In this document: piece after piece, positions 1 through 46,136 of the stretch
Layout: each line of letters begins with the position of its first letter
Numbering within the stretch: the first letter of the stretch is position 1
From: Clostridiales bacterium
GTDB taxonomy: Bacteria; Bacillota; Sulfobacillia; Sulfobacillales; Sulfobacillaceae
Assembly (NCBI GenBank): GCA_027365485.1
Contig: DAHXNH010000263.1
Span: forward strand, 1 to 46,136
Direction of reading: 5' to 3'
DNA: 46,136 nucleotides
Notes under the pieces: model-generated
Databases searched by the model: none
What the model was told of the DNA's origin: nothing
Seen by the model: the letters and a program-made list of their open reading frames with translations, nothing else
Position numbers and translations under genes: made by a program

Positions 1-99
1 AGCGAATATCCGTCCCCCAACCACAATGGCCGACGGTCGGAGACCGCTCCAGATCAGACCGTGCCGCACCGGGTGTCGAGTGTGTGCGGCCACTCCCGC

Positions 100-126
100 A
101 AAAAAAACCCTGAGTAGTTACAGGGT
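100..126 (-). terminator. Rho-independent terminator of the small exported-peptide gene
   Basis: Read on the minus strand, a 6-bp stem (ACCCTG/CAGGGT, 107-112 and 121-126) with an 8-base loop is followed directly by a run of about eight T. The stop codon of the minus-strand peptide ORF (118-120) lies in the loop, so the hairpin ends that short transcript. This is seen directly; activity is inferred. Confidence 0.75.
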
Positions 127-309
127 ACTTATGGTTGCAGCTGTCGTATTGGAGTCTAATAAGGTACTCACTGGTGGCGCAGCAGCTAGCACTACAGGAG
201 TTAGGGCCAAGCTCATCGTGGCGCCTATCAGAACGCTAATCGTGCGCCAGAAGCCCCGCCGCGGAGCCGGTCGTTCGGGTTTTGCGCTGGCTTGGATGGT
301 TAGCAACAT
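118..309 (-). CDS. Small exported or membrane peptide, 63 aa, putative ECF-sigma target
   Basis: I recognise no family. The ATG at 309 (a TTG lies one codon upstream) follows a weak GAAGAG site. The predicted peptide has a basic N-terminus (K10, R13, R17, R18, R21), a hydrophobic stretch at about residues 23-42 ending in VVLAAAP, which looks like a signal peptide with an Ala-X-Ala cleavage site, and a short Ser/Thr-rich tail of about 20 residues. A terminator covers the stop codon, and an ECF-type promoter identical to that of the sigma gene at 18.8 kb lies 21 bases upstream of the ATG. These make a complete one-gene transcription unit, which is the main reason to believe in so short an ORF. 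The forward ORF at 26-331 on the other strand has no such signals. It could be a secreted signal peptide or a small membrane protein; function is unknown. Confidence 0.5.
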   Translation of the reverse strand: MLLTIQASAKPERPAPRRGFWRTISVLIGATMSLALTPVVLAAAPPVSTLLDSNTTAATISTL

Positions 310-458
310 CAATCACTCTTCTTTTCAGTGATAACGCCGTAAAAGTGACTTCGGTTACAACCGGCGGCTTTGCCATCGCCTAGCAGCCCAATGGATCCGA
401 CACGTTGTGGCGCACGGAGAATGCGGGGCATAGCTGGAACCAGATTACCCAACAGTAG
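309..458 (+). pseudogene. Remnant of an Asp-box (BNR-repeat) protein, C-terminal end
   Basis: One forward frame reads through an Asp-box-like stretch, LWRTENAGHSWNQI, and ends at TAG 456-458. It carries an in-frame stop at 381-383 and no start, so it can only be a decayed fragment. The repeat resembles the Asp-boxes of the intact protein encoded at 19347-20858 (TDNAGQSWTRW, TQNNGRTWQEI), suggesting a lost paralogue. It abuts the left end of the IS630-type element, and its upstream part overlaps the minus-strand ECF-type promoter. The reading is based on one repeat only. Confidence 0.35.
331..359 (-). promoter_or_regulatory. ECF-type promoter (TGTAACC-N16-CGTTAT) upstream of the small peptide gene
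   Basis: On the minus strand the -35 element TGTAACC (353-359) and the -10 element CGTTAT (331-336) are separated by 16 bases. Both hexamer-like elements and the spacing are identical to those upstream of the ECF sigma gene at 18783-18811. The form (AAC core at -35, CGT at -10, 16-bp spacer) is usual for ECF sigma promoters. Transcription would begin close to the peptide's start codon. Assignment to this sigma factor is inferred. Confidence 0.65.
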
Positions 459-473
459 CCATTCACTAGCGAA

Positions 474-504
474 CTATATGGTCGGCATTAAAGATTGATA
501 GTTT
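474..504 (+). repeat. Left terminal inverted repeat of the IS630-type element
   Basis: The 31 bases beginning CTATATGGTCGGCATTAAAG are the reverse complement of 1883-1913 with one mismatch. The copy lies outside the transposase gene and begins next to a TA. Confidence 0.75.
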
Positions 505-1912
505 TGGGACTGTAGTATGCGAATGTTCGGTGTATAGTACAAACGCGGCGATTTCCGGTCCGCTCAACCCGTTTTTTAGCGCCACCACCCCCCGGGTGGT
601 GGCCACTTTGGAGTCGAAGCGGAGCCATCTGGATCCCTGCTGGAACCTCGGGGATGTGGCAGTAGCCCCTCCCAAACGGGAGCGGCAATCAGGATGGAAT
701 CCGACGGACTCAGGTCCCAGGTGCTTGTTATAATCCCATGCACAGACGCTCTCGGGTATTGTCCGGTGTGGTGTTCACCATCGCGATAACCGCCTGGACT
801 GCGAGTTTGATCGCCGCCACCGAGCGGAAGAAGACGTGGTCGATGACCGACCGTTTGAGCCAGCCCCAAAAGGCTTCAATGAGATTCATTTGGGGGCTAT
901 AGGGAGGCAAGAACACCAAGGTCAAGTCGTCGCGATGCTCGGCGAGAAACGGTTGGATGAGCTTCGCATGGTGAATCTTAGCATTATCGAGAATCATGAC
1001 CACCTTTTCGCCCGGATACCGGGCGACCGTCTGTTCCAGAAACTCGAGAAACACTGGCGCGTCATCATGGTCGTGCAGCAGGCAAAACCCCTCTCCAGTT
1101 ACATAATCCAGGGTCCCCAGCATTTTAGCGCCCCAGTGCTTCCCGAATGTCGGAATGATCTTTTGTTGCCCTTTCGGAAACCAGGTGTGGGTGAGGGCTT
1201 GGTCGTCGCGAATCATCGATTCATCCTGGAACCAGAGGCGGTCCACCGATCCCAGGACCAATTGGATCTGAAGCTTCCGAAACGTCTGGCGAAACGCCTC
1301 CTGTTTGACCGGGTCAGCTTTGGCTAATGTATAGGTGGGGCAGGTAAAGCTCATATTGAGGCGGTACAGCAAGGCTCGAACCCCGCGATCGGAATAGGAC
1401 TGGTCCCACTCGCGGCGGATCCATTCCTGCAAGAGGGGAGTCCGCCAGTTCATTTCTGCCGGAAAGCCTACGTCCGCCGGCGTCTTTTCCACAATCATGT
1501 CGTATAATTGTTGCTCTTGTGCCTCCGTCAAGCGCCGCGGCCGACCTGTCGGCCGGATCATCGCCAAGCCGTTCAATCCATTCTGGCGGTAGGCCTCCAC
1601 ATAACGGCTGATGGTGGTCATCGAGCGCTTCACCATCTGGCTGATCGCTTGGTAGGAATGGCCCTGCAGGACCATATCCACCACCGGGTAGCGTTCGTGC
1701 AAGCGCACATTCTCGCGAGAATTCAATGCGCCATCGAGTTCCTGCAGCGCCTGGTCCCTATCGATAGTATCCAATAATTTCGGTGTTTTCATCGTATGTC
1801 CCCATCCAGCGATCGTTCCCTACACGATACTGGAAAACGGGAAAAATAATCAGTCCCGAATTTGACCGTCGAGTGGACGGCTAAACCATCAATCTTTAAT
1901 GCCGACCATATA
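475..1912 (-). mobile_element. IS630-type insertion sequence, about 1.44 kb
   Basis: A near-perfect 31-bp inverted repeat (474-504 and 1883-1913) brackets a single transposase gene read on the minus strand. Both ends have TA next to the inverted repeat, in line with the TA target duplication known for IS630/Tc1/mariner transposases. About 220 bases of non-coding sequence lie between the left repeat and the transposase stop codon. The right end cuts an HPP-family gene; the left flank is not the other half of that gene, so DNA was probably lost or rearranged after insertion. The exact boundaries are inferred from the repeats and the reading frame. Confidence 0.7.
728..1792 (-). CDS. IS630 family transposase, DDE type
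   Basis: This 354-residue protein cuts and joins the element's ends. The N-terminal 90 residues form a helix-turn-helix region (SYQAISQMVKRSMTTISRY) followed by a GRPRRL linker. The catalytic DDE_3 domain shows D190 in WFQDES, D269 in VMILDNAKIHH and E306 in SPQMNLIEAFW, which is the complete D-D-E triad with the spacing expected of IS630 enzymes. The length is usual for the family and no frameshift is seen, so the enzyme may be active. The start ATG overlaps the end of the chimaeric HPP reading frame (ATGA). The large forward ORF at 836-1327 is its antisense shadow. Confidence 0.9.
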   Translation of the reverse strand: MKTPKLLDTIDRDQALQELDGALNSRENVRLHERYPVVDMVLQGHSYQAISQMVKRSMTTISRYVEAYRQNGLNGLAMIRPTGRPRRLTEAQEQQLYDMIVEKTPADVGFPAEMNWRTPLLQEWIRREWDQSYSDRGVRALLYRLNMSFTCPTYTLAKADPVKQEAFRQTFRKLQIQLVLGSVDRLWFQDESMIRDDQALTHTWFPKGQQKIIPTFGKHWGAKMLGTLDYVTGEGFCLLHDHDDAPVFLEFLEQTVARYPGEKVVMILDNAKIHHAKLIQPFLAEHRDDLTLVFLPPYSPQMNLIEAFWGWLKRSVIDHVFFRSVAAIKLAVQAVIAMVNTTPDNTRERLCMGL

Positions 1913-2058
1913 GCAGCAAACGGCGGAACCAGAAAGATCAACACTTCGTGCATGCTCTTGTCCAAAAGTGCTAATCCGAGCAAAAGTCCTAAGGCCCACA
2001 ACAGCGACCATCCAGAGACCGTTATGGGAAACGTATGACGGTCAACCCAAACCTTCAT
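1789..2058 (-). pseudogene. HPP-family membrane protein, truncated by the IS element
   Basis: The ATG at 2058 follows a good GGAGGG site (a GTG lies directly before it). Residues to about 49 show a hydrophobic segment, SLLWALGLLLGLALLD, followed by VLIFLVPPFAA, which matches the first transmembrane hairpin and PPFGA-like motif of HPP-family integral membrane proteins. After PPFAA, at about 1912, the frame passes into the inverted repeat of the IS630-type element and runs through unrelated IS sequence to a stop at 1789. The remaining transmembrane segments are missing and are not found on the other side of the IS. HPP proteins have been linked to nitrite transport, but nothing here shows that role. 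Confidence 0.6.
1883..1913 (-). repeat. Right terminal inverted repeat of the IS630-type element
   Basis: It is the reverse complement of 474-504 with a single A/G difference. It lies inside the reading frame of the truncated HPP-family gene, and the protein stops looking like HPP at this junction. Confidence 0.75.
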
Positions 2059-2083
2059 CACGATCCCTCCAGTAAAATGCTAT

Positions 2084-2214
2084 TATACTGCGCGCGGGTC
2101 ATAGTTTTCGTTTTTGGGAGAACGCCATCGTCTTGGAAAACCATTATGCAACCAGGGGTTGAGACCCCCACAGCCTTGGCATCAAACCGTCAATTTTGAC
2201 CCGCGCGCAGTATA
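2084..2214. repeat. MITE-like element with 18-bp perfect terminal inverted repeats
   Basis: TATACTGCGCGCGGGTCA at 2084-2101 is the exact reverse complement of 2197-2214. The 131-bp unit has no coding capacity. It sits in the upstream region of the truncated HPP gene. The long perfect repeats joined to a short interior are typical of a miniature inverted-repeat element whose transposase is elsewhere. A regulatory cruciform is the alternative. Confidence 0.6.
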
Positions 2215-2520
2215 GTATAACGCATCGCCTGGATAACGCTGAATTTGCGAAGTGTCCTTTGTGCTCCAAGAGGTTTAGTGCGTCCAGAGCGTAAAGATGG
2301 CCTTTGACGACATGGTCGACGATTGTTTATTGTAGGTATGCTTCAAGCACAATAACGCGGCTACTCTCGACCAGTACCACGGACATTCGGCCAAATTCCT
2401 TGGGTGCAAACCCCATCACCATGGAAATTCTTTTAGCAGGATTTCTGGTAAAAATGGTGAATGCCTTTAAGGGATGCTTACGCAACATCACTGCGATGGC
2501 GCATATTGAAGGAGGGCTTT
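2215..2520. other. Intergenic region upstream of the sugar operon
   Basis: No convincing gene is seen in this 306-bp stretch. The forward frame that opens at 2461 is continuous with the dehydrogenase, but the strong GGAGGG site before 2521 makes the later start better. The operon's promoter should lie here; I could not pick out a clear -35/-10 pair. Confidence 0.4.
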
Positions 2521-3705
2521 ATGAAAAATCGACGACTGCGGGTGGCGCTGATAGGGTATCGGTTCATGGGCAAGTTGCATTCGCATGCCTACCAAACCGT
2601 CCAACAGTTGATGCGTCCTCCACTAGAGATTGAAATGGCTGTCCTCTGCGGCCGTGATGCCCGCCAAGTCGCTACTCAAGCGGCCGCTTGGGGCTGGCAA
2701 GAGACATCCACCAACTGGGCCGAAGTCGTCGCTCGGCCCGACATTGATGCCGTAGACATTGCTGTGCCCGGCGACGCCCATGCTGAAATTGCCACCATGG
2801 CCCTTCAGCATGGCAAGCATGTCCTCTGCGAAAAGCCTCTCGCTAACACCCTGGAAGATTCGGTGAGAATGGTGCAGGCAGCGCGCCAGGCGGGGACGGC
2901 TGCGATGGTCGGATTCAACTACCGACGTGCGCCAGCCATTCAGTTAGCACACCAACTCATCCAAGAGGGCCGCTTGGGCAAGATCTTTCAAGTTCGGGGC
3001 CAGTATCTGCAGGATTGGGCGGTTGACTCGACGGTTCCACTCACCTGGCGCTTCCAACAAGCTATTGCCGGATCGGGATCGCTCGGCGACCTGCTCACCC
3101 ATGTGATCGATCTCACCCACTATTTGGTGGGCGGCTTTACGCAAGTATCCGCCCTGCAAAAGACGTTCGTGGCCGAACGTCCGCTGCCTGGAACACTTAC
3201 CGGAGAAGGCCTTGGCCATGCTGGCGAAGGGGCACAGGGGGAAACAGGACCGGTGAGTGTGGACGACCTCACCGCTGTATTGGCTCATCTCGATGGCGAT
3301 GCCATCGGCATCTTTGAAGCGACCCGATTCTCCACGGGTTACAAGAATGCCCTGCGTTTAGAAATTCACGGGGAACAAGGGGCCCTACGATTTGATCTCG
3401 AACGGATGAACGAATTAGAATACTATGCCAGAGATTCCAGGAACCCTTCGTTAGAAGGATTCCGCCGAATCTTGGCAACACACCCGGATCATCCGTATAT
3501 GAAGTATTGGTGGCCAGAAGGCCATATTGTGGGATACAATGTCACTTTTACCCATCAGATCTATGATTGGGTTGAAGCGATTTCTCGCCAGATGCCAGCT
3601 CGTCCCGACTTCCTTGACGGTCTTCGCTGCCAGGAAGTCGTCGAGGCAATCGTGCGTTCGGCTGCGGAGTCGCGCACGACCAAGGTATTGCACCAGACGT
3701 TTTAA
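2521..3705 (+). CDS. Gfo/Idh/MocA family NAD(P)-dependent sugar/polyol dehydrogenase
   Basis: The 394-residue protein starts at ATG 2521 behind GGAGGG. The N-terminal Rossmann fold has a dinucleotide loop IGYRFMG (residues 11-17; the second glycine of GxGxxG is replaced). The family signature CEKPLANT follows, with catalytic K105. The substrate domain carries GSLGDLLTHVIDLTHYL, where D197 and H200 fit the usual catalytic pair. Members oxidise sugars or cyclitols such as myo-inositol, levoglucosan or glucose derivatives; the substrate cannot be told from sequence. It lies 15 bases before a TIM-barrel isomerase and upstream of an MFS transporter, which suggests uptake and catabolism of one carbohydrate. 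Confidence 0.85.
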   Translation: MKNRRLRVALIGYRFMGKLHSHAYQTVQQLMRPPLEIEMAVLCGRDARQVATQAAAWGWQETSTNWAEVVARPDIDAVDIAVPGDAHAEIATMALQHGKHVLCEKPLANTLEDSVRMVQAARQAGTAAMVGFNYRRAPAIQLAHQLIQEGRLGKIFQVRGQYLQDWAVDSTVPLTWRFQQAIAGSGSLGDLLTHVIDLTHYLVGGFTQVSALQKTFVAERPLPGTLTGEGLGHAGEGAQGETGPVSVDDLTAVLAHLDGDAIGIFEATRFSTGYKNALRLEIHGEQGALRFDLERMNELEYYARDSRNPSLEGFRRILATHPDHPYMKYWWPEGHIVGYNVTFTHQIYDWVEAISRQMPARPDFLDGLRCQEVVEAIVRSAAESRTTKVLHQTF

Positions 3706-3720
3706 CGAGGAGGATTTATC

Positions 3721-4680
3721 GTGAAAATTGGAGTCTTTATGGCGTTACTGGCCAATCAACCGTTACCCGAAGCATTGGACTATGTGGCTTCCGTCGGGGT
3801 GGAAGCCGTAGAAATCGGTACCGGCGGCTACCCCGGGGACCACTTGGACCGTAAGGCGTTGTTGCACGATGCCGGCAAACGCAAAGCCTTGCGTGACAAA
3901 CTGGACAGCCTGGGCTTATCATTACCCGCACTATCTTGCCATGGCAATCCGGTCCATCCCGACCCAGCCGTCCGGGAAGAATTCCAGACCGCTTTCCAAG
4001 AGACGGTCGACTTGGCCAACGCGATGGAAGTACCGACGGTCATTACCTTTTCCGGTTGCCCCGGAGATTCTGAGGGATCGCGGTACCCCAACTGGGTGAC
4101 CTGCCCTTGGCCTGACGACTACCTCAAGATTTTAGACTGGCAGTGGCAGGAAAAGGTCTTGCCCTATTGGTCCAAAGCCGCAGAATACCTCAACCAAAAA
4201 GGCGTACGGGCGGCCTTGGAGATGCATCCGGGATTCGTCGTCTACAACCCCGAAACCTTAAAGCGTCTCCGCCAAGCCACCGGCCCAGCGGTGGGTGCCA
4301 ATGTGGACCCGAGCCATCTGTTTTGGCAGGGAATCGACCCGGTGGCAGCCATTCGTGATCTTGGGGAGAGCATCTATCATTTCCATGCCAAGGATACCCA
4401 GATCAATCCCTATACCACCGGCGTGAATGGAGTGTTAGATACCAAACACTATGGCCAAGAACGTGACCGTAGTTGGATCTTCCGAACGATGGGATATGGC
4501 CATGGCGCCGACGTCTGGAGCAACATTATCTCGGCGCTTCGCATTGAAGGCTATGACGGGGTGCTGAGCATCGAACATGAAGACAGCCTGATGTCCGCTG
4601 GCGAAGGATTTCAAAAGGCGGTCATCTTTTTGCGCGAACTACTCATTTCGGAACCTAAAGCCGCCATGTGGTGGGCTTAG
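3721..4680 (+). CDS. Sugar phosphate isomerase/epimerase (AP-endonuclease 2 type TIM barrel)
   Basis: The 319-residue cytoplasmic protein starts at GTG 3721 behind GAGGAGG. It opens with KIGVFMALLANQPLPEALDYVASVGVEAVEIG, the first strands of the xylose-isomerase-like barrel. The metal ligands expected of the family can be seen: E in AALEMHPG, D and H in ANVDPSHLFWQG, H in YHFHAKDT and E in LSIEHED. Relatives isomerise or epimerise keto-sugars and inosose derivatives. Its place directly after the Gfo/Idh dehydrogenase suggests that it acts on the keto product; this is an inference from order alone. Confidence 0.85.
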   Translation: MKIGVFMALLANQPLPEALDYVASVGVEAVEIGTGGYPGDHLDRKALLHDAGKRKALRDKLDSLGLSLPALSCHGNPVHPDPAVREEFQTAFQETVDLANAMEVPTVITFSGCPGDSEGSRYPNWVTCPWPDDYLKILDWQWQEKVLPYWSKAAEYLNQKGVRAALEMHPGFVVYNPETLKRLRQATGPAVGANVDPSHLFWQGIDPVAAIRDLGESIYHFHAKDTQINPYTTGVNGVLDTKHYGQERDRSWIFRTMGYGHGADVWSNIISALRIEGYDGVLSIEHEDSLMSAGEGFQKAVIFLRELLISEPKAAMWWA

Positions 4681-4693
4681 GTTGACTGTAATG

Positions 4694-4721
4694 GGGACGG
4701 AGCGCCTACGCGCTCCGTCCC
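4694..4721 (+). promoter_or_regulatory. Perfect 12-bp hairpin between operon genes
   Basis: GGGACGGAGCGC (4694-4705) and its exact reverse complement (4710-4721) flank a CTAC loop. No T-run follows, so it is not a standard intrinsic terminator. Between the isomerase and transporter genes it could protect the upstream mRNA 3' end or damp transporter expression. It could also serve as a weak attenuator. Confidence 0.65.
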
Positions 4722-4759
4722 TGATTCACACGTCGATATAAAAGCTAGGGGACACCTCG

Positions 4760-5944
4760 TTGCAGGCATCAAGCTTACAGGGCGCCCGCATCCGTCTGCT
4801 TTGGGCGATTGCCATTTTTTGGGCCGGTTTGTACCTTTACATCCCGATTTTGACCCCCTACGTGACCCGCCAGGGCGGGTCGACCAGCATGGCTGGAATT
4901 GTGGTGGCAGCCTATGGCGTGCCCCAACTCACGACCCGCATCTTTTTAGGACGATGGGCCGACCGGATTGGACGTCGCCGCGTCTTTTTATTTATGGGCT
5001 TAGTGACCGTAGCTGTCAGTTCGTTAGGAATGGCCCTATTTCCAACTCCATGGGCCTTTGCTGGGTTTCGCGTGCTGGCCGGGCTGGCCGCAAGTACCTG
5101 GGCCATGTTTTCCATGCTGTACGTTAGCTATTACCCTCATGACAGCCGAACGGTTCATGCTATGGGCTGGGTGACATTTGCCAATAATTCCGGACAAGTG
5201 GTCGCTACTTTGGCCGGCGGCTTTGTCGCTGCCCGATGGGAATGGCCTGCTCCGTTTTGGATTTCAGCCGCCTTAGCTGTCTTAGGAATCCTCCTGGTGC
5301 TGACCTTGCCTGAAGGCAATTCTGCGTTTGTCCACAGCGACCCACCCAAACTTCGCTATTTGTTTCGCTACGGATCCCTGCGTGTGGCTTCGGGTCTGGG
5401 CATTTTCAACCAAATGGTGACCTTCCTCACCACATTTGGCTATGTTCCGCTCTGGGCAGCGCGCCACGGCATGCCCAAAGCCGACCTTGGCGTGCTGATG
5501 ATGGTGGGGATATTGCCCAGTACTTTGTTTGCGGTCATTACCGGAACGTGGCTGTCCAAATACTGGTCGCTGAGGACGTTATCGTGGGTTGGATTTTCTT
5601 TGATGGCCATCTTTGCCATCCTGACGCCTTTACGATCCGGTGCGCTCTGGCTGTTCTTTACCCAAGCCGGTCTTGGGGTTGGGCGCGGAATCGTCAGCCC
5701 AGCTCTAATGGCCATGTCGATTGCCGGCGTTGAAGCGCGATGGCGAACCACTGCCCACGCCGTCTATCAAGCCGTGTACGCTGGCGGAATGATTGCTGGA
5801 CCCGCCTTAGGAGCATTTGTCGTCGCTCGATTCTCCTTACCATCCATCTTTTGGCTTGCTGGGGGTTCCGCCATAGTTGGAATCGGGTTGAGTCTGAGTG
5901 CCACAGCCCATCGCCTTCAACTGAGCCCCAAGCCATCACCCTAG
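4760..5944 (+). CDS. MFS transporter, 12 transmembrane segments
   Basis: The 394-residue inner-membrane permease belongs to the major facilitator superfamily. It starts at TTG 4760 about ten bases after an AGGGGA site. The MFS motif A, GRWADRIGRRRV, lies between transmembrane segments 2 and 3, and hydrophobic segments continue to the C-terminus in the 6+6 pattern. It is the third gene of the dehydrogenase/isomerase operon, so import of the operon's sugar substrate is the simplest role. Export cannot be excluded, since the length and motif also fit drug:H+ antiporters. Confidence 0.8.
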   Translation: MQASSLQGARIRLLWAIAIFWAGLYLYIPILTPYVTRQGGSTSMAGIVVAAYGVPQLTTRIFLGRWADRIGRRRVFLFMGLVTVAVSSLGMALFPTPWAFAGFRVLAGLAASTWAMFSMLYVSYYPHDSRTVHAMGWVTFANNSGQVVATLAGGFVAARWEWPAPFWISAALAVLGILLVLTLPEGNSAFVHSDPPKLRYLFRYGSLRVASGLGIFNQMVTFLTTFGYVPLWAARHGMPKADLGVLMMVGILPSTLFAVITGTWLSKYWSLRTLSWVGFSLMAIFAILTPLRSGALWLFFTQAGLGVGRGIVSPALMAMSIAGVEARWRTTAHAVYQAVYAGGMIAGPALGAFVVARFSLPSIFWLAGGSAIVGIGLSLSATAHRLQLSPKPSP

Positions 5945-6171
5945 CTTCAAAACGATACTGCCTTGGCAGTGCCCAATCACGGGGTGGATTCGATACAATC
6001 CGGGTGAGTAGCTAGAGCGTACTCCACCGGAGTCCTCGCATTCCGTCGATTTTCCCCACCCAAAAGGCCAATCCATCGGAAGTATCCTCTGGCTGCCAAC
6101 ATGGATATTGTCGCGACCGACCCAAGACGGGAAGCGCCGGGACAGCGAGCCCAGGGCCGACGAAGGACCCC

Positions 6172-8292
6172 TTATTCAGGGTCCGCGTCGGCCGACGTCG
6201 ATGCCTTCCGCCGGCTGGGCCAAAATGCCGATGCTCCAATGGCGACCGTACTTCCGGGCACCAAGAACGAACGAACAATCCAGGTATCAAGCAAAATAGC
6301 TGAGGTCAACCCAATCGCCAGCGTCTTCATAATCTCTAGGGGACTCAATAGCAGGGCAAAGAATACGACCACCATAATCATTCCCGCTCCGGTAATCATG
6401 CCGCCGGTCCGACTGAGACCGTCCTTGGCGGCATCTCGCATATCGTGGCCATGTTGCCACAACTCCTGGATGCGATGCAACAAAATCACTTCATAGTCCA
6501 TCGACAGCCCAAATAAAAGGACGAACACTAACGGGGTAATCGAACTGTCCAACGACTCAGCCTCTAAGCCTAGTCCGCCATGCTGAATAGTCAAAACCAA
6601 GATCCCGGCGGTCGCTAGCGCCACTAAACCATCGAACGCGACACCGAGCAAGGCCTGCCAAATCGATCCGGTAGCTATAAATAAGATGACTAGAGCGACG
6701 GTGGCTACCGCGATTAGAATCCAGGGTAAACGCGCTTTGGTCAATTGATTGAACCCATTGAGCAACGCCGTGACTCCGCCGACACCGGTTCGCTGGCCGG
6801 GAAGCCAGTGAGCGAGTTGGGTTTGCAAACGATTCGTTAAAGCAATCGTTGAGGGAGCGTTCGGACCTTGGCGAGAGGTGACAAAAAGAGCCACCAAGTG
6901 CGAATTATAATGCACATTAGTAAACGACGGCAGCATCCCGGTAATAGCCGGGTCGCGCACCGTTCCCGCCACAGCGTCCGCCAAAAGGGTGGGGGACACG
7001 CCCACATTGGTCGCGGAGTGCACCGACAGCACCGCCGGATCGGCTGCGATCCGGTCAGTTACCTTAGCGACCGCCTGCCAGGTAGAGATGCTCGCCGTCG
7101 ACTGTTTGAAATCGACCATGATCACGATGGGGTCGATAGACCCCGCCCCTAACGCCCGTTGTTCCGCGGCAACCGAGACGCGCAAGGGATCGTTTTGAGG
7201 CAGCATGACCGCGATATTCGCTGGCGTCTGCATGGATAACTGCACGCCGGAAATAGCTGGAATTGCCAACGCCACCACGGCCAACCCAACCGCCCAATAA
7301 GGACGTTTGCGAATCCAGGTGGAAATAGCCGGCCAAAACCGATGAAACGCGTCCGCCCAAGGAATGCGCCCCCAATTGATTCGTCTACCCAAGGTGCGCA
7401 ACAAGGCCGGCAGCAAGGTATGGGTCACTAATAGGACGGAAAGGACCGCCACCGCGCCCCCAATGGCAATCCCCCGCCAATATGCGTTACCCCCAAGGAA
7501 TAGGGTCAAAAGCGCCATCGCTACCGCGATTCCAGAATAAAAGACCGACCGTCCCGCACGCTGCATAGCTTCGTTGGCGGCCACCTCCGGTTCCTTCCCT
7601 TGGGCTAACGCTTGACGAAATCGGGCGCTAATAAAAAGCGCATAGTCCACGCCGACACCAAGTCCCAAAAAACTTACAATGTCGGTAAGATACGCCGACA
7701 GGGTAATTACATTCTCCAGAAGATCCAACGCTCCTAGGGCAAACACTGCTCCCACGCCGGCGACCAGCAAAGGCAACAACGCTGAGGTTACCGACCCAAA
7801 CACCAGTAACAATAAGACCACTAAAAACGGCAAGGCCACGGGCAGGCTGGAAGCCAATGTGGTTCGCGTGTCCGAAATGACCTGATTGCCTACCGCGTTT
7901 TGATTTACCCAGGTCGTCTTAGCGCCCTCGTGACGAGCGAAGTCGTAAAGCGGCAGTAGTCGTGTCGGGCTTTGCCCAGCCGACGGAACCACGGTGGTGG
8001 CGTTAGGTCCTACTCGATAAATCCATGCGCTAGGCAAGTGATATTGGCGGACCCAAGCGTCTACCCGCGAGTGAGGGACATTTTGAATGAGGAGAGGCTC
8101 GGCTGCAGGCTTTGACGCAAAGTGTCCTAATTGGTTGTCTACCCAAATCGCCGAGCTTTTGGGATTGTCGAATCCCGTTGAAGTTAAAGCATGGGTCACA
8201 TTTTTAGCCAACAGCCCCGTCACGATAAACAACATCGCCCAAGCGATAATCACCCATTTGCGCTGACGTATCATAATTGTAGCCCAACTCAT
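6172..8292 (-). CDS. MMPL/RND family membrane transporter
   Basis: The 706-residue protein has the two-half RND plan: one transmembrane helix at residues 13-31, an extracytoplasmic domain, a block of five or six helices (about 165-330), a second extracytoplasmic domain and a final helix block (about 525-680). Motifs FLGLGVGVDYALFISARFR and LLFGLSMDYEVILLHRI match the conserved GxxxDYxLF segments of MMPL proteins, whose Asp-Tyr pairs take part in proton relay. Actinobacterial relatives export lipids; Firmicute members are mostly uncharacterised. The start ATG follows GGGGG. The next gene upstream is a small zinc-ribbon-like protein in the same direction, and its 3' end faces the MFS gene. Confidence 0.85.
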   Translation of the reverse strand: MSWATIMIRQRKWVIIAWAMLFIVTGLLAKNVTHALTSTGFDNPKSSAIWVDNQLGHFASKPAAEPLLIQNVPHSRVDAWVRQYHLPSAWIYRVGPNATTVVPSAGQSPTRLLPLYDFARHEGAKTTWVNQNAVGNQVISDTRTTLASSLPVALPFLVVLLLLVFGSVTSALLPLLVAGVGAVFALGALDLLENVITLSAYLTDIVSFLGLGVGVDYALFISARFRQALAQGKEPEVAANEAMQRAGRSVFYSGIAVAMALLTLFLGGNAYWRGIAIGGAVAVLSVLLVTHTLLPALLRTLGRRINWGRIPWADAFHRFWPAISTWIRKRPYWAVGLAVVALAIPAISGVQLSMQTPANIAVMLPQNDPLRVSVAAEQRALGAGSIDPIVIMVDFKQSTASISTWQAVAKVTDRIAADPAVLSVHSATNVGVSPTLLADAVAGTVRDPAITGMLPSFTNVHYNSHLVALFVTSRQGPNAPSTIALTNRLQTQLAHWLPGQRTGVGGVTALLNGFNQLTKARLPWILIAVATVALVILFIATGSIWQALLGVAFDGLVALATAGILVLTIQHGGLGLEAESLDSSITPLVFVLLFGLSMDYEVILLHRIQELWQHGHDMRDAAKDGLSRTGGMITGAGMIMVVVFFALLLSPLEIMKTLAIGLTSAILLDTWIVRSFLVPGSTVAIGASAFWPSRRKASTSADADPE

Positions 8293-8350
8293 CTGGTTTC
8301 TGCCCCCGAGTTCCGCGTCGATTTAGTGACCTATTCGTTCTGTTACTCCG

Positions 8351-8593
8351 CTACTGGCGCCGAGAACATCGGACCTGAGCCGTGGACTGGTCCAATACAA
8401 TAGGATCAGAGCGTAGGTTGGAGGGTGAATACCCTACGCGCAAGGTCGCTCCGCAATGCTCACAGGTGGCATGTGCGGCGACAAAAGAATCGATTCTCTC
8501 CGACATGCGATGGCCAAGGCGGTGAGCCTCTGCCATCGCTTTCTCTAAGGCGGTGCGCAACGGCTCCATCATTTCGAAAAGCTCTTCATCCAT
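8351..8593 (-). CDS. Small hypothetical protein with a CxxC pair
   Basis: I do not recognise this protein of about 80 residues. The N-terminal half is a charged helix (ELFEMMEPLRTALEKAMAEA), followed by ATCEHCGATLRVGY with a CxxC half-knuckle that could hold a metal as a dimer. The stop codon lies about 60 bases before the MMPL transporter gene. A GTG at 8608 gives five more residues but touches the GGAGGA site; the ATG at 8593 lies 15 bases after it, so the start is uncertain. Confidence 0.5.
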   Translation of the reverse strand: MDEELFEMMEPLRTALEKAMAEAHRLGHRMSERIDSFVAAHATCEHCGATLRVGYSPSNLRSDPIVLDQSTAQVRCSRRQ

Positions 8594-8608
8594 CGGTGTT
8601 TGACTCAC

Positions 8609-9154
8609 TCCTCCGACATATAATTAGGAAAAACTTAACATAGAAAAGCTTTTTGTTCAAGTCGAGGCCGCGCTTCGGCCATCAAGCACGAATCGTCAGC
8701 TATGAAATCCAGCTTCCATGATCTCCAGGCCGTAAGACTATTATAACTATAACAAGCCCAATCAGCCGAAGTCCAACCACCGAGGTCAGCAGCAGATAGC
8801 AAGCGAGGATTGCCGTCTGCTGGAAAGAGCCGAGACTTGAAACCTAACTCACGCACAGGCAACTGACATTCCCAAGCGCAGAGGTCAACCGCTCAGGCAA
8901 GAGGTCACACCAGGATGGATCTTGGCAAGCGCGGTACCACCAGGGCGCTTTTAACCCCCTCCACCGCGCTTTGGAATAACGTCCGATAAGAGGTATTATG
9001 TCAACCTATATTTCTTTTTATTGGGTTATCAGCTATACTATCTCCGTGTCTTTACATACGCGGCGAGCCCCCATGATATAGAGGTCTTCGCCTTGTTGCA
9101 GATGTCTCTGCCCGCAAAAAGGCCCTACAGGAGTGTCAGAAAGAAGGCTAATTC
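8609..9154. other. Intergenic region between divergent genes
   Basis: No convincing gene is seen in about 545 bp. A 6-bp stem (AAGCGC/GCGCTT) with a 12-base loop lies at about 8926-8949 and is followed by four T on the forward strand. On the minus strand its loop reads GGTGGTACC. A minus-strand TTGACA at 8999-9004 has a weak -10 partner. The region should carry the promoters of both flanking genes. Confidence 0.4.
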
Positions 9155-10135
9155 ATGGATTATGTCAAATTAGGCCGAACCGGCCTGGATGTTTCTCGCA
9201 TCTGTCTTGGATGCATGAGCTATGGGGATCCAAACCGCGGAACCCACGCCTGGTCGCTGGACGAGGATAGCAGCCGTCCGTTTATCAAAAAAGCCTTAGA
9301 CATGGGGATCAACTTCTTCGATACTGCCAATGTCTACTCTCTGGGAGCTAGTGAGGAGATTCTGGGACGGGCACTGAAGGATTATGCCCGCCGAGAGGAA
9401 ATCGTCATTGCCACCAAAGTGCACGGAAAAATGCATCCCGGTCCGAACGGATCGGGTCTTTCACGGAAAGCGATTATGACTGAAATCGACCAAAGCTTAC
9501 AGCGACTGCAAACTGATTATGTCGACCTGTACCAGATCCATCGGTTTGACTACCAGACCCCGCTTGAAGAAACGTTAGAAGCCCTCCACGACGTGGTCAA
9601 GGCCGGCAAAGCGCGATATATTGGCGCATCGTCGATGCACGCCTGGCAGTTCATGAAGGCTTTGGCCCTATCTGACCGTCATGGCTGGTCTCGTTTTGTG
9701 ACCATGCAGAACTATCTCAATTTGTTATATCGGGAAGAAGAACGCGAGATGCTTCCGCTTTGTCAATCCGAAGGGGTGGCCGTCATTCCCTGGAGCCCCT
9801 TAGCTCGGGGTCGTTTGGCGCGTCCGTGGCACCAAGATACCGTCCGCTCAGAAAGCGACCACTTTGCCAAGACGCTTTACGGCGCAACTGAACCAGCGGA
9901 CCGTCCCATCGTCGAGGAAGTGTCTCGCATCGCCTCCAATCACGGAGTTAGCATGGCTCAGGTCGCCTTGGCTTGGGTGCTGCAAAAAAATCCGGTAGTG
10001 GCACCCATAATCGGCGCCACTAAGATTCATCACCTAGACGATGCAGTCGCCGCGCTCGACCTTATCCTAAGCCCGGAGGAGATCGATCGACTAGAGGGTC
10101 CCTACGTACCTCACTCGGTTCTCGGCTTCCAGTAA
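9155..10135 (+). CDS. Aldo/keto reductase
   Basis: This 326-residue NADPH-dependent oxidoreductase has an (alpha/beta)8 barrel and reduces aldehydes and ketones. The catalytic tetrad can be seen: D and Y in NFFDTANVYS, K in VIATKVHGK and H in LYQIHRFD. The N-terminus MDYVKLGRTGLDVSRICLG and the C-terminal cofactor-binding stretch PIIGATKIHHLDDAVAALDL are standard for the YajO/Tas-like branch. The ATG follows AAGAAGG. It stands alone, with a hairpin downstream; the physiological substrate is unknown. Confidence 0.9.
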   Translation: MDYVKLGRTGLDVSRICLGCMSYGDPNRGTHAWSLDEDSSRPFIKKALDMGINFFDTANVYSLGASEEILGRALKDYARREEIVIATKVHGKMHPGPNGSGLSRKAIMTEIDQSLQRLQTDYVDLYQIHRFDYQTPLEETLEALHDVVKAGKARYIGASSMHAWQFMKALALSDRHGWSRFVTMQNYLNLLYREEEREMLPLCQSEGVAVIPWSPLARGRLARPWHQDTVRSESDHFAKTLYGATEPADRPIVEEVSRIASNHGVSMAQVALAWVLQKNPVVAPIIGATKIHHLDDAVAALDLILSPEEIDRLEGPYVPHSVLGFQ

Positions 10136-10144
10136 TGACTCCAA

Positions 10145-10205
10145 GGAAGAGGGCGAGGCCTCCACGATGATCGCTTGCCCTCTTCCCTCTTCCCTCTTCC
10201 CTCTT
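10145..10205 (+). repeat. 10-bp stem hairpin followed by four CCCTCTT tandem copies
   Basis: GGAAGAGGGC (10145-10154) pairs exactly with 10177-10186, leaving a 22-base loop. The right arm is part of four head-to-tail CCCTCTT units (10178-10205). It sits between the convergent aldo/keto reductase and folA genes. It may act as a terminator-like structure, though there is no uninterrupted T-tract; the repeat is a candidate for length variation. Confidence 0.6.
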
Positions 10206-10328
10206 CGGATCCATCCGCGTTTTGTTGTGATAGCGGTGGCTTTCCACCGGTGGCCGAAGGTCGCCGGCTCCCTCCCCTTCCCGATCGTCCAACCCTATCG
10301 ATCAGAGCGCGATCTTACCGTCCAAACC

Positions 10329-10826
10329 CTATTCGCTCTTGACTGTCTGACTCGGCTGCTTGCGCACGTAAACATTAAAGCGATGGGGTATTGACGCCGA
10401 AGGTCCCGGCAGTGAGGACTCGAGTTGCCACTCGGCCGGATCCCAGGCCGGAAACCAGGTATCTCCCTCAATCTCTTGCTCAATCAAGGTCTGATAAAAT
10501 CGGTCGGCCCTACCAAGAAACATGGCAAAAATACTGGTGCCGCCGATAATGTAAATCTCTTCGCGACTGTCCAAGGCTAACACGGGCGCAGGATCGCCAA
10601 TGACCTCACAGCCTGGCAGCCGAAGCGAAGAATCGTGGGTCATCACATAATTCTTCCGATGCGGCAACGGGTGACCAATGGAGTCGAAGGTTTTTCGGCC
10701 CATGACGACGATATGTCCCGAGGTCAATCGCTTAAAATACTTTTGCTCTCCAGGAATCCTCCAGGGGATACTGCCGTTATAGCCAATCACTCCGTTTTGG
10801 GCCATGGCCACGATTAGGGCAATCAC
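10329..10826 (-). CDS. folA: Dihydrofolate reductase
   Basis: The enzyme reduces dihydrofolate to tetrahydrofolate with NADPH. Starting at GTG 10826, which overlaps the thyA stop codon by four bases (GTGA), it has 165 residues, the usual bacterial length, and begins [15 protein letters not shown]. Conserved features are the Met20-type loop, [16 protein letters not shown] with its acidic active-site residue (E), [11 protein letters not shown] and the cofactor motif [11 protein letters not shown] longer reading from ATG 10859 overlaps thyA more and is less likely. Translational coupling with thyA fits their joint role, since ThyA makes the dihydrofolate that FolA recycles. Confidence 0.95.
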
Positions 10827-11704
10827 ACGGAGACCTGACCGCGGATGCGGGGATGGCACTGATATTCTCGAAGTTCAATATCATCCATGGTAAATTCGTC
10901 AATTGCCTTGACCGTAGGATTCAGCCAGAGTTTGGGCAGCGGCAACGGTCGGCGCTCGAGTTGTGCACGGCACTGGTCTAAATGATTTAAATAAATGTGG
11001 GCGTCGCCCAACGTATGAATGAACTCACCCACCTCCAGTCCAGTCACTTGCGCCACCATCGCCGTCAGTAAAGCATAACTCGCGATGTTAAATGGCACCC
11101 CCAGAAAGATGTCAGCGGAACGTTGGTAGAGTTGGCACGAGAGTCGTCCTTGATTGACATAGAACTGAAACAAGGAATGACAAGGAGGCAAGGCCATATC
11201 CTCAATCTCTCCCGGGTTGTACGCCACGACCAGCAATCGCCTGGAATGCGGGTTGGTGCGAATTTGATCAATGACTTGACCCAATTGATCGACCGTGGTG
11301 CCGTCTTTGCCTCGCCAACTTCGCCACTGCTTGCCATATACCGGGCCCAATTCTCCCCATCGCTCAGCAAACCATTCGTCCTCTATAATTTTCTCACCAA
11401 ATGCCTCGATACTCTCGCCTTGATACTCTGAGCTTTGACGGTAGTTGCGATAAGGCCAATCGTCCCAGATATGGTTTTTCTGCTGAAGTAAAGGCCGAAT
11501 GTTCGTCGCTCCGCTAAGAAACCATAAGAGTTCGGAAGTCACCAGACGAAAAGCCAGGCGCTTGGTAGTCACTGCCGGAAATCCCCGAGTCAAATCAAAG
11601 CGCATCTGATAGCCGAATAGCGAAAGGGTCCCGGTGCCGGTGCGATCGTCTGTCTTCTTCCCGTGCTCCAAAACATGTCGCATCAAGTCCAAATATTGCT
11701 CCAT
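10823..11704 (-). CDS. thyA: Thymidylate synthase
   Basis: This 293-residue enzyme methylates dUMP to dTMP using methylenetetrahydrofolate. [15 protein letters not shown] and [15 protein letters not shown] form the N-terminus with the phosphate-binding Arg. The catalytic Cys lies in [14 protein letters not shown], followed by [26 protein letters not shown] and the C-terminal [11 protein letters not shown]. The ATG follows GAGGAGG. It forms a two-gene operon with folA. No internal damage is seen. Confidence 0.97.
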
Positions 11705-11725
11705 GGGTTCCTCCTCATCGACCGG

Positions 11726-13183
11726 TTAGGCTCTTGTGACATCCGATTCCAATCGGCTCAGCCCTTGGGACCGCAACAGTGACAGAGCCAAAACCAGGGC
11801 CAGGCCGTAAAATACCACGAAGAAGTGAAATCCTGCGTCCGTCGAGTGCACCAAGACGCCTTCAAGCTTAGGCGCCAAAATGCCAGCGGTTCCCAAAAAG
11901 GCCTGAGACGCGACCTTGGCCGGCAGGCTGGCTTCGGACACCACCAGAGCCAACGTTAACGACAAGGCCATGCCGACGTTGCGGAAGGTGTAAAACATGC
12001 CCGAGCCCACTCCGGTTTGAGCCCGGGGCAGGCTCGACATCACCGCCTTCGTCAAAGCCGGCCAGGCCAAGCCATTGGCCGCAGACATCAGTAATAGCGG
12101 AAAAACGACTCGAGCCAGCGATAGGTGGGATCCTAGCCCTCCGAGAAAGTATGCCCCGGTTCCCAGCAGCGCCACTCCGACCAGCACCAAACGCGCCGGA
12201 CCCATGCGATCTGCCAAGGTTCCACCCAACGGTCCCATGATCAATTGGGGCGCTGACAGCGGGATAAGCAAAAGGCCAGCCAGCAATGGGGTCTCATGCA
12301 ATGCCCCTTGAAGATAAATCGTCAACAAAAAAGTGGAGGCAAAGTAGCCAATCGAATAGCTCATCGTCACCCCCAGGCCCGAGCGATAGTCGGGGTGACG
12401 AAACAAGCTCAGATCAAAGAGCGGGTTAGCCACTCGCCTCTCCCACCACACAAAACCGACCAGCAACCCTAGTGCACAGCCCAAAAATACCAAAGTTGGT
12501 AAGGATTCCCATCCCCACGCAGTACCCTCCGACAAAGCCACCAAGATGGTGGTCAAGGCGGTGGCAAAAGATGCCGCCCCCATCCAATCAATCCTGGCGT
12601 TCGCCTGGGGCTTGCCCGCATCCACCAGGATGAACCAGGCAGCAATAATGCCCGCCAAGGCAAATGGTACGGTAACAAAGAAGATCCAGCGCCAACCGAG
12701 CGTGCTCACTAAGGCTCCCCCGGCAACCGGTCCCACGATCGAGCCAATGACCCATGCCGTCGAATTAATCCCTAAGGCTTGACCTAATTGTTGAGGAGGA
12801 AAGGCTCGAACAATAATCGGAGTCGCCGTGGCCAGCGCTAACGCTGCCCCGGATCCCTGAATCAGGCGAAACAAGATGAGCGCGCTGCCCGATGGAGCCA
12901 GACCGCACAAAATCGTCGCGCCGGTAAAGATGGCCAGCCCCCACATAAAAATCCGTTTGGCACCCGAAATGTCCGACCACCGCCCGGCGGGCAAAAGCAA
13001 CACGGTGCTGGTCAAAATATACGACGTGAGCGTCCATAATCCCGTCGTAATGGTGATATGCAGGCCCTGCATGATCCGGGGAAGGCCTACAATCACGATG
13101 GTCCCATCCACATTAGTGATGAAGGCTACCAAGGTTACCACCGACAAAATCCACCATTTTTGCGAGGGGTGTTCCAAGCCCAC
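11726..13183 (-). CDS. DHA2-type MFS multidrug exporter, 14 transmembrane segments
   Basis: This protein of about 485 residues resembles EmrB/QacA drug:proton antiporters. The first helix is followed by NVDGTIVIVGLPRI, equivalent to the family's D-x-T-I-V-x-A-L-P signature. Motif C-like GSIVGPVAGGALVSTLGWRWIFFV is present, and the later helices bring the count to about 14. I prefer GTG 13183, eight bases after AAGGAG, over GTG 13192, which touches the site. It lies 22 bases upstream of thyA in the same direction, so the two could be co-transcribed. Substrates cannot be named. Confidence 0.85.
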   Translation of the reverse strand: MGLEHPSQKWWILSVVTLVAFITNVDGTIVIVGLPRIMQGLHITITTGLWTLTSYILTSTVLLLPAGRWSDISGAKRIFMWGLAIFTGATILCGLAPSGSALILFRLIQGSGAALALATATPIIVRAFPPQQLGQALGINSTAWVIGSIVGPVAGGALVSTLGWRWIFFVTVPFALAGIIAAWFILVDAGKPQANARIDWMGAASFATALTTILVALSEGTAWGWESLPTLVFLGCALGLLVGFVWWERRVANPLFDLSLFRHPDYRSGLGVTMSYSIGYFASTFLLTIYLQGALHETPLLAGLLLIPLSAPQLIMGPLGGTLADRMGPARLVLVGVALLGTGAYFLGGLGSHLSLARVVFPLLLMSAANGLAWPALTKAVMSSLPRAQTGVGSGMFYTFRNVGMALSLTLALVVSEASLPAKVASQAFLGTAGILAPKLEGVLVHSTDAGFHFFVVFYGLALVLALSLLRSQGLSRLESDVTRA

Positions 13184-13271
13184 TTTGTCCACTCCTTACA
13201 GCGCTGATTCTTTGTTGTGCATTCGATTCCCAGGCCGGTGTACACTCCTTGCCGATAAAGAGCCTCCGGCT

Positions 13272-14144
13272 CTATAAAAATCGTCCAGACTGATAGTCGG
13301 TAAATGCCTGATGAATTTGCTCCATTGAATTCATCACAAATGGGCCGTAAGCCACCACCGGTTGGCGCAGAGGTTTGCCCGCCGCCAACCATACCCTGAG
13401 CGTGGTCTCGGCGGTGATGGTCAGTTGGCTTGTAGGTGGACCGAGCCCACCCTCAGGCATCGATAGCCACAAAACCTCTCCCTGTTGCCCGCTCCAATCC
13501 GTCGCACCGAACCGTCCCCGACCGTTCAAGACATACAAAAACCCGTTGTAATCGCCCGGCAGATCCACTTCCAGACAAGATCCTCGATCCATTAAAACCT
13601 CAACCATCGTGATGGGAACATAGTTTAACGTGTTCGCCTGAACACCGCAACTAGTGCCTGACAACACGCGAATCCTGGTTCCAGGACCACGGTCAGTCAG
13701 CATTTGGCTTGACTGCAACTCTTGGTAACGCGGCAGGGTCATCTTATGATCGCTCGGCAAATTGATCCATAGTTGTAAGCTGTGAACCGTTTCTCCGGGC
13801 ACCGGGTCTTCTTTGTGGATCACCCCGCGGCCAGCGGTCATCCATTGTACATCACCGGGACCGAGTATCCCGCCACGACCCGTCTTATTGTCATAGTGAG
13901 CCATGTGCCCGTCAATAATATAGGTCACCGTTTCGATCCCACGGTGCGGATGCTCCGCAAAGGTTCCGGTTTGAAACCAATCTTCCGCCATCATCAAAAA
14001 CGGATCAAAATCTAGCCAATGGCCGGGCGGCAACACAGGAGCCATTTCGTGAATTGGGCTTTGCCGCACTCTCTCGGCACGCCAACTACGAGAAACTGCA
14101 CGTTCGTACACCAAATCATCTCTCCCGCTACCATACTTTTTCAC
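13272..14144 (-). CDS. Pirin family protein
   Basis: This 290-residue bicupin protein has the pirin metal motif in its first cupin: FAEHPHRGIETVTYIIDG supplies two His, then VQWMTAGRGVIHKEDP supplies a third His and a Glu. LQLWINLPSDHKMTLPRYQEL closes the N-terminal domain. The C-terminal cupin includes NGFLYVLNGRGRFG. Pirins act as quercetin dioxygenases or as regulators; the role here is open. It starts at GTG 14144 and is divergent from moaA. The downstream neighbour is the DHA2 exporter in the same direction, 89 bases away. Confidence 0.9.
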   Translation of the reverse strand: MKKYGSGRDDLVYERAVSRSWRAERVRQSPIHEMAPVLPPGHWLDFDPFLMMAEDWFQTGTFAEHPHRGIETVTYIIDGHMAHYDNKTGRGGILGPGDVQWMTAGRGVIHKEDPVPGETVHSLQLWINLPSDHKMTLPRYQELQSSQMLTDRGPGTRIRVLSGTSCGVQANTLNYVPITMVEVLMDRGSCLEVDLPGDYNGFLYVLNGRGRFGATDWSGQQGEVLWLSMPEGGLGPPTSQLTITAETTLRVWLAAGKPLRQPVVAYGPFVMNSMEQIHQAFTDYQSGRFL

Positions 14145-14269
14145 TGCTGGTATTCACCTTTATGATACTACACGGCATCGCTTATGCATTTTTCCTCTGC
14201 CTGAAGCAAGCGCTTAACATGGTAAAATGGGTGCAGGGTTAACGCATGTTATTTCCGTGAGGGGTGGTC

Positions 14270-15286
14270 ATGGCGTCTGCCGTTCTCGATTTAAAGGCTC
14301 GTCCACTGAAGGATTTGCGAATCTCGCTGACGGATCGCTGCAACTTCCGTTGTACTTATTGCATGCCTCGCTCCGTATTTGGACCGGGCCATCAATTTTT
14401 GACGCCCTCGTCAGTGATGAGCTTTGACGAAATTGTTCGTTTGGTGCAAATCAGTCAAGGTCTGGGAGTCGAAAATATCCGTCTAACCGGAGGTGAACCT
14501 TTGCTTCGCACCGGGTTAGACCACTTGATTAACCGGCTTTCCCAGGTGAAAGGGATTCGGCAGATTTTGCTGACCACTAACGGGTCGCGCCTGACCCGGC
14601 CACTGGCTAAACGGTTGAAAGAATCAGGACTGACTCGCGTGACTATTAGTTTAGACGCTCTCGATGATGAGACTTTTAAGTCAATCAATGACGTCGGTTT
14701 TTCTTCCCAAGGCGTACTCCAGGCCATCGACTATGCGGCCGAGGCAGGACTCACGCCAGTGAAGATTAACATGGTCGTCAAAAAGAACGTAAATGCCGAC
14801 CAGATTCTGACTATGGCCGATCATTTTCGCCATAGTGGTCACATTCTTCGGTTCATCGAATTTATGGACGTCGGCAACAGCAATCGTTGGTCGTATCAGG
14901 ATGTGGTCTCCGGCCAATCCATCGTGGAGACCATTCAAGAGAAATGGCCATTGAAAGCCTTGGCACCATCCCGTCCCGGAGAGGTCGCACGTCGCTACCA
15001 ATATGCCGATGGAGGCGGAGAAATCGGCATCATCACCTCGGTCAGCCAACCCTTTTGCATGAGCTGTACCCGAGCGAGGCTCTCCGCTGAGGGGAAATTG
15101 TATCTTTGCTTATTCGCCAACCAGAGTGTGGACCTTTTGACTCCGCTGCGACAAGGCGCCGATGATCAGGAACTGGCTTTTCTCTGGCGCACGGCGTGGA
15201 GCACGCGCGACGACCAGTATTCACTGGATCGAGCGGCCATCCCCGGTATGCGCAGTAAAGTAGAAATGTCGCACATCGGCGGCTAG
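14270..15286 (+). CDS. moaA: GTP 3',8-cyclase (molybdenum cofactor biosynthesis)
   Basis: The radical SAM enzyme opens molybdopterin synthesis from GTP together with MoaC. ATG 14270 lies about six bases after TGAGGGG, giving 338 residues. The SAM cluster motif is CNFRCTYC, followed by RLTGGEPLLR. The second cluster is supplied by CMSCTRARLSAEGKLYLC, and the protein ends in the double glycine (HIGG) needed by MoaA. No other moa gene lies in the window, so the pathway's other genes must be elsewhere. Confidence 0.95.
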   Translation: MASAVLDLKARPLKDLRISLTDRCNFRCTYCMPRSVFGPGHQFLTPSSVMSFDEIVRLVQISQGLGVENIRLTGGEPLLRTGLDHLINRLSQVKGIRQILLTTNGSRLTRPLAKRLKESGLTRVTISLDALDDETFKSINDVGFSSQGVLQAIDYAAEAGLTPVKINMVVKKNVNADQILTMADHFRHSGHILRFIEFMDVGNSNRWSYQDVVSGQSIVETIQEKWPLKALAPSRPGEVARRYQYADGGGEIGIITSVSQPFCMSCTRARLSAEGKLYLCLFANQSVDLLTPLRQGADDQELAFLWRTAWSTRDDQYSLDRAAIPGMRSKVEMSHIGG

Positions 15287-15314
15287 GCCGCGCCGATCCA
15301 CCCAGGCCGCCTCC

Positions 15315-15893
15315 CTATCGGGTTGAAACGCCACGGTGACCGTCAATCCAATAGCGCCAAGGAAATTTCGCCGCCGCCCCAGCGTATTCCACACCCACCC
15401 GGGGTCCCTGGCGAACAGCCGACGGCTGAACCAAGAAGCCATCATCGCTAAAGAATAAAGGATCGCGCCAGAGACAATGACCGTTAAGCGAGCGATCGAT
15501 ATTCAGCGCTTGCGTTAGTCGCCCCGGACCATTGGTCAAGTTCCGGCTCTGTCCGCGACGCAGAGCCATCGTATCCACTCCATAAAGTGGCTCCAGCGCC
15601 CGAATGAGGATGGCCTCCGGTCTTCCTTCGCCTCCGCTAACCACGTTAAGACACGTATACATGCCGTAGATCAAATATATGTAGGCCACGCCAGCCGGTC
15701 CATACATCACCCGAGTGCGTTGGGTGAGACGGCCACCAAAGCTGTGCGCAGCACGGTCGCTGGGCCCTTGATAGGCCTCGACCTCGACCACCCTACCGCC
15801 AACCTGGCCATGCATCAAGATTTTTCCTAAGAGATTGCGCGCCAATAGATGTGTGGGCGCTGAATAAAAGTCGGCGGCCATCGTCCGCATCAT
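15315..15893 (-). CDS. DNA-3-methyladenine glycosylase (AAG/MPG type)
   Basis: The enzyme removes alkylated purines in base excision repair. With the ATG at 15893, overlapping the upstream gene's stop by one base (TGATG), it has 192 residues, the usual bacterial size. It shows LLGKILMHGQVGGRVVEVEAYQG with the catalytic Glu, DRAAHSFGG, RTRVMYGPAGVAYIYLIYGMYTCLNVV and NGPGRLTQAL. Translation is evidently coupled to the preceding 2H phosphoesterase gene. An upstream in-frame extension to 15980 is unneeded. Confidence 0.92.
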   Translation of the reverse strand: MMRTMAADFYSAPTHLLARNLLGKILMHGQVGGRVVEVEAYQGPSDRAAHSFGGRLTQRTRVMYGPAGVAYIYLIYGMYTCLNVVSGGEGRPEAILIRALEPLYGVDTMALRRGQSRNLTNGPGRLTQALNIDRSLNGHCLWRDPLFFSDDGFLVQPSAVRQGPRVGVEYAGAAAKFPWRYWIDGHRGVSTR

Positions 15894-16501
15894 CACATCT
15901 GGTCCCTCGCGGACCCCAGGGGGTAGATATTGGCCAGCCAATTCTGAGGATCGGCCGATGGCGAAGTTCGGGTAATCCATGCCAGCGCCGGCGCCGCCAT
16001 GGTGATCGTGCCCCCCAACCCATTGAGGGCGATTTGCGCCATTTTGTGCACCTGTTGAACCTCATGACTTGGGACTCGAGCTAAGGTCACATGAGGGATG
16101 ATGTCCGGATGTCTACCTCCATATGGGGGATATTGCGGAAATTCCGCGCACACCGTGCTCAAAATCACATCAAAATGCACATTATCCGCAATGGCTAGAT
16201 ATACCGTGTCCAATTCCTCTCCAGAGAAAAAACCGACGCCTCTAGCTTCTAAGACCAGGGGAGAGAAGGTTTGAGTCAGTCGCTTCAATTGTCGATCCAC
16301 CGTGTCGTCTAGCGCCCGATTGGCAAACGGAATGAGCAAACTCGCATGGACGGGCAAAACATGGGCCATCGGATCGAACTGACATCGAATCAAATCCAAT
16401 GCCTTGGGCAACGTGACAGGAATGACCAGCGCGCTCTCTTCCACCCATGCTCCCCCATTCAGACTTCTAGTATGCTCCATCGCCGCGGAAGTCATCGCCA
16501 C
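15893..16501 (-). CDS. 2H phosphoesterase (2'-5' RNA ligase / cyclic phosphodiesterase-like)
   Basis: This 202-residue protein has the two His motifs of the LigT-like fold: VHASLLIPF (H-x-S variant) at about residue 51 and PHVTLARV at about residue 138. Members hydrolyse 2',3'-cyclic phosphates or ligate RNA ends in vitro. The N-terminal start is uncertain, since several Met codons lie within the first eight residues. Its stop overlaps the start of the alkyladenine glycosylase gene, an association I cannot explain mechanistically. The distance to the IS605-type remnant upstream leaves room for a promoter. Confidence 0.75.
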   Translation of the reverse strand: MAMTSAAMEHTRSLNGGAWVEESALVIPVTLPKALDLIRCQFDPMAHVLPVHASLLIPFANRALDDTVDRQLKRLTQTFSPLVLEARGVGFFSGEELDTVYLAIADNVHFDVILSTVCAEFPQYPPYGGRHPDIIPHVTLARVPSHEVQQVHKMAQIALNGLGGTITMAAPALAWITRTSPSADPQNWLANIYPLGSARDQM

Positions 16502-16689
16502 TGCCCAAGATTGTACCTACTCACCGCTTTCCCACGTTTAGGCATCGGTTCCGGCGGTGTCGGCGTCGATTCGAGGCTCTCACCGCCGAGAGTGGATGCG
16601 AGATCGCGGACCTTTGGCTAATCCTTTGACCAGAACAGGTCAGCCCAACCTGACCCACGCCGCAGGCGCTCGATAATCGCGGGAGTAAA

Positions 16690-17073
16690 AATCCGTGTGC
16701 GTTGCCAACATTTTATCAGATGCGCCGTGAAACTCCGCCGTTCCTTGGACTACGCCAAGGACACGGTCAGGGCGGAGATATAAGGCATTGCCGTCAGACA
16801 AATGTTTTGCTAAAATACAATTGTTTGTTTTTTGACAACTGGATACGTTCGTGCGGTTGTCTCTCGCAATCGTGGGAGACGTAAAATGTATCGCGTCGTC
16901 GAGACCAGACGTAAACAGGTTGGCGAACTACGCCATGAGCGAACCTAACAAGTAACCACAGACTCGATGTCGGGCGAGTGGCTAGAGGGCTTTTGGCAAA
17001 CCCTTTGCGAGTAAAGCTCACGTGAGTGGGTTCCTCGTAAGAATCCCCCGCCTTTAGGCGTGGGGAGTGTCAA
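16690..17073 (+). mobile_element. IS605/IS1341-type remnant: left-end-like region, TnpB tail and right end
   Basis: The sequence at 17041-17073 (GAATCCCCCGCCTTTAGGCG, then TGGGGAGTGTCAA) is the characteristic hairpin right end of IS605-group elements, which is also the 3' part of their guide (omega) RNA. Just upstream, a short forward frame ending at TAA 16952-16954 with RRKQVGELRHERT could be the tail of TnpB. Upstream of that is a structured stretch (16732-16775) with nested inverted repeats. There is no room for a transposase or full TnpB, so this looks like an internally deleted relic. Only the right end is secure; the left limit is a guess. Confidence 0.6.
16955..17073 (+). ncRNA. Possible relic of an IS605-type omega RNA (reRNA)
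   Basis: In TnpB elements the guide RNA spans the 3' end of tnpB and the right end of the IS. This stretch has the right position and the closing CCCCGCC-TTTA-GGCG-GGGG hairpin. Without TnpB in cis it may be inactive, or it might serve a TnpB encoded elsewhere. The assignment rests on position and the right-end signature. Confidence 0.35.
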
Positions 17074-18254
17074 GGCCACCATAAACTATTGAGAATGGTC
17101 GTCGCAACCCTCATGTCGGCTACGGGCACCGTAACCTGAGCCCTGACCATCCCCCCCTGCGGTGCGGTCACCGTGACCCCGTAAGTCCGGTACCCGCGAA
17201 GAGTCGTCGGCAGGGTGTAGGCTATAGCATGATCCGACAGCCAAAACAGCAATGTCCCTTTCGGCACTTGCAATTCTGGGCTATCCGGGCCCGATACCGC
17301 ATTCACGCGATTGGATACGTGCCCGGCTAGATAACAACCCTCACAATGAGACGTGGTAACGACCACATCTTCCTGGGTATTGGTCCCGTTATTCGCGCTG
17401 ATCTCGTCGTTCGCTGAAGCCGCTACCCGATTCCAAGATTGGGGAATCGCCACGATCGGAGGATCCCCCAGCCACTGGTATCCCTGGGGCAGCGCATGGA
17501 CATAGGGGGTAAAAAAGCTCAGATGAATCGGTGATCCGTTAGCCCAAAGCGTGCCATTTTCCCAGCCTAAAGCTTCGGCGGAGCCTATATCGGGGATGGT
17601 TACGCTTTGACCGGTAGCCAGATCTAAAGCGGTACCGTGCCCGGTTCCCGAATCCCACCAGGCCACTACCCCTCTTCCCGACACAAAAGGCAATCCACTG
17701 ACCTGATCCAGGTACCATTGATGCAACCGACGTACCGCCCCAGTGGTCAAGTCCACGCTCCACAAGACCACCGACCCTTCACCATCTGCCGACATGCTTT
17801 CCGTAATCAACGCGTAGCCATCGGTAATGGCCACCAAATTCATGGATTGTCCACGAACAATTGGGTTCAAACGAGCCAACACATGAGCGCCTCGACTGAG
17901 CAAATTGCTTGAACTCTCTTTCGGAGAAGCTAATGCGACGATCCAGTCCTTCGGATCCGCTGACACCCAATGAGGGGGAAGAAGCAACACCACCCCTTTG
18001 GGCGTATCCGCAATGCCGATGGTTTGGTGGCGCACCGACTCGGGGACAGATACCTGATAGGTCCTGCCATAGCGGACTCGGATGAGACTAGATGCCTTTT
18101 TTGAGGTTTGGCTGGTGATGATGGACACCTGTTTTACCAAGGCCGTCGACTTTGACTGAGTCAATCCAGCGATTGGCGATCCGGGGGCTCCACATCCAGC
18201 AAACATAAAGACGCCAATTCCAGACAAGATCCATCGCGCCCAATGTTTTTTCAT
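17070..18254 (-). CDS. Secreted lipoprotein of unknown function, beta-rich
   Basis: This 394-residue protein begins MKKHWARWILSGIGVFMFAG followed by C21, a classical lipoprotein signal with lipobox FAGC, so it should be anchored on the outer face of the membrane. The rest shows repeated strands such as VVLWSVDLTTGAVRRLH and TALDLATGQSVTI, which look like beta-propeller blades; I recognise no named family. A single HCEGC pair lies near residue 303. The stop codon TGA (17070-17072) falls in the terminal TCAA of the IS605-type relic, so the natural C-terminus may have been changed. An ECF-type promoter lies 25 bases upstream of the ATG, and GGGAGG is the ribosome binding site. It is divergent from the sigma gene. 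Confidence 0.75.
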   Translation of the reverse strand: MKKHWARWILSGIGVFMFAGCGAPGSPIAGLTQSKSTALVKQVSIITSQTSKKASSLIRVRYGRTYQVSVPESVRHQTIGIADTPKGVVLLLPPHWVSADPKDWIVALASPKESSSNLLSRGAHVLARLNPIVRGQSMNLVAITDGYALITESMSADGEGSVVLWSVDLTTGAVRRLHQWYLDQVSGLPFVSGRGVVAWWDSGTGHGTALDLATGQSVTIPDIGSAEALGWENGTLWANGSPIHLSFFTPYVHALPQGYQWLGDPPIVAIPQSWNRVAASANDEISANNGTNTQEDVVVTTSHCEGCYLAGHVSNRVNAVSGPDSPELQVPKGTLLFWLSDHAIAYTLPTTLRGYRTYGVTVTAPQGGMVRAQVTVPVADMRVATTILNSLWWP

Positions 18255-18279
18255 CCTCTTAGCCTCCCTTCTTACCGCT

Positions 18280-18308
18280 TTAACGCCAGCGCCGGCTCTA
18301 AGGTTACA
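18280..18308 (-). promoter_or_regulatory. ECF-type promoter (TGTAACC-N16-CGTTAA) of the lipoprotein gene
   Basis: On the minus strand, TGTAACC at 18302-18308 and CGTTAA at 18280-18285 are 16 bases apart. This matches the sigma gene's own promoter except for the last base. The lipoprotein ATG follows 25 bases after the -10 element. Control by the neighbouring sigma factor is inferred from this identity. Confidence 0.75.
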
Positions 18309-18782
18309 CTAACTAGCCAACCATTCGTTCCCGCCCTCTTCCCCCGTCCGGAGTGGAGCGAAGAGTTTTCGACGGAACACCACCCGCGCAGCCATTTAGT
18401 GCACCGACACACCTTCAAGCATCGCATCGACTAAAAAGTCAGTGACGGCTTTGGGCCAGCGGCCATTCGCTCCAAGATAGCAAAGCGCGTGAAGCGATGA
18501 TCGCTAACACCCTCGAGGTTATGTTGGCTGTCCAATCTCTTCGCGCGATCCCTTGTGATCGGTAATCGGCCATTGCCAAATTCTGGCGCATGGACCGGTT
18601 TGGGCGAAGATTGCTCAAGATCGAAACTTACGTGTGGCAAATATTCCACCTGGACAGGGAAAACTCCTGCTCAGCGATTGAACTGTCCATTCCTAACCTA
18701 GTCGATCCGTCCCAAATCCCTTTATGTGACATATCCCGAATTCGCTCGTCCATGGTAAGGTGATAGTAAAATTAACTCATCG
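18309..18782. other. Intergenic region between lipoprotein and sigma genes
   Basis: About 470 bp hold no convincing gene. The minus-strand frame at 18431-18649 (72 codons) lacks a ribosome binding site and family likeness. The two ECF-type promoters mark the borders. Confidence 0.4.
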
Positions 18783-18811
18783 TGTAACCTTTACGAGGAT
18801 GCTGACGTTAT
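18783..18811 (+). promoter_or_regulatory. ECF-type promoter (TGTAACC-N16-CGTTAT) of the sigma gene
   Basis: TGTAACC (18783-18789) and CGTTAT (18806-18811) with a 16-base spacer lie just upstream of the sigma coding region. ECF sigma genes are commonly autoregulated, and the same motif occurs upstream of two other genes in the window. The -10 element ends 23 bases before the proposed CTG start. Confidence 0.8.
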
Positions 18812-18834
18812 GATTGGGGAAGGGGTGAATCAGC

Positions 18835-19350
18835 CTGGCGGCCGAGCAGGGAGATCAAGAAGCTTTTGCCACCTTCATGGAGGCGCATGGTACCAAAGCG
18901 CTCCGTTTCGCCTTGCTGACCCTCAGGGACCGGGCAGAGTCGGAAGACGTGGTACAAGAGGCGTTTTTGCGACTGTGGCGTCATAGCCTTCGACGAGGAC
19001 TAGAAACGCTAAGTCCGGCATTGTTGTTTCATACCATTACCAACCTTTGCCGAGACCATATGCGTCACAGAAAACGACACCCGGAGGATTCCAGCGAGTT
19101 GATGGAACTCGTCCACGCTGCTGCCGAGACAGGCGATCTAAGTGAGGAGTTGGCGGTTATGGAAGCCGTGATGCAACTGGAAATGGCCGAACGTCAATGC
19201 ATTCTCATGTTTTATTATATGGATCATTCTTTGAAAGAAACGGCCGCCGCCCTCGGACTGAATGAACAGGCCGTCAAAACCCGACTATTTCGGGCACGAC
19301 AGCATCTGCGGCCGCTACTCGCTCCCATCTGGAAGGAGGAAATGTTGTGA
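18835..19350 (+). CDS. ECF-type RNA polymerase sigma factor
   Basis: The protein of about 171 residues (157 from ATG 18877) redirects RNA polymerase to stress or surface-sensing promoters. Region 2 is seen in QEAFATFMEAHGTKALRFAL and ESEDVVQEAFLRLWRH, and region 4 in ERQCILMFYYMDHSLKETAA with LNEQAVKTRLFRARQHLRPL. The ATG at 18877 falls inside region 2.1, so translation must begin earlier. The in-frame sequence reaches back to TGA 18826 and contains only CTG 18835 as a plausible initiator, behind AAGGGG. A frameshift joining the ATG at 18810 is the alternative. The gene overlaps the next one by four bases (GTGA), the usual layout for sigma and its anti-sigma. Confidence 0.85.
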   Translation: MAAEQGDQEAFATFMEAHGTKALRFALLTLRDRAESEDVVQEAFLRLWRHSLRRGLETLSPALLFHTITNLCRDHMRHRKRHPEDSSELMELVHAAAETGDLSEELAVMEAVMQLEMAERQCILMFYYMDHSLKETAAALGLNEQAVKTRLFRARQHLRPLLAPIWKEEML

Positions 19351-20858
19351 GCCAACCTCCACACAGCGATCGTGTTGGCAAAGCTATCGATCGCGCCTTT
19401 GATCAGCTTGACGTACGCTGGGATACCACCTGGGTACCCCACACCCGTCATCGGACGCGTTGGATTGCCTGGACCGGGGCAGGCACGGCTGCTGCCGCGG
19501 CCGCGGTGGTGGCACTCTTTATTCCCTGGTCAGGAACACTGAGCAATCAACAAGTCAGTGTAAACGTCCCGGTAGCCGCGGCTCCATCCTTACCGGGATC
19601 AGTGACTCGCACCCTTCACGCTTTTCATGCGTCGGATTATGTCGTCGAGGGGATGGTCCCGGTCTACGCCTCCTATCCTGTGGTCAATCCTACCGCCCAT
19701 TCCTATTCATTTATGGGAAGTTTCCACTACGACGGAGTCAGTGGCAATCAATTGTCCCTGGTGGTGAATGCCGCGAGTCAAACGGTAACCAACGGGGTAT
19801 TGTTTGCGTCCCAAAGTCCCGTCTACTCCTTCCGTCTGAAACTTGGCAATCCGGGACAACCCTTCACCGTGCTTCACTCGCAAGTGATCACGGCCGCGCC
19901 TACCCCGTCTCTTTTAGCTGGCACCTGGTATCAGGCAGGATCTAGCCAAATCAGTAGTTTTACCGCCTCCGGTCCCATCGTCTATGCGACTCACGAAGGC
20001 TACTGGACCTCGATTTCAGGACAAGGGAACGGACTGTGGCAAAAGCCGCCGCAAGGCTCCCCGATGTCCGAAACCGCTACCATCGCCGGCTTGCCCGCTG
20101 ACCCGGCCCATGCCTTACTGGTCGAAGAAGCGTCGTCAGGCCTGAGCGAAGGCTATGTCACGGACAATGCCGGGCAGTCTTGGACCCGTTGGGGTCTTCC
20201 CTCGGTGTCCTTTTCCAACTTAATTTCGATGAATCATCGATTTTGGGCAGTTATCAACGGCAGCCTGGAGGAGAGCCAAAGTGGGTCATCATGGCACTCG
20301 ATATTGCCGGTCAACCCCAATAAATGGCAAGTCCAGGATTTTGCCGTTAATCCTGCCCATCCCGCCATGCTCGTCGCTGCCTTGGTGCCGCTGGCCGGAA
20401 ACGGCATCGGCCCCGTGCTGACCACCCAGAACAACGGACGCACCTGGCAGGAAATTCCCAACTTCCCTAACCTTGGAGTCGCTCCATCCGATATGGCCGT
20501 GTTGCCCGACGGCAACATTTCTGCTTTAGTCGGTTTAACCAAGCCGGTATTAGTCGAGTACCATCAGAGTGCTCAAATCTGGCAAATTATCCCTGTGCCC
20601 AGGCAAGCCATGGGCGTCGGCACCGGTGAACTGACTGCCGCCCCCAACGGCAATCTAGTCTACGGTGCACCGGGTGGCAACATTTACGTCTGGGATCAAG
20701 CCCAGTCCGTGTGGCAAGTGATTGACGCTCCGGCCACGGCCCCGCTGAATGCAGCTCCAGCCAATCCATTAGAAGCCATCGGCGACCAAGAAGTGATGGC
20801 CGGTTACCAGTCGGGTTGGTATTATTTCGCTATCAGTTCGACGCCTACCCCGCAATAA
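19347..20858 (+). CDS. Membrane-anchored Asp-box (BNR) protein, putative anti-sigma partner
   Basis: This 503-residue protein starts at GTG 19347, overlapping the sigma gene. About 37 charged N-terminal residues would be cytoplasmic. One transmembrane helix follows (about 38-60, including GTAAAAAAVVALFI), then a large extracytoplasmic part with Asp-box motifs VTDNAGQSWTRW and TQNNGRTWQEI, typical of beta-propellers. Order, coupling and topology are those of a sigma/anti-sigma pair, but I see no ZAS or HXXXCXXC motif, and the cytoplasmic part is very short, so binding to the sigma factor is inferred. The propeller could sense a surface ligand. The 3' end overlaps the convergent SCP2 gene by 14 bases. 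Confidence 0.7.
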   Translation: MSQPPHSDRVGKAIDRAFDQLDVRWDTTWVPHTRHRTRWIAWTGAGTAAAAAAVVALFIPWSGTLSNQQVSVNVPVAAAPSLPGSVTRTLHAFHASDYVVEGMVPVYASYPVVNPTAHSYSFMGSFHYDGVSGNQLSLVVNAASQTVTNGVLFASQSPVYSFRLKLGNPGQPFTVLHSQVITAAPTPSLLAGTWYQAGSSQISSFTASGPIVYATHEGYWTSISGQGNGLWQKPPQGSPMSETATIAGLPADPAHALLVEEASSGLSEGYVTDNAGQSWTRWGLPSVSFSNLISMNHRFWAVINGSLEESQSGSSWHSILPVNPNKWQVQDFAVNPAHPAMLVAALVPLAGNGIGPVLTTQNNGRTWQEIPNFPNLGVAPSDMAVLPDGNISALVGLTKPVLVEYHQSAQIWQIIPVPRQAMGVGTGELTAAPNGNLVYGAPGGNIYVWDQAQSVWQVIDAPATAPLNAAPANPLEAIGDQEVMAGYQSGWYYFAISSTPTPQ

Positions 20859-21177
20859 GCGCGTACAATCGCAGTGCTTTGCCCAAGTCGCCGTCCACCG
20901 CGATCTCGCCCGCCATGAAGGCTTCTCCGGCGGTGGTTCGATTTTCCAAGAGGGATAAAAACACCGGCAACGAAATCTCTGCACTGGCATCGGCAGCCAC
21001 CCGATGACCGACCTGCTCCACGATGGGTTCGCAACCCGCTTTAATGGTCACCAACACAAAGATGCGGTCCTCATCCTTCAACGTAATTAAATAGAGCCCC
21101 TGGGCGTCTTCCATCTCGGATACATCGTGCTGTCGGAAACGCAGACGAATTTTGTCGAGGATCTCTGTCGGCGTCAT
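20845..21177 (-). CDS. SCP2 sterol-binding domain protein
   Basis: This 110-residue protein starts at ATG 21177, whose ATGA overlaps the stop of the DUF885 gene. It is a single SCP2 fold, with strands around YLITLKDEDRIFVLVTIKAG and the C-terminal helix region AGEAFMAGEIAVDGDLGKAL, which forms the lipid-binding tunnel in relatives. Stand-alone bacterial SCP2 proteins are thought to bind fatty acyl or other hydrophobic ligands. Coupling to DUF885 suggests shared expression but no known pathway. A longer reading from 21291 is not needed. Confidence 0.8.
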   Translation of the reverse strand: MTPTEILDKIRLRFRQHDVSEMEDAQGLYLITLKDEDRIFVLVTIKAGCEPIVEQVGHRVAADASAEISLPVFLSLLENRTTAGEAFMAGEIAVDGDLGKALRLYALIAG

Positions 21178-22850
21178 TTCGCACGCTCCTCGACCGGGGG
21201 GAACAACAGGCGCTCCAACACCGCCAACGTGGGTGCGCCGTGAGCCAACAGTCGATTGTGAAAAATCTCCAAGGAAAAATCCGTGCCCCACGATTCTTTC
21301 GCTTGACGCCTCAGCCGTAGAATTTCTAACTTGCCTAACGTATAAATCAGATAGAAGGGGTCCATAGTCCCCCGCAATGCCTCCCGGTGGGCACTAGGCT
21401 CGGCCATCACACATTGCTGGCGAAAAAACGTTTTTGCTTGGTCTAAGCTCATATCTCCGGTATGCAATCGAATACCGACGATGAATCGCCCGACTCGCAC
21501 CAAAGCCTCTTGGAGCTCGGCCAACCGCATCAACGGATGTCCTTGGCCATACCCCGAATCCACGATCAATTCTTCAGCATAATGTGCCCAACCCTCGACA
21601 AAGGCCCCAGACCACAGGACCTTTCTCACGGTGCTTCGACCCTGGGGCAGCCACGAAAATTGTACCGCGTGGCCGGGATACACTTCATGGGCAGAAATCA
21701 GCCGAAGCGTCCAAGGGTTGAATTCCGCCATCTGCTCAATAATTTCCGACGGTTTGGCGTCCGCCTCGGGCAGCGTAATCTGATAGTAGGATTCCCGCGC
21801 TTCCTCTTCAAATGGCCCCACCGGACTCAGCGAGGCCAAGGTGGTCATGCGCAGGTAGGCGGGGGTCTCCACAACGACCGGATGTTCTGCCGGCGGCAAG
21901 TCTAACAGGTGCTTTTCTTCGGTAAACGTTTTGAGTTCCTCCAATATGCTGCGAACCTGATCGAGTACCTGACTGGGCTCTGGCGTCTCTTCATAAAGCC
22001 TGGCCAACACGTCGTTTACGCTGCCCTCGGGATCGAGTTGGGTGGCGGTAGCAAAAAAGAGCGTACGCAGGCGATTTAACTCATCATATCCTCTAGCCAG
22101 CAAAGTGGGTAACGCATCGTCGATTCCCTCTTGCCAGCGAAGTCGATCACGAAACCGTCGTTCTCCCAAACGATAATCTCCACTGGCCCTAGTCAGCCAT
22201 CGTTCCCGCAAGAAATCTACGAAGTCAGCGTAGGCTTGAATCAACACCCGGCTTTTGTCTTCAATTTCCATGATCCTGGGCGAGTCTATGTTCGCAAAGG
22301 AAGAACCTAATCCTTCGAACATAGCAACGGTGGCAGGAAATTGCTCTAAGGCTATCTCCACGAATACTGGAGGCGGATTGTCAAGCCACACTTTGGCCCA
22401 CTGCAACAAGTCCGGAGCTTTGCTCAGGCGAGCCGCCAGATGCTGGGCCCGCACGTTGGGGTCTTGAAATTGTCGGCGGGTAAGGCTCATGACACTTTCG
22501 CTAATGACTTGGTTATACCAATTGGGATCGCGCTTCATCGGATTCCAATCGGTCGCATCGCTCCACAACAATTCCGCTTGGTTGGTCAGCATCGTCCAGT
22601 CGGCGTAGTCCTCTGCCTCCAGTGCATTGGGATCGATGCCCTTTAGCCTCTGACGCCAATCAGCCAATTGATCTTGCCAGTGTTGGCGAGCCTCCGGGCT
22701 GAGATCGGGCATCTCCTGATCAAACCGATGAATTCCCAGATCAGTAGCTATACAAGGCATCTCCATCATGATAGCCGTCAAAAACTCGCGGGCAATCGAC
22801 TGGAGTTCTAAATCGTGAGGCAGTCCCTGTTCAAATAGTTTTTCCGACAT
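21174..22850 (-). CDS. DUF885 family protein, putative metallopeptidase
   Basis: This 558-residue cytoplasmic protein starts at ATG 22850 behind GGGAGGG. It is largely helical, and near residue 396 it carries LISAHEVYPGHAVQFSW, where HExxxGH replaces the HExxH of gluzincins; a downstream E in WAHYAEELI fits the third ligand. DUF885 proteins are thought to be zinc-dependent carboxypeptidase-like enzymes. It lies divergent from lexA across a short promoter region with a palindrome, and is translationally coupled to the SCP2 gene. Confidence 0.85.
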   Translation of the reverse strand: MSEKLFEQGLPHDLELQSIAREFLTAIMMEMPCIATDLGIHRFDQEMPDLSPEARQHWQDQLADWRQRLKGIDPNALEAEDYADWTMLTNQAELLWSDATDWNPMKRDPNWYNQVISESVMSLTRRQFQDPNVRAQHLAARLSKAPDLLQWAKVWLDNPPPVFVEIALEQFPATVAMFEGLGSSFANIDSPRIMEIEDKSRVLIQAYADFVDFLRERWLTRASGDYRLGERRFRDRLRWQEGIDDALPTLLARGYDELNRLRTLFFATATQLDPEGSVNDVLARLYEETPEPSQVLDQVRSILEELKTFTEEKHLLDLPPAEHPVVVETPAYLRMTTLASLSPVGPFEEEARESYYQITLPEADAKPSEIIEQMAEFNPWTLRLISAHEVYPGHAVQFSWLPQGRSTVRKVLWSGAFVEGWAHYAEELIVDSGYGQGHPLMRLAELQEALVRVGRFIVGIRLHTGDMSLDQAKTFFRQQCVMAEPSAHREALRGTMDPFYLIYTLGKLEILRLRRQAKESWGTDFSLEIFHNRLLAHGAPTLAVLERLLFPPVEERAK

Positions 22851-22901
22851 TAACCTAATCCCTCCCGGGCGGGGTTGCATCAGTCGCCTAAATTTTCCCC
22901 T

Positions 22902-22921
22902 CTATGGTAGTATAACCATAG
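22902..22921. promoter_or_regulatory. Palindromic operator candidate upstream of lexA
   Basis: CTATGGT (22902-22908) and ACCATAG (22915-22921) form a perfect 7-6-7 inverted repeat 23 bases before the lexA start. It includes a TATAAC -10-like hexamer. It does not match the Bacillus LexA box (CGAAC-N4-GTTCG), so it may be a lineage-specific SOS box or the site of another regulator. It also lies in the promoter region of the divergent DUF885 gene. Confidence 0.55.
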
Positions 22922-22944
22922 TATGATCAAAGGGGGTCGTGGCT

Positions 22945-23541
22945 ATGGCCATCAACGGAGACGAGAAGCGTAAACAAATTGTCGAATATATTCAAAGCCA
23001 CCTTCGTCAAAATGGATATCCGCCTTCCGTACGGGAAATCGGAGCGGCTGTAGGATTATCGTCCACGGCGAGTGTAGCTCGTCATCTTCGTCGTCTCGAG
23101 GAATCAGGCCAGTTGTCCCATGCTCCCTTTAAGCGCAGAGCATGGCGCCTCGACGGAACGCCTCGTGATGCGCAGTCATTACCGCTCGTGGGCCATATCC
23201 GTGCCGGAAATCCTATTTTGGCCCAAGAGCACGTGGAAGACCACGTGACGGTGTCGATGGATTTGTTTCACCCGAGCGCGGACTTTCTGCTCCGCGTCAA
23301 AGGCGATTCCATGATTGACAGTGGAATTTTTCCCGAGGACTTAGTCGCGGTGTCACTCCAAGCCGAGGTCAAGGACGGAGATGTGGTCATCGCCATGCTG
23401 GGCGATGAGGCCACCGTAAAGCATCTCGACACTCGTGAGGGACGTATCCGACTGCTGCCGGCCAATGTGAATTACGAACCGATTGAATCTGAGGACATCG
23501 CCATCGTGGGCCGGGTCGTCGGCTTGCTGCGAACCTTTTAA
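22945..23541 (+). CDS. lexA: LexA repressor of the SOS response
   Basis: The 198-residue repressor starts at ATG 22945, about ten bases after GGGGG (a GTG at 22939 is also possible). The N-terminal winged helix-turn-helix includes YPPSVREIGAAVGLSSTASV. The self-cleavage site is A87-G88 in GHIRAGNP, and the catalytic pair is S122 in GDSMIDSGI and K159 in DEATVKHL. Activated RecA, encoded further along in the window, triggers the cleavage. An upstream palindrome may be its own operator. It is convergent with the ynbB-like gene, with no gap between them. Confidence 0.95.
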   Translation: MAINGDEKRKQIVEYIQSHLRQNGYPPSVREIGAAVGLSSTASVARHLRRLEESGQLSHAPFKRRAWRLDGTPRDAQSLPLVGHIRAGNPILAQEHVEDHVTVSMDLFHPSADFLLRVKGDSMIDSGIFPEDLVAVSLQAEVKDGDVVIAMLGDEATVKHLDTREGRIRLLPANVNYEPIESEDIAIVGRVVGLLRTF

Positions 23542-24729
23542 TCAGGCGAGCGCCTTCAACGTGCGTTCGGCTGCCATGATGGTATGCCACCGACTGAGAC
23601 CGCCTTGCAAATAGACCCAATATGGCGGTCTCATCGGGGCATCGCACGAAAGTTCCAGAGAAGCTCCGGCAATCATCCCCCCGGCGGCCATAATAATCGG
23701 ATCGTGGTATCCAGGCATGTTCCACGCTTCTGGTTCGACGCGACTATCCATAGGTCCCAAGGCTTGGACCGCCCGACAAAATTTTTCGACCTGCTCGGCC
23801 TGGCCCAAACGGATCGCGGTAATCATCTGGTCAACCCCGCTGACTCCCGGTTCTACCTGAAATCCGGCTTCCTGCCATCGAGCTCTGGCATATGTCGCTC
23901 CCATCAACGCCTCACCGACCATCTCGGGAGCCAAGAAGAACCCTTGAGCAAATAGCCTGAGATAGGGCCCGGTGGGTCCGAGTTCTCCTCCGATCGCCGG
24001 GGCGACTAGTTGGTCGGCCACGAGATCGACCAACTCCTTTCGTCCCGCAACGTAGCCGCCCGTAGGAGCAATTCCCCCTCCTGGATTTTTGAGCAGACTG
24101 CCTGCAATCAAATCGGCTCCCCAAGCCGTTGGTTCGCTGATATCGGTGAATTCGCCATAGCAATTGTCCACCAACACTAAAGCTCCCTGGCGGTGCGCAT
24201 CGTCAATCATCGTTGAAATTTGGTTCCGATCCCACGGTTCATGCAATACATATCCGCGGGAACGTTGAATAAACACCACCTGAGGCGGCATGGGGCCTCC
24301 TGGCGGACAAAGATGCCCTTTAGCATCGCAGCCCACGTCTACCACCGTGACGCCATGCGCGCCCAAACTCTGAGGATGCTCACTGCCCAAAAGTACTCGA
24401 AGCGTGTCATATACGCGTCCATCGGCAATCCACAATCGGTCGCCAGGACGCAGTAACGCTTTGAGCGCCGTGCTAAGCACGTGCGTTCCAGAGGCCCATT
24501 GCGGGCGAACCAATGCTCGTTCCCCTTCAAACGCGTGGGCATACACTCGATCGAGCATCTCCCGGCCACGATCATCGTAACCATAGCCTGAGCTTCCGGC
24601 CAGATCGATTTGCGAGGCTCCCTCATCCGCAAACGCTTGAATCACGCGAATGCTGTTTTTGCGAACCGTCTCGGCAATATTTCGCCACCTCGGTTCAATG
24701 GATGCTAAAATTGCTTCGTTGATCATCAG
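23542..24729 (-). CDS. ynbB: YnbB-like PLP-dependent protein (methionine gamma-lyase / aluminium resistance family)
   Basis: This 395-residue protein starts at ATG 24729 behind AAGGGGG. It has the Cys/Met-metabolism PLP fold: RPQWASGTHVLSTALKALLR binds the phosphate, VLVDNCYGEFTD holds the PLP-contacting Asp, and LIAGSLLKNPGGGIAPTGGY supplies the PLP lysine. The family is annotated as aluminium resistance or methionine gamma-lyase-like; its true substrate is uncertain. In Bacillus ynbB lies next to spoVK and a GTPase gene, as here. An N-terminal extension to 24810 is unneeded. Confidence 0.85.
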   Translation of the reverse strand: MMINEAILASIEPRWRNIAETVRKNSIRVIQAFADEGASQIDLAGSSGYGYDDRGREMLDRVYAHAFEGERALVRPQWASGTHVLSTALKALLRPGDRLWIADGRVYDTLRVLLGSEHPQSLGAHGVTVVDVGCDAKGHLCPPGGPMPPQVVFIQRSRGYVLHEPWDRNQISTMIDDAHRQGALVLVDNCYGEFTDISEPTAWGADLIAGSLLKNPGGGIAPTGGYVAGRKELVDLVADQLVAPAIGGELGPTGPYLRLFAQGFFLAPEMVGEALMGATYARARWQEAGFQVEPGVSGVDQMITAIRLGQAEQVEKFCRAVQALGPMDSRVEPEAWNMPGYHDPIIMAAGGMIAGASLELSCDAPMRPPYWVYLQGGLSRWHTIMAAERTLKALA

Positions 24730-25029
24730 GGCATGGCCCCCTTCCCAGTGCTGACCACCATTGGGACTAGACCAAGACGCGCACGCTACCGCCCTCTTAA
24801 CGCCGGTCAAGCGATCAATGCCGCCAATCTAACCCCAAAGTGCCGCCGACCTAATATATCTTACCCATAGGTGACTAGCAAGCCGTCAATCGACCAGGTC
24901 TTCGGCATTTCGGTTAAATTGACCTATGGCGGTCATAGGATCGGAAGCCTTCAGTCGCAATGAAAGTCCCTCAGGGTGCCAAACCGTTTGGCGAATTAGG
25001 CAGTCGTTAGCACGCAGGCGGAGATTTCC

Positions 25030-25599
25030 TCACTCTTCGGTTTCCCATACCGCGAACAGTCGTTGCTTAAGTTCCCGAAATCCTCGCCGGGTCACCGCCG
25101 ACAGGGGCAGCACCGGATGGTCTGCAAAGTGTTGACGGCGCACTCCCAGGTTTGTAGGATGCATGTCGGCCTTATTGTCGACAATGATAGTCGGAGCCAC
25201 CCGGCTGGCCAACTCTACCAGTGCGTCGTCGAGCGATGCTAAATCGTCCAATTCGCGGGTGACCACCACTAAGATGGCCTGGGCTCGCAACAACTCCTCC
25301 AGTCCTCGACCGATCGCTTGCCGGACGGCAGCCTCTTCTGCCACCCCATCCACGATGCCGGGAGTATCGACTAAAATCATCCCCCGATGGGGAAATTTAG
25401 ACGAAGTCAAGCCTGCGGTCAGCGCAGCGAGGTGTTTGTGGGCCACATAGGACACGCATTCCCGCCGTGCTTGCTCCAACGAAATTCTAGCCGAATTCGG
25501 GCCTTCACGAGTAATTTCGGTGGCCCCTAGATATGCGGCAAAATTTATCAACAATAAGGTCTTGCCCACATTGGGGCGTCCCACTAAAACGACCCGCAA
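25030..25599 (-). CDS. Small Era/HflX-like GTPase domain protein
   Basis: This protein of about 189 residues is a lone G domain: G1 GRPNVGKT, G3 DTPG, G4 NKAD and G5 SAV can be seen. It lacks the extra domains of Era, Der or full-length HflX. ATG 25605 touches the AGGAGGG site, so TTG 25599 is the likelier start. It begins about ten bases after the spoVK-like gene, in the place hflX (ynbA) occupies between spoVK and ynbB in Bacillus. It may be a shortened counterpart acting with the AAA protein; a role in sporulation or ribosome work is inferred from position only. Confidence 0.7.
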   Translation of the reverse strand: MRVVLVGRPNVGKTLLLINFAAYLGATEITREGPNSARISLEQARRECVSYVAHKHLAALTAGLTSSKFPHRGMILVDTPGIVDGVAEEAAVRQAIGRGLEELLRAQAILVVVTRELDDLASLDDALVELASRVAPTIIVDNKADMHPTNLGVRRQHFADHPVLPLSAVTRRGFRELKQRLFAVWETEE

Positions 25600-25610
25600 G
25601 AGCATCCCTC

Positions 25611-26603
25611 CTACCGTGGCAACGGTTGAAAGTCAGACCAGCGCAATTCCATCAGTTGAGCCCGCGACGGTTCCTTGACCGAGCGCACGAGCCTTAAGGC
25701 TTGTCGTCGCATCGCGTATTCAATCAAATTACGAGCCATCCGAGCATTGCCCGCATACGGATGCAAAGCGCCGTCTGCTTTCTCGAAATAATGGACCAAT
25801 TCCAACTCCACTTCGGCGGACAACTGATATTGGCGTTCAGTCACCATATGTCGTATAATCGCCACCAACTCAGGCGGCGAATAATTCGGAAAGTCAAAAA
25901 TAGTGCTAAACCGCGATCTTAGCCCCGGATTGATTTCAATAAAAGCATTCATCTCCTGGGGATATCCGGCTAAAATCAGGATGAATTGATCTTTTTGGTC
26001 CTCCATAGCCTTTACTAACGTATCGATCGCCTCTTTGCCGAAATCTTTCGACCCCCCGCGCGCCAAGGAATACGCCTCATCGACGAATAGAATTCCCCCC
26101 AATGCCCGACGAATGGCCTCTCGAGTCTTCTGAGCTGTGTGCCCAATATATTCGCCGACTAAATCGGCGCGCTCGACTTCGACCAAATGCCCTTTACTCA
26201 AGACCTCACTGGCATGAAAAATCTTGCCGAGAATGCGAGCGACGGTGGTTTTCCCTGTGCCCGGCGGTCCCTTAAACACCATATGCATCATGTGGGCCTC
26301 AGATTTGAGTCCGAGATCCTGACGACGCCGTTGAATCTCGACGAAGGCTTGAATTTCTCGGACCATGGCCTTAATCAAAGGCAAACCCACCAACGCATCT
26401 AATTCTTCTAATCCGTTGGCCGCGAAACGCGGGCGGATGACGGTTGGCAACTCACTTTCAGGCGCTGGCTGGGGATCGACGAATTGTTCTAGGTAACGAA
26501 CAGCGGCTCGCCCGCCGATGCGTCCCCCCTCCAGCCAGTACAGAACCTCTTGCCTGGTTCGAGGCGCCCGAATGGCCTCTTCATTCCTTATCACTTTAGC
26601 CAC
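25611..26603 (-). CDS. spoVK: SpoVK-like AAA+ ATPase (CbbX type)
   Basis: The 330-residue AAA+ protein starts at GTG 26603 behind GGAGG. It carries Walker A GPPGTGKTTVARIL, Walker B GGILFVDEAYSLA, and downstream NPGLRSRFSTIFDFPNYSP with the arginine finger of the CbbX/SpoVK group. SpoVK is needed for late spore maturation in Bacillus. The N-terminal 75 residues are specific to this protein. The following GTPase and ynbB-like genes repeat the Bacillus neighbourhood. No clear sporulation-sigma promoter was identified upstream. Confidence 0.85.
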   Translation of the reverse strand: MAKVIRNEEAIRAPRTRQEVLYWLEGGRIGGRAAVRYLEQFVDPQPAPESELPTVIRPRFAANGLEELDALVGLPLIKAMVREIQAFVEIQRRRQDLGLKSEAHMMHMVFKGPPGTGKTTVARILGKIFHASEVLSKGHLVEVERADLVGEYIGHTAQKTREAIRRALGGILFVDEAYSLARGGSKDFGKEAIDTLVKAMEDQKDQFILILAGYPQEMNAFIEINPGLRSRFSTIFDFPNYSPPELVAIIRHMVTERQYQLSAEVELELVHYFEKADGALHPYAGNARMARNLIEYAMRRQALRLVRSVKEPSRAQLMELRWSDFQPLPR

Positions 26604-26811
26604 CAGTTAATCCTCCCGGTCCTCGACGGCCGATCCAACAGGGTGAGATTTCCCTATATCACCGGGTCGTGCCAGTTCAGTATACGATCGGCGGCAAGCC
26701 GTGCTGCCTGTACCTGGTTGCTGGTTGAATTGAAACCTCCCCCATTTCAGGCAAGCTTTGGAAATGGTTGCATATCTATGGAATGTTATTACCTAAGCGG
26801 GAGGCAATGCG

Positions 26812-27789
26812 ATGAGTCAGACCAATCATCCTTGGATCAAAGGCTGCACTACGGGTGTGCGTTCATTGGGGGTTTTGTCGGGACTGTTCATCGTCGGATT
26901 TAACCACGCCGTAAACACTGAGCCGTCCACCCCGTCTTTGACCCGTGTCACCGACCATTTATACGCTCAGTCGAATCGAGTGGCCAAACCCACTCGGCTT
27001 AAACCGCGTCCGACCAAGACCACGCTTAGGATGGATACTGCACCTATGCTCTATCCCATTGCCTGGGGGGATACCCTCTTGGCGATTAGTGCCAAGTTCC
27101 CTATCAGTATTGCTCAGCTGATGCGTGCCAACCACCTTACCAACGACGTGATTTATGCAAATACCACACTCCTCATCCCAGGAATTTACACCACGACTAC
27201 CCCGGACACCCTGGCTAGCGTCGCTCGGCAGTTTCACGTCACTACGGCCGCCATCCAAGCACTCAACCCCAACGCCAAAAATCCCTTGGTCGTCGGCGAA
27301 CAGTTGGCCATTCCCTATCACCTAGCCCTGCCCAAAGATGTCCTCTTAACGTCGGCGTATGCGCGAAACCGATTAACGGTAGGATCGGATCCTCCCTCAG
27401 CGCGAGCAGCGTCAACCCGAGAGCGCCCGCGGCTTGGGGCCGACGGCATCCGTCTTTTGGCTCATTTAGTGCAAGCCGAAGCAGGCAATCAACCGTTTTT
27501 GGGTCAAGTCGCGGTGGCTGCGGTGGTCCTTAATCGGCTCGGTGCACCGGGATTTCCGAAAAGCTTGGCCACGGTTATCGAGCAACCGGGACAGTTTCAG
27601 TGTGTAGCCAACGGCACAATCTACCAGCCCCCCAGCCAACGGGCTTGGTTGGCTGCCAAATCCGCTGCCTCGGGCTGGGATCCAACCGATGGTGCGCTCT
27701 ATTACTACAATCCCAACTTGACCTCAAACCAATGGATACGCACTCAGCCCGTCGTCACCCAAATTGGTCAACAAATTTTCGCCCGTTAA
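26812..27789 (+). CDS. LysM-containing SleB-type cell-wall hydrolase
   Basis: This 325-residue protein has an N-terminal hydrophobic segment (about 14-31), then two LysM peptidoglycan-binding repeats (from about 81, IAWGDTLLAISAKFPIS, and about 128, TLASVARQFHV). The C-terminal SleB/CwlJ hydrolase domain (about 210-325) begins LLAHLVQAEAGNQPFLGQVA with the family Glu and continues VVLNRLGAPGFP and QFQCVANG. SleB enzymes degrade spore cortex during germination; others remodel vegetative wall. ATG 26812 follows GGGAGG. It converges on miaA with a 4-base overlap. Confidence 0.85.
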   Translation: MSQTNHPWIKGCTTGVRSLGVLSGLFIVGFNHAVNTEPSTPSLTRVTDHLYAQSNRVAKPTRLKPRPTKTTLRMDTAPMLYPIAWGDTLLAISAKFPISIAQLMRANHLTNDVIYANTTLLIPGIYTTTTPDTLASVARQFHVTTAAIQALNPNAKNPLVVGEQLAIPYHLALPKDVLLTSAYARNRLTVGSDPPSARAASTRERPRLGADGIRLLAHLVQAEAGNQPFLGQVAVAAVVLNRLGAPGFPKSLATVIEQPGQFQCVANGTIYQPPSQRAWLAAKSAASGWDPTDGALYYYNPNLTSNQWIRTQPVVTQIGQQIFAR

Positions 27790-28727
27790 CGGCTTGCCGG
27801 CAATTGACGCACACTGCGTTCGATGGCGACCAACGCCTTCGATTCGCCATAGGCCGCCAAGTCCAGCCAATGAGCATCCGTCTCGGAACGAAACCAAGTC
27901 AGCTGCCGTTTGGCTAGTTGTTCACTATGGCGGATAATCAGGCGCTCTAGTTCGTCGTCGGACAGTCGGCCATAGTACCAATCCACGGTTTCCCGGTAGC
28001 CGATCGCAGTCATACTTTGCGCTATCTTAGGCACGCTATGATCCAAAAGCAAATGGGCCACTTCCTGCTTCAGACCCTGATCCAACATGCTCCGCGTTCT
28101 CTCAGCAATCCGAGCATGGACTTGAGCCACAGGACGAAACACTACCCAATAGGACACTCGATAGGGGGACTCCCCAGGGCTTCGGGCCAAGCGCCTGCCC
28201 GACGCCCACCAGACCTCAAGGGCACGACTGATTCTACGTCGATCCGATAGAGCAATCTTGCGATAGCTTTCTGGGTCAACCATTCGCAACACGCGCCGAA
28301 GCGCCTCCCATCCATAGCGCCGCGCGATTTCGGCGATATGCGTGCGCATCTGGATCTGATCTATTTCTTCGGGGAATTCGTATCCGCGGACGACTGCCCG
28401 AATCCAAAGCCCGGTGCCGCCCACCAAAATGGGCACCGAACCCCGGCTGTACACGTCCACGATGGCCGCCCTAGCCAATTTTTGATACTCTGCCACCGTA
28501 AATCGGCTCGCGGGGTCGACCACATCCAGCAGATGGTGGCGCACCCCATCCATTTCATCCGGCCCTACTTTGGCGCTTCCGATGTTGAGGCCGCGATAGA
28601 CTTGGGCGGAGTCGCAAGAAATGATTTCGCCGTCAATGCGCTTGGCCAGTTCGATAGCCAGACGGCTCTTGCCTACGGCTGTCGGCCCGGCTATAACGAC
28701 CAGGGTCGGCTTATCCTTTTCTTCCAA
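27786..28727 (-). CDS. miaA: tRNA dimethylallyltransferase
   Basis: The enzyme adds dimethylallyl to A37 of tRNAs that read codons starting with U. It has 313 residues from TTG 28727. The P-loop is GPTAVGKSRLAIELA, followed by ISCDSAQVYRGLNIGSAK, HHLLDVVDP and LVGGTGLWIRAV; RRRISRALEVWW is the tRNA-contacting region. The start overlaps the mutL end by 17 bases; longer readings to 28778 are possible. The mutS-mutL-miaA order is standard in Firmicutes. Confidence 0.93.
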   Translation of the reverse strand: MEEKDKPTLVVIAGPTAVGKSRLAIELAKRIDGEIISCDSAQVYRGLNIGSAKVGPDEMDGVRHHLLDVVDPASRFTVAEYQKLARAAIVDVYSRGSVPILVGGTGLWIRAVVRGYEFPEEIDQIQMRTHIAEIARRYGWEALRRVLRMVDPESYRKIALSDRRRISRALEVWWASGRRLARSPGESPYRVSYWVVFRPVAQVHARIAERTRSMLDQGLKQEVAHLLLDHSVPKIAQSMTAIGYRETVDWYYGRLSDDELERLIIRHSEQLAKRQLTWFRSETDAHWLDLAAYGESKALVAIERSVRQLPASR

Positions 28728-30435
28728 AACGTCGATCCACTTCTTCCATAGTAAAGTGCAGCAAAGTCGGACGCCCATGAGGACAGCTTCGGGGGTCGTC
28801 GCAGGCCGCCAACTGTCGAAACAATTCCAGCATTTCCTCTCTGTTTAACTTTCGATAGGCTTTAATCGCCGTTTTACAAGCGGCCATGGCGGCTGCGTCC
28901 ATGATATATGTCCACGGATGCTCCGTCTGATGGTCGGAAAACCCGGTGAGAATCGTAACCAACGATTCTTCACTCAGTTCGGCATCGTTGAGAGCCCGCG
29001 GCACCGCGCGCACGATGATGGACCGAGATGACAAGCTCGTCCAGTCAAAGCCGGCGCTTTCCAGCAGGCCGCGCCGCTGGTCAAGCACTCCTTGAACTTC
29101 AGGGGGCAAAGTCAAGCTTAAAGGCATAAGCAACAGTTGACTCATCTTCGCCTGTTCAAATTCCCGTTGAAACTTTTCAAAATAGACGCGTTCATGCGCG
29201 GCATGTTGGTCAATCAAATATAATCCGCGTTCTCCTTCGGCGACAATATACTTCTGTGCCCATTGGCCAAGAGGATTTAGACTAACCACCTCGCTCGAAA
29301 GAACTCGCACAGGAGGGTTATCCGCGCGCTGATCGGGGGCATACGTGGCGGTCTCGGGGAATTCCAAGGCCTGGCTGGCCTGCTGGGACGGTGCCTTGGC
29401 CAAGGCGGGCCCTTCACCCAGCCAAAACGCGGTGGATCCAGAGCGGGCAGCGAGGGTCTCCCGAACCGCGCGATGGACCAGCGCAGCCACTTTACGTTCG
29501 TCGTCCATGCGCACTTCTGATTTTTGCGGATGCACGTTCGGGTCTAGACGATCTCCGGGCAGCATCACCCGAATTGCGGCCACGGGAAATCGCCGTTCGG
29601 CCAACTGCGGACGATATGCTTCTTCGAGTGCAGCGCGCAGCGCCCAGTTATGAATCACTCGCCCGTTGACCACGATGGTCTCAGCATTCCTTGCTGAACG
29701 CGAAAATTCGGGAGGCGCCACCGTACCACGAACACTCACTAAGCCATCGGCGCTTTCAAAATTGACCGGCAAAGACGCTGCTGCCACCTCCCGCCCGTAG
29801 GCAGCCAAAAACACGTCCAAGGCCTCGCCACGGCCAGGAACGTCGAACAAGACGCGTTCTGGCGTGGTTAAGCGAAAGGCGACATGGGGATAGGCAAGGG
29901 CCAAGGCCGTCACCAGCTGTTGAATCTGGAACAACTCCGCGGCGTCCGTTTTCAAGTGTTTGAGCCGCGCTGGCACCGAGTAAAACAAATCCTCCACTTC
30001 CACCGTCGTTCCCGCATGGGACGCACAGGCGGTCAACTGGGGCTCCCTGTTCCCGCCGATGCTCAGCCTAAATCCCGACGAAGACGCCGCCGGACGCGAG
30101 GTAATGACCATTCGGCTCACCGCTGAAATCGCAGCCAGCGCCTCTCCGCGAAATCCTAAAGTTAAACTATGACTGAGATCGTCTAAATGCGTGAGTTTTG
30201 AGGTGGCATGGCGCGTCACCGCCAGGGCCAAATCCTCTTGGTCCATTCCCACGCCGTCATCCTTAACCCGGATTCCTGCCTTGCCTCCACCGCTGACATA
30301 AAGCTCGACGAGCTTAGCATCGGCGTCGAGACTGTTTTCCACAAGTTCTTTGACTACGGAACTGGGGCGCTCCACCACTTCTCCGGCAGCAATTTGGTCT
30401 CTCACCGAAGGCGCCAAAATTCTGATCGCTCCCAT
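28711..30435 (-). CDS. mutL: DNA mismatch repair protein MutL with endonuclease motif
   Basis: This 574-residue protein starts at ATG 30435, eight bases after AAAGGGGG. The GHKL ATPase domain shows IAAGEVVERPSSVVKELVEN, DDGVGMD and TLGFRGEALAAIS. The C-terminal domain has DQHAAHERVYFE, the DQHAxxExxxE metal site of nicking MutL proteins, and the zinc-linked motifs ACKTAIKAY and CPHGRPT. The linker is short, so the protein is somewhat smaller than the Bacillus protein. It follows mutS by 75 bases, and its end overlaps miaA. Confidence 0.95.
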   Translation of the reverse strand: MGAIRILAPSVRDQIAAGEVVERPSSVVKELVENSLDADAKLVELYVSGGGKAGIRVKDDGVGMDQEDLALAVTRHATSKLTHLDDLSHSLTLGFRGEALAAISAVSRMVITSRPAASSSGFRLSIGGNREPQLTACASHAGTTVEVEDLFYSVPARLKHLKTDAAELFQIQQLVTALALAYPHVAFRLTTPERVLFDVPGRGEALDVFLAAYGREVAAASLPVNFESADGLVSVRGTVAPPEFSRSARNAETIVVNGRVIHNWALRAALEEAYRPQLAERRFPVAAIRVMLPGDRLDPNVHPQKSEVRMDDERKVAALVHRAVRETLAARSGSTAFWLGEGPALAKAPSQQASQALEFPETATYAPDQRADNPPVRVLSSEVVSLNPLGQWAQKYIVAEGERGLYLIDQHAAHERVYFEKFQREFEQAKMSQLLLMPLSLTLPPEVQGVLDQRRGLLESAGFDWTSLSSRSIIVRAVPRALNDAELSEESLVTILTGFSDHQTEHPWTYIMDAAAMAACKTAIKAYRKLNREEMLELFRQLAACDDPRSCPHGRPTLLHFTMEEVDRRFGRKG

Positions 30436-30510
30436 CGTCTTCACCCCCTTTCATCTACCCGTACCGATCCTACGGAGGTGCTGCCCTGGTTCTCGCGACT
30501 CTTCTAGGTC

Positions 30511-33102
30511 TCAGGCTTCCGTCCCTCGAGGCGGCGGTCCTGGTGGGTGCCCATCACCGCTACTGGTGTCAGGATTTGCCTGTATCTTCCATTCCCAAAG
30601 CCATTCCCAGGCCTGACGTGGACTCAGATCGTCCAGGTCTAATCGGTTAAGCGCTCGCAACATTTCCGATGCCACCGGATTGGGCGCCATTAAACTTAAC
30701 TGCTCCACCGTAGGCGCCTTGGGGTTGGCCGCCTCCCATCGCGTCAGAGCCCTTTGCGCCCTCTCTAACACCGTGCGAGGCAGGCCAGCCAGGCGAGCCA
30801 CGTCAATCCCGTAGGATCGGTCGGAGCATCCAGGGATCACCCGATGGCTGAAGACCAAATCCCGATTTGCGTGTAGGACCACTTCCACGGTCCAATTCTG
30901 CACGGTCTGACGGCGCTCGGCCAGTTCGGTCAATTCGTGATAATGGGTGGCAAACAGCGTGAATGGCCCTTTGCTCTCGGCCAGATATTCGACGACCGCA
31001 GTGGCAATGGCCAAGCCATCATAGGTCGACGTACCGCGACCCAATTCATCCAGCAAAACCAAACTGTGCTTAGTCGCGCGCCGCAAAATCAGGGCGACAT
31101 CTTCCAACTCCGCCATGAACGTACTCTGCCCCCGAAAGAGATGATCCCCGGCGCCAATACGGGTATAAATTCCATCCGCGAGTCCCACCAGGGCGGTGTC
31201 CGCCGGCAATGCCATGCCCATGTGCGCTAACCATACGCCAAGCGCCACCGCACGCATAAACGTTGATTTTCCACCCATATTGGGTCCCGTAATCACCATC
31301 ATCCGTTTGGTCGGGTCGGGAGCAAAGTCCGTAGGCACATAATTGTCGATCACGGTCTCCAAAACCGGATGGCGCAGGCCTTGAAACGATGGCACCACCC
31401 CGTCCTCGCCCCACTCGGGCCAGACCCAGCGGCGCTCAGTAGCCACCCGGGCCAACGCGGTAACCACATCCACCTCAGCCAAGTATTCTGCTGCCCGATT
31501 GAGATCCGAGGACAAAGTCGTCACTTGGTCTAACAGCGCAGAAATCTTTTCCTGCTCCAGGGCTAAAGCTAGTTCCTCGGCGCTAAGAATTTCTGCTTCC
31601 ATGGCCAATAAGCTATCCGACGTATATCGCTCGCTTTTGGTCATGGTCTGTCGTTTTCGCCAATCATCGGGAACCTTGTCGACCTGGCTTCTAGTCACTT
31701 CCAAGTAATATCCGAAGGTTCGATGATATCCCACCTTCAGCGTGCGAATCCCTGAGCGCTCCCGCTCTCGTTGCTCCAGATCAGCGAGCGCTAACCGTTG
31801 ATTTTCCGCCAACTGCCGCGCTCGGTCCAGTGCCGGTTCCACCCCGGTCAAAAATAGGCCTCCGCCGTCCCAGCGCGGTGGTGCCGGTTCGGCTAGTTCC
31901 GCTAGCGCCTGTCCCAAGGTTCCCATGCTCGGATTGTCGGGCAACACCTCGTCGCCTAATTCGGAGGCTATTTGTCGTATCTGTTGATACGCACCAAGAG
32001 CGACTCGAATCGCGATGAGATCTCGGGGAAAACCCAGGCCTAGACTCAAACGCGCAATTCTGCGGCCCATATCCCCGACTCCGCCCAAGCGCTCGATGAC
32101 TTCTGCAGCGGGCAATGAGGCTAATTGCCAACGTTGAATCCTTTGACTGCGCTTTCGTATAGCCGCTTCATCGCTCAGCGGTCGCGTCGTCCACCAGTAC
32201 AATCGCCGGGCTCCCATCGGCGTTCGTGTTCGGTTTAGCACGCCATAGAGGTCAGGTCCAGAGCTAGCCACCACGTCCAGGCTGGCCAAGGCATGAGGGC
32301 TGAGTCGAAGCCCACCCTTTGGTTCGACGACGTGAACGGCACTCCAGTGTTGGATGCGACGTTTCTGACTGAAGTCCAGGTAGCGAAGCAGCACCGCAAG
32401 AGATTTTTGCCACCGAACCTCCCCTTCCAGTCCCCAACTACTCAGACTCGCCGTGCCCAGACGCTCCGCCAAATCTCGTTCCAAAGCGACTCCCGCTTTG
32501 AGGCCACGAAACCATTGCTCTCCTTCAATCCTTCGCCCGACGCCTTGCATGCCTTCGATTGACCAATTACTGAGCAACTCATCGGGCTGCCAATAATCCC
32601 ACTCCTCTACGACCCTTTCCTCAGCAAATCCTTCGGCTCCGGTCACAAACAAAACCCCAGTGGCCAGTTCGGCCACCGCCAATGCCCACCCCCGACCATC
32701 ACGATATAGCACCGCAAACCTGGGAACGACCGGTGAATCCTCGGCCACGAACGTGCCCGGCGAAAAGGTGCGCACGACTTGTCGATCGACCAACCCTTTA
32801 GCGTGGCGCGGGTCTTCCATCTGCTCGGCCAAAGCCACACTCATCCCCGCCCGCATGAGTTTAGCCACATAGACCATGAGCGCATGGTGAGGCACGCCGC
32901 ACATGGGGATGATCCCATCACGGGTGGTTAATTGCACATCCAACAGCGGAGCCGCAATCCGTGCGTCCTCATCGAACAGTTCGTAAAAATCTCCCAACCG
33001 AAACATCAACAAGGCATCCGGATGGTCGGCTTTCAATCGTTGGTATTGCTCCATCATTGGAGTGGTCGGCCCGATGCCGCGGCTCAATTCACTACCCGCC
33101 AT
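30511..33102 (-). CDS. mutS: DNA mismatch repair protein MutS
   Basis: This 863-residue protein starts at ATG 33102, five bases after TAGGAG; a longer frame to 33177 lacks such a site. Domain I has FRLGDFYELFDEDA, with the Phe-x-Glu that probes the mismatch. The ATPase domain has ITGPNMGGKSTFMRAVAL, LVLLDELGRGTSTYDGLA and LFATHYHELTEL. The length is that of MutS1. It recognises mismatches and recruits MutL, encoded just downstream. Confidence 0.97.
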   Translation of the reverse strand: MAGSELSRGIGPTTPMMEQYQRLKADHPDALLMFRLGDFYELFDEDARIAAPLLDVQLTTRDGIIPMCGVPHHALMVYVAKLMRAGMSVALAEQMEDPRHAKGLVDRQVVRTFSPGTFVAEDSPVVPRFAVLYRDGRGWALAVAELATGVLFVTGAEGFAEERVVEEWDYWQPDELLSNWSIEGMQGVGRRIEGEQWFRGLKAGVALERDLAERLGTASLSSWGLEGEVRWQKSLAVLLRYLDFSQKRRIQHWSAVHVVEPKGGLRLSPHALASLDVVASSGPDLYGVLNRTRTPMGARRLYWWTTRPLSDEAAIRKRSQRIQRWQLASLPAAEVIERLGGVGDMGRRIARLSLGLGFPRDLIAIRVALGAYQQIRQIASELGDEVLPDNPSMGTLGQALAELAEPAPPRWDGGGLFLTGVEPALDRARQLAENQRLALADLEQRERERSGIRTLKVGYHRTFGYYLEVTRSQVDKVPDDWRKRQTMTKSERYTSDSLLAMEAEILSAEELALALEQEKISALLDQVTTLSSDLNRAAEYLAEVDVVTALARVATERRWVWPEWGEDGVVPSFQGLRHPVLETVIDNYVPTDFAPDPTKRMMVITGPNMGGKSTFMRAVALGVWLAHMGMALPADTALVGLADGIYTRIGAGDHLFRGQSTFMAELEDVALILRRATKHSLVLLDELGRGTSTYDGLAIATAVVEYLAESKGPFTLFATHYHELTELAERRQTVQNWTVEVVLHANRDLVFSHRVIPGCSDRSYGIDVARLAGLPRTVLERAQRALTRWEAANPKAPTVEQLSLMAPNPVASEMLRALNRLDLDDLSPRQAWEWLWEWKIQANPDTSSGDGHPPGPPPRGTEA

Positions 33103-33188
33103 GAGATCTCCTACACCACCTAAGTATTCTGGAATCGATTGAACCTCTTGCTGTGATCTTCTCAATCCGATGAACATCGGTCAAGCCT

Positions 33189-33947
33189 TCACAACCCCCA
33201 TGGCCGTCCTCTGCCCAAGCTGGCAGCCAGCCAGATGCCTTCCAGCAGGCCGTAATTTGACCACACCAGTTGGTTCACGTGGTAGTGGTTGCAAATCGCA
33301 TACAAGATGTCAAGCCCCGGAACCACCAGTTCCAGTCGATCCTGAGAGATCCCCTGAACCTGAAGCCAGGAAGGCCCTCTTTCGGCCACAATCGTTCGTA
33401 ATCGCTTTAATTCACTCAAGAAGATGGGCTGCATCACCTCCCGTTTGAGCAGGACAGCCAGGGCATGCCCTGCCCCGCCGACCACGATTGCCCGATCGCC
33501 AGACACGAGCATCGGCCACCTCGTTCCCTCCAGCACCGGCCGGTGTACGCCTATCGGCAAAGAATGACTATCGCGGGAGTCACTAATCTCCGTGCTGCCT
33601 CCGCCAATATCAATCAAAAGTCCAATATCCGTCCGAGTACTGGATAAAATTGCCATTCGGGTGACTTGCCCTTCTTCACCTCCGGTTAACTCCCACACAG
33701 GAAGGCTAAGGGACCGGGCCAACTCCGGGTTTTCACGAAAAACCTGGCCACCGGCCATCAACAGACGGTCGGGCCGGGGATTGAAGGCGCTAAGCCAAGC
33801 GCTCACCGTCTTGACGAAAACGGCTGGAGCATCGGGACGCGCAATCAAATTCACGACCACCGTTTCGCGAATGCTTGGCCGATCCAGATCTTCTGCCACC
33901 AAATAAGAGAGTGTCGTCGATCCAATTTTCAGGGCGCCAACGTTCAT
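33189..33947 (-). CDS. Reduced Ppx/GppA-like phosphatase family protein
   Basis: This 252-residue protein retains the actin-like Ppx/GppA fold: WELTGGEEGQVTRMAIL equals the family's Gx-EEA region, LLIDIGGGSTEISDS is the phosphate-2 loop, VVGGAGHALA resembles the GGT region, and VWSNYGLLEGIW is the C-terminal motif. The first loop reads ALKIGSTTLSYL, where IDxGSNS would be expected, so the usual Asp is missing. The lack of the C-terminal HD-like part and the short length suggest a non-catalytic or altered polyphosphate/ppGpp hydrolase. It ends about 85 bases before the mutS start and could be co-transcribed with it. Confidence 0.7.
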   Translation of the reverse strand: MNVGALKIGSTTLSYLVAEDLDRPSIRETVVVNLIARPDAPAVFVKTVSAWLSAFNPRPDRLLMAGGQVFRENPELARSLSLPVWELTGGEEGQVTRMAILSSTRTDIGLLIDIGGGSTEISDSRDSHSLPIGVHRPVLEGTRWPMLVSGDRAIVVGGAGHALAVLLKREVMQPIFLSELKRLRTIVAERGPSWLQVQGISQDRLELVVPGLDILYAICNHYHVNQLVWSNYGLLEGIWLAASLGRGRPWGL

Positions 33948-34340
33948 TTCACTCGGTTCCTCCGTGAAAAGTGAGACCTAAAGGTTTTTCCCATTCCCCC
34001 GCCTATTCAAAAACCCGAAGTTCACAATCCGTCCCAAGACGTTCGAACGGGGTCGCTTCCGGCGCCGGCGCAACCGGTGGAGGACCACGGGGCAAAACCG
34101 GTCCACCAAGCCTAAAGACCCATGATACCGTCAGATTCGGTCGACACGGGAGATGAGGCGCCCGGTCTGCGACCAATGAGACCGATCCAGAGCCACCCGT
34201 GCGGCCCCAGAGATCGAACGACCGGGTCATCAGCCACTGAGGCAGGCGATAGATTAGCCCCTAACCGTTTTTCTTGATGCTCCGGTGCGGACGCGATCCG
34301 CCATGGTTAAGCCCTACGCCCCGACTCTGAGCATGCCTCA
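33948..34340. other. Intergenic region with one doubtful minus-strand ORF
   Basis: About 390 bp hold no recognisable gene. A 75-codon minus-strand frame (34003-34230) has a Pro-rich middle (GPVLPRGPPPVAPAPEA) and no clear ribosome binding site; I do not call it. Confidence 0.35.
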
Positions 34341-34925
34341 TCAACGGCGAATCAACGCCTCCAGCACCTCTTGAGTCGAACGCACTCGACCAATTCGGGG
34401 GAAAATCCTGGTCATGGCAAAAACATGATCCTCTTCGCTCCTCGCAGAACACGCATCTTCCACAAAGATTTGCTGATACCCCCGTTCGTAGGCATCACGG
34501 GCCGTACTTTCGACCCCATAGTTTGTGGAAATGCCACAAAGCACGATACTGTCCTTGCCCCGTCGTCGCAACTCAAGGTCAAGATCTGTGCCATAAAACG
34601 CTCCCCATTGCCGCTTGCGAATGACCACGTCTTCTGGTTGCGGGCCCAGCTCTGGCACTATCGTATCCCACCCCTCAGGGAGTGAAGGCCACTGCGCCGC
34701 CTCATCGATAATCGGACGCAAGGTGTCTTTCCCATCCGGGGATGGACCCACATGAACCAATACCACCAGCCCACCCGATGCACGAAAGCCAAGAGCCATC
34801 TGAGCGGCATGCGTCACCACGACGGTGGCCGGGTGCGGTGAGGCTGGCATGCCAACGATGCCCTGTTGCAAGTCCACAATGATTAGTGCAGTCCGTTCCA
34901 GATTAAACAAGCTTTTATCAGACAT
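34341..34925 (-). CDS. YecD-like isochorismatase-fold protein without the catalytic cysteine
   Basis: This 194-residue protein has the cysteine hydrolase fold: the catalytic Asp lies in ALIIVDLQQG and the Lys in VIRKRQWGAFYGT. The position of the nucleophilic Cys is taken by Gly in LCGISTNYGVESTARDA. The same Gly occurs in E. coli YecD (from memory), and the rest of the C-terminus, VEDACSA and PRIGRVRSTQEVL, is also like YecD. Hydrolysis by the usual Cys route is therefore unlikely, though the Cys two residues before the motif is of interest. It starts at ATG 34925 and appears monocistronic. Confidence 0.8.
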   Translation of the reverse strand: MSDKSLFNLERTALIIVDLQQGIVGMPASPHPATVVVTHAAQMALGFRASGGLVVLVHVGPSPDGKDTLRPIIDEAAQWPSLPEGWDTIVPELGPQPEDVVIRKRQWGAFYGTDLDLELRRRGKDSIVLCGISTNYGVESTARDAYERGYQQIFVEDACSARSEEDHVFAMTRIFPRIGRVRSTQEVLEALIRR

Positions 34926-35474
34926 TTTCCATCCCCTTCTGGTGTCCTGCAGCCAAATCCAGGTTCGTCCCTACTATACTACCATCCCTTGTCTGCCTGG
35001 ACCTCAAAATCCCTACAATGACTCATGCCTTGGGTCGTGGCGCCGCGCACGACATGATATCGATAGGTTTGGCCTGAACTTTTAGAATGCAGACTTAGCC
35101 CAAGAGGCTAAGATCCCAGATGCATATGGATGGGACCGAGGCCATCCGCAGCCGACGGTTCACGCCGAGTCTTGGGCGGCCTGAGTGCGTCGGCAATGAA
35201 ATCTCCGGCAAAGAGATCCTCCTGCCTCACCATTTGCCGGGGAGGCTGTCATTTTCGACCATCACTCCCGTTGGGACGCATTTCAGGCCGTCCTCTTAGC
35301 CAACCCCACGGCCTCGGCCCATTTTCGTCTTCGCGGTCAGCGCGTATCGCCGGCGAGCCCGCTCATGAAGAACAGATAAGAAATCGGATCCGAGCGATAT
35401 TTGCTCGCTTCTCCTGCTACAATCAAGAAGGCGTAGCTCACATCCAATCCAAAGACAATGGCGAGGCGATAAGT
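34926..35474. other. Intergenic region between divergent YecD-like and dedA genes
   Basis: About 550 bp hold no convincing gene. An open forward frame runs into DedA from 35130, but the part before 35475 shows no likeness to DedA proteins. A 7-bp hairpin (CTTAGCC/GGCTAAG, 35094-35112) has no T-run on the forward strand. The promoters of both neighbours must be here. Confidence 0.4.
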
Positions 35475-36074
35475 ATGCATGTATTGACCGAAACAATTAT
35501 CGGCATGGGAGTATTCGGGGTGTTCATTGGCATGCTGCTCGAAAGCGCCTACATTCCTATCCCCTCAGAAATCATCCTCCCTTACGCTGGCTACCTCGTC
35601 TATTTAGGCCATGCCTCATTTCTCACGGCCGGATTGGCGGGTCTCGGAGGGAGTCTTCTTGGAGCGTTTATTTCTTATGAGATTGCCTTTTATGGAGGAC
35701 GGCCATTGGTGGAACGCTATGGCCGCTATATTTTCATTCGCCGCCATGAATTGGACAAAGCGGATCTCTGGTTTCAGCGTCACGGCGACGCCGCCGTATT
35801 TATCGGCCGTCTTTTGCCCGGTGTCCGCACCTTCATCTCGCTGCCAGCCGGAGTGGCGAGCATGCCCATCGGCCGATTCTTGATATTTTCGCTGTTAGGA
35901 GCCATCCCTTGGACCGTCCTTTTTATGGCCGTAGGATACGAACTCGGCAGAAATTGGAAGCACGTCAGCGGGCAAAGCCACCTTTTCGCGGCCATCGCGG
36001 TTTTGCTCTTGATCGTTTGGCTGGCCATCCTGGTCTATCGTCGGAGACGATCACAAAATACTCCCCGGCCATGA
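35475..36074 (+). CDS. DedA (SNARE-associated/VTT) family membrane protein
   Basis: This 199-residue inner-membrane protein belongs to the DedA family, whose members act in membrane lipid flipping (undecaprenyl phosphate or phosphatidylethanolamine) and proton-dependent envelope balance. It has the signature ESAYIPIPSEIILPYAGYL with the essential acidic residues, and FIGRLLPGVRTFISLPAGVA with the family's F-x-R-x-x-P-x-x-R motif. Hydrophobic helices lie at both ends. I choose ATG 35475; a 5' extension is open but unlike the family. The 3' end overlaps an opposed gene by 110 bases. Confidence 0.9.
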   Translation: MHVLTETIIGMGVFGVFIGMLLESAYIPIPSEIILPYAGYLVYLGHASFLTAGLAGLGGSLLGAFISYEIAFYGGRPLVERYGRYIFIRRHELDKADLWFQRHGDAAVFIGRLLPGVRTFISLPAGVASMPIGRFLIFSLLGAIPWTVLFMAVGYELGRNWKHVSGQSHLFAAIAVLLLIVWLAILVYRRRRSQNTPRP

Positions 36075-36570
36075 GCCAAGGTACCGCCCAGATCCACGAC
36101 AGGTGGTGGGCGGGGAGGTTCCCATGCAATCCTGCCCACAAATCATTCAATCCCACCGCGCCCACCGTCAGTGAAGACAACCTGTCAAGCATGAGCCTAG
36201 CTTGATGACCAAAGCTTACGGACAAGAGAGCGCCAATGGCCATGCCAAAGCCGAGCGCAATCCATAATCCGGTGCCAAAGCCGAGGCCAATCGCTTCACC
36301 GATCATCTCGATAAAGTCTGACCAGCCCACCGCCGACCGTTGTTTAAGCGCCCGCCAAGCGGACATGGCTAAGAACAAACCGCAAGCGATCCACCACGTG
36401 GCGACGGTGTGAGCGGATACCGTCGCCCGGTCTAAGAACCACACTAGACCTAGACCACTCAGGGTAGCGCAAACCCATACTCCCAGGTTTGCGCGAGTAC
36501 TGGACGCCGTCTTAAACCCCAACCAGATCCCACTGGCCAAAATCCAATTGCCGAGGGTCACCCGAGACAC
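35965..36570 (-). CDS. Multi-pass membrane protein of unknown function
   Basis: I do not recognise this 201-residue protein. It shows about five or six hydrophobic segments, with a central ALGFGMAIGALLSVSFG and flanking acidic helix SDFIEMIGEAIGLGFG, which recalls MntP/YtaF-like efflux proteins without a firm match. The last 37 codons are antisense to the dedA 3' end and encode a very basic tail (KRSRAKPRWPRKGG) that may not be selected for. It lies 18 bases downstream of the GH18 gene's direction partner only in the sense that both are on the minus strand; here the GH18 gene lies upstream, so co-transcription is possible. Confidence 0.55.
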   Translation of the reverse strand: MSRVTLGNWILASGIWLGFKTASSTRANLGVWVCATLSGLGLVWFLDRATVSAHTVATWWIACGLFLAMSAWRALKQRSAVGWSDFIEMIGEAIGLGFGTGLWIALGFGMAIGALLSVSFGHQARLMLDRLSSLTVGAVGLNDLWAGLHGNLPAHHLSWIWAVPWLMAGEYFVIVSDDRPGWPAKRSRAKPRWPRKGGFAR

Positions 36571-36588
36571 TCCTCCGAATTACCAAGC

Positions 36589-37659
36589 CTAGCCATTTTT
36601 GGGAATCGTCTCCCAGAATCGAGGATCTTCGTCACCCAATTGCCAGAGCGCCACGCCCGCCAAATGGTAAGACTCGGCTAGATCCACTCGAGCTTTAGCC
36701 GATCGATCTCCCATGTACCAGACCACGTGAGACACTCCCCCGACGGTGTAAGTGAAGGTGTTTTGCGAATTCCCGCGGTCATAGCGCGGTTGGACGCCGT
36801 GTGCCTTGGCCAAAGCCTCCGCCGCAATATCGGTCACCGTCGCCGCCGGCCCCGGTTTGCCGTTGTTCATCCAATCGTAACCATACATGCCTATCGCCAA
36901 GACCATTTTATTGGCCGAGATCTGTTTCAGCGCGGCCACCACATTGGATTTTACCCAACCGTAGGGCGCCACCGGACCTGACGGTCCGCCACTATAATGA
37001 TGGTCATAGGCCATGATCACCAAATAATTGGCATTACGAGCCAGTTGAGGATAATCGTCGGCTCCGTTGACCGAAGCCGGCAATCCCACCAAAGGGAACA
37101 CCGAAACCGCCAACACTTTTTTCAATGGTTGCAACTGCGTTTTTAGGTCTGCCACAAACTTGCTCAGGTCCGCTCGACTCGACGGATTCAAGAGTTCAAA
37201 ATCCAGGTTAATCCCATCCAAATGATATTTCTCTACCGCCGCCTTTATGTTTCTTGCCGCCGCTTGGCGAGTACTCGCCTGCCATAGCACATTGGTCGAT
37301 CCCCCCGCATTGATAAATAACGGAACCACTAACCGATGGTGAGCGTGCGCCAATGTTACCAATGCTTGTGCGAATCCGGTGTTGACCACGGTGCCGGTAG
37401 GCGTCACCGAAAACCACAACGGCGATACCGTGCTAACCTGGGACCAATGCGCGGAAAAAGAGGTCATGGACGTGGGACTAGACCCACCCGGTGACGCGTT
37501 CTCGTAAAATCCCACCACTTGAAATGGAACCGAGGCCTGACCGGGTACCGGAACATTCTTCCGGTTGGCCAGCACGACAATGACCATCACCACCACGACT
37601 AAACCTGCGCCTAGGCTGTACCACAGCGTGCGATTTTTATACCAATCTACACGGTTCAC
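36589..37659 (-). CDS. Membrane-anchored GH18 protein, spore-type (YaaH-like)
   Basis: This 356-residue protein has one N-terminal transmembrane helix (about 13-31) and an extracellular glycoside hydrolase 18 barrel. The active-site motif DGINLDFE (148-155) keeps the general acid Glu of the DxxDxDxE signature. VIMAYDHHYSGG and GVALWQLGDED are further GH18 strands. No LysM repeats are present, unlike YaaH/SleL. The GTG start follows GGGAGG, and a sigma-G-like promoter lies 31 bases upstream, which supports expression in the forespore and a role in cortex or peptidoglycan hydrolysis. Confidence 0.85.
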   Translation of the reverse strand: MNRVDWYKNRTLWYSLGAGLVVVVMVIVVLANRKNVPVPGQASVPFQVVGFYENASPGGSSPTSMTSFSAHWSQVSTVSPLWFSVTPTGTVVNTGFAQALVTLAHAHHRLVVPLFINAGGSTNVLWQASTRQAAARNIKAAVEKYHLDGINLDFELLNPSSRADLSKFVADLKTQLQPLKKVLAVSVFPLVGLPASVNGADDYPQLARNANYLVIMAYDHHYSGGPSGPVAPYGWVKSNVVAALKQISANKMVLAIGMYGYDWMNNGKPGPAATVTDIAAEALAKAHGVQPRYDRGNSQNTFTYTVGGVSHVVWYMGDRSAKARVDLAESYHLAGVALWQLGDEDPRFWETIPKNG

Positions 37660-37690
37660 GCCTCTGCCTCCCTTGTGCTGTTAGGAAGCA

Positions 37691-37720
37691 TAGTATGAAC
37701 CGCGGCTGAAGAACCCATAC
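37691..37720 (-). promoter_or_regulatory. Sigma-G-like promoter (GTATG-N18-CATACTA) of the GH18 gene
   Basis: On the minus strand GTATG (37716-37720) and CATACTA (37691-37697) are separated by 18 bases, matching the published forespore sigma-G pattern GHATR-18-CATWHTA. It sits 31 bases upstream of the GTG start of a spore-type hydrolase. Sigma-F could share it. Confidence 0.6.
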
Positions 37721-37727
37721 AAATCTT

Positions 37728-37967
37728 CTAATTTAGGCCCTCGGGACTCTCCTCATTCGGGCCACGGGTGCGTCTTCGCTGTCGACGACGGCGGGAGGAC
37801 TCCAATTGTTGCATCATTAAGCGGTATCTCTGTTCGCGGATGACCACCACATCCATCAGTACTCGCCGACTATGGCGAAGATCTATCATTTTTTTCTTCA
37901 TATCCGATAGTTCGGCCTCAAGCCGACGAATCTCGGACTCCTGGTCGTAGGTCACTTTGGCTTTCAC
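37728..37967 (-). CDS. Small charged coiled-coil protein of unknown function
   Basis: This 79-residue protein starts at GTG 37967, seven or eight bases after GGAAGGTGAG. It is almost entirely helical and charged: YDQESEIRRLEAELSDMKKK has a coiled-coil heptad, and the C-terminal stretch RRRRQRRRTRG is strongly basic and could bind nucleic acid. No named family is recognised. It stands upstream of the GH18 gene, whose promoter lies directly after its stop codon. Confidence 0.6.
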   Translation of the reverse strand: MKAKVTYDQESEIRRLEAELSDMKKKMIDLRHSRRVLMDVVVIREQRYRLMMQQLESSRRRRQRRRTRGPNEESPEGLN

Positions 37968-38382
37968 CTATGCTCACCTTCCCTATCCATTTGCCACACT
38001 TAGTATACCGTCAAAATTGCCAATTTATTCCTACCCCGCTCAACAATGGTCCACCCGGCGTTATATCCCGGGGGAGCAGCAACCAATTGGCGCTGCCCCT
38101 TTGGGCCTAAAGACTCTGGCTACGCCCGATTCCACGCTCGGGTGATCCTGTTAGATCGCACCGGGAACGCTTTTTCGCCGCATTCTAAAAGGGCTTCGCC
38201 AAGCCTCCCCATCACACAAAGAGGCAGAATGGGACCAAAAGACTTCCCAAACTGCCTCGACGCCAACCTATGGATGGATCACCGACTCCATGCTAAGTCC
38301 ACCGACCAGATGCTCAGCCGATAGCGACGTTGCCCAAAGAGTCGTTTCCTGTCTAGCCCCGTCGTAATCTCCGACGGTGGGA
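37968..38382. other. Intergenic region; hairpin near the pepA end
   Basis: About 415 bp hold no convincing gene. A 6-bp stem with a 7-base loop (CCGTCG/CGACGG, 38359-38377) lies just after the pepA stop codon on the minus strand and may end the pepA transcript, although no T-run follows. A TATACT hexamer on the minus strand at about 38000-38005 may belong to the small coiled-coil gene's promoter. Confidence 0.4.
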
Positions 38383-39861
38383 TTAGATTAGATACTCGGG
38401 CAACCGCGCCATGGTCCGCACCATCACCCCGGTCGCTCCCCCTTTGGCGTTCAATGGCCCTTTACTGGTCCACGCAGTGCCCGCAATGTCGAGATGGACA
38501 AACGGAACCGGATCGGCAAACTCCGCGATAATCATCCCGCCGGTAATGGTCCCTGCGTCACGGCCCGGCGCGTTTTTCATATCCGCAATGTCTGATTTAT
38601 AAAGATCTTGGTACTCCGGGTAAATCGGCAGTTGCCATACTCGTTCACCCGCATCTTGACTGGCCCTCATGACTATTTCGGCCAAGGCATCATCGGTGGC
38701 TACCATGGCCGTGGCTTCATGGCCAAGAACCACTAATGCCGCTCCGGTCAACGTTGACGCTTCAACGATATAATCGGCACCCAAATGCACGGCATAACTG
38801 ACCCCGTCGGCTAAGACCACACGACCCTCTGCGTCGGTATTGGTGACCTCAATCGTCTTGCCATTAAAGGCGGTGACCACGTCACCCGGCTTATAGGCAG
38901 ATCCTGACGGCATATTCTGAGCTATCGCCATGATCCCTATGACGTCCAACCCGGGCTTTTGCTCCGCAATCGCGCACATAGCCCCTAAGACCGCGGCAGC
39001 TCCTAACATGTCGTATTTCATTTCATCCATGTTGGCCGGCGGTTTTAAGCTGATTCCCCCGGAGTCAAAGGTAATCCCCTTTCCCACCAAGGCCAAAGTT
39101 TTCGTGTTCCCGCCCCGATAGCGAAGAACGACCAGGCGCGGAGGAAATGTGCTGCCCTGGCCGACTCCCAACAGTGCGCCCATCTTCAATTTCAAGAGGC
39201 GATTTTCATCAAAAATCTCCACTTCCAGCCCGTGTTTCTCTGCCTCTTCTTGGGCAATTTCCGCCAGTTTCTCGGGGTACAAGTAATTCGACGGAGTCCA
39301 CCCCAGTTTGCGGACTAAATTCTGGGCTGAGGCCAACGATTGGCCGCGCCCGATACCGCGTTCAAACTTGGCTCGACCATCGCTCCCGAGTTGCACGATG
39401 ACCGTTTTCATCCCGACCTTTTCGTCGCCATCTTTTTGATGATAGCCTTGAAACGTCCAGGCTCCAAGTTCTAACCCCTCGACCACGGCTTCGCCCATGG
39501 GCTCCGGCTCCACTGGCATGCCTTCCAAATCTAACGCCACAGTCGATCCACCCGATTTGTTGACCCACTGAGCGATGTCCCCCATCACCTGTCGAAGCCG
39601 GCTGGAGTTGAATTCGTCTCGGCGACCTAGCCCTAGCACCACGATTCGCTGCGCTGACAGGTGACCCAGGCTTAGACTCGACCAGTGTTCGAGCCACTGA
39701 CCCTGGAACTCTTTGCTTTCGATGGCGCGTTTCAGCGCCCCATCAAAGCGCTGGTCGACTTCCCTCGTCGCCCCCGCTAATTCTTCGCTTTCAAATGCAA
39801 ACACTACCAACACGTCCGATGGGTAGTCGACAATCGCTGTGGTCTCTATGACTATCTTCAT
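38383..39861 (-). CDS. pepA: Leucyl aminopeptidase (M17 family)
   Basis: This 492-residue cytosolic enzyme removes N-terminal residues from peptides. The dimetal site is intact: LVGKGITFDSGGISLKP gives Lys and Asp ligands, and VTNTDAEGRVVLAD gives the Asp, Glu and catalytic Arg. The N-terminal alpha/beta domain covers about residues 1-165. The ATG follows GAGGGA. It is the last gene of the minus-strand run from cinA and lies 28 bases after the M19 dipeptidase gene; together they could recycle peptides. Confidence 0.95.
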   Translation of the reverse strand: MKIVIETTAIVDYPSDVLVVFAFESEELAGATREVDQRFDGALKRAIESKEFQGQWLEHWSSLSLGHLSAQRIVVLGLGRRDEFNSSRLRQVMGDIAQWVNKSGGSTVALDLEGMPVEPEPMGEAVVEGLELGAWTFQGYHQKDGDEKVGMKTVIVQLGSDGRAKFERGIGRGQSLASAQNLVRKLGWTPSNYLYPEKLAEIAQEEAEKHGLEVEIFDENRLLKLKMGALLGVGQGSTFPPRLVVLRYRGGNTKTLALVGKGITFDSGGISLKPPANMDEMKYDMLGAAAVLGAMCAIAEQKPGLDVIGIMAIAQNMPSGSAYKPGDVVTAFNGKTIEVTNTDAEGRVVLADGVSYAVHLGADYIVEASTLTGAALVVLGHEATAMVATDDALAEIVMRASQDAGERVWQLPIYPEYQDLYKSDIADMKNAPGRDAGTITGGMIIAEFADPVPFVHLDIAGTAWTSKGPLNAKGGATGVMVRTMARLPEYLI

Positions 39862-39889
39862 CCAAATCCCTCGCTTTCTCTTCCCTCAG

Positions 39890-40897
39890 TTATTCCGCCA
39901 ACGGGTCCCTCAATCCCGCTACAAGCGGAGACGGGCGCTCCCAGGCGCTCCGTATCAAATCTATGTAGTTACCTCCCCCAATGCGGGCAATGGAGTCGTC
40001 GGACATACCGCGTTGGGACATGCGTTCAATTAACCGCGGCAACGCGGTCACGTCGGCGAGACCGCCAACGGGATGATCCACCCCATCGAAATCAGACCCT
40101 AAACCCAGATGAGTGTCATCTCCGACCACATCTAACGCGTGCCACATGTGATCAATCACTCGGTCGATGTCTTCGCTCCCGCCCAAGAACTCGCGAACAA
40201 ACGTAATGCCTTGCACCCCACCGGCCTTGGCTAAGGCTCGAATCTGACCATCAGAAAGATTTCTAACGTGCGCCGTCAATCTGCGGCAATTCGAATGCGA
40301 TGCAATGACCGGTGCCGTGCTGAGCTCCAGCACATCCCAAAACCCAGCTTCAGCCAAATGGGAGACGTCGACCATCATGCCAATTCGGTTCATTTCCGCC
40401 ACCAGAGCCCGCCCTGCCCGACTCAGACCACCGGCACCAGGGTCTTCGCCAGCCCCATCTGCCAAAGAATTGCGCTCATTCCACGTCAAACTGACCAGAC
40501 GTACGCCCAAACGATAGCAAAGACGCAATCGAGCCAAGTCCGTGCCTAAGCCCTCACTCCCCTCAATCGACAAAATTGCGCCTACTCCGTCCGATCCCAC
40601 GATGGCATTCAACCCGGCGATGTCGGTCACCACCCGAGCTAACCCCGGATACGCTTCGACCTCCAGCCAAAACTGGTCGAGAAAACGGAAAAGCTGCCCC
40701 AGCGCTTGCTCGGGCTTGTACTGTGGCTCGACCCAACAAGAAAAAAACTGGAGGTTCCAACCCGCTTCAGCCATTCGCGGCCAATCTAATTGCCCTAGTG
40801 GGCTTCGTTCTCCCAGATGGCGCTTGCCTTCCAGAACCTGGAGCAGACTGTCAGCATGCGTATCCACCACAGGAAAAACCCTTCCACCCCAGCGCAT
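39890..40897 (-). CDS. Membrane dipeptidase (M19, renal dipeptidase family)
   Basis: This protein of about 335 residues hydrolyses dipeptides, including those with D-residues, using two zinc ions. VVDTHADSLLQ supplies His and Asp, LSIEGSEGLG the bridging Glu, VDVSHLAEAGF and VIASHSNCR the later His ligands, and LGLGSDFDGVD the Asp. No signal peptide is seen, as in cytoplasmic bacterial members. ATG 40897 lies about six bases after GGGTGGGA; a GTG at 40909 adds four residues. It starts 15 bases after ymdB and precedes pepA. Confidence 0.9.
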   Translation of the reverse strand: MRWGGRVFPVVDTHADSLLQVLEGKRHLGERSPLGQLDWPRMAEAGWNLQFFSCWVEPQYKPEQALGQLFRFLDQFWLEVEAYPGLARVVTDIAGLNAIVGSDGVGAILSIEGSEGLGTDLARLRLCYRLGVRLVSLTWNERNSLADGAGEDPGAGGLSRAGRALVAEMNRIGMMVDVSHLAEAGFWDVLELSTAPVIASHSNCRRLTAHVRNLSDGQIRALAKAGGVQGITFVREFLGGSEDIDRVIDHMWHALDVVGDDTHLGLGSDFDGVDHPVGGLADVTALPRLIERMSQRGMSDDSIARIGGGNYIDLIRSAWERPSPLVAGLRDPLAE

Positions 40898-40912
40898 CAG
40901 CGATCCCACCCA

Positions 40913-41698
40913 TCACGATTCTTCGTATTTTAGTATCCTTCGTATGGTCTCGGCCTTGCCGCTGGCATCGTTGATATCCACCAAGAGCGCACCAAACTGA
41001 CCCACGCCCACGGCTGTTTCAAAGCGAGTAGGCATTTGCGTGCGCAGCTTTTGGATTACCGATGGCGCCTTCACCCCAATCACCGAATCCCGGGGCCCCG
41101 TCATGCCCAAGTCGCTAATGTAGGCCATCCCTTGAGGGAAGATGCGTTCATCCGCGGTTTGAACATGTGTATGGGTACCCACGAGCATCGACACCCGGTC
41201 CTCAAGATACCAGGCTAAGGCCATCTTTTCCGAAGTGGTTTCGGCATGGAAATCCACAATAATGATCGGCACCTCGTGTTTCAATGTGGCTAACACTTGG
41301 TCTAGCGCGTGAAACGGATCGTCATACTGAAACGGCATAAAGGCGCGGCCTGCGACGTTAATTACCGCCACTGGAACCGACGCCTTAGACACCACCACAT
41401 AGCCGTGTCCCGGAGTGCCCTTGGGTAAATTCAGCGGCCGCAACAATACAGGAACATCGTCTATGAATTCAAAAACTTCGCGTTTGTCAAAGATGTGGTT
41501 GCCGGAAGTCAAAACATCGACTTTGAGACTTAACAACTCGTCTAGGACTTCGTGGGTCAGCCCATTCCCGCCAGCCGCATTTTCCCCGTTCACCACCACC
41601 AAATCGATAGCCTCTTGATCCACCAATTGAGGTACCCACTTGGCTATCATGCGGCGGCCAGTCTTTCCCACCACGTCGCCCACCGCCAACACTCTCAT
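40913..41698 (-). CDS. ymdB: YmdB-family metallophosphoesterase (2',3'-cAMP phosphodiesterase)
   Basis: This 261-residue protein starts at ATG 41698 behind GCGGGG. The metal-binding motifs of the family are present in order: LAVGDVVGKTGR, VVNGENAAGGNG, LTSGNHIFDKRE, IVDFHAETTSEK and VGTHTHVQTADE. In Bacillus YmdB affects biofilm and motility decisions and lies downstream of RNase Y (rny). Here rny is not present between recA and ymdB; an unknown gene and recX fill that place. Confidence 0.93.
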   Translation of the reverse strand: MRVLAVGDVVGKTGRRMIAKWVPQLVDQEAIDLVVVNGENAAGGNGLTHEVLDELLSLKVDVLTSGNHIFDKREVFEFIDDVPVLLRPLNLPKGTPGHGYVVVSKASVPVAVINVAGRAFMPFQYDDPFHALDQVLATLKHEVPIIIVDFHAETTSEKMALAWYLEDRVSMLVGTHTHVQTADERIFPQGMAYISDLGMTGPRDSVIGVKAPSVIQKLRTQMPTRFETAVGVGQFGALLVDINDASGKAETIRRILKYEES

Positions 41699-41711
41699 AA
41701 AAACCCCGCTT

Positions 41712-42224
41712 CTAGGTCTTAAATACGACAACCCGTCCGTCCTCGCGCAACGCCACCAGCTGACCGTTTGACCCTTTATTCAAGGCCTCCAGCCCTGCTT
41801 GAATGTTTTCCTCTTGAACCAGCATTTCCTCTTCCAACAAATCATTGGGATCCGCGGCGACATCGAATTCGAAGCGGTCGCGCAACATCTCGATGAGCAT
41901 CCCCACCTCTTCCACGGACAACGTTTTAGCATCCCTGGTCACTTCAATGACGGTCACGCTTTCCACGGTCATAGCGTCCAGTTCGAGCATCTCAAGCGGC
42001 GTCCGGGTCAGACTTCGATAGGCGACTAGAATTTCGCGAATCGCCAGGTCTAATTCTGACCACACTGACGGCTCCAAATTTCGACGAACGATAAAAGCCA
42101 AGGTCAGCGTTTCGGATTCCGGATTATACTGCATGCTGGACACTTCCGGATAACGCATTACCACGGCGATCAACGTTCCCAACCCACGGATGCTTGTTCC
42201 CCATCCTGAAGAGGGCATGTTCAA
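41712..42224 (-). CDS. Protein of unknown function between recX and ymdB
   Basis: I do not recognise this protein of about 170 residues. It is acidic, with alternating strands and helices: YPEVSSMQYNPESETLTLAF at the N-terminus, then a helical middle, ESVTVIEVTRDAKTLSVEEV, a strongly acidic stretch DPNDLLEEEMLVQEEN and a C-terminal strand pair, LVALREDGRVVVFKT. TTG 42224 lies nine bases after AAGGAG and is preferred to ATG 42218; the frame is open to 42272. It precedes ymdB by 13 bases, so the two are surely co-transcribed. No transmembrane or signal segment is present. Confidence 0.7.
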   Translation of the reverse strand: MNMPSSGWGTSIRGLGTLIAVVMRYPEVSSMQYNPESETLTLAFIVRRNLEPSVWSELDLAIREILVAYRSLTRTPLEMLELDAMTVESVTVIEVTRDAKTLSVEEVGMLIEMLRDRFEFDVAADPNDLLEEEMLVQEENIQAGLEALNKGSNGQLVALREDGRVVVFKT

Positions 42225-42258
42225 CGGCGCACTCTCCTTCCTGCCAGCAACCCAAGCT

Positions 42259-42705
42259 CTACGCCGAATCATGCTGATCAGCCGAGTTCAGGGTCCTTTG
42301 AATGATCGGACTCGCAAATCCCTCGCGATGGAGCCTGCGCATCAGCCGAACCCGATCGCGTTCATCTTCTCTATCGTACTCTTGGGCGACCCGGAGGGCA
42401 ATGACTTGCCAAGCATCCTCACCTTCCTTTAGCATCTCGCTGACCAGGTCGGGCGCAAACCCCCGCCGAAGCAACCGAGCCCTTACACCCAAGGGCCCGT
42501 GCTTGCCCCGTTCGAGGGCATCCGCTACCATATCGTGAGCGTAGGCTCGGTCATCTAGGAGCCCCAGATCAATCAGCCGGTTTAAGGCCTCTTCACATTC
42601 TACGCTTTCCACTCCTCGGCGTTTCATCCTTTGCCGAAGTTCCTCGACCGTTAATCGGCGGCCGGTCAAGAATTTTAAACCAATGGCAACCGCATCATTC
42701 GGCAC
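42259..42705 (-). CDS. recX: Regulatory protein RecX
   Basis: This protein of about 148 residues modulates RecA filaments. It is a helical three-repeat protein: [37 protein letters not shown] and [16 protein letters not shown] match RecX repeats. GTG 42705 overlaps the recA end by 11 bases; upstream readings to 42771 are possible. The downstream order recA-recX is the standard bacterial arrangement. Confidence 0.88.
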
Positions 42706-43726
42706 TGGCTGGTTCCGTACTAACCACCTCGTCTTCAACCACCACGATGGGCGCGCGCAGACGTTTTTCAATTTCTGCGGTAATTTCGCGATTGGCTTTG
42801 AGAAAGTCCCGACTGTTCTCTCGACCCTGGCCCAGACGAATGTCTCCGTAAGCGTACCATGCTCCGCTTTTCTGAATAATTCCCGTCTCTTGACCTACGT
42901 CCAGGATACTGCCCTCCCGGGAAATGCCTTCGCCATATAGAATATCAAACTCCGCCTGTTTAAATGGCGGTGCCACCTTATTCTTAACCACCTTGACCCT
43001 GGTCCGATTGCCGACGACGTCATTGCCCTGTTTTAAGCTTTCTATCCGGCGCACTTCCAAGCGCATAGAAGCATAAAATTTCAACGCCCGGCCCCCAGGC
43101 GTGGTTTCCGGATTGCCAAACATCACTCCAACTTTTTCGCGCAATTGGTTGATAAAGACGGCAATCGTATTAGACTTGGAAATCGCACCCGTCAACTTTC
43201 GCAAAGCCTGGGACATCAGCCGGGCTTGCAACCCCACGTGAGCATCGCCCATTTCGCCTTCGATCTCAGCTCGCGGCACTAGGGCGGCCACGGAATCAAT
43301 GACCACGATATCCACGGCCCCAGAACGAACCAGAGCCTCACAGATTTCTAAGGCTTGTTCCCCAGTGTCGGGCTGAGAAATCAAAAGTTCATTTAAATTG
43401 ACGCCCAGTTTTTCCGCATAGATCGGGTCTAAGGCATGCTCGGCGTCAATAAACGCTGCCGTGCCCCCGCCTTTTTGAGCCTCAGCGATGGCATGCAGAG
43501 CCACAGTCGTCTTTCCGGATGATTCCTGACCGTAAATCTCTACCACCCGACCCCTTGGCAGTCCTCCGACTCCGGTCGCAATGTCCAACGTAATGCACCC
43601 TGTGGATATGGCATCCACCGGCATTCGGGCACTAGCCTCTCCCAAACGCATAATGGACCCTTTACCAAATTGCTTTTCGATTTGGGCTAACGCCAAATCC
43701 AACGCCTTATCCTTCTCCATTGCCAC
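42695..43726 (-). CDS. recA: Recombinase RecA
   Basis: This 343-residue protein drives strand exchange and LexA self-cleavage. It starts at GTG 43726, five bases after AGGAGGGG. Walker A is GQESSGKTT, Walker B is [15 protein letters not shown], and [20 protein letters not shown] is the L2 loop region. The C-terminus keeps the acidic tail ([16 protein letters not shown]). No copy of the lexA palindrome was seen upstream. It lies 54 bases after the DEAD-box gene. Confidence 0.98.
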
Positions 43727-43780
43727 AACGACCCCTCCTCATCACGTGGAACACTTCGAGTCGAGGGAAAAAAACTCCTG

Positions 43781-45355
43781 CTATCCGCGCGGTCGTGCTG
43801 GTTCCATATTCACCGATTTTCCTCGAATATGAATATCGGCTACGGACGCCAAGACTTTGGAGGCCACATCATGAGGCATCTCCACAAAAGTGAAGCGATC
43901 GTAAATGTCAATCAACCCCAAAACGCTTCCCGAGATGCCCGACCCTTCAGCCAAACCTCGAACCACATCCGCCGGACTTACCCGATCGGCGCGCCCCAAA
44001 TTCAAGAACAAGCGGACCATACCCGGTTCGGCACCCGTTTCGCCAAATTCATGCTCTAACTGCGGTTCACGGCCTTTATCCACCATCAACCGGACCGCTG
44101 CGGCAGCGATGTCCACCGAATCGTACGATTCTGCCAGCGACATCACTAAGTCTTGATACTCGGGCAACACGCCGCGTTCGACTTCTTCAGCCAAACGCAG
44201 TTTTAATCCTTCCCGCTGCTTCTCGGCGACATCTTGCGGCGTCGGCAACGGACGACGCGCCAACTTCACTCTTAGCACTCGTTCCATCTGCCGAATCTGA
44301 CGAAATTCCTTCGGCGTCACTAACGTGATGGCTGTACCCGACTTCCCCGCGCGACCCGTACGCCCAATTCGGTGCACGTAACTCTCTGTGTCTTGCGGCA
44401 AATCATAGTTAATCACGTGCGTCACATTGTCAATGTCCAACCCTCGGGCAGCCACGTCTGTAGCTATCAGCATTTCGCTGCCACCCTCTTTAAATCGTTT
44501 CATCACCCGATTTCGTTGGACCTGATTAAGATCCCCATGAATCGCTTCGGCGGTATAGCCGCGCGCTTGTAATCCTTCTGCCAGTTCGTCGACCCGTTTT
44601 TTAGTTCGGCAGAAAACAATCGTGCGCTCGGCTCCTTCCATATCCAGGACACGACTGACAGCATCTAACTTTTCGTGCTCACGCACCTCATAGTAGACTT
44701 GATCCGTCAAAGGCACGGTCAGACGTTCCGGACTAATGGAAATGTGCTCCGGAGAATTCAAATAGCGTTTGGCGAGACGGCTTATCGGCTCTGGAACCGT
44801 CGCCGAAAACAGCAAAGTTTGGCGGTCTGTGGGCACCTGCTGCAAAATAAACTCGACATCTTCGATAAAGCCCATGTCGAGCATTTCGTCAGCCTCGTCC
44901 AGGACCAGAATCTTGACGTTGTCTAAGTGCAACGTTCCCCTGCGAATGTGGTCCATCACCCGGCCAGGTGTACCGATGGCTACTTGGGCACCGTGCTCCA
45001 ACGCTCGAATTTGTCGATCATACGACTGCCCGCCGTAGATCGGAACGACTTTCACTCCGGCGTGCCGACCGATTTTCGTAATCTCTTCCGCCACTTGGAT
45101 AGCGAGCTCCCGGGTAGGCACTAGCACCAAGGCTTCTACGTGCTTGGACCGATGGTCCAATTTTTCGATAATCGGAATCCCAAACGCGGCGGTCTTGCCA
45201 GTGCCGGTCTGAGCCTGTCCAATCAAATCTTTTCCGTCCATAATCAACGGAACGGTTTTAAGCTGAATCGGAGATGGCTCCTCAAAGCCCATCTCGGTCA
45301 ATGCCTTAAGCACCTGCATCGACAATCCCATTTCTTTGAATAATTCGCTCGCCAA
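43781..45355 (-). CDS. DEAD-box RNA helicase with DbpA RNA-binding domain
   Basis: This protein of about 524 residues unwinds RNA. The core shows the Q motif with FEEPSPIQ, motif I AQTGTGKTAAFG, LVLVPTRELAIQV, DEAD in ILVLDEADEMLDMGF, LFSATVPEP and HRIGRTGRAGKSG. The C-terminal DbpA/RRM domain (about last 75 residues, MVRLFLNLGRADRVSPADVV) places it with CshA/DeaD/DbpA proteins of ribosome assembly and cold response. TTG 45355 lies about eight bases after GAGGGAG; the frame is open to 45418. It sits between cinA and recA, which are usually adjacent in Firmicutes. Confidence 0.92.
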   Translation of the reverse strand: MASELFKEMGLSMQVLKALTEMGFEEPSPIQLKTVPLIMDGKDLIGQAQTGTGKTAAFGIPIIEKLDHRSKHVEALVLVPTRELAIQVAEEITKIGRHAGVKVVPIYGGQSYDRQIRALEHGAQVAIGTPGRVMDHIRRGTLHLDNVKILVLDEADEMLDMGFIEDVEFILQQVPTDRQTLLFSATVPEPISRLAKRYLNSPEHISISPERLTVPLTDQVYYEVREHEKLDAVSRVLDMEGAERTIVFCRTKKRVDELAEGLQARGYTAEAIHGDLNQVQRNRVMKRFKEGGSEMLIATDVAARGLDIDNVTHVINYDLPQDTESYVHRIGRTGRAGKSGTAITLVTPKEFRQIRQMERVLRVKLARRPLPTPQDVAEKQREGLKLRLAEEVERGVLPEYQDLVMSLAESYDSVDIAAAAVRLMVDKGREPQLEHEFGETGAEPGMVRLFLNLGRADRVSPADVVRGLAEGSGISGSVLGLIDIYDRFTFVEMPHDVASKVLASVADIHIRGKSVNMEPARPRG

Positions 45356-45491
45356 TCGCACGACTCCCTCAAAAGATATTTTCCTCGCCCTTAGAACAAG
45401 CCCTGAGCCGAATCCCAATGCCGATCATGACACGCTATTCGGACCTCACGACTACCGATTGATGCCCATATTCTCCCTATGCCATCCAGGC

Positions 45492-46136
45492 TCAACTCAG
45501 TTCCAACAGTTCCCACAGGGCGGTTAATGATAATTCTACCACAGCTTGGCGCACTGCAGTACGCTCCGACGACATCTGGCGACGACGAACATCCACCGTC
45601 CGACCACCGTCGACGGCGACAAAAAAGGTCCCTCTGGGATTTTGCGCGGTGCCACCCGTTGGCCCGGCAAATCCCGTAGTAGCGAGGCCTATATCCGCCG
45701 AGAAAACTTTGCGTGCAGCCGCCGCCATAGCTTTGGCACATTGGGCGCTCACCGCACCATAACGCTCAATAATCGCGGGATCAACCCCAAATCGAATTTT
45801 TACTTCTTCAGTATACGCGATCACGCTGCCTTGCACACATTTAGAGGCGCCCTCAACCGCGATTAGGCTTGACGCCACCAATCCGCCGGTCAGACTTTCC
45901 ATTATCGCTAGATGAATCCCCCGGTGGATCATGGCCTCGATCAATCGTTCGACTCGCGACCCGGAAGGTGAATAGAGCTTGGACGGCACCTGCGAACGGG
46001 CCCATGCCTCCGCCCGTTTCGTGTTCAACGAGCCGTTTGGAATGTCCTCGGGGCCTTGCATGCGAAATTCCACTCGACCCGGGCTGGCATAAATCCCTAC
46101 CAAGGGATGTTGTCCCCAGGCTAGATTCTCTAGCTG
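45492..46136 (-). CDS. cinA: CinA, C-terminal nicotinamide mononucleotide deamidase part (5' end outside window)
   Basis: The minus-strand frame remains open to the right edge of the window, so the start is missing. Residues near the edge, HPLVGIYASPGRVEFRM, correspond to the linker (KH-like) region of full-length CinA. The C-terminal domain shows LAIMESLTGGLVASSLI with the catalytic Ser, VQGSVIAYTEEVK, ATTGFAGPTGG and PRGTFFVAVD. CinA removes the amide from NMN in pyridine nucleotide recycling and its N-terminal half is a COG1058 domain. cinA upstream of recA is common in Firmicutes; here a helicase lies between. Confidence 0.88.
   Translation of the reverse strand, partial: QLENLAWGQHPLVGIYASPGRVEFRMQGPEDIPNGSLNTKRAEAWARSQVPSKLYSPSGSRVERLIEAMIHRGIHLAIMESLTGGLVASSLIAVEGASKCVQGSVIAYTEEVKIRFGVDPAIIERYGAVSAQCAKAMAAAARKVFSADIGLATTGFAGPTGGTAQNPRGTFFVAVDGGRTVDVRRRQMSSERTAVRQAVVELSLTALWELLELS

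Follow-up and report, generated by a model that had tools for sequence, protein, structure and literature searches.

A 63-codon frame behind an ECF-type promoter in a Sulfobacillaceae genome is probably an exported Ycf48/BNR-like gene truncated by an ISBst12/IS66-like insertion

Introduction

The minus strand of window positions 100-357 carries, in this order, a promoter, a weak GAAGAG, a 63-codon open reading frame (ORF) and a hairpin with a T-tract, the window being the whole stretch of 46,136 nucleotides analysed here (assembly GCA_027365485.1, a Clostridiales bacterium of the Sulfobacillaceae). A sequence-only reading took this arrangement for a complete mini-transcription unit encoding a secreted peptide of about 20 residues, which raises the question of whether a peptide gene stands here at all. 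Our analysis does not bear this out, as the frame ends only where a mobile element interrupts a gene of about 400 codons. The reading that we favour, with a probability of roughly 0.88, is that the frame is the stub of an exported Ycf48/BNR-type gene belonging to an ECF regulon and truncated by an ISBst12/IS66-like insertion, and that this regulon is probably run by the sigma factor encoded at 18877-19350 of the same window. The features of the stub locus and their basis are the following:

1 to 121, no strand assigned: end of a dispersed transposable element (repeated copies; terminus compared with the ISDge4 ends, PMC12898284)
100 to 126, minus strand: hairpin and T-tract spanning the gene/element junction (scan, fold, five other junctions without such a hairpin)
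118 to 120, minus strand: stop codon TAA, entirely within the element end (element boundary at 121 and direct reading)
118 to 309, minus strand: 63-codon stub, read as the truncated 5' end of an exported Ycf48/BNR-like gene (ORF list, homology, shuffle test, paralogues)
316 to 321, minus strand: weak ribosome-binding-like GAAGAG, with AAGGAG in the intact relative of genome G001 (sequence comparison)
331 to 357, minus strand: ECF-type promoter TAACC-N16-CGTTAT (spacing as in the intact G001 gene, motif counts, placement statistics)

Results

The promoter motif is enriched and often precedes genes for exported proteins

On the minus strand the promoter consists of TAACC at 357-353, a spacer of 16 bases and CGTTAT at 336-331, and a scan for sigma-70 promoters gave no match at this site. 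For genome-wide statistics we searched for the pattern and for its reversed version as a control. TAACC-N16-CGTTAT occurs 34 times in the own genome against 2 for the control, and 23 times against 3 in the same-genus genome G001; with a spacer of 15 to 17 bases, the own genome holds 37 sites against 11 of the reversed pattern. Counts exceed the control in many members of the family and are near zero outside it. The placement of the sites is also distinctive: an ORF of at least 100 amino acids lies within 250 bases after 25 of the 28 N16 sites examined, compared with 39% at random positions drawn from the same loci rather than from the whole genome, and an ORF with a strongly hydrophobic N-terminus follows 14 of the 28, compared with 6% at such positions. 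Several ORFs behind the motif are Ycf48/BNR-like, for example those on contigs C80, C133, C142, C208, C245 and C260. The claim of an ECF-type promoter was thus upheld by the presence of the motif and its 34 to 2 excess, and it is well supported by these comparisons that TAACC-N16-CGTTAT would mark a regulon of exported proteins with the stub's promoter as a member.

Regulon-type promoter sites were also seen upstream of 2 short winged-helix ORFs, at G000 C142:27963 (plus strand) and C97:3891 (minus strand). The C142 ORF matches Pfam Trans_reg_C and the C97 ORF is similar by eye; both could possibly be secondary regulators within the regulon.

The window encodes an ECF sigma factor and a candidate anti-sigma factor

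A second site of the motif lies in the window, in front of 2 overlapping genes:

18785 to 18811, plus strand: second site of the promoter motif, before the ECF sigma gene (kept before 29 of 30 orthologues)
18877 to 19350, plus strand: ECF sigma factor, likely regulator of the promoter (Pfam Sigma70_r2 and Sigma70_r4_2 and NCBIfam sigma70-ECF above cut-off)
19347 to 20858, plus strand: candidate anti-sigma factor (4-base overlap with the sigma gene, position after sigma kept in relatives, model and fold search)

The sigma ORF also scores above the Pfam cut-off for r4, and the motif site sits 65 bases ahead of it. Among the 30 best orthologues, one per genome and the window gene included, TAACC-N15-17-CGTT stands at most 160 bases upstream in 29, with 0.055 expected in shuffles, and the exact N16-CGTTAT form in 16. 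Autoregulated ECF factors are usually recognised by such a motif before their own gene, and the pattern of conservation suggests that this sigma factor is probably autoregulated. Close orthologues with a named carrier come from Bacillota MAGs and Sulfobacillus acidophilus AMDSBA3, which places the window in a Sulfobacillus-like bacterium. Among the papers searched, none dealt with an ECF sigma factor in Sulfobacillus.

The sigma frame is open upstream of its ATG at 18877 (ISLAAEQGDQEAFATF, window 18829-18877, plus strand), a segment that holds no ATG, GTG or TTG. A CTG at 18835 lies behind AAGGGGTGA and may be the true start.

The 503-residue product of the adjoining gene has about 40 N-terminal residues, a transmembrane/hydrophobic segment and a large propeller-like outer domain. 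This gene follows sigma in the relatives read, and the pair is kept across the order. The model of the protein, with a mean pLDDT of 66 (poor for residues 1-80 and about 200-280, 70-90 for most of the others), matches beta-propellers, including YCF48 (2xbg, TM-score 0.65 by target length). From its position and predicted architecture we infer that this product is probably the membrane anti-sigma factor of the sigma factor at 18877-19350, which in turn would probably drive the stub's promoter.

It is unlikely that the stub is as described here but that another ECF factor acts on its promoter. Further sites of the motif near other regulator-like ORFs (C245, C142 and C97) are what gives this alternative some weight; against it stand the motif ahead of the window sigma gene and its orthologues in 29 of 30 genomes, the usual mark of autoregulation, and the confinement of counts above control largely to the family.

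The frame matches the N-terminus of an exported Ycf48/BNR-like protein

The stub ORF starts with ATG at 309 and ends with the stop at 120-118, giving 63 amino acids with a basic N-terminus and a hydrophobic segment; an alternative TTG start at 312 would give 64 codons. When the 63-residue protein was searched in 61 genomes, besides itself only a 406-amino-acid gene of G001 was convincing, and the rest were at chance level. The stub aligns with the N-terminus of the G001 protein at 45% over residues 16-59 (44 residues, E 6e-5), a match of paralogue level with the closest intact homologue rather than with an orthologue with an empty site. The local alignment scores 86; 2000 shuffles reached at most 58, and block shuffles, in which the N-region, core and tail were shuffled separately, at most 75. 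The alignment includes the export-signal-like N-terminal segment, common to both proteins. Co-linearity with the G001 gene extends to the DNA between the -35 and the start codon, with TAACC-N16-CGTTAT at identical spacing, CGGCGTTAT in both, and similar sequences (AAGGAGTGAT and AAGAGTGAT) before the start codon. Several elements seen in the sequence-only reading were therefore recovered, namely the weak ribosome binding site (GAAGAG at 321-316) and the basic N-terminus with a signal-like hydrophobic segment, the latter shared with the intact exported G001 protein.

In the G001 protein the motif GW...T.DGG..W is repeated, and Pfam gives weak matches, under its cut-offs, to BNR_2 and Sortilin-Vps10; paralogues of about 390-450 codons are present in the own genome and its family. 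A sequence search of solved structures with this intact homologue returned no match. The stub frame ends just ahead of the first propeller repeat and keeps no propeller blade. Because of the N-terminal homology to the G001 protein, the co-linear promoter DNA and the stop before the first repeat, we take the 63-codon frame for a 5' remnant; judged by these comparisons, it is a fragment of a Ycf48/BNR family gene and not a working member.

The frame is closed by the end of a dispersed element

A genome search with window 1-720 showed that bases 1-121 recur at 9 other places in the own genome with 78-99% identity, one of these recurrences spanning just 77-121. In the aligned copies likeness ceases at ...TGAGTAGTTAC, around window base 121, and the flanks past this point are unrelated. 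Read inward on the minus strand from base 121, the terminus is GTAACTACTCAGGG (window 121-108); it is present in other copies too, so that the window and these copies have a terminal repeat of the GTRACTRCTCAG type. By this comparison window 1-121 is the end of a transposable element, likely of the ISBst12 group of the IS66 family, and the boundary at about 121 is independent of the family assignment. The window begins inside the element, and this copy is not seen whole.

A DUF6444-like frame, slightly under the Pfam cut-off, was found at another such terminus (C142); we take DUF6444 to be part of IS66-type transposases. One copy sharing the window's end carries an IS1634-like DUF4277 gene deeper inside, which is probably nested because the repeat common to most copies ends short of it. 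An IS1634 identity based on this gene was dropped for the same reason, and since the terminus and the DUF6444-like frame fit ISBst12/IS66 better.

The assembly (96% complete, 440 contigs) was searched for the missing part of the gene. The partner junction GAGTAGTTAC+AGTACCCT, with the 8-bp target duplication expected beside the partner end, is absent from it, and none of the other copies of the terminus in the own genome was found to have the remaining part of the gene next to it; this remainder may be lost or unassembled. As neither the other gene half nor the partner junction was found, it is from the element's end that an insertion, and not another rearrangement, is deduced.

Other mobile sequences were noted in the genome. 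An IS630-type element occupies window positions of about 474-1913, with a DDE_3 transposase at 728-1792 on the minus strand and matching ends at 474-504 and 1883-1913, similar to ends found again elsewhere in the genome. Its distance from the stub's promoter, on the upstream side, is about 115 bases, which leaves the stub with mobile elements on both sides. The 87-base stretch at 388-474, upstream of the promoter, has an 86% identical copy at G000 C320:808-894, which stops where the IS630-type element begins. At G000 C418:10539-10592 (L091, L092), 2 ISBst12-like termini stand inverted, about 54 bases apart end to end, and possibly form a miniature element.

The hairpin is formed jointly by gene and element

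At the junction, read on the minus strand, base 122 is the final base of the gene, base 121 finishes a CTG codon and the element's TAA (120-118) follows. The hairpin has the sequence ACCCTG-N8-CAGGGT and is followed by the T-tract; its left arm ACCCT is gene sequence, and its right arm, the stop codon and the T-tract are element sequence. A terminator-like hairpin appeared in 1 of the 6 junctions folded, the window's own (-9.1 kcal/mol, z -2.1), its energy being reached by 7 of 200 shuffles. A scan for terminator-like sites in the first 2.5 kb found 4 against 2.4 expected, so that the hairpin alone is not beyond chance, and Rfam gave zero matches over the entire window. The proposed terminator holding the stop codon hence survives in part: hairpin and T-tract exist, but the stop, the T-tract and one arm come from the element and the scan result is not beyond chance. 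The preferred reading of the hairpin is a coincidence of where the element inserted, with the arm ACCCT matched by chance, though the hairpin may still work as a terminator.

These results bear directly on the idea of a genuine short exported signal or effector peptide gene under ECF control, with the element end merely serving as its terminator, which we consider highly improbable. The succession of promoter, start, export-signal-like segment, stop and hairpin speaks for it, as does a hairpin whose folding energy is attained by just 7 of 200 shuffles, but a repeated element supplies the stop, the T-tract and one arm of the hairpin, and the sole convincing relative is the N-terminus of a 406-amino-acid protein. 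Among the 61 genomes no comparable short ORF stood out, and the conservation of a short ORF proposed as a check turned up none ending here. Barely conceivable is a domesticated remnant, in which the hairpin-ended transcript was retained after insertion because the signal-peptide stub or the RNA gained a use: an intact promoter and a fused hairpin that would give a transcript a clean end speak for it, but nothing is conserved past the ancestral 5' end and the hairpin is unique to the window junction, in one genome only.

A proposed history of the locus

Three computed observations underlie the truncation of an exported Ycf48/BNR-type gene: the end of the element, the stub's homology, and the enrichment and placement of the motif. 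In the proposed history, a gene for an exported Ycf48/BNR-type protein of about 400 residues would once have stood under the ECF promoter, and an ISBst12/IS66-like element would have entered it after about 63 codons. Through its terminal repeat (GTAAC...), the element would have supplied an in-frame stop after one hybrid codon, and the last bases of the gene (ACCCT) would happen to form, together with the element, a hairpin ahead of the element's T-tract. The locus would be reduced to a promoter and the signal-peptide stub that it drives; any transcript would give a fragment that is not conserved and presumably has no function. The promoter itself would be a member of the exported-protein regulon, which the autoregulated sigma factor (18877-19350) probably controls together with its membrane anti-sigma partner. 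The site is therefore best read as a decayed member of an ECF regulon and not as a peptide signal.

Discussion

The peptide-gene reading of this locus should be dropped, and the case illustrates that the end of an insertion sequence can mimic a full gene ending, stop codon and terminator included. The more interesting part is the promoter and its regulon, since a genome-wide motif and a candidate sigma/anti-sigma pair in the window are directly testable. We would put at even odds that they represent an undescribed Sulfobacillus-like ECF regulon with an autoregulated sigma factor, a membrane anti-sigma factor whose Ycf48-like propeller lies outside the cell, and dozens of exported proteins. Several of these proteins also contain propeller repeats, and the exported proteins may interact with the sensor or shield it.

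Comparison with known systems places each part of the locus. For the element, ISDge4 (ISBst12 group, IS66 family) has published ends reading GTGACTACTCAGCA and GTAACTGCTCAGCA and an 8-bp target repeat (PMC12898284); the terminus here is GTAACTACTCAGGG. A DUF6444-like frame adjoining another such terminus in the own genome adds to the likeness, whereas no transposase was seen for the window copy, whose contig begins inside the element, and a DUF4277 gene lies further in within one copy. With respect to Ycf48/BNR-repeat beta-propeller proteins, the intact homologue shares the GW...T.DGG..W motifs and gives weak BNR_2 and Sortilin-Vps10 matches, although its Pfam scores are below cut-off and the stub retains the export signal only.

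The sigma/anti-sigma pair resembles Tt-RpoE1 and Tt-TolB of Thermoanaerobacter tengcongensis, in which Tt-TolB has transmembrane residues 39-61 and a sigma-binding N-terminus and the Tt-RpoE1 promoter is tGTTAC-N16-CGTC (PMC3397946). In both systems a membrane protein adjoins an ECF sigma factor that looks autoregulated, and the window's neighbour has, like Tt-TolB, about 40 N-terminal residues, a single transmembrane segment and a large outer domain; in both, 16 bases separate the -35 from a CGT-type -10 (PMC3397946). The window pair, known from sequence and model, differs in its motif, TAACC-N16-CGTTAT instead of tGTTAC-N16-CGTC (PMC3397946), in the Ycf48-like outer domain of the putative anti-sigma factor and in the many exported proteins that carry the promoter.
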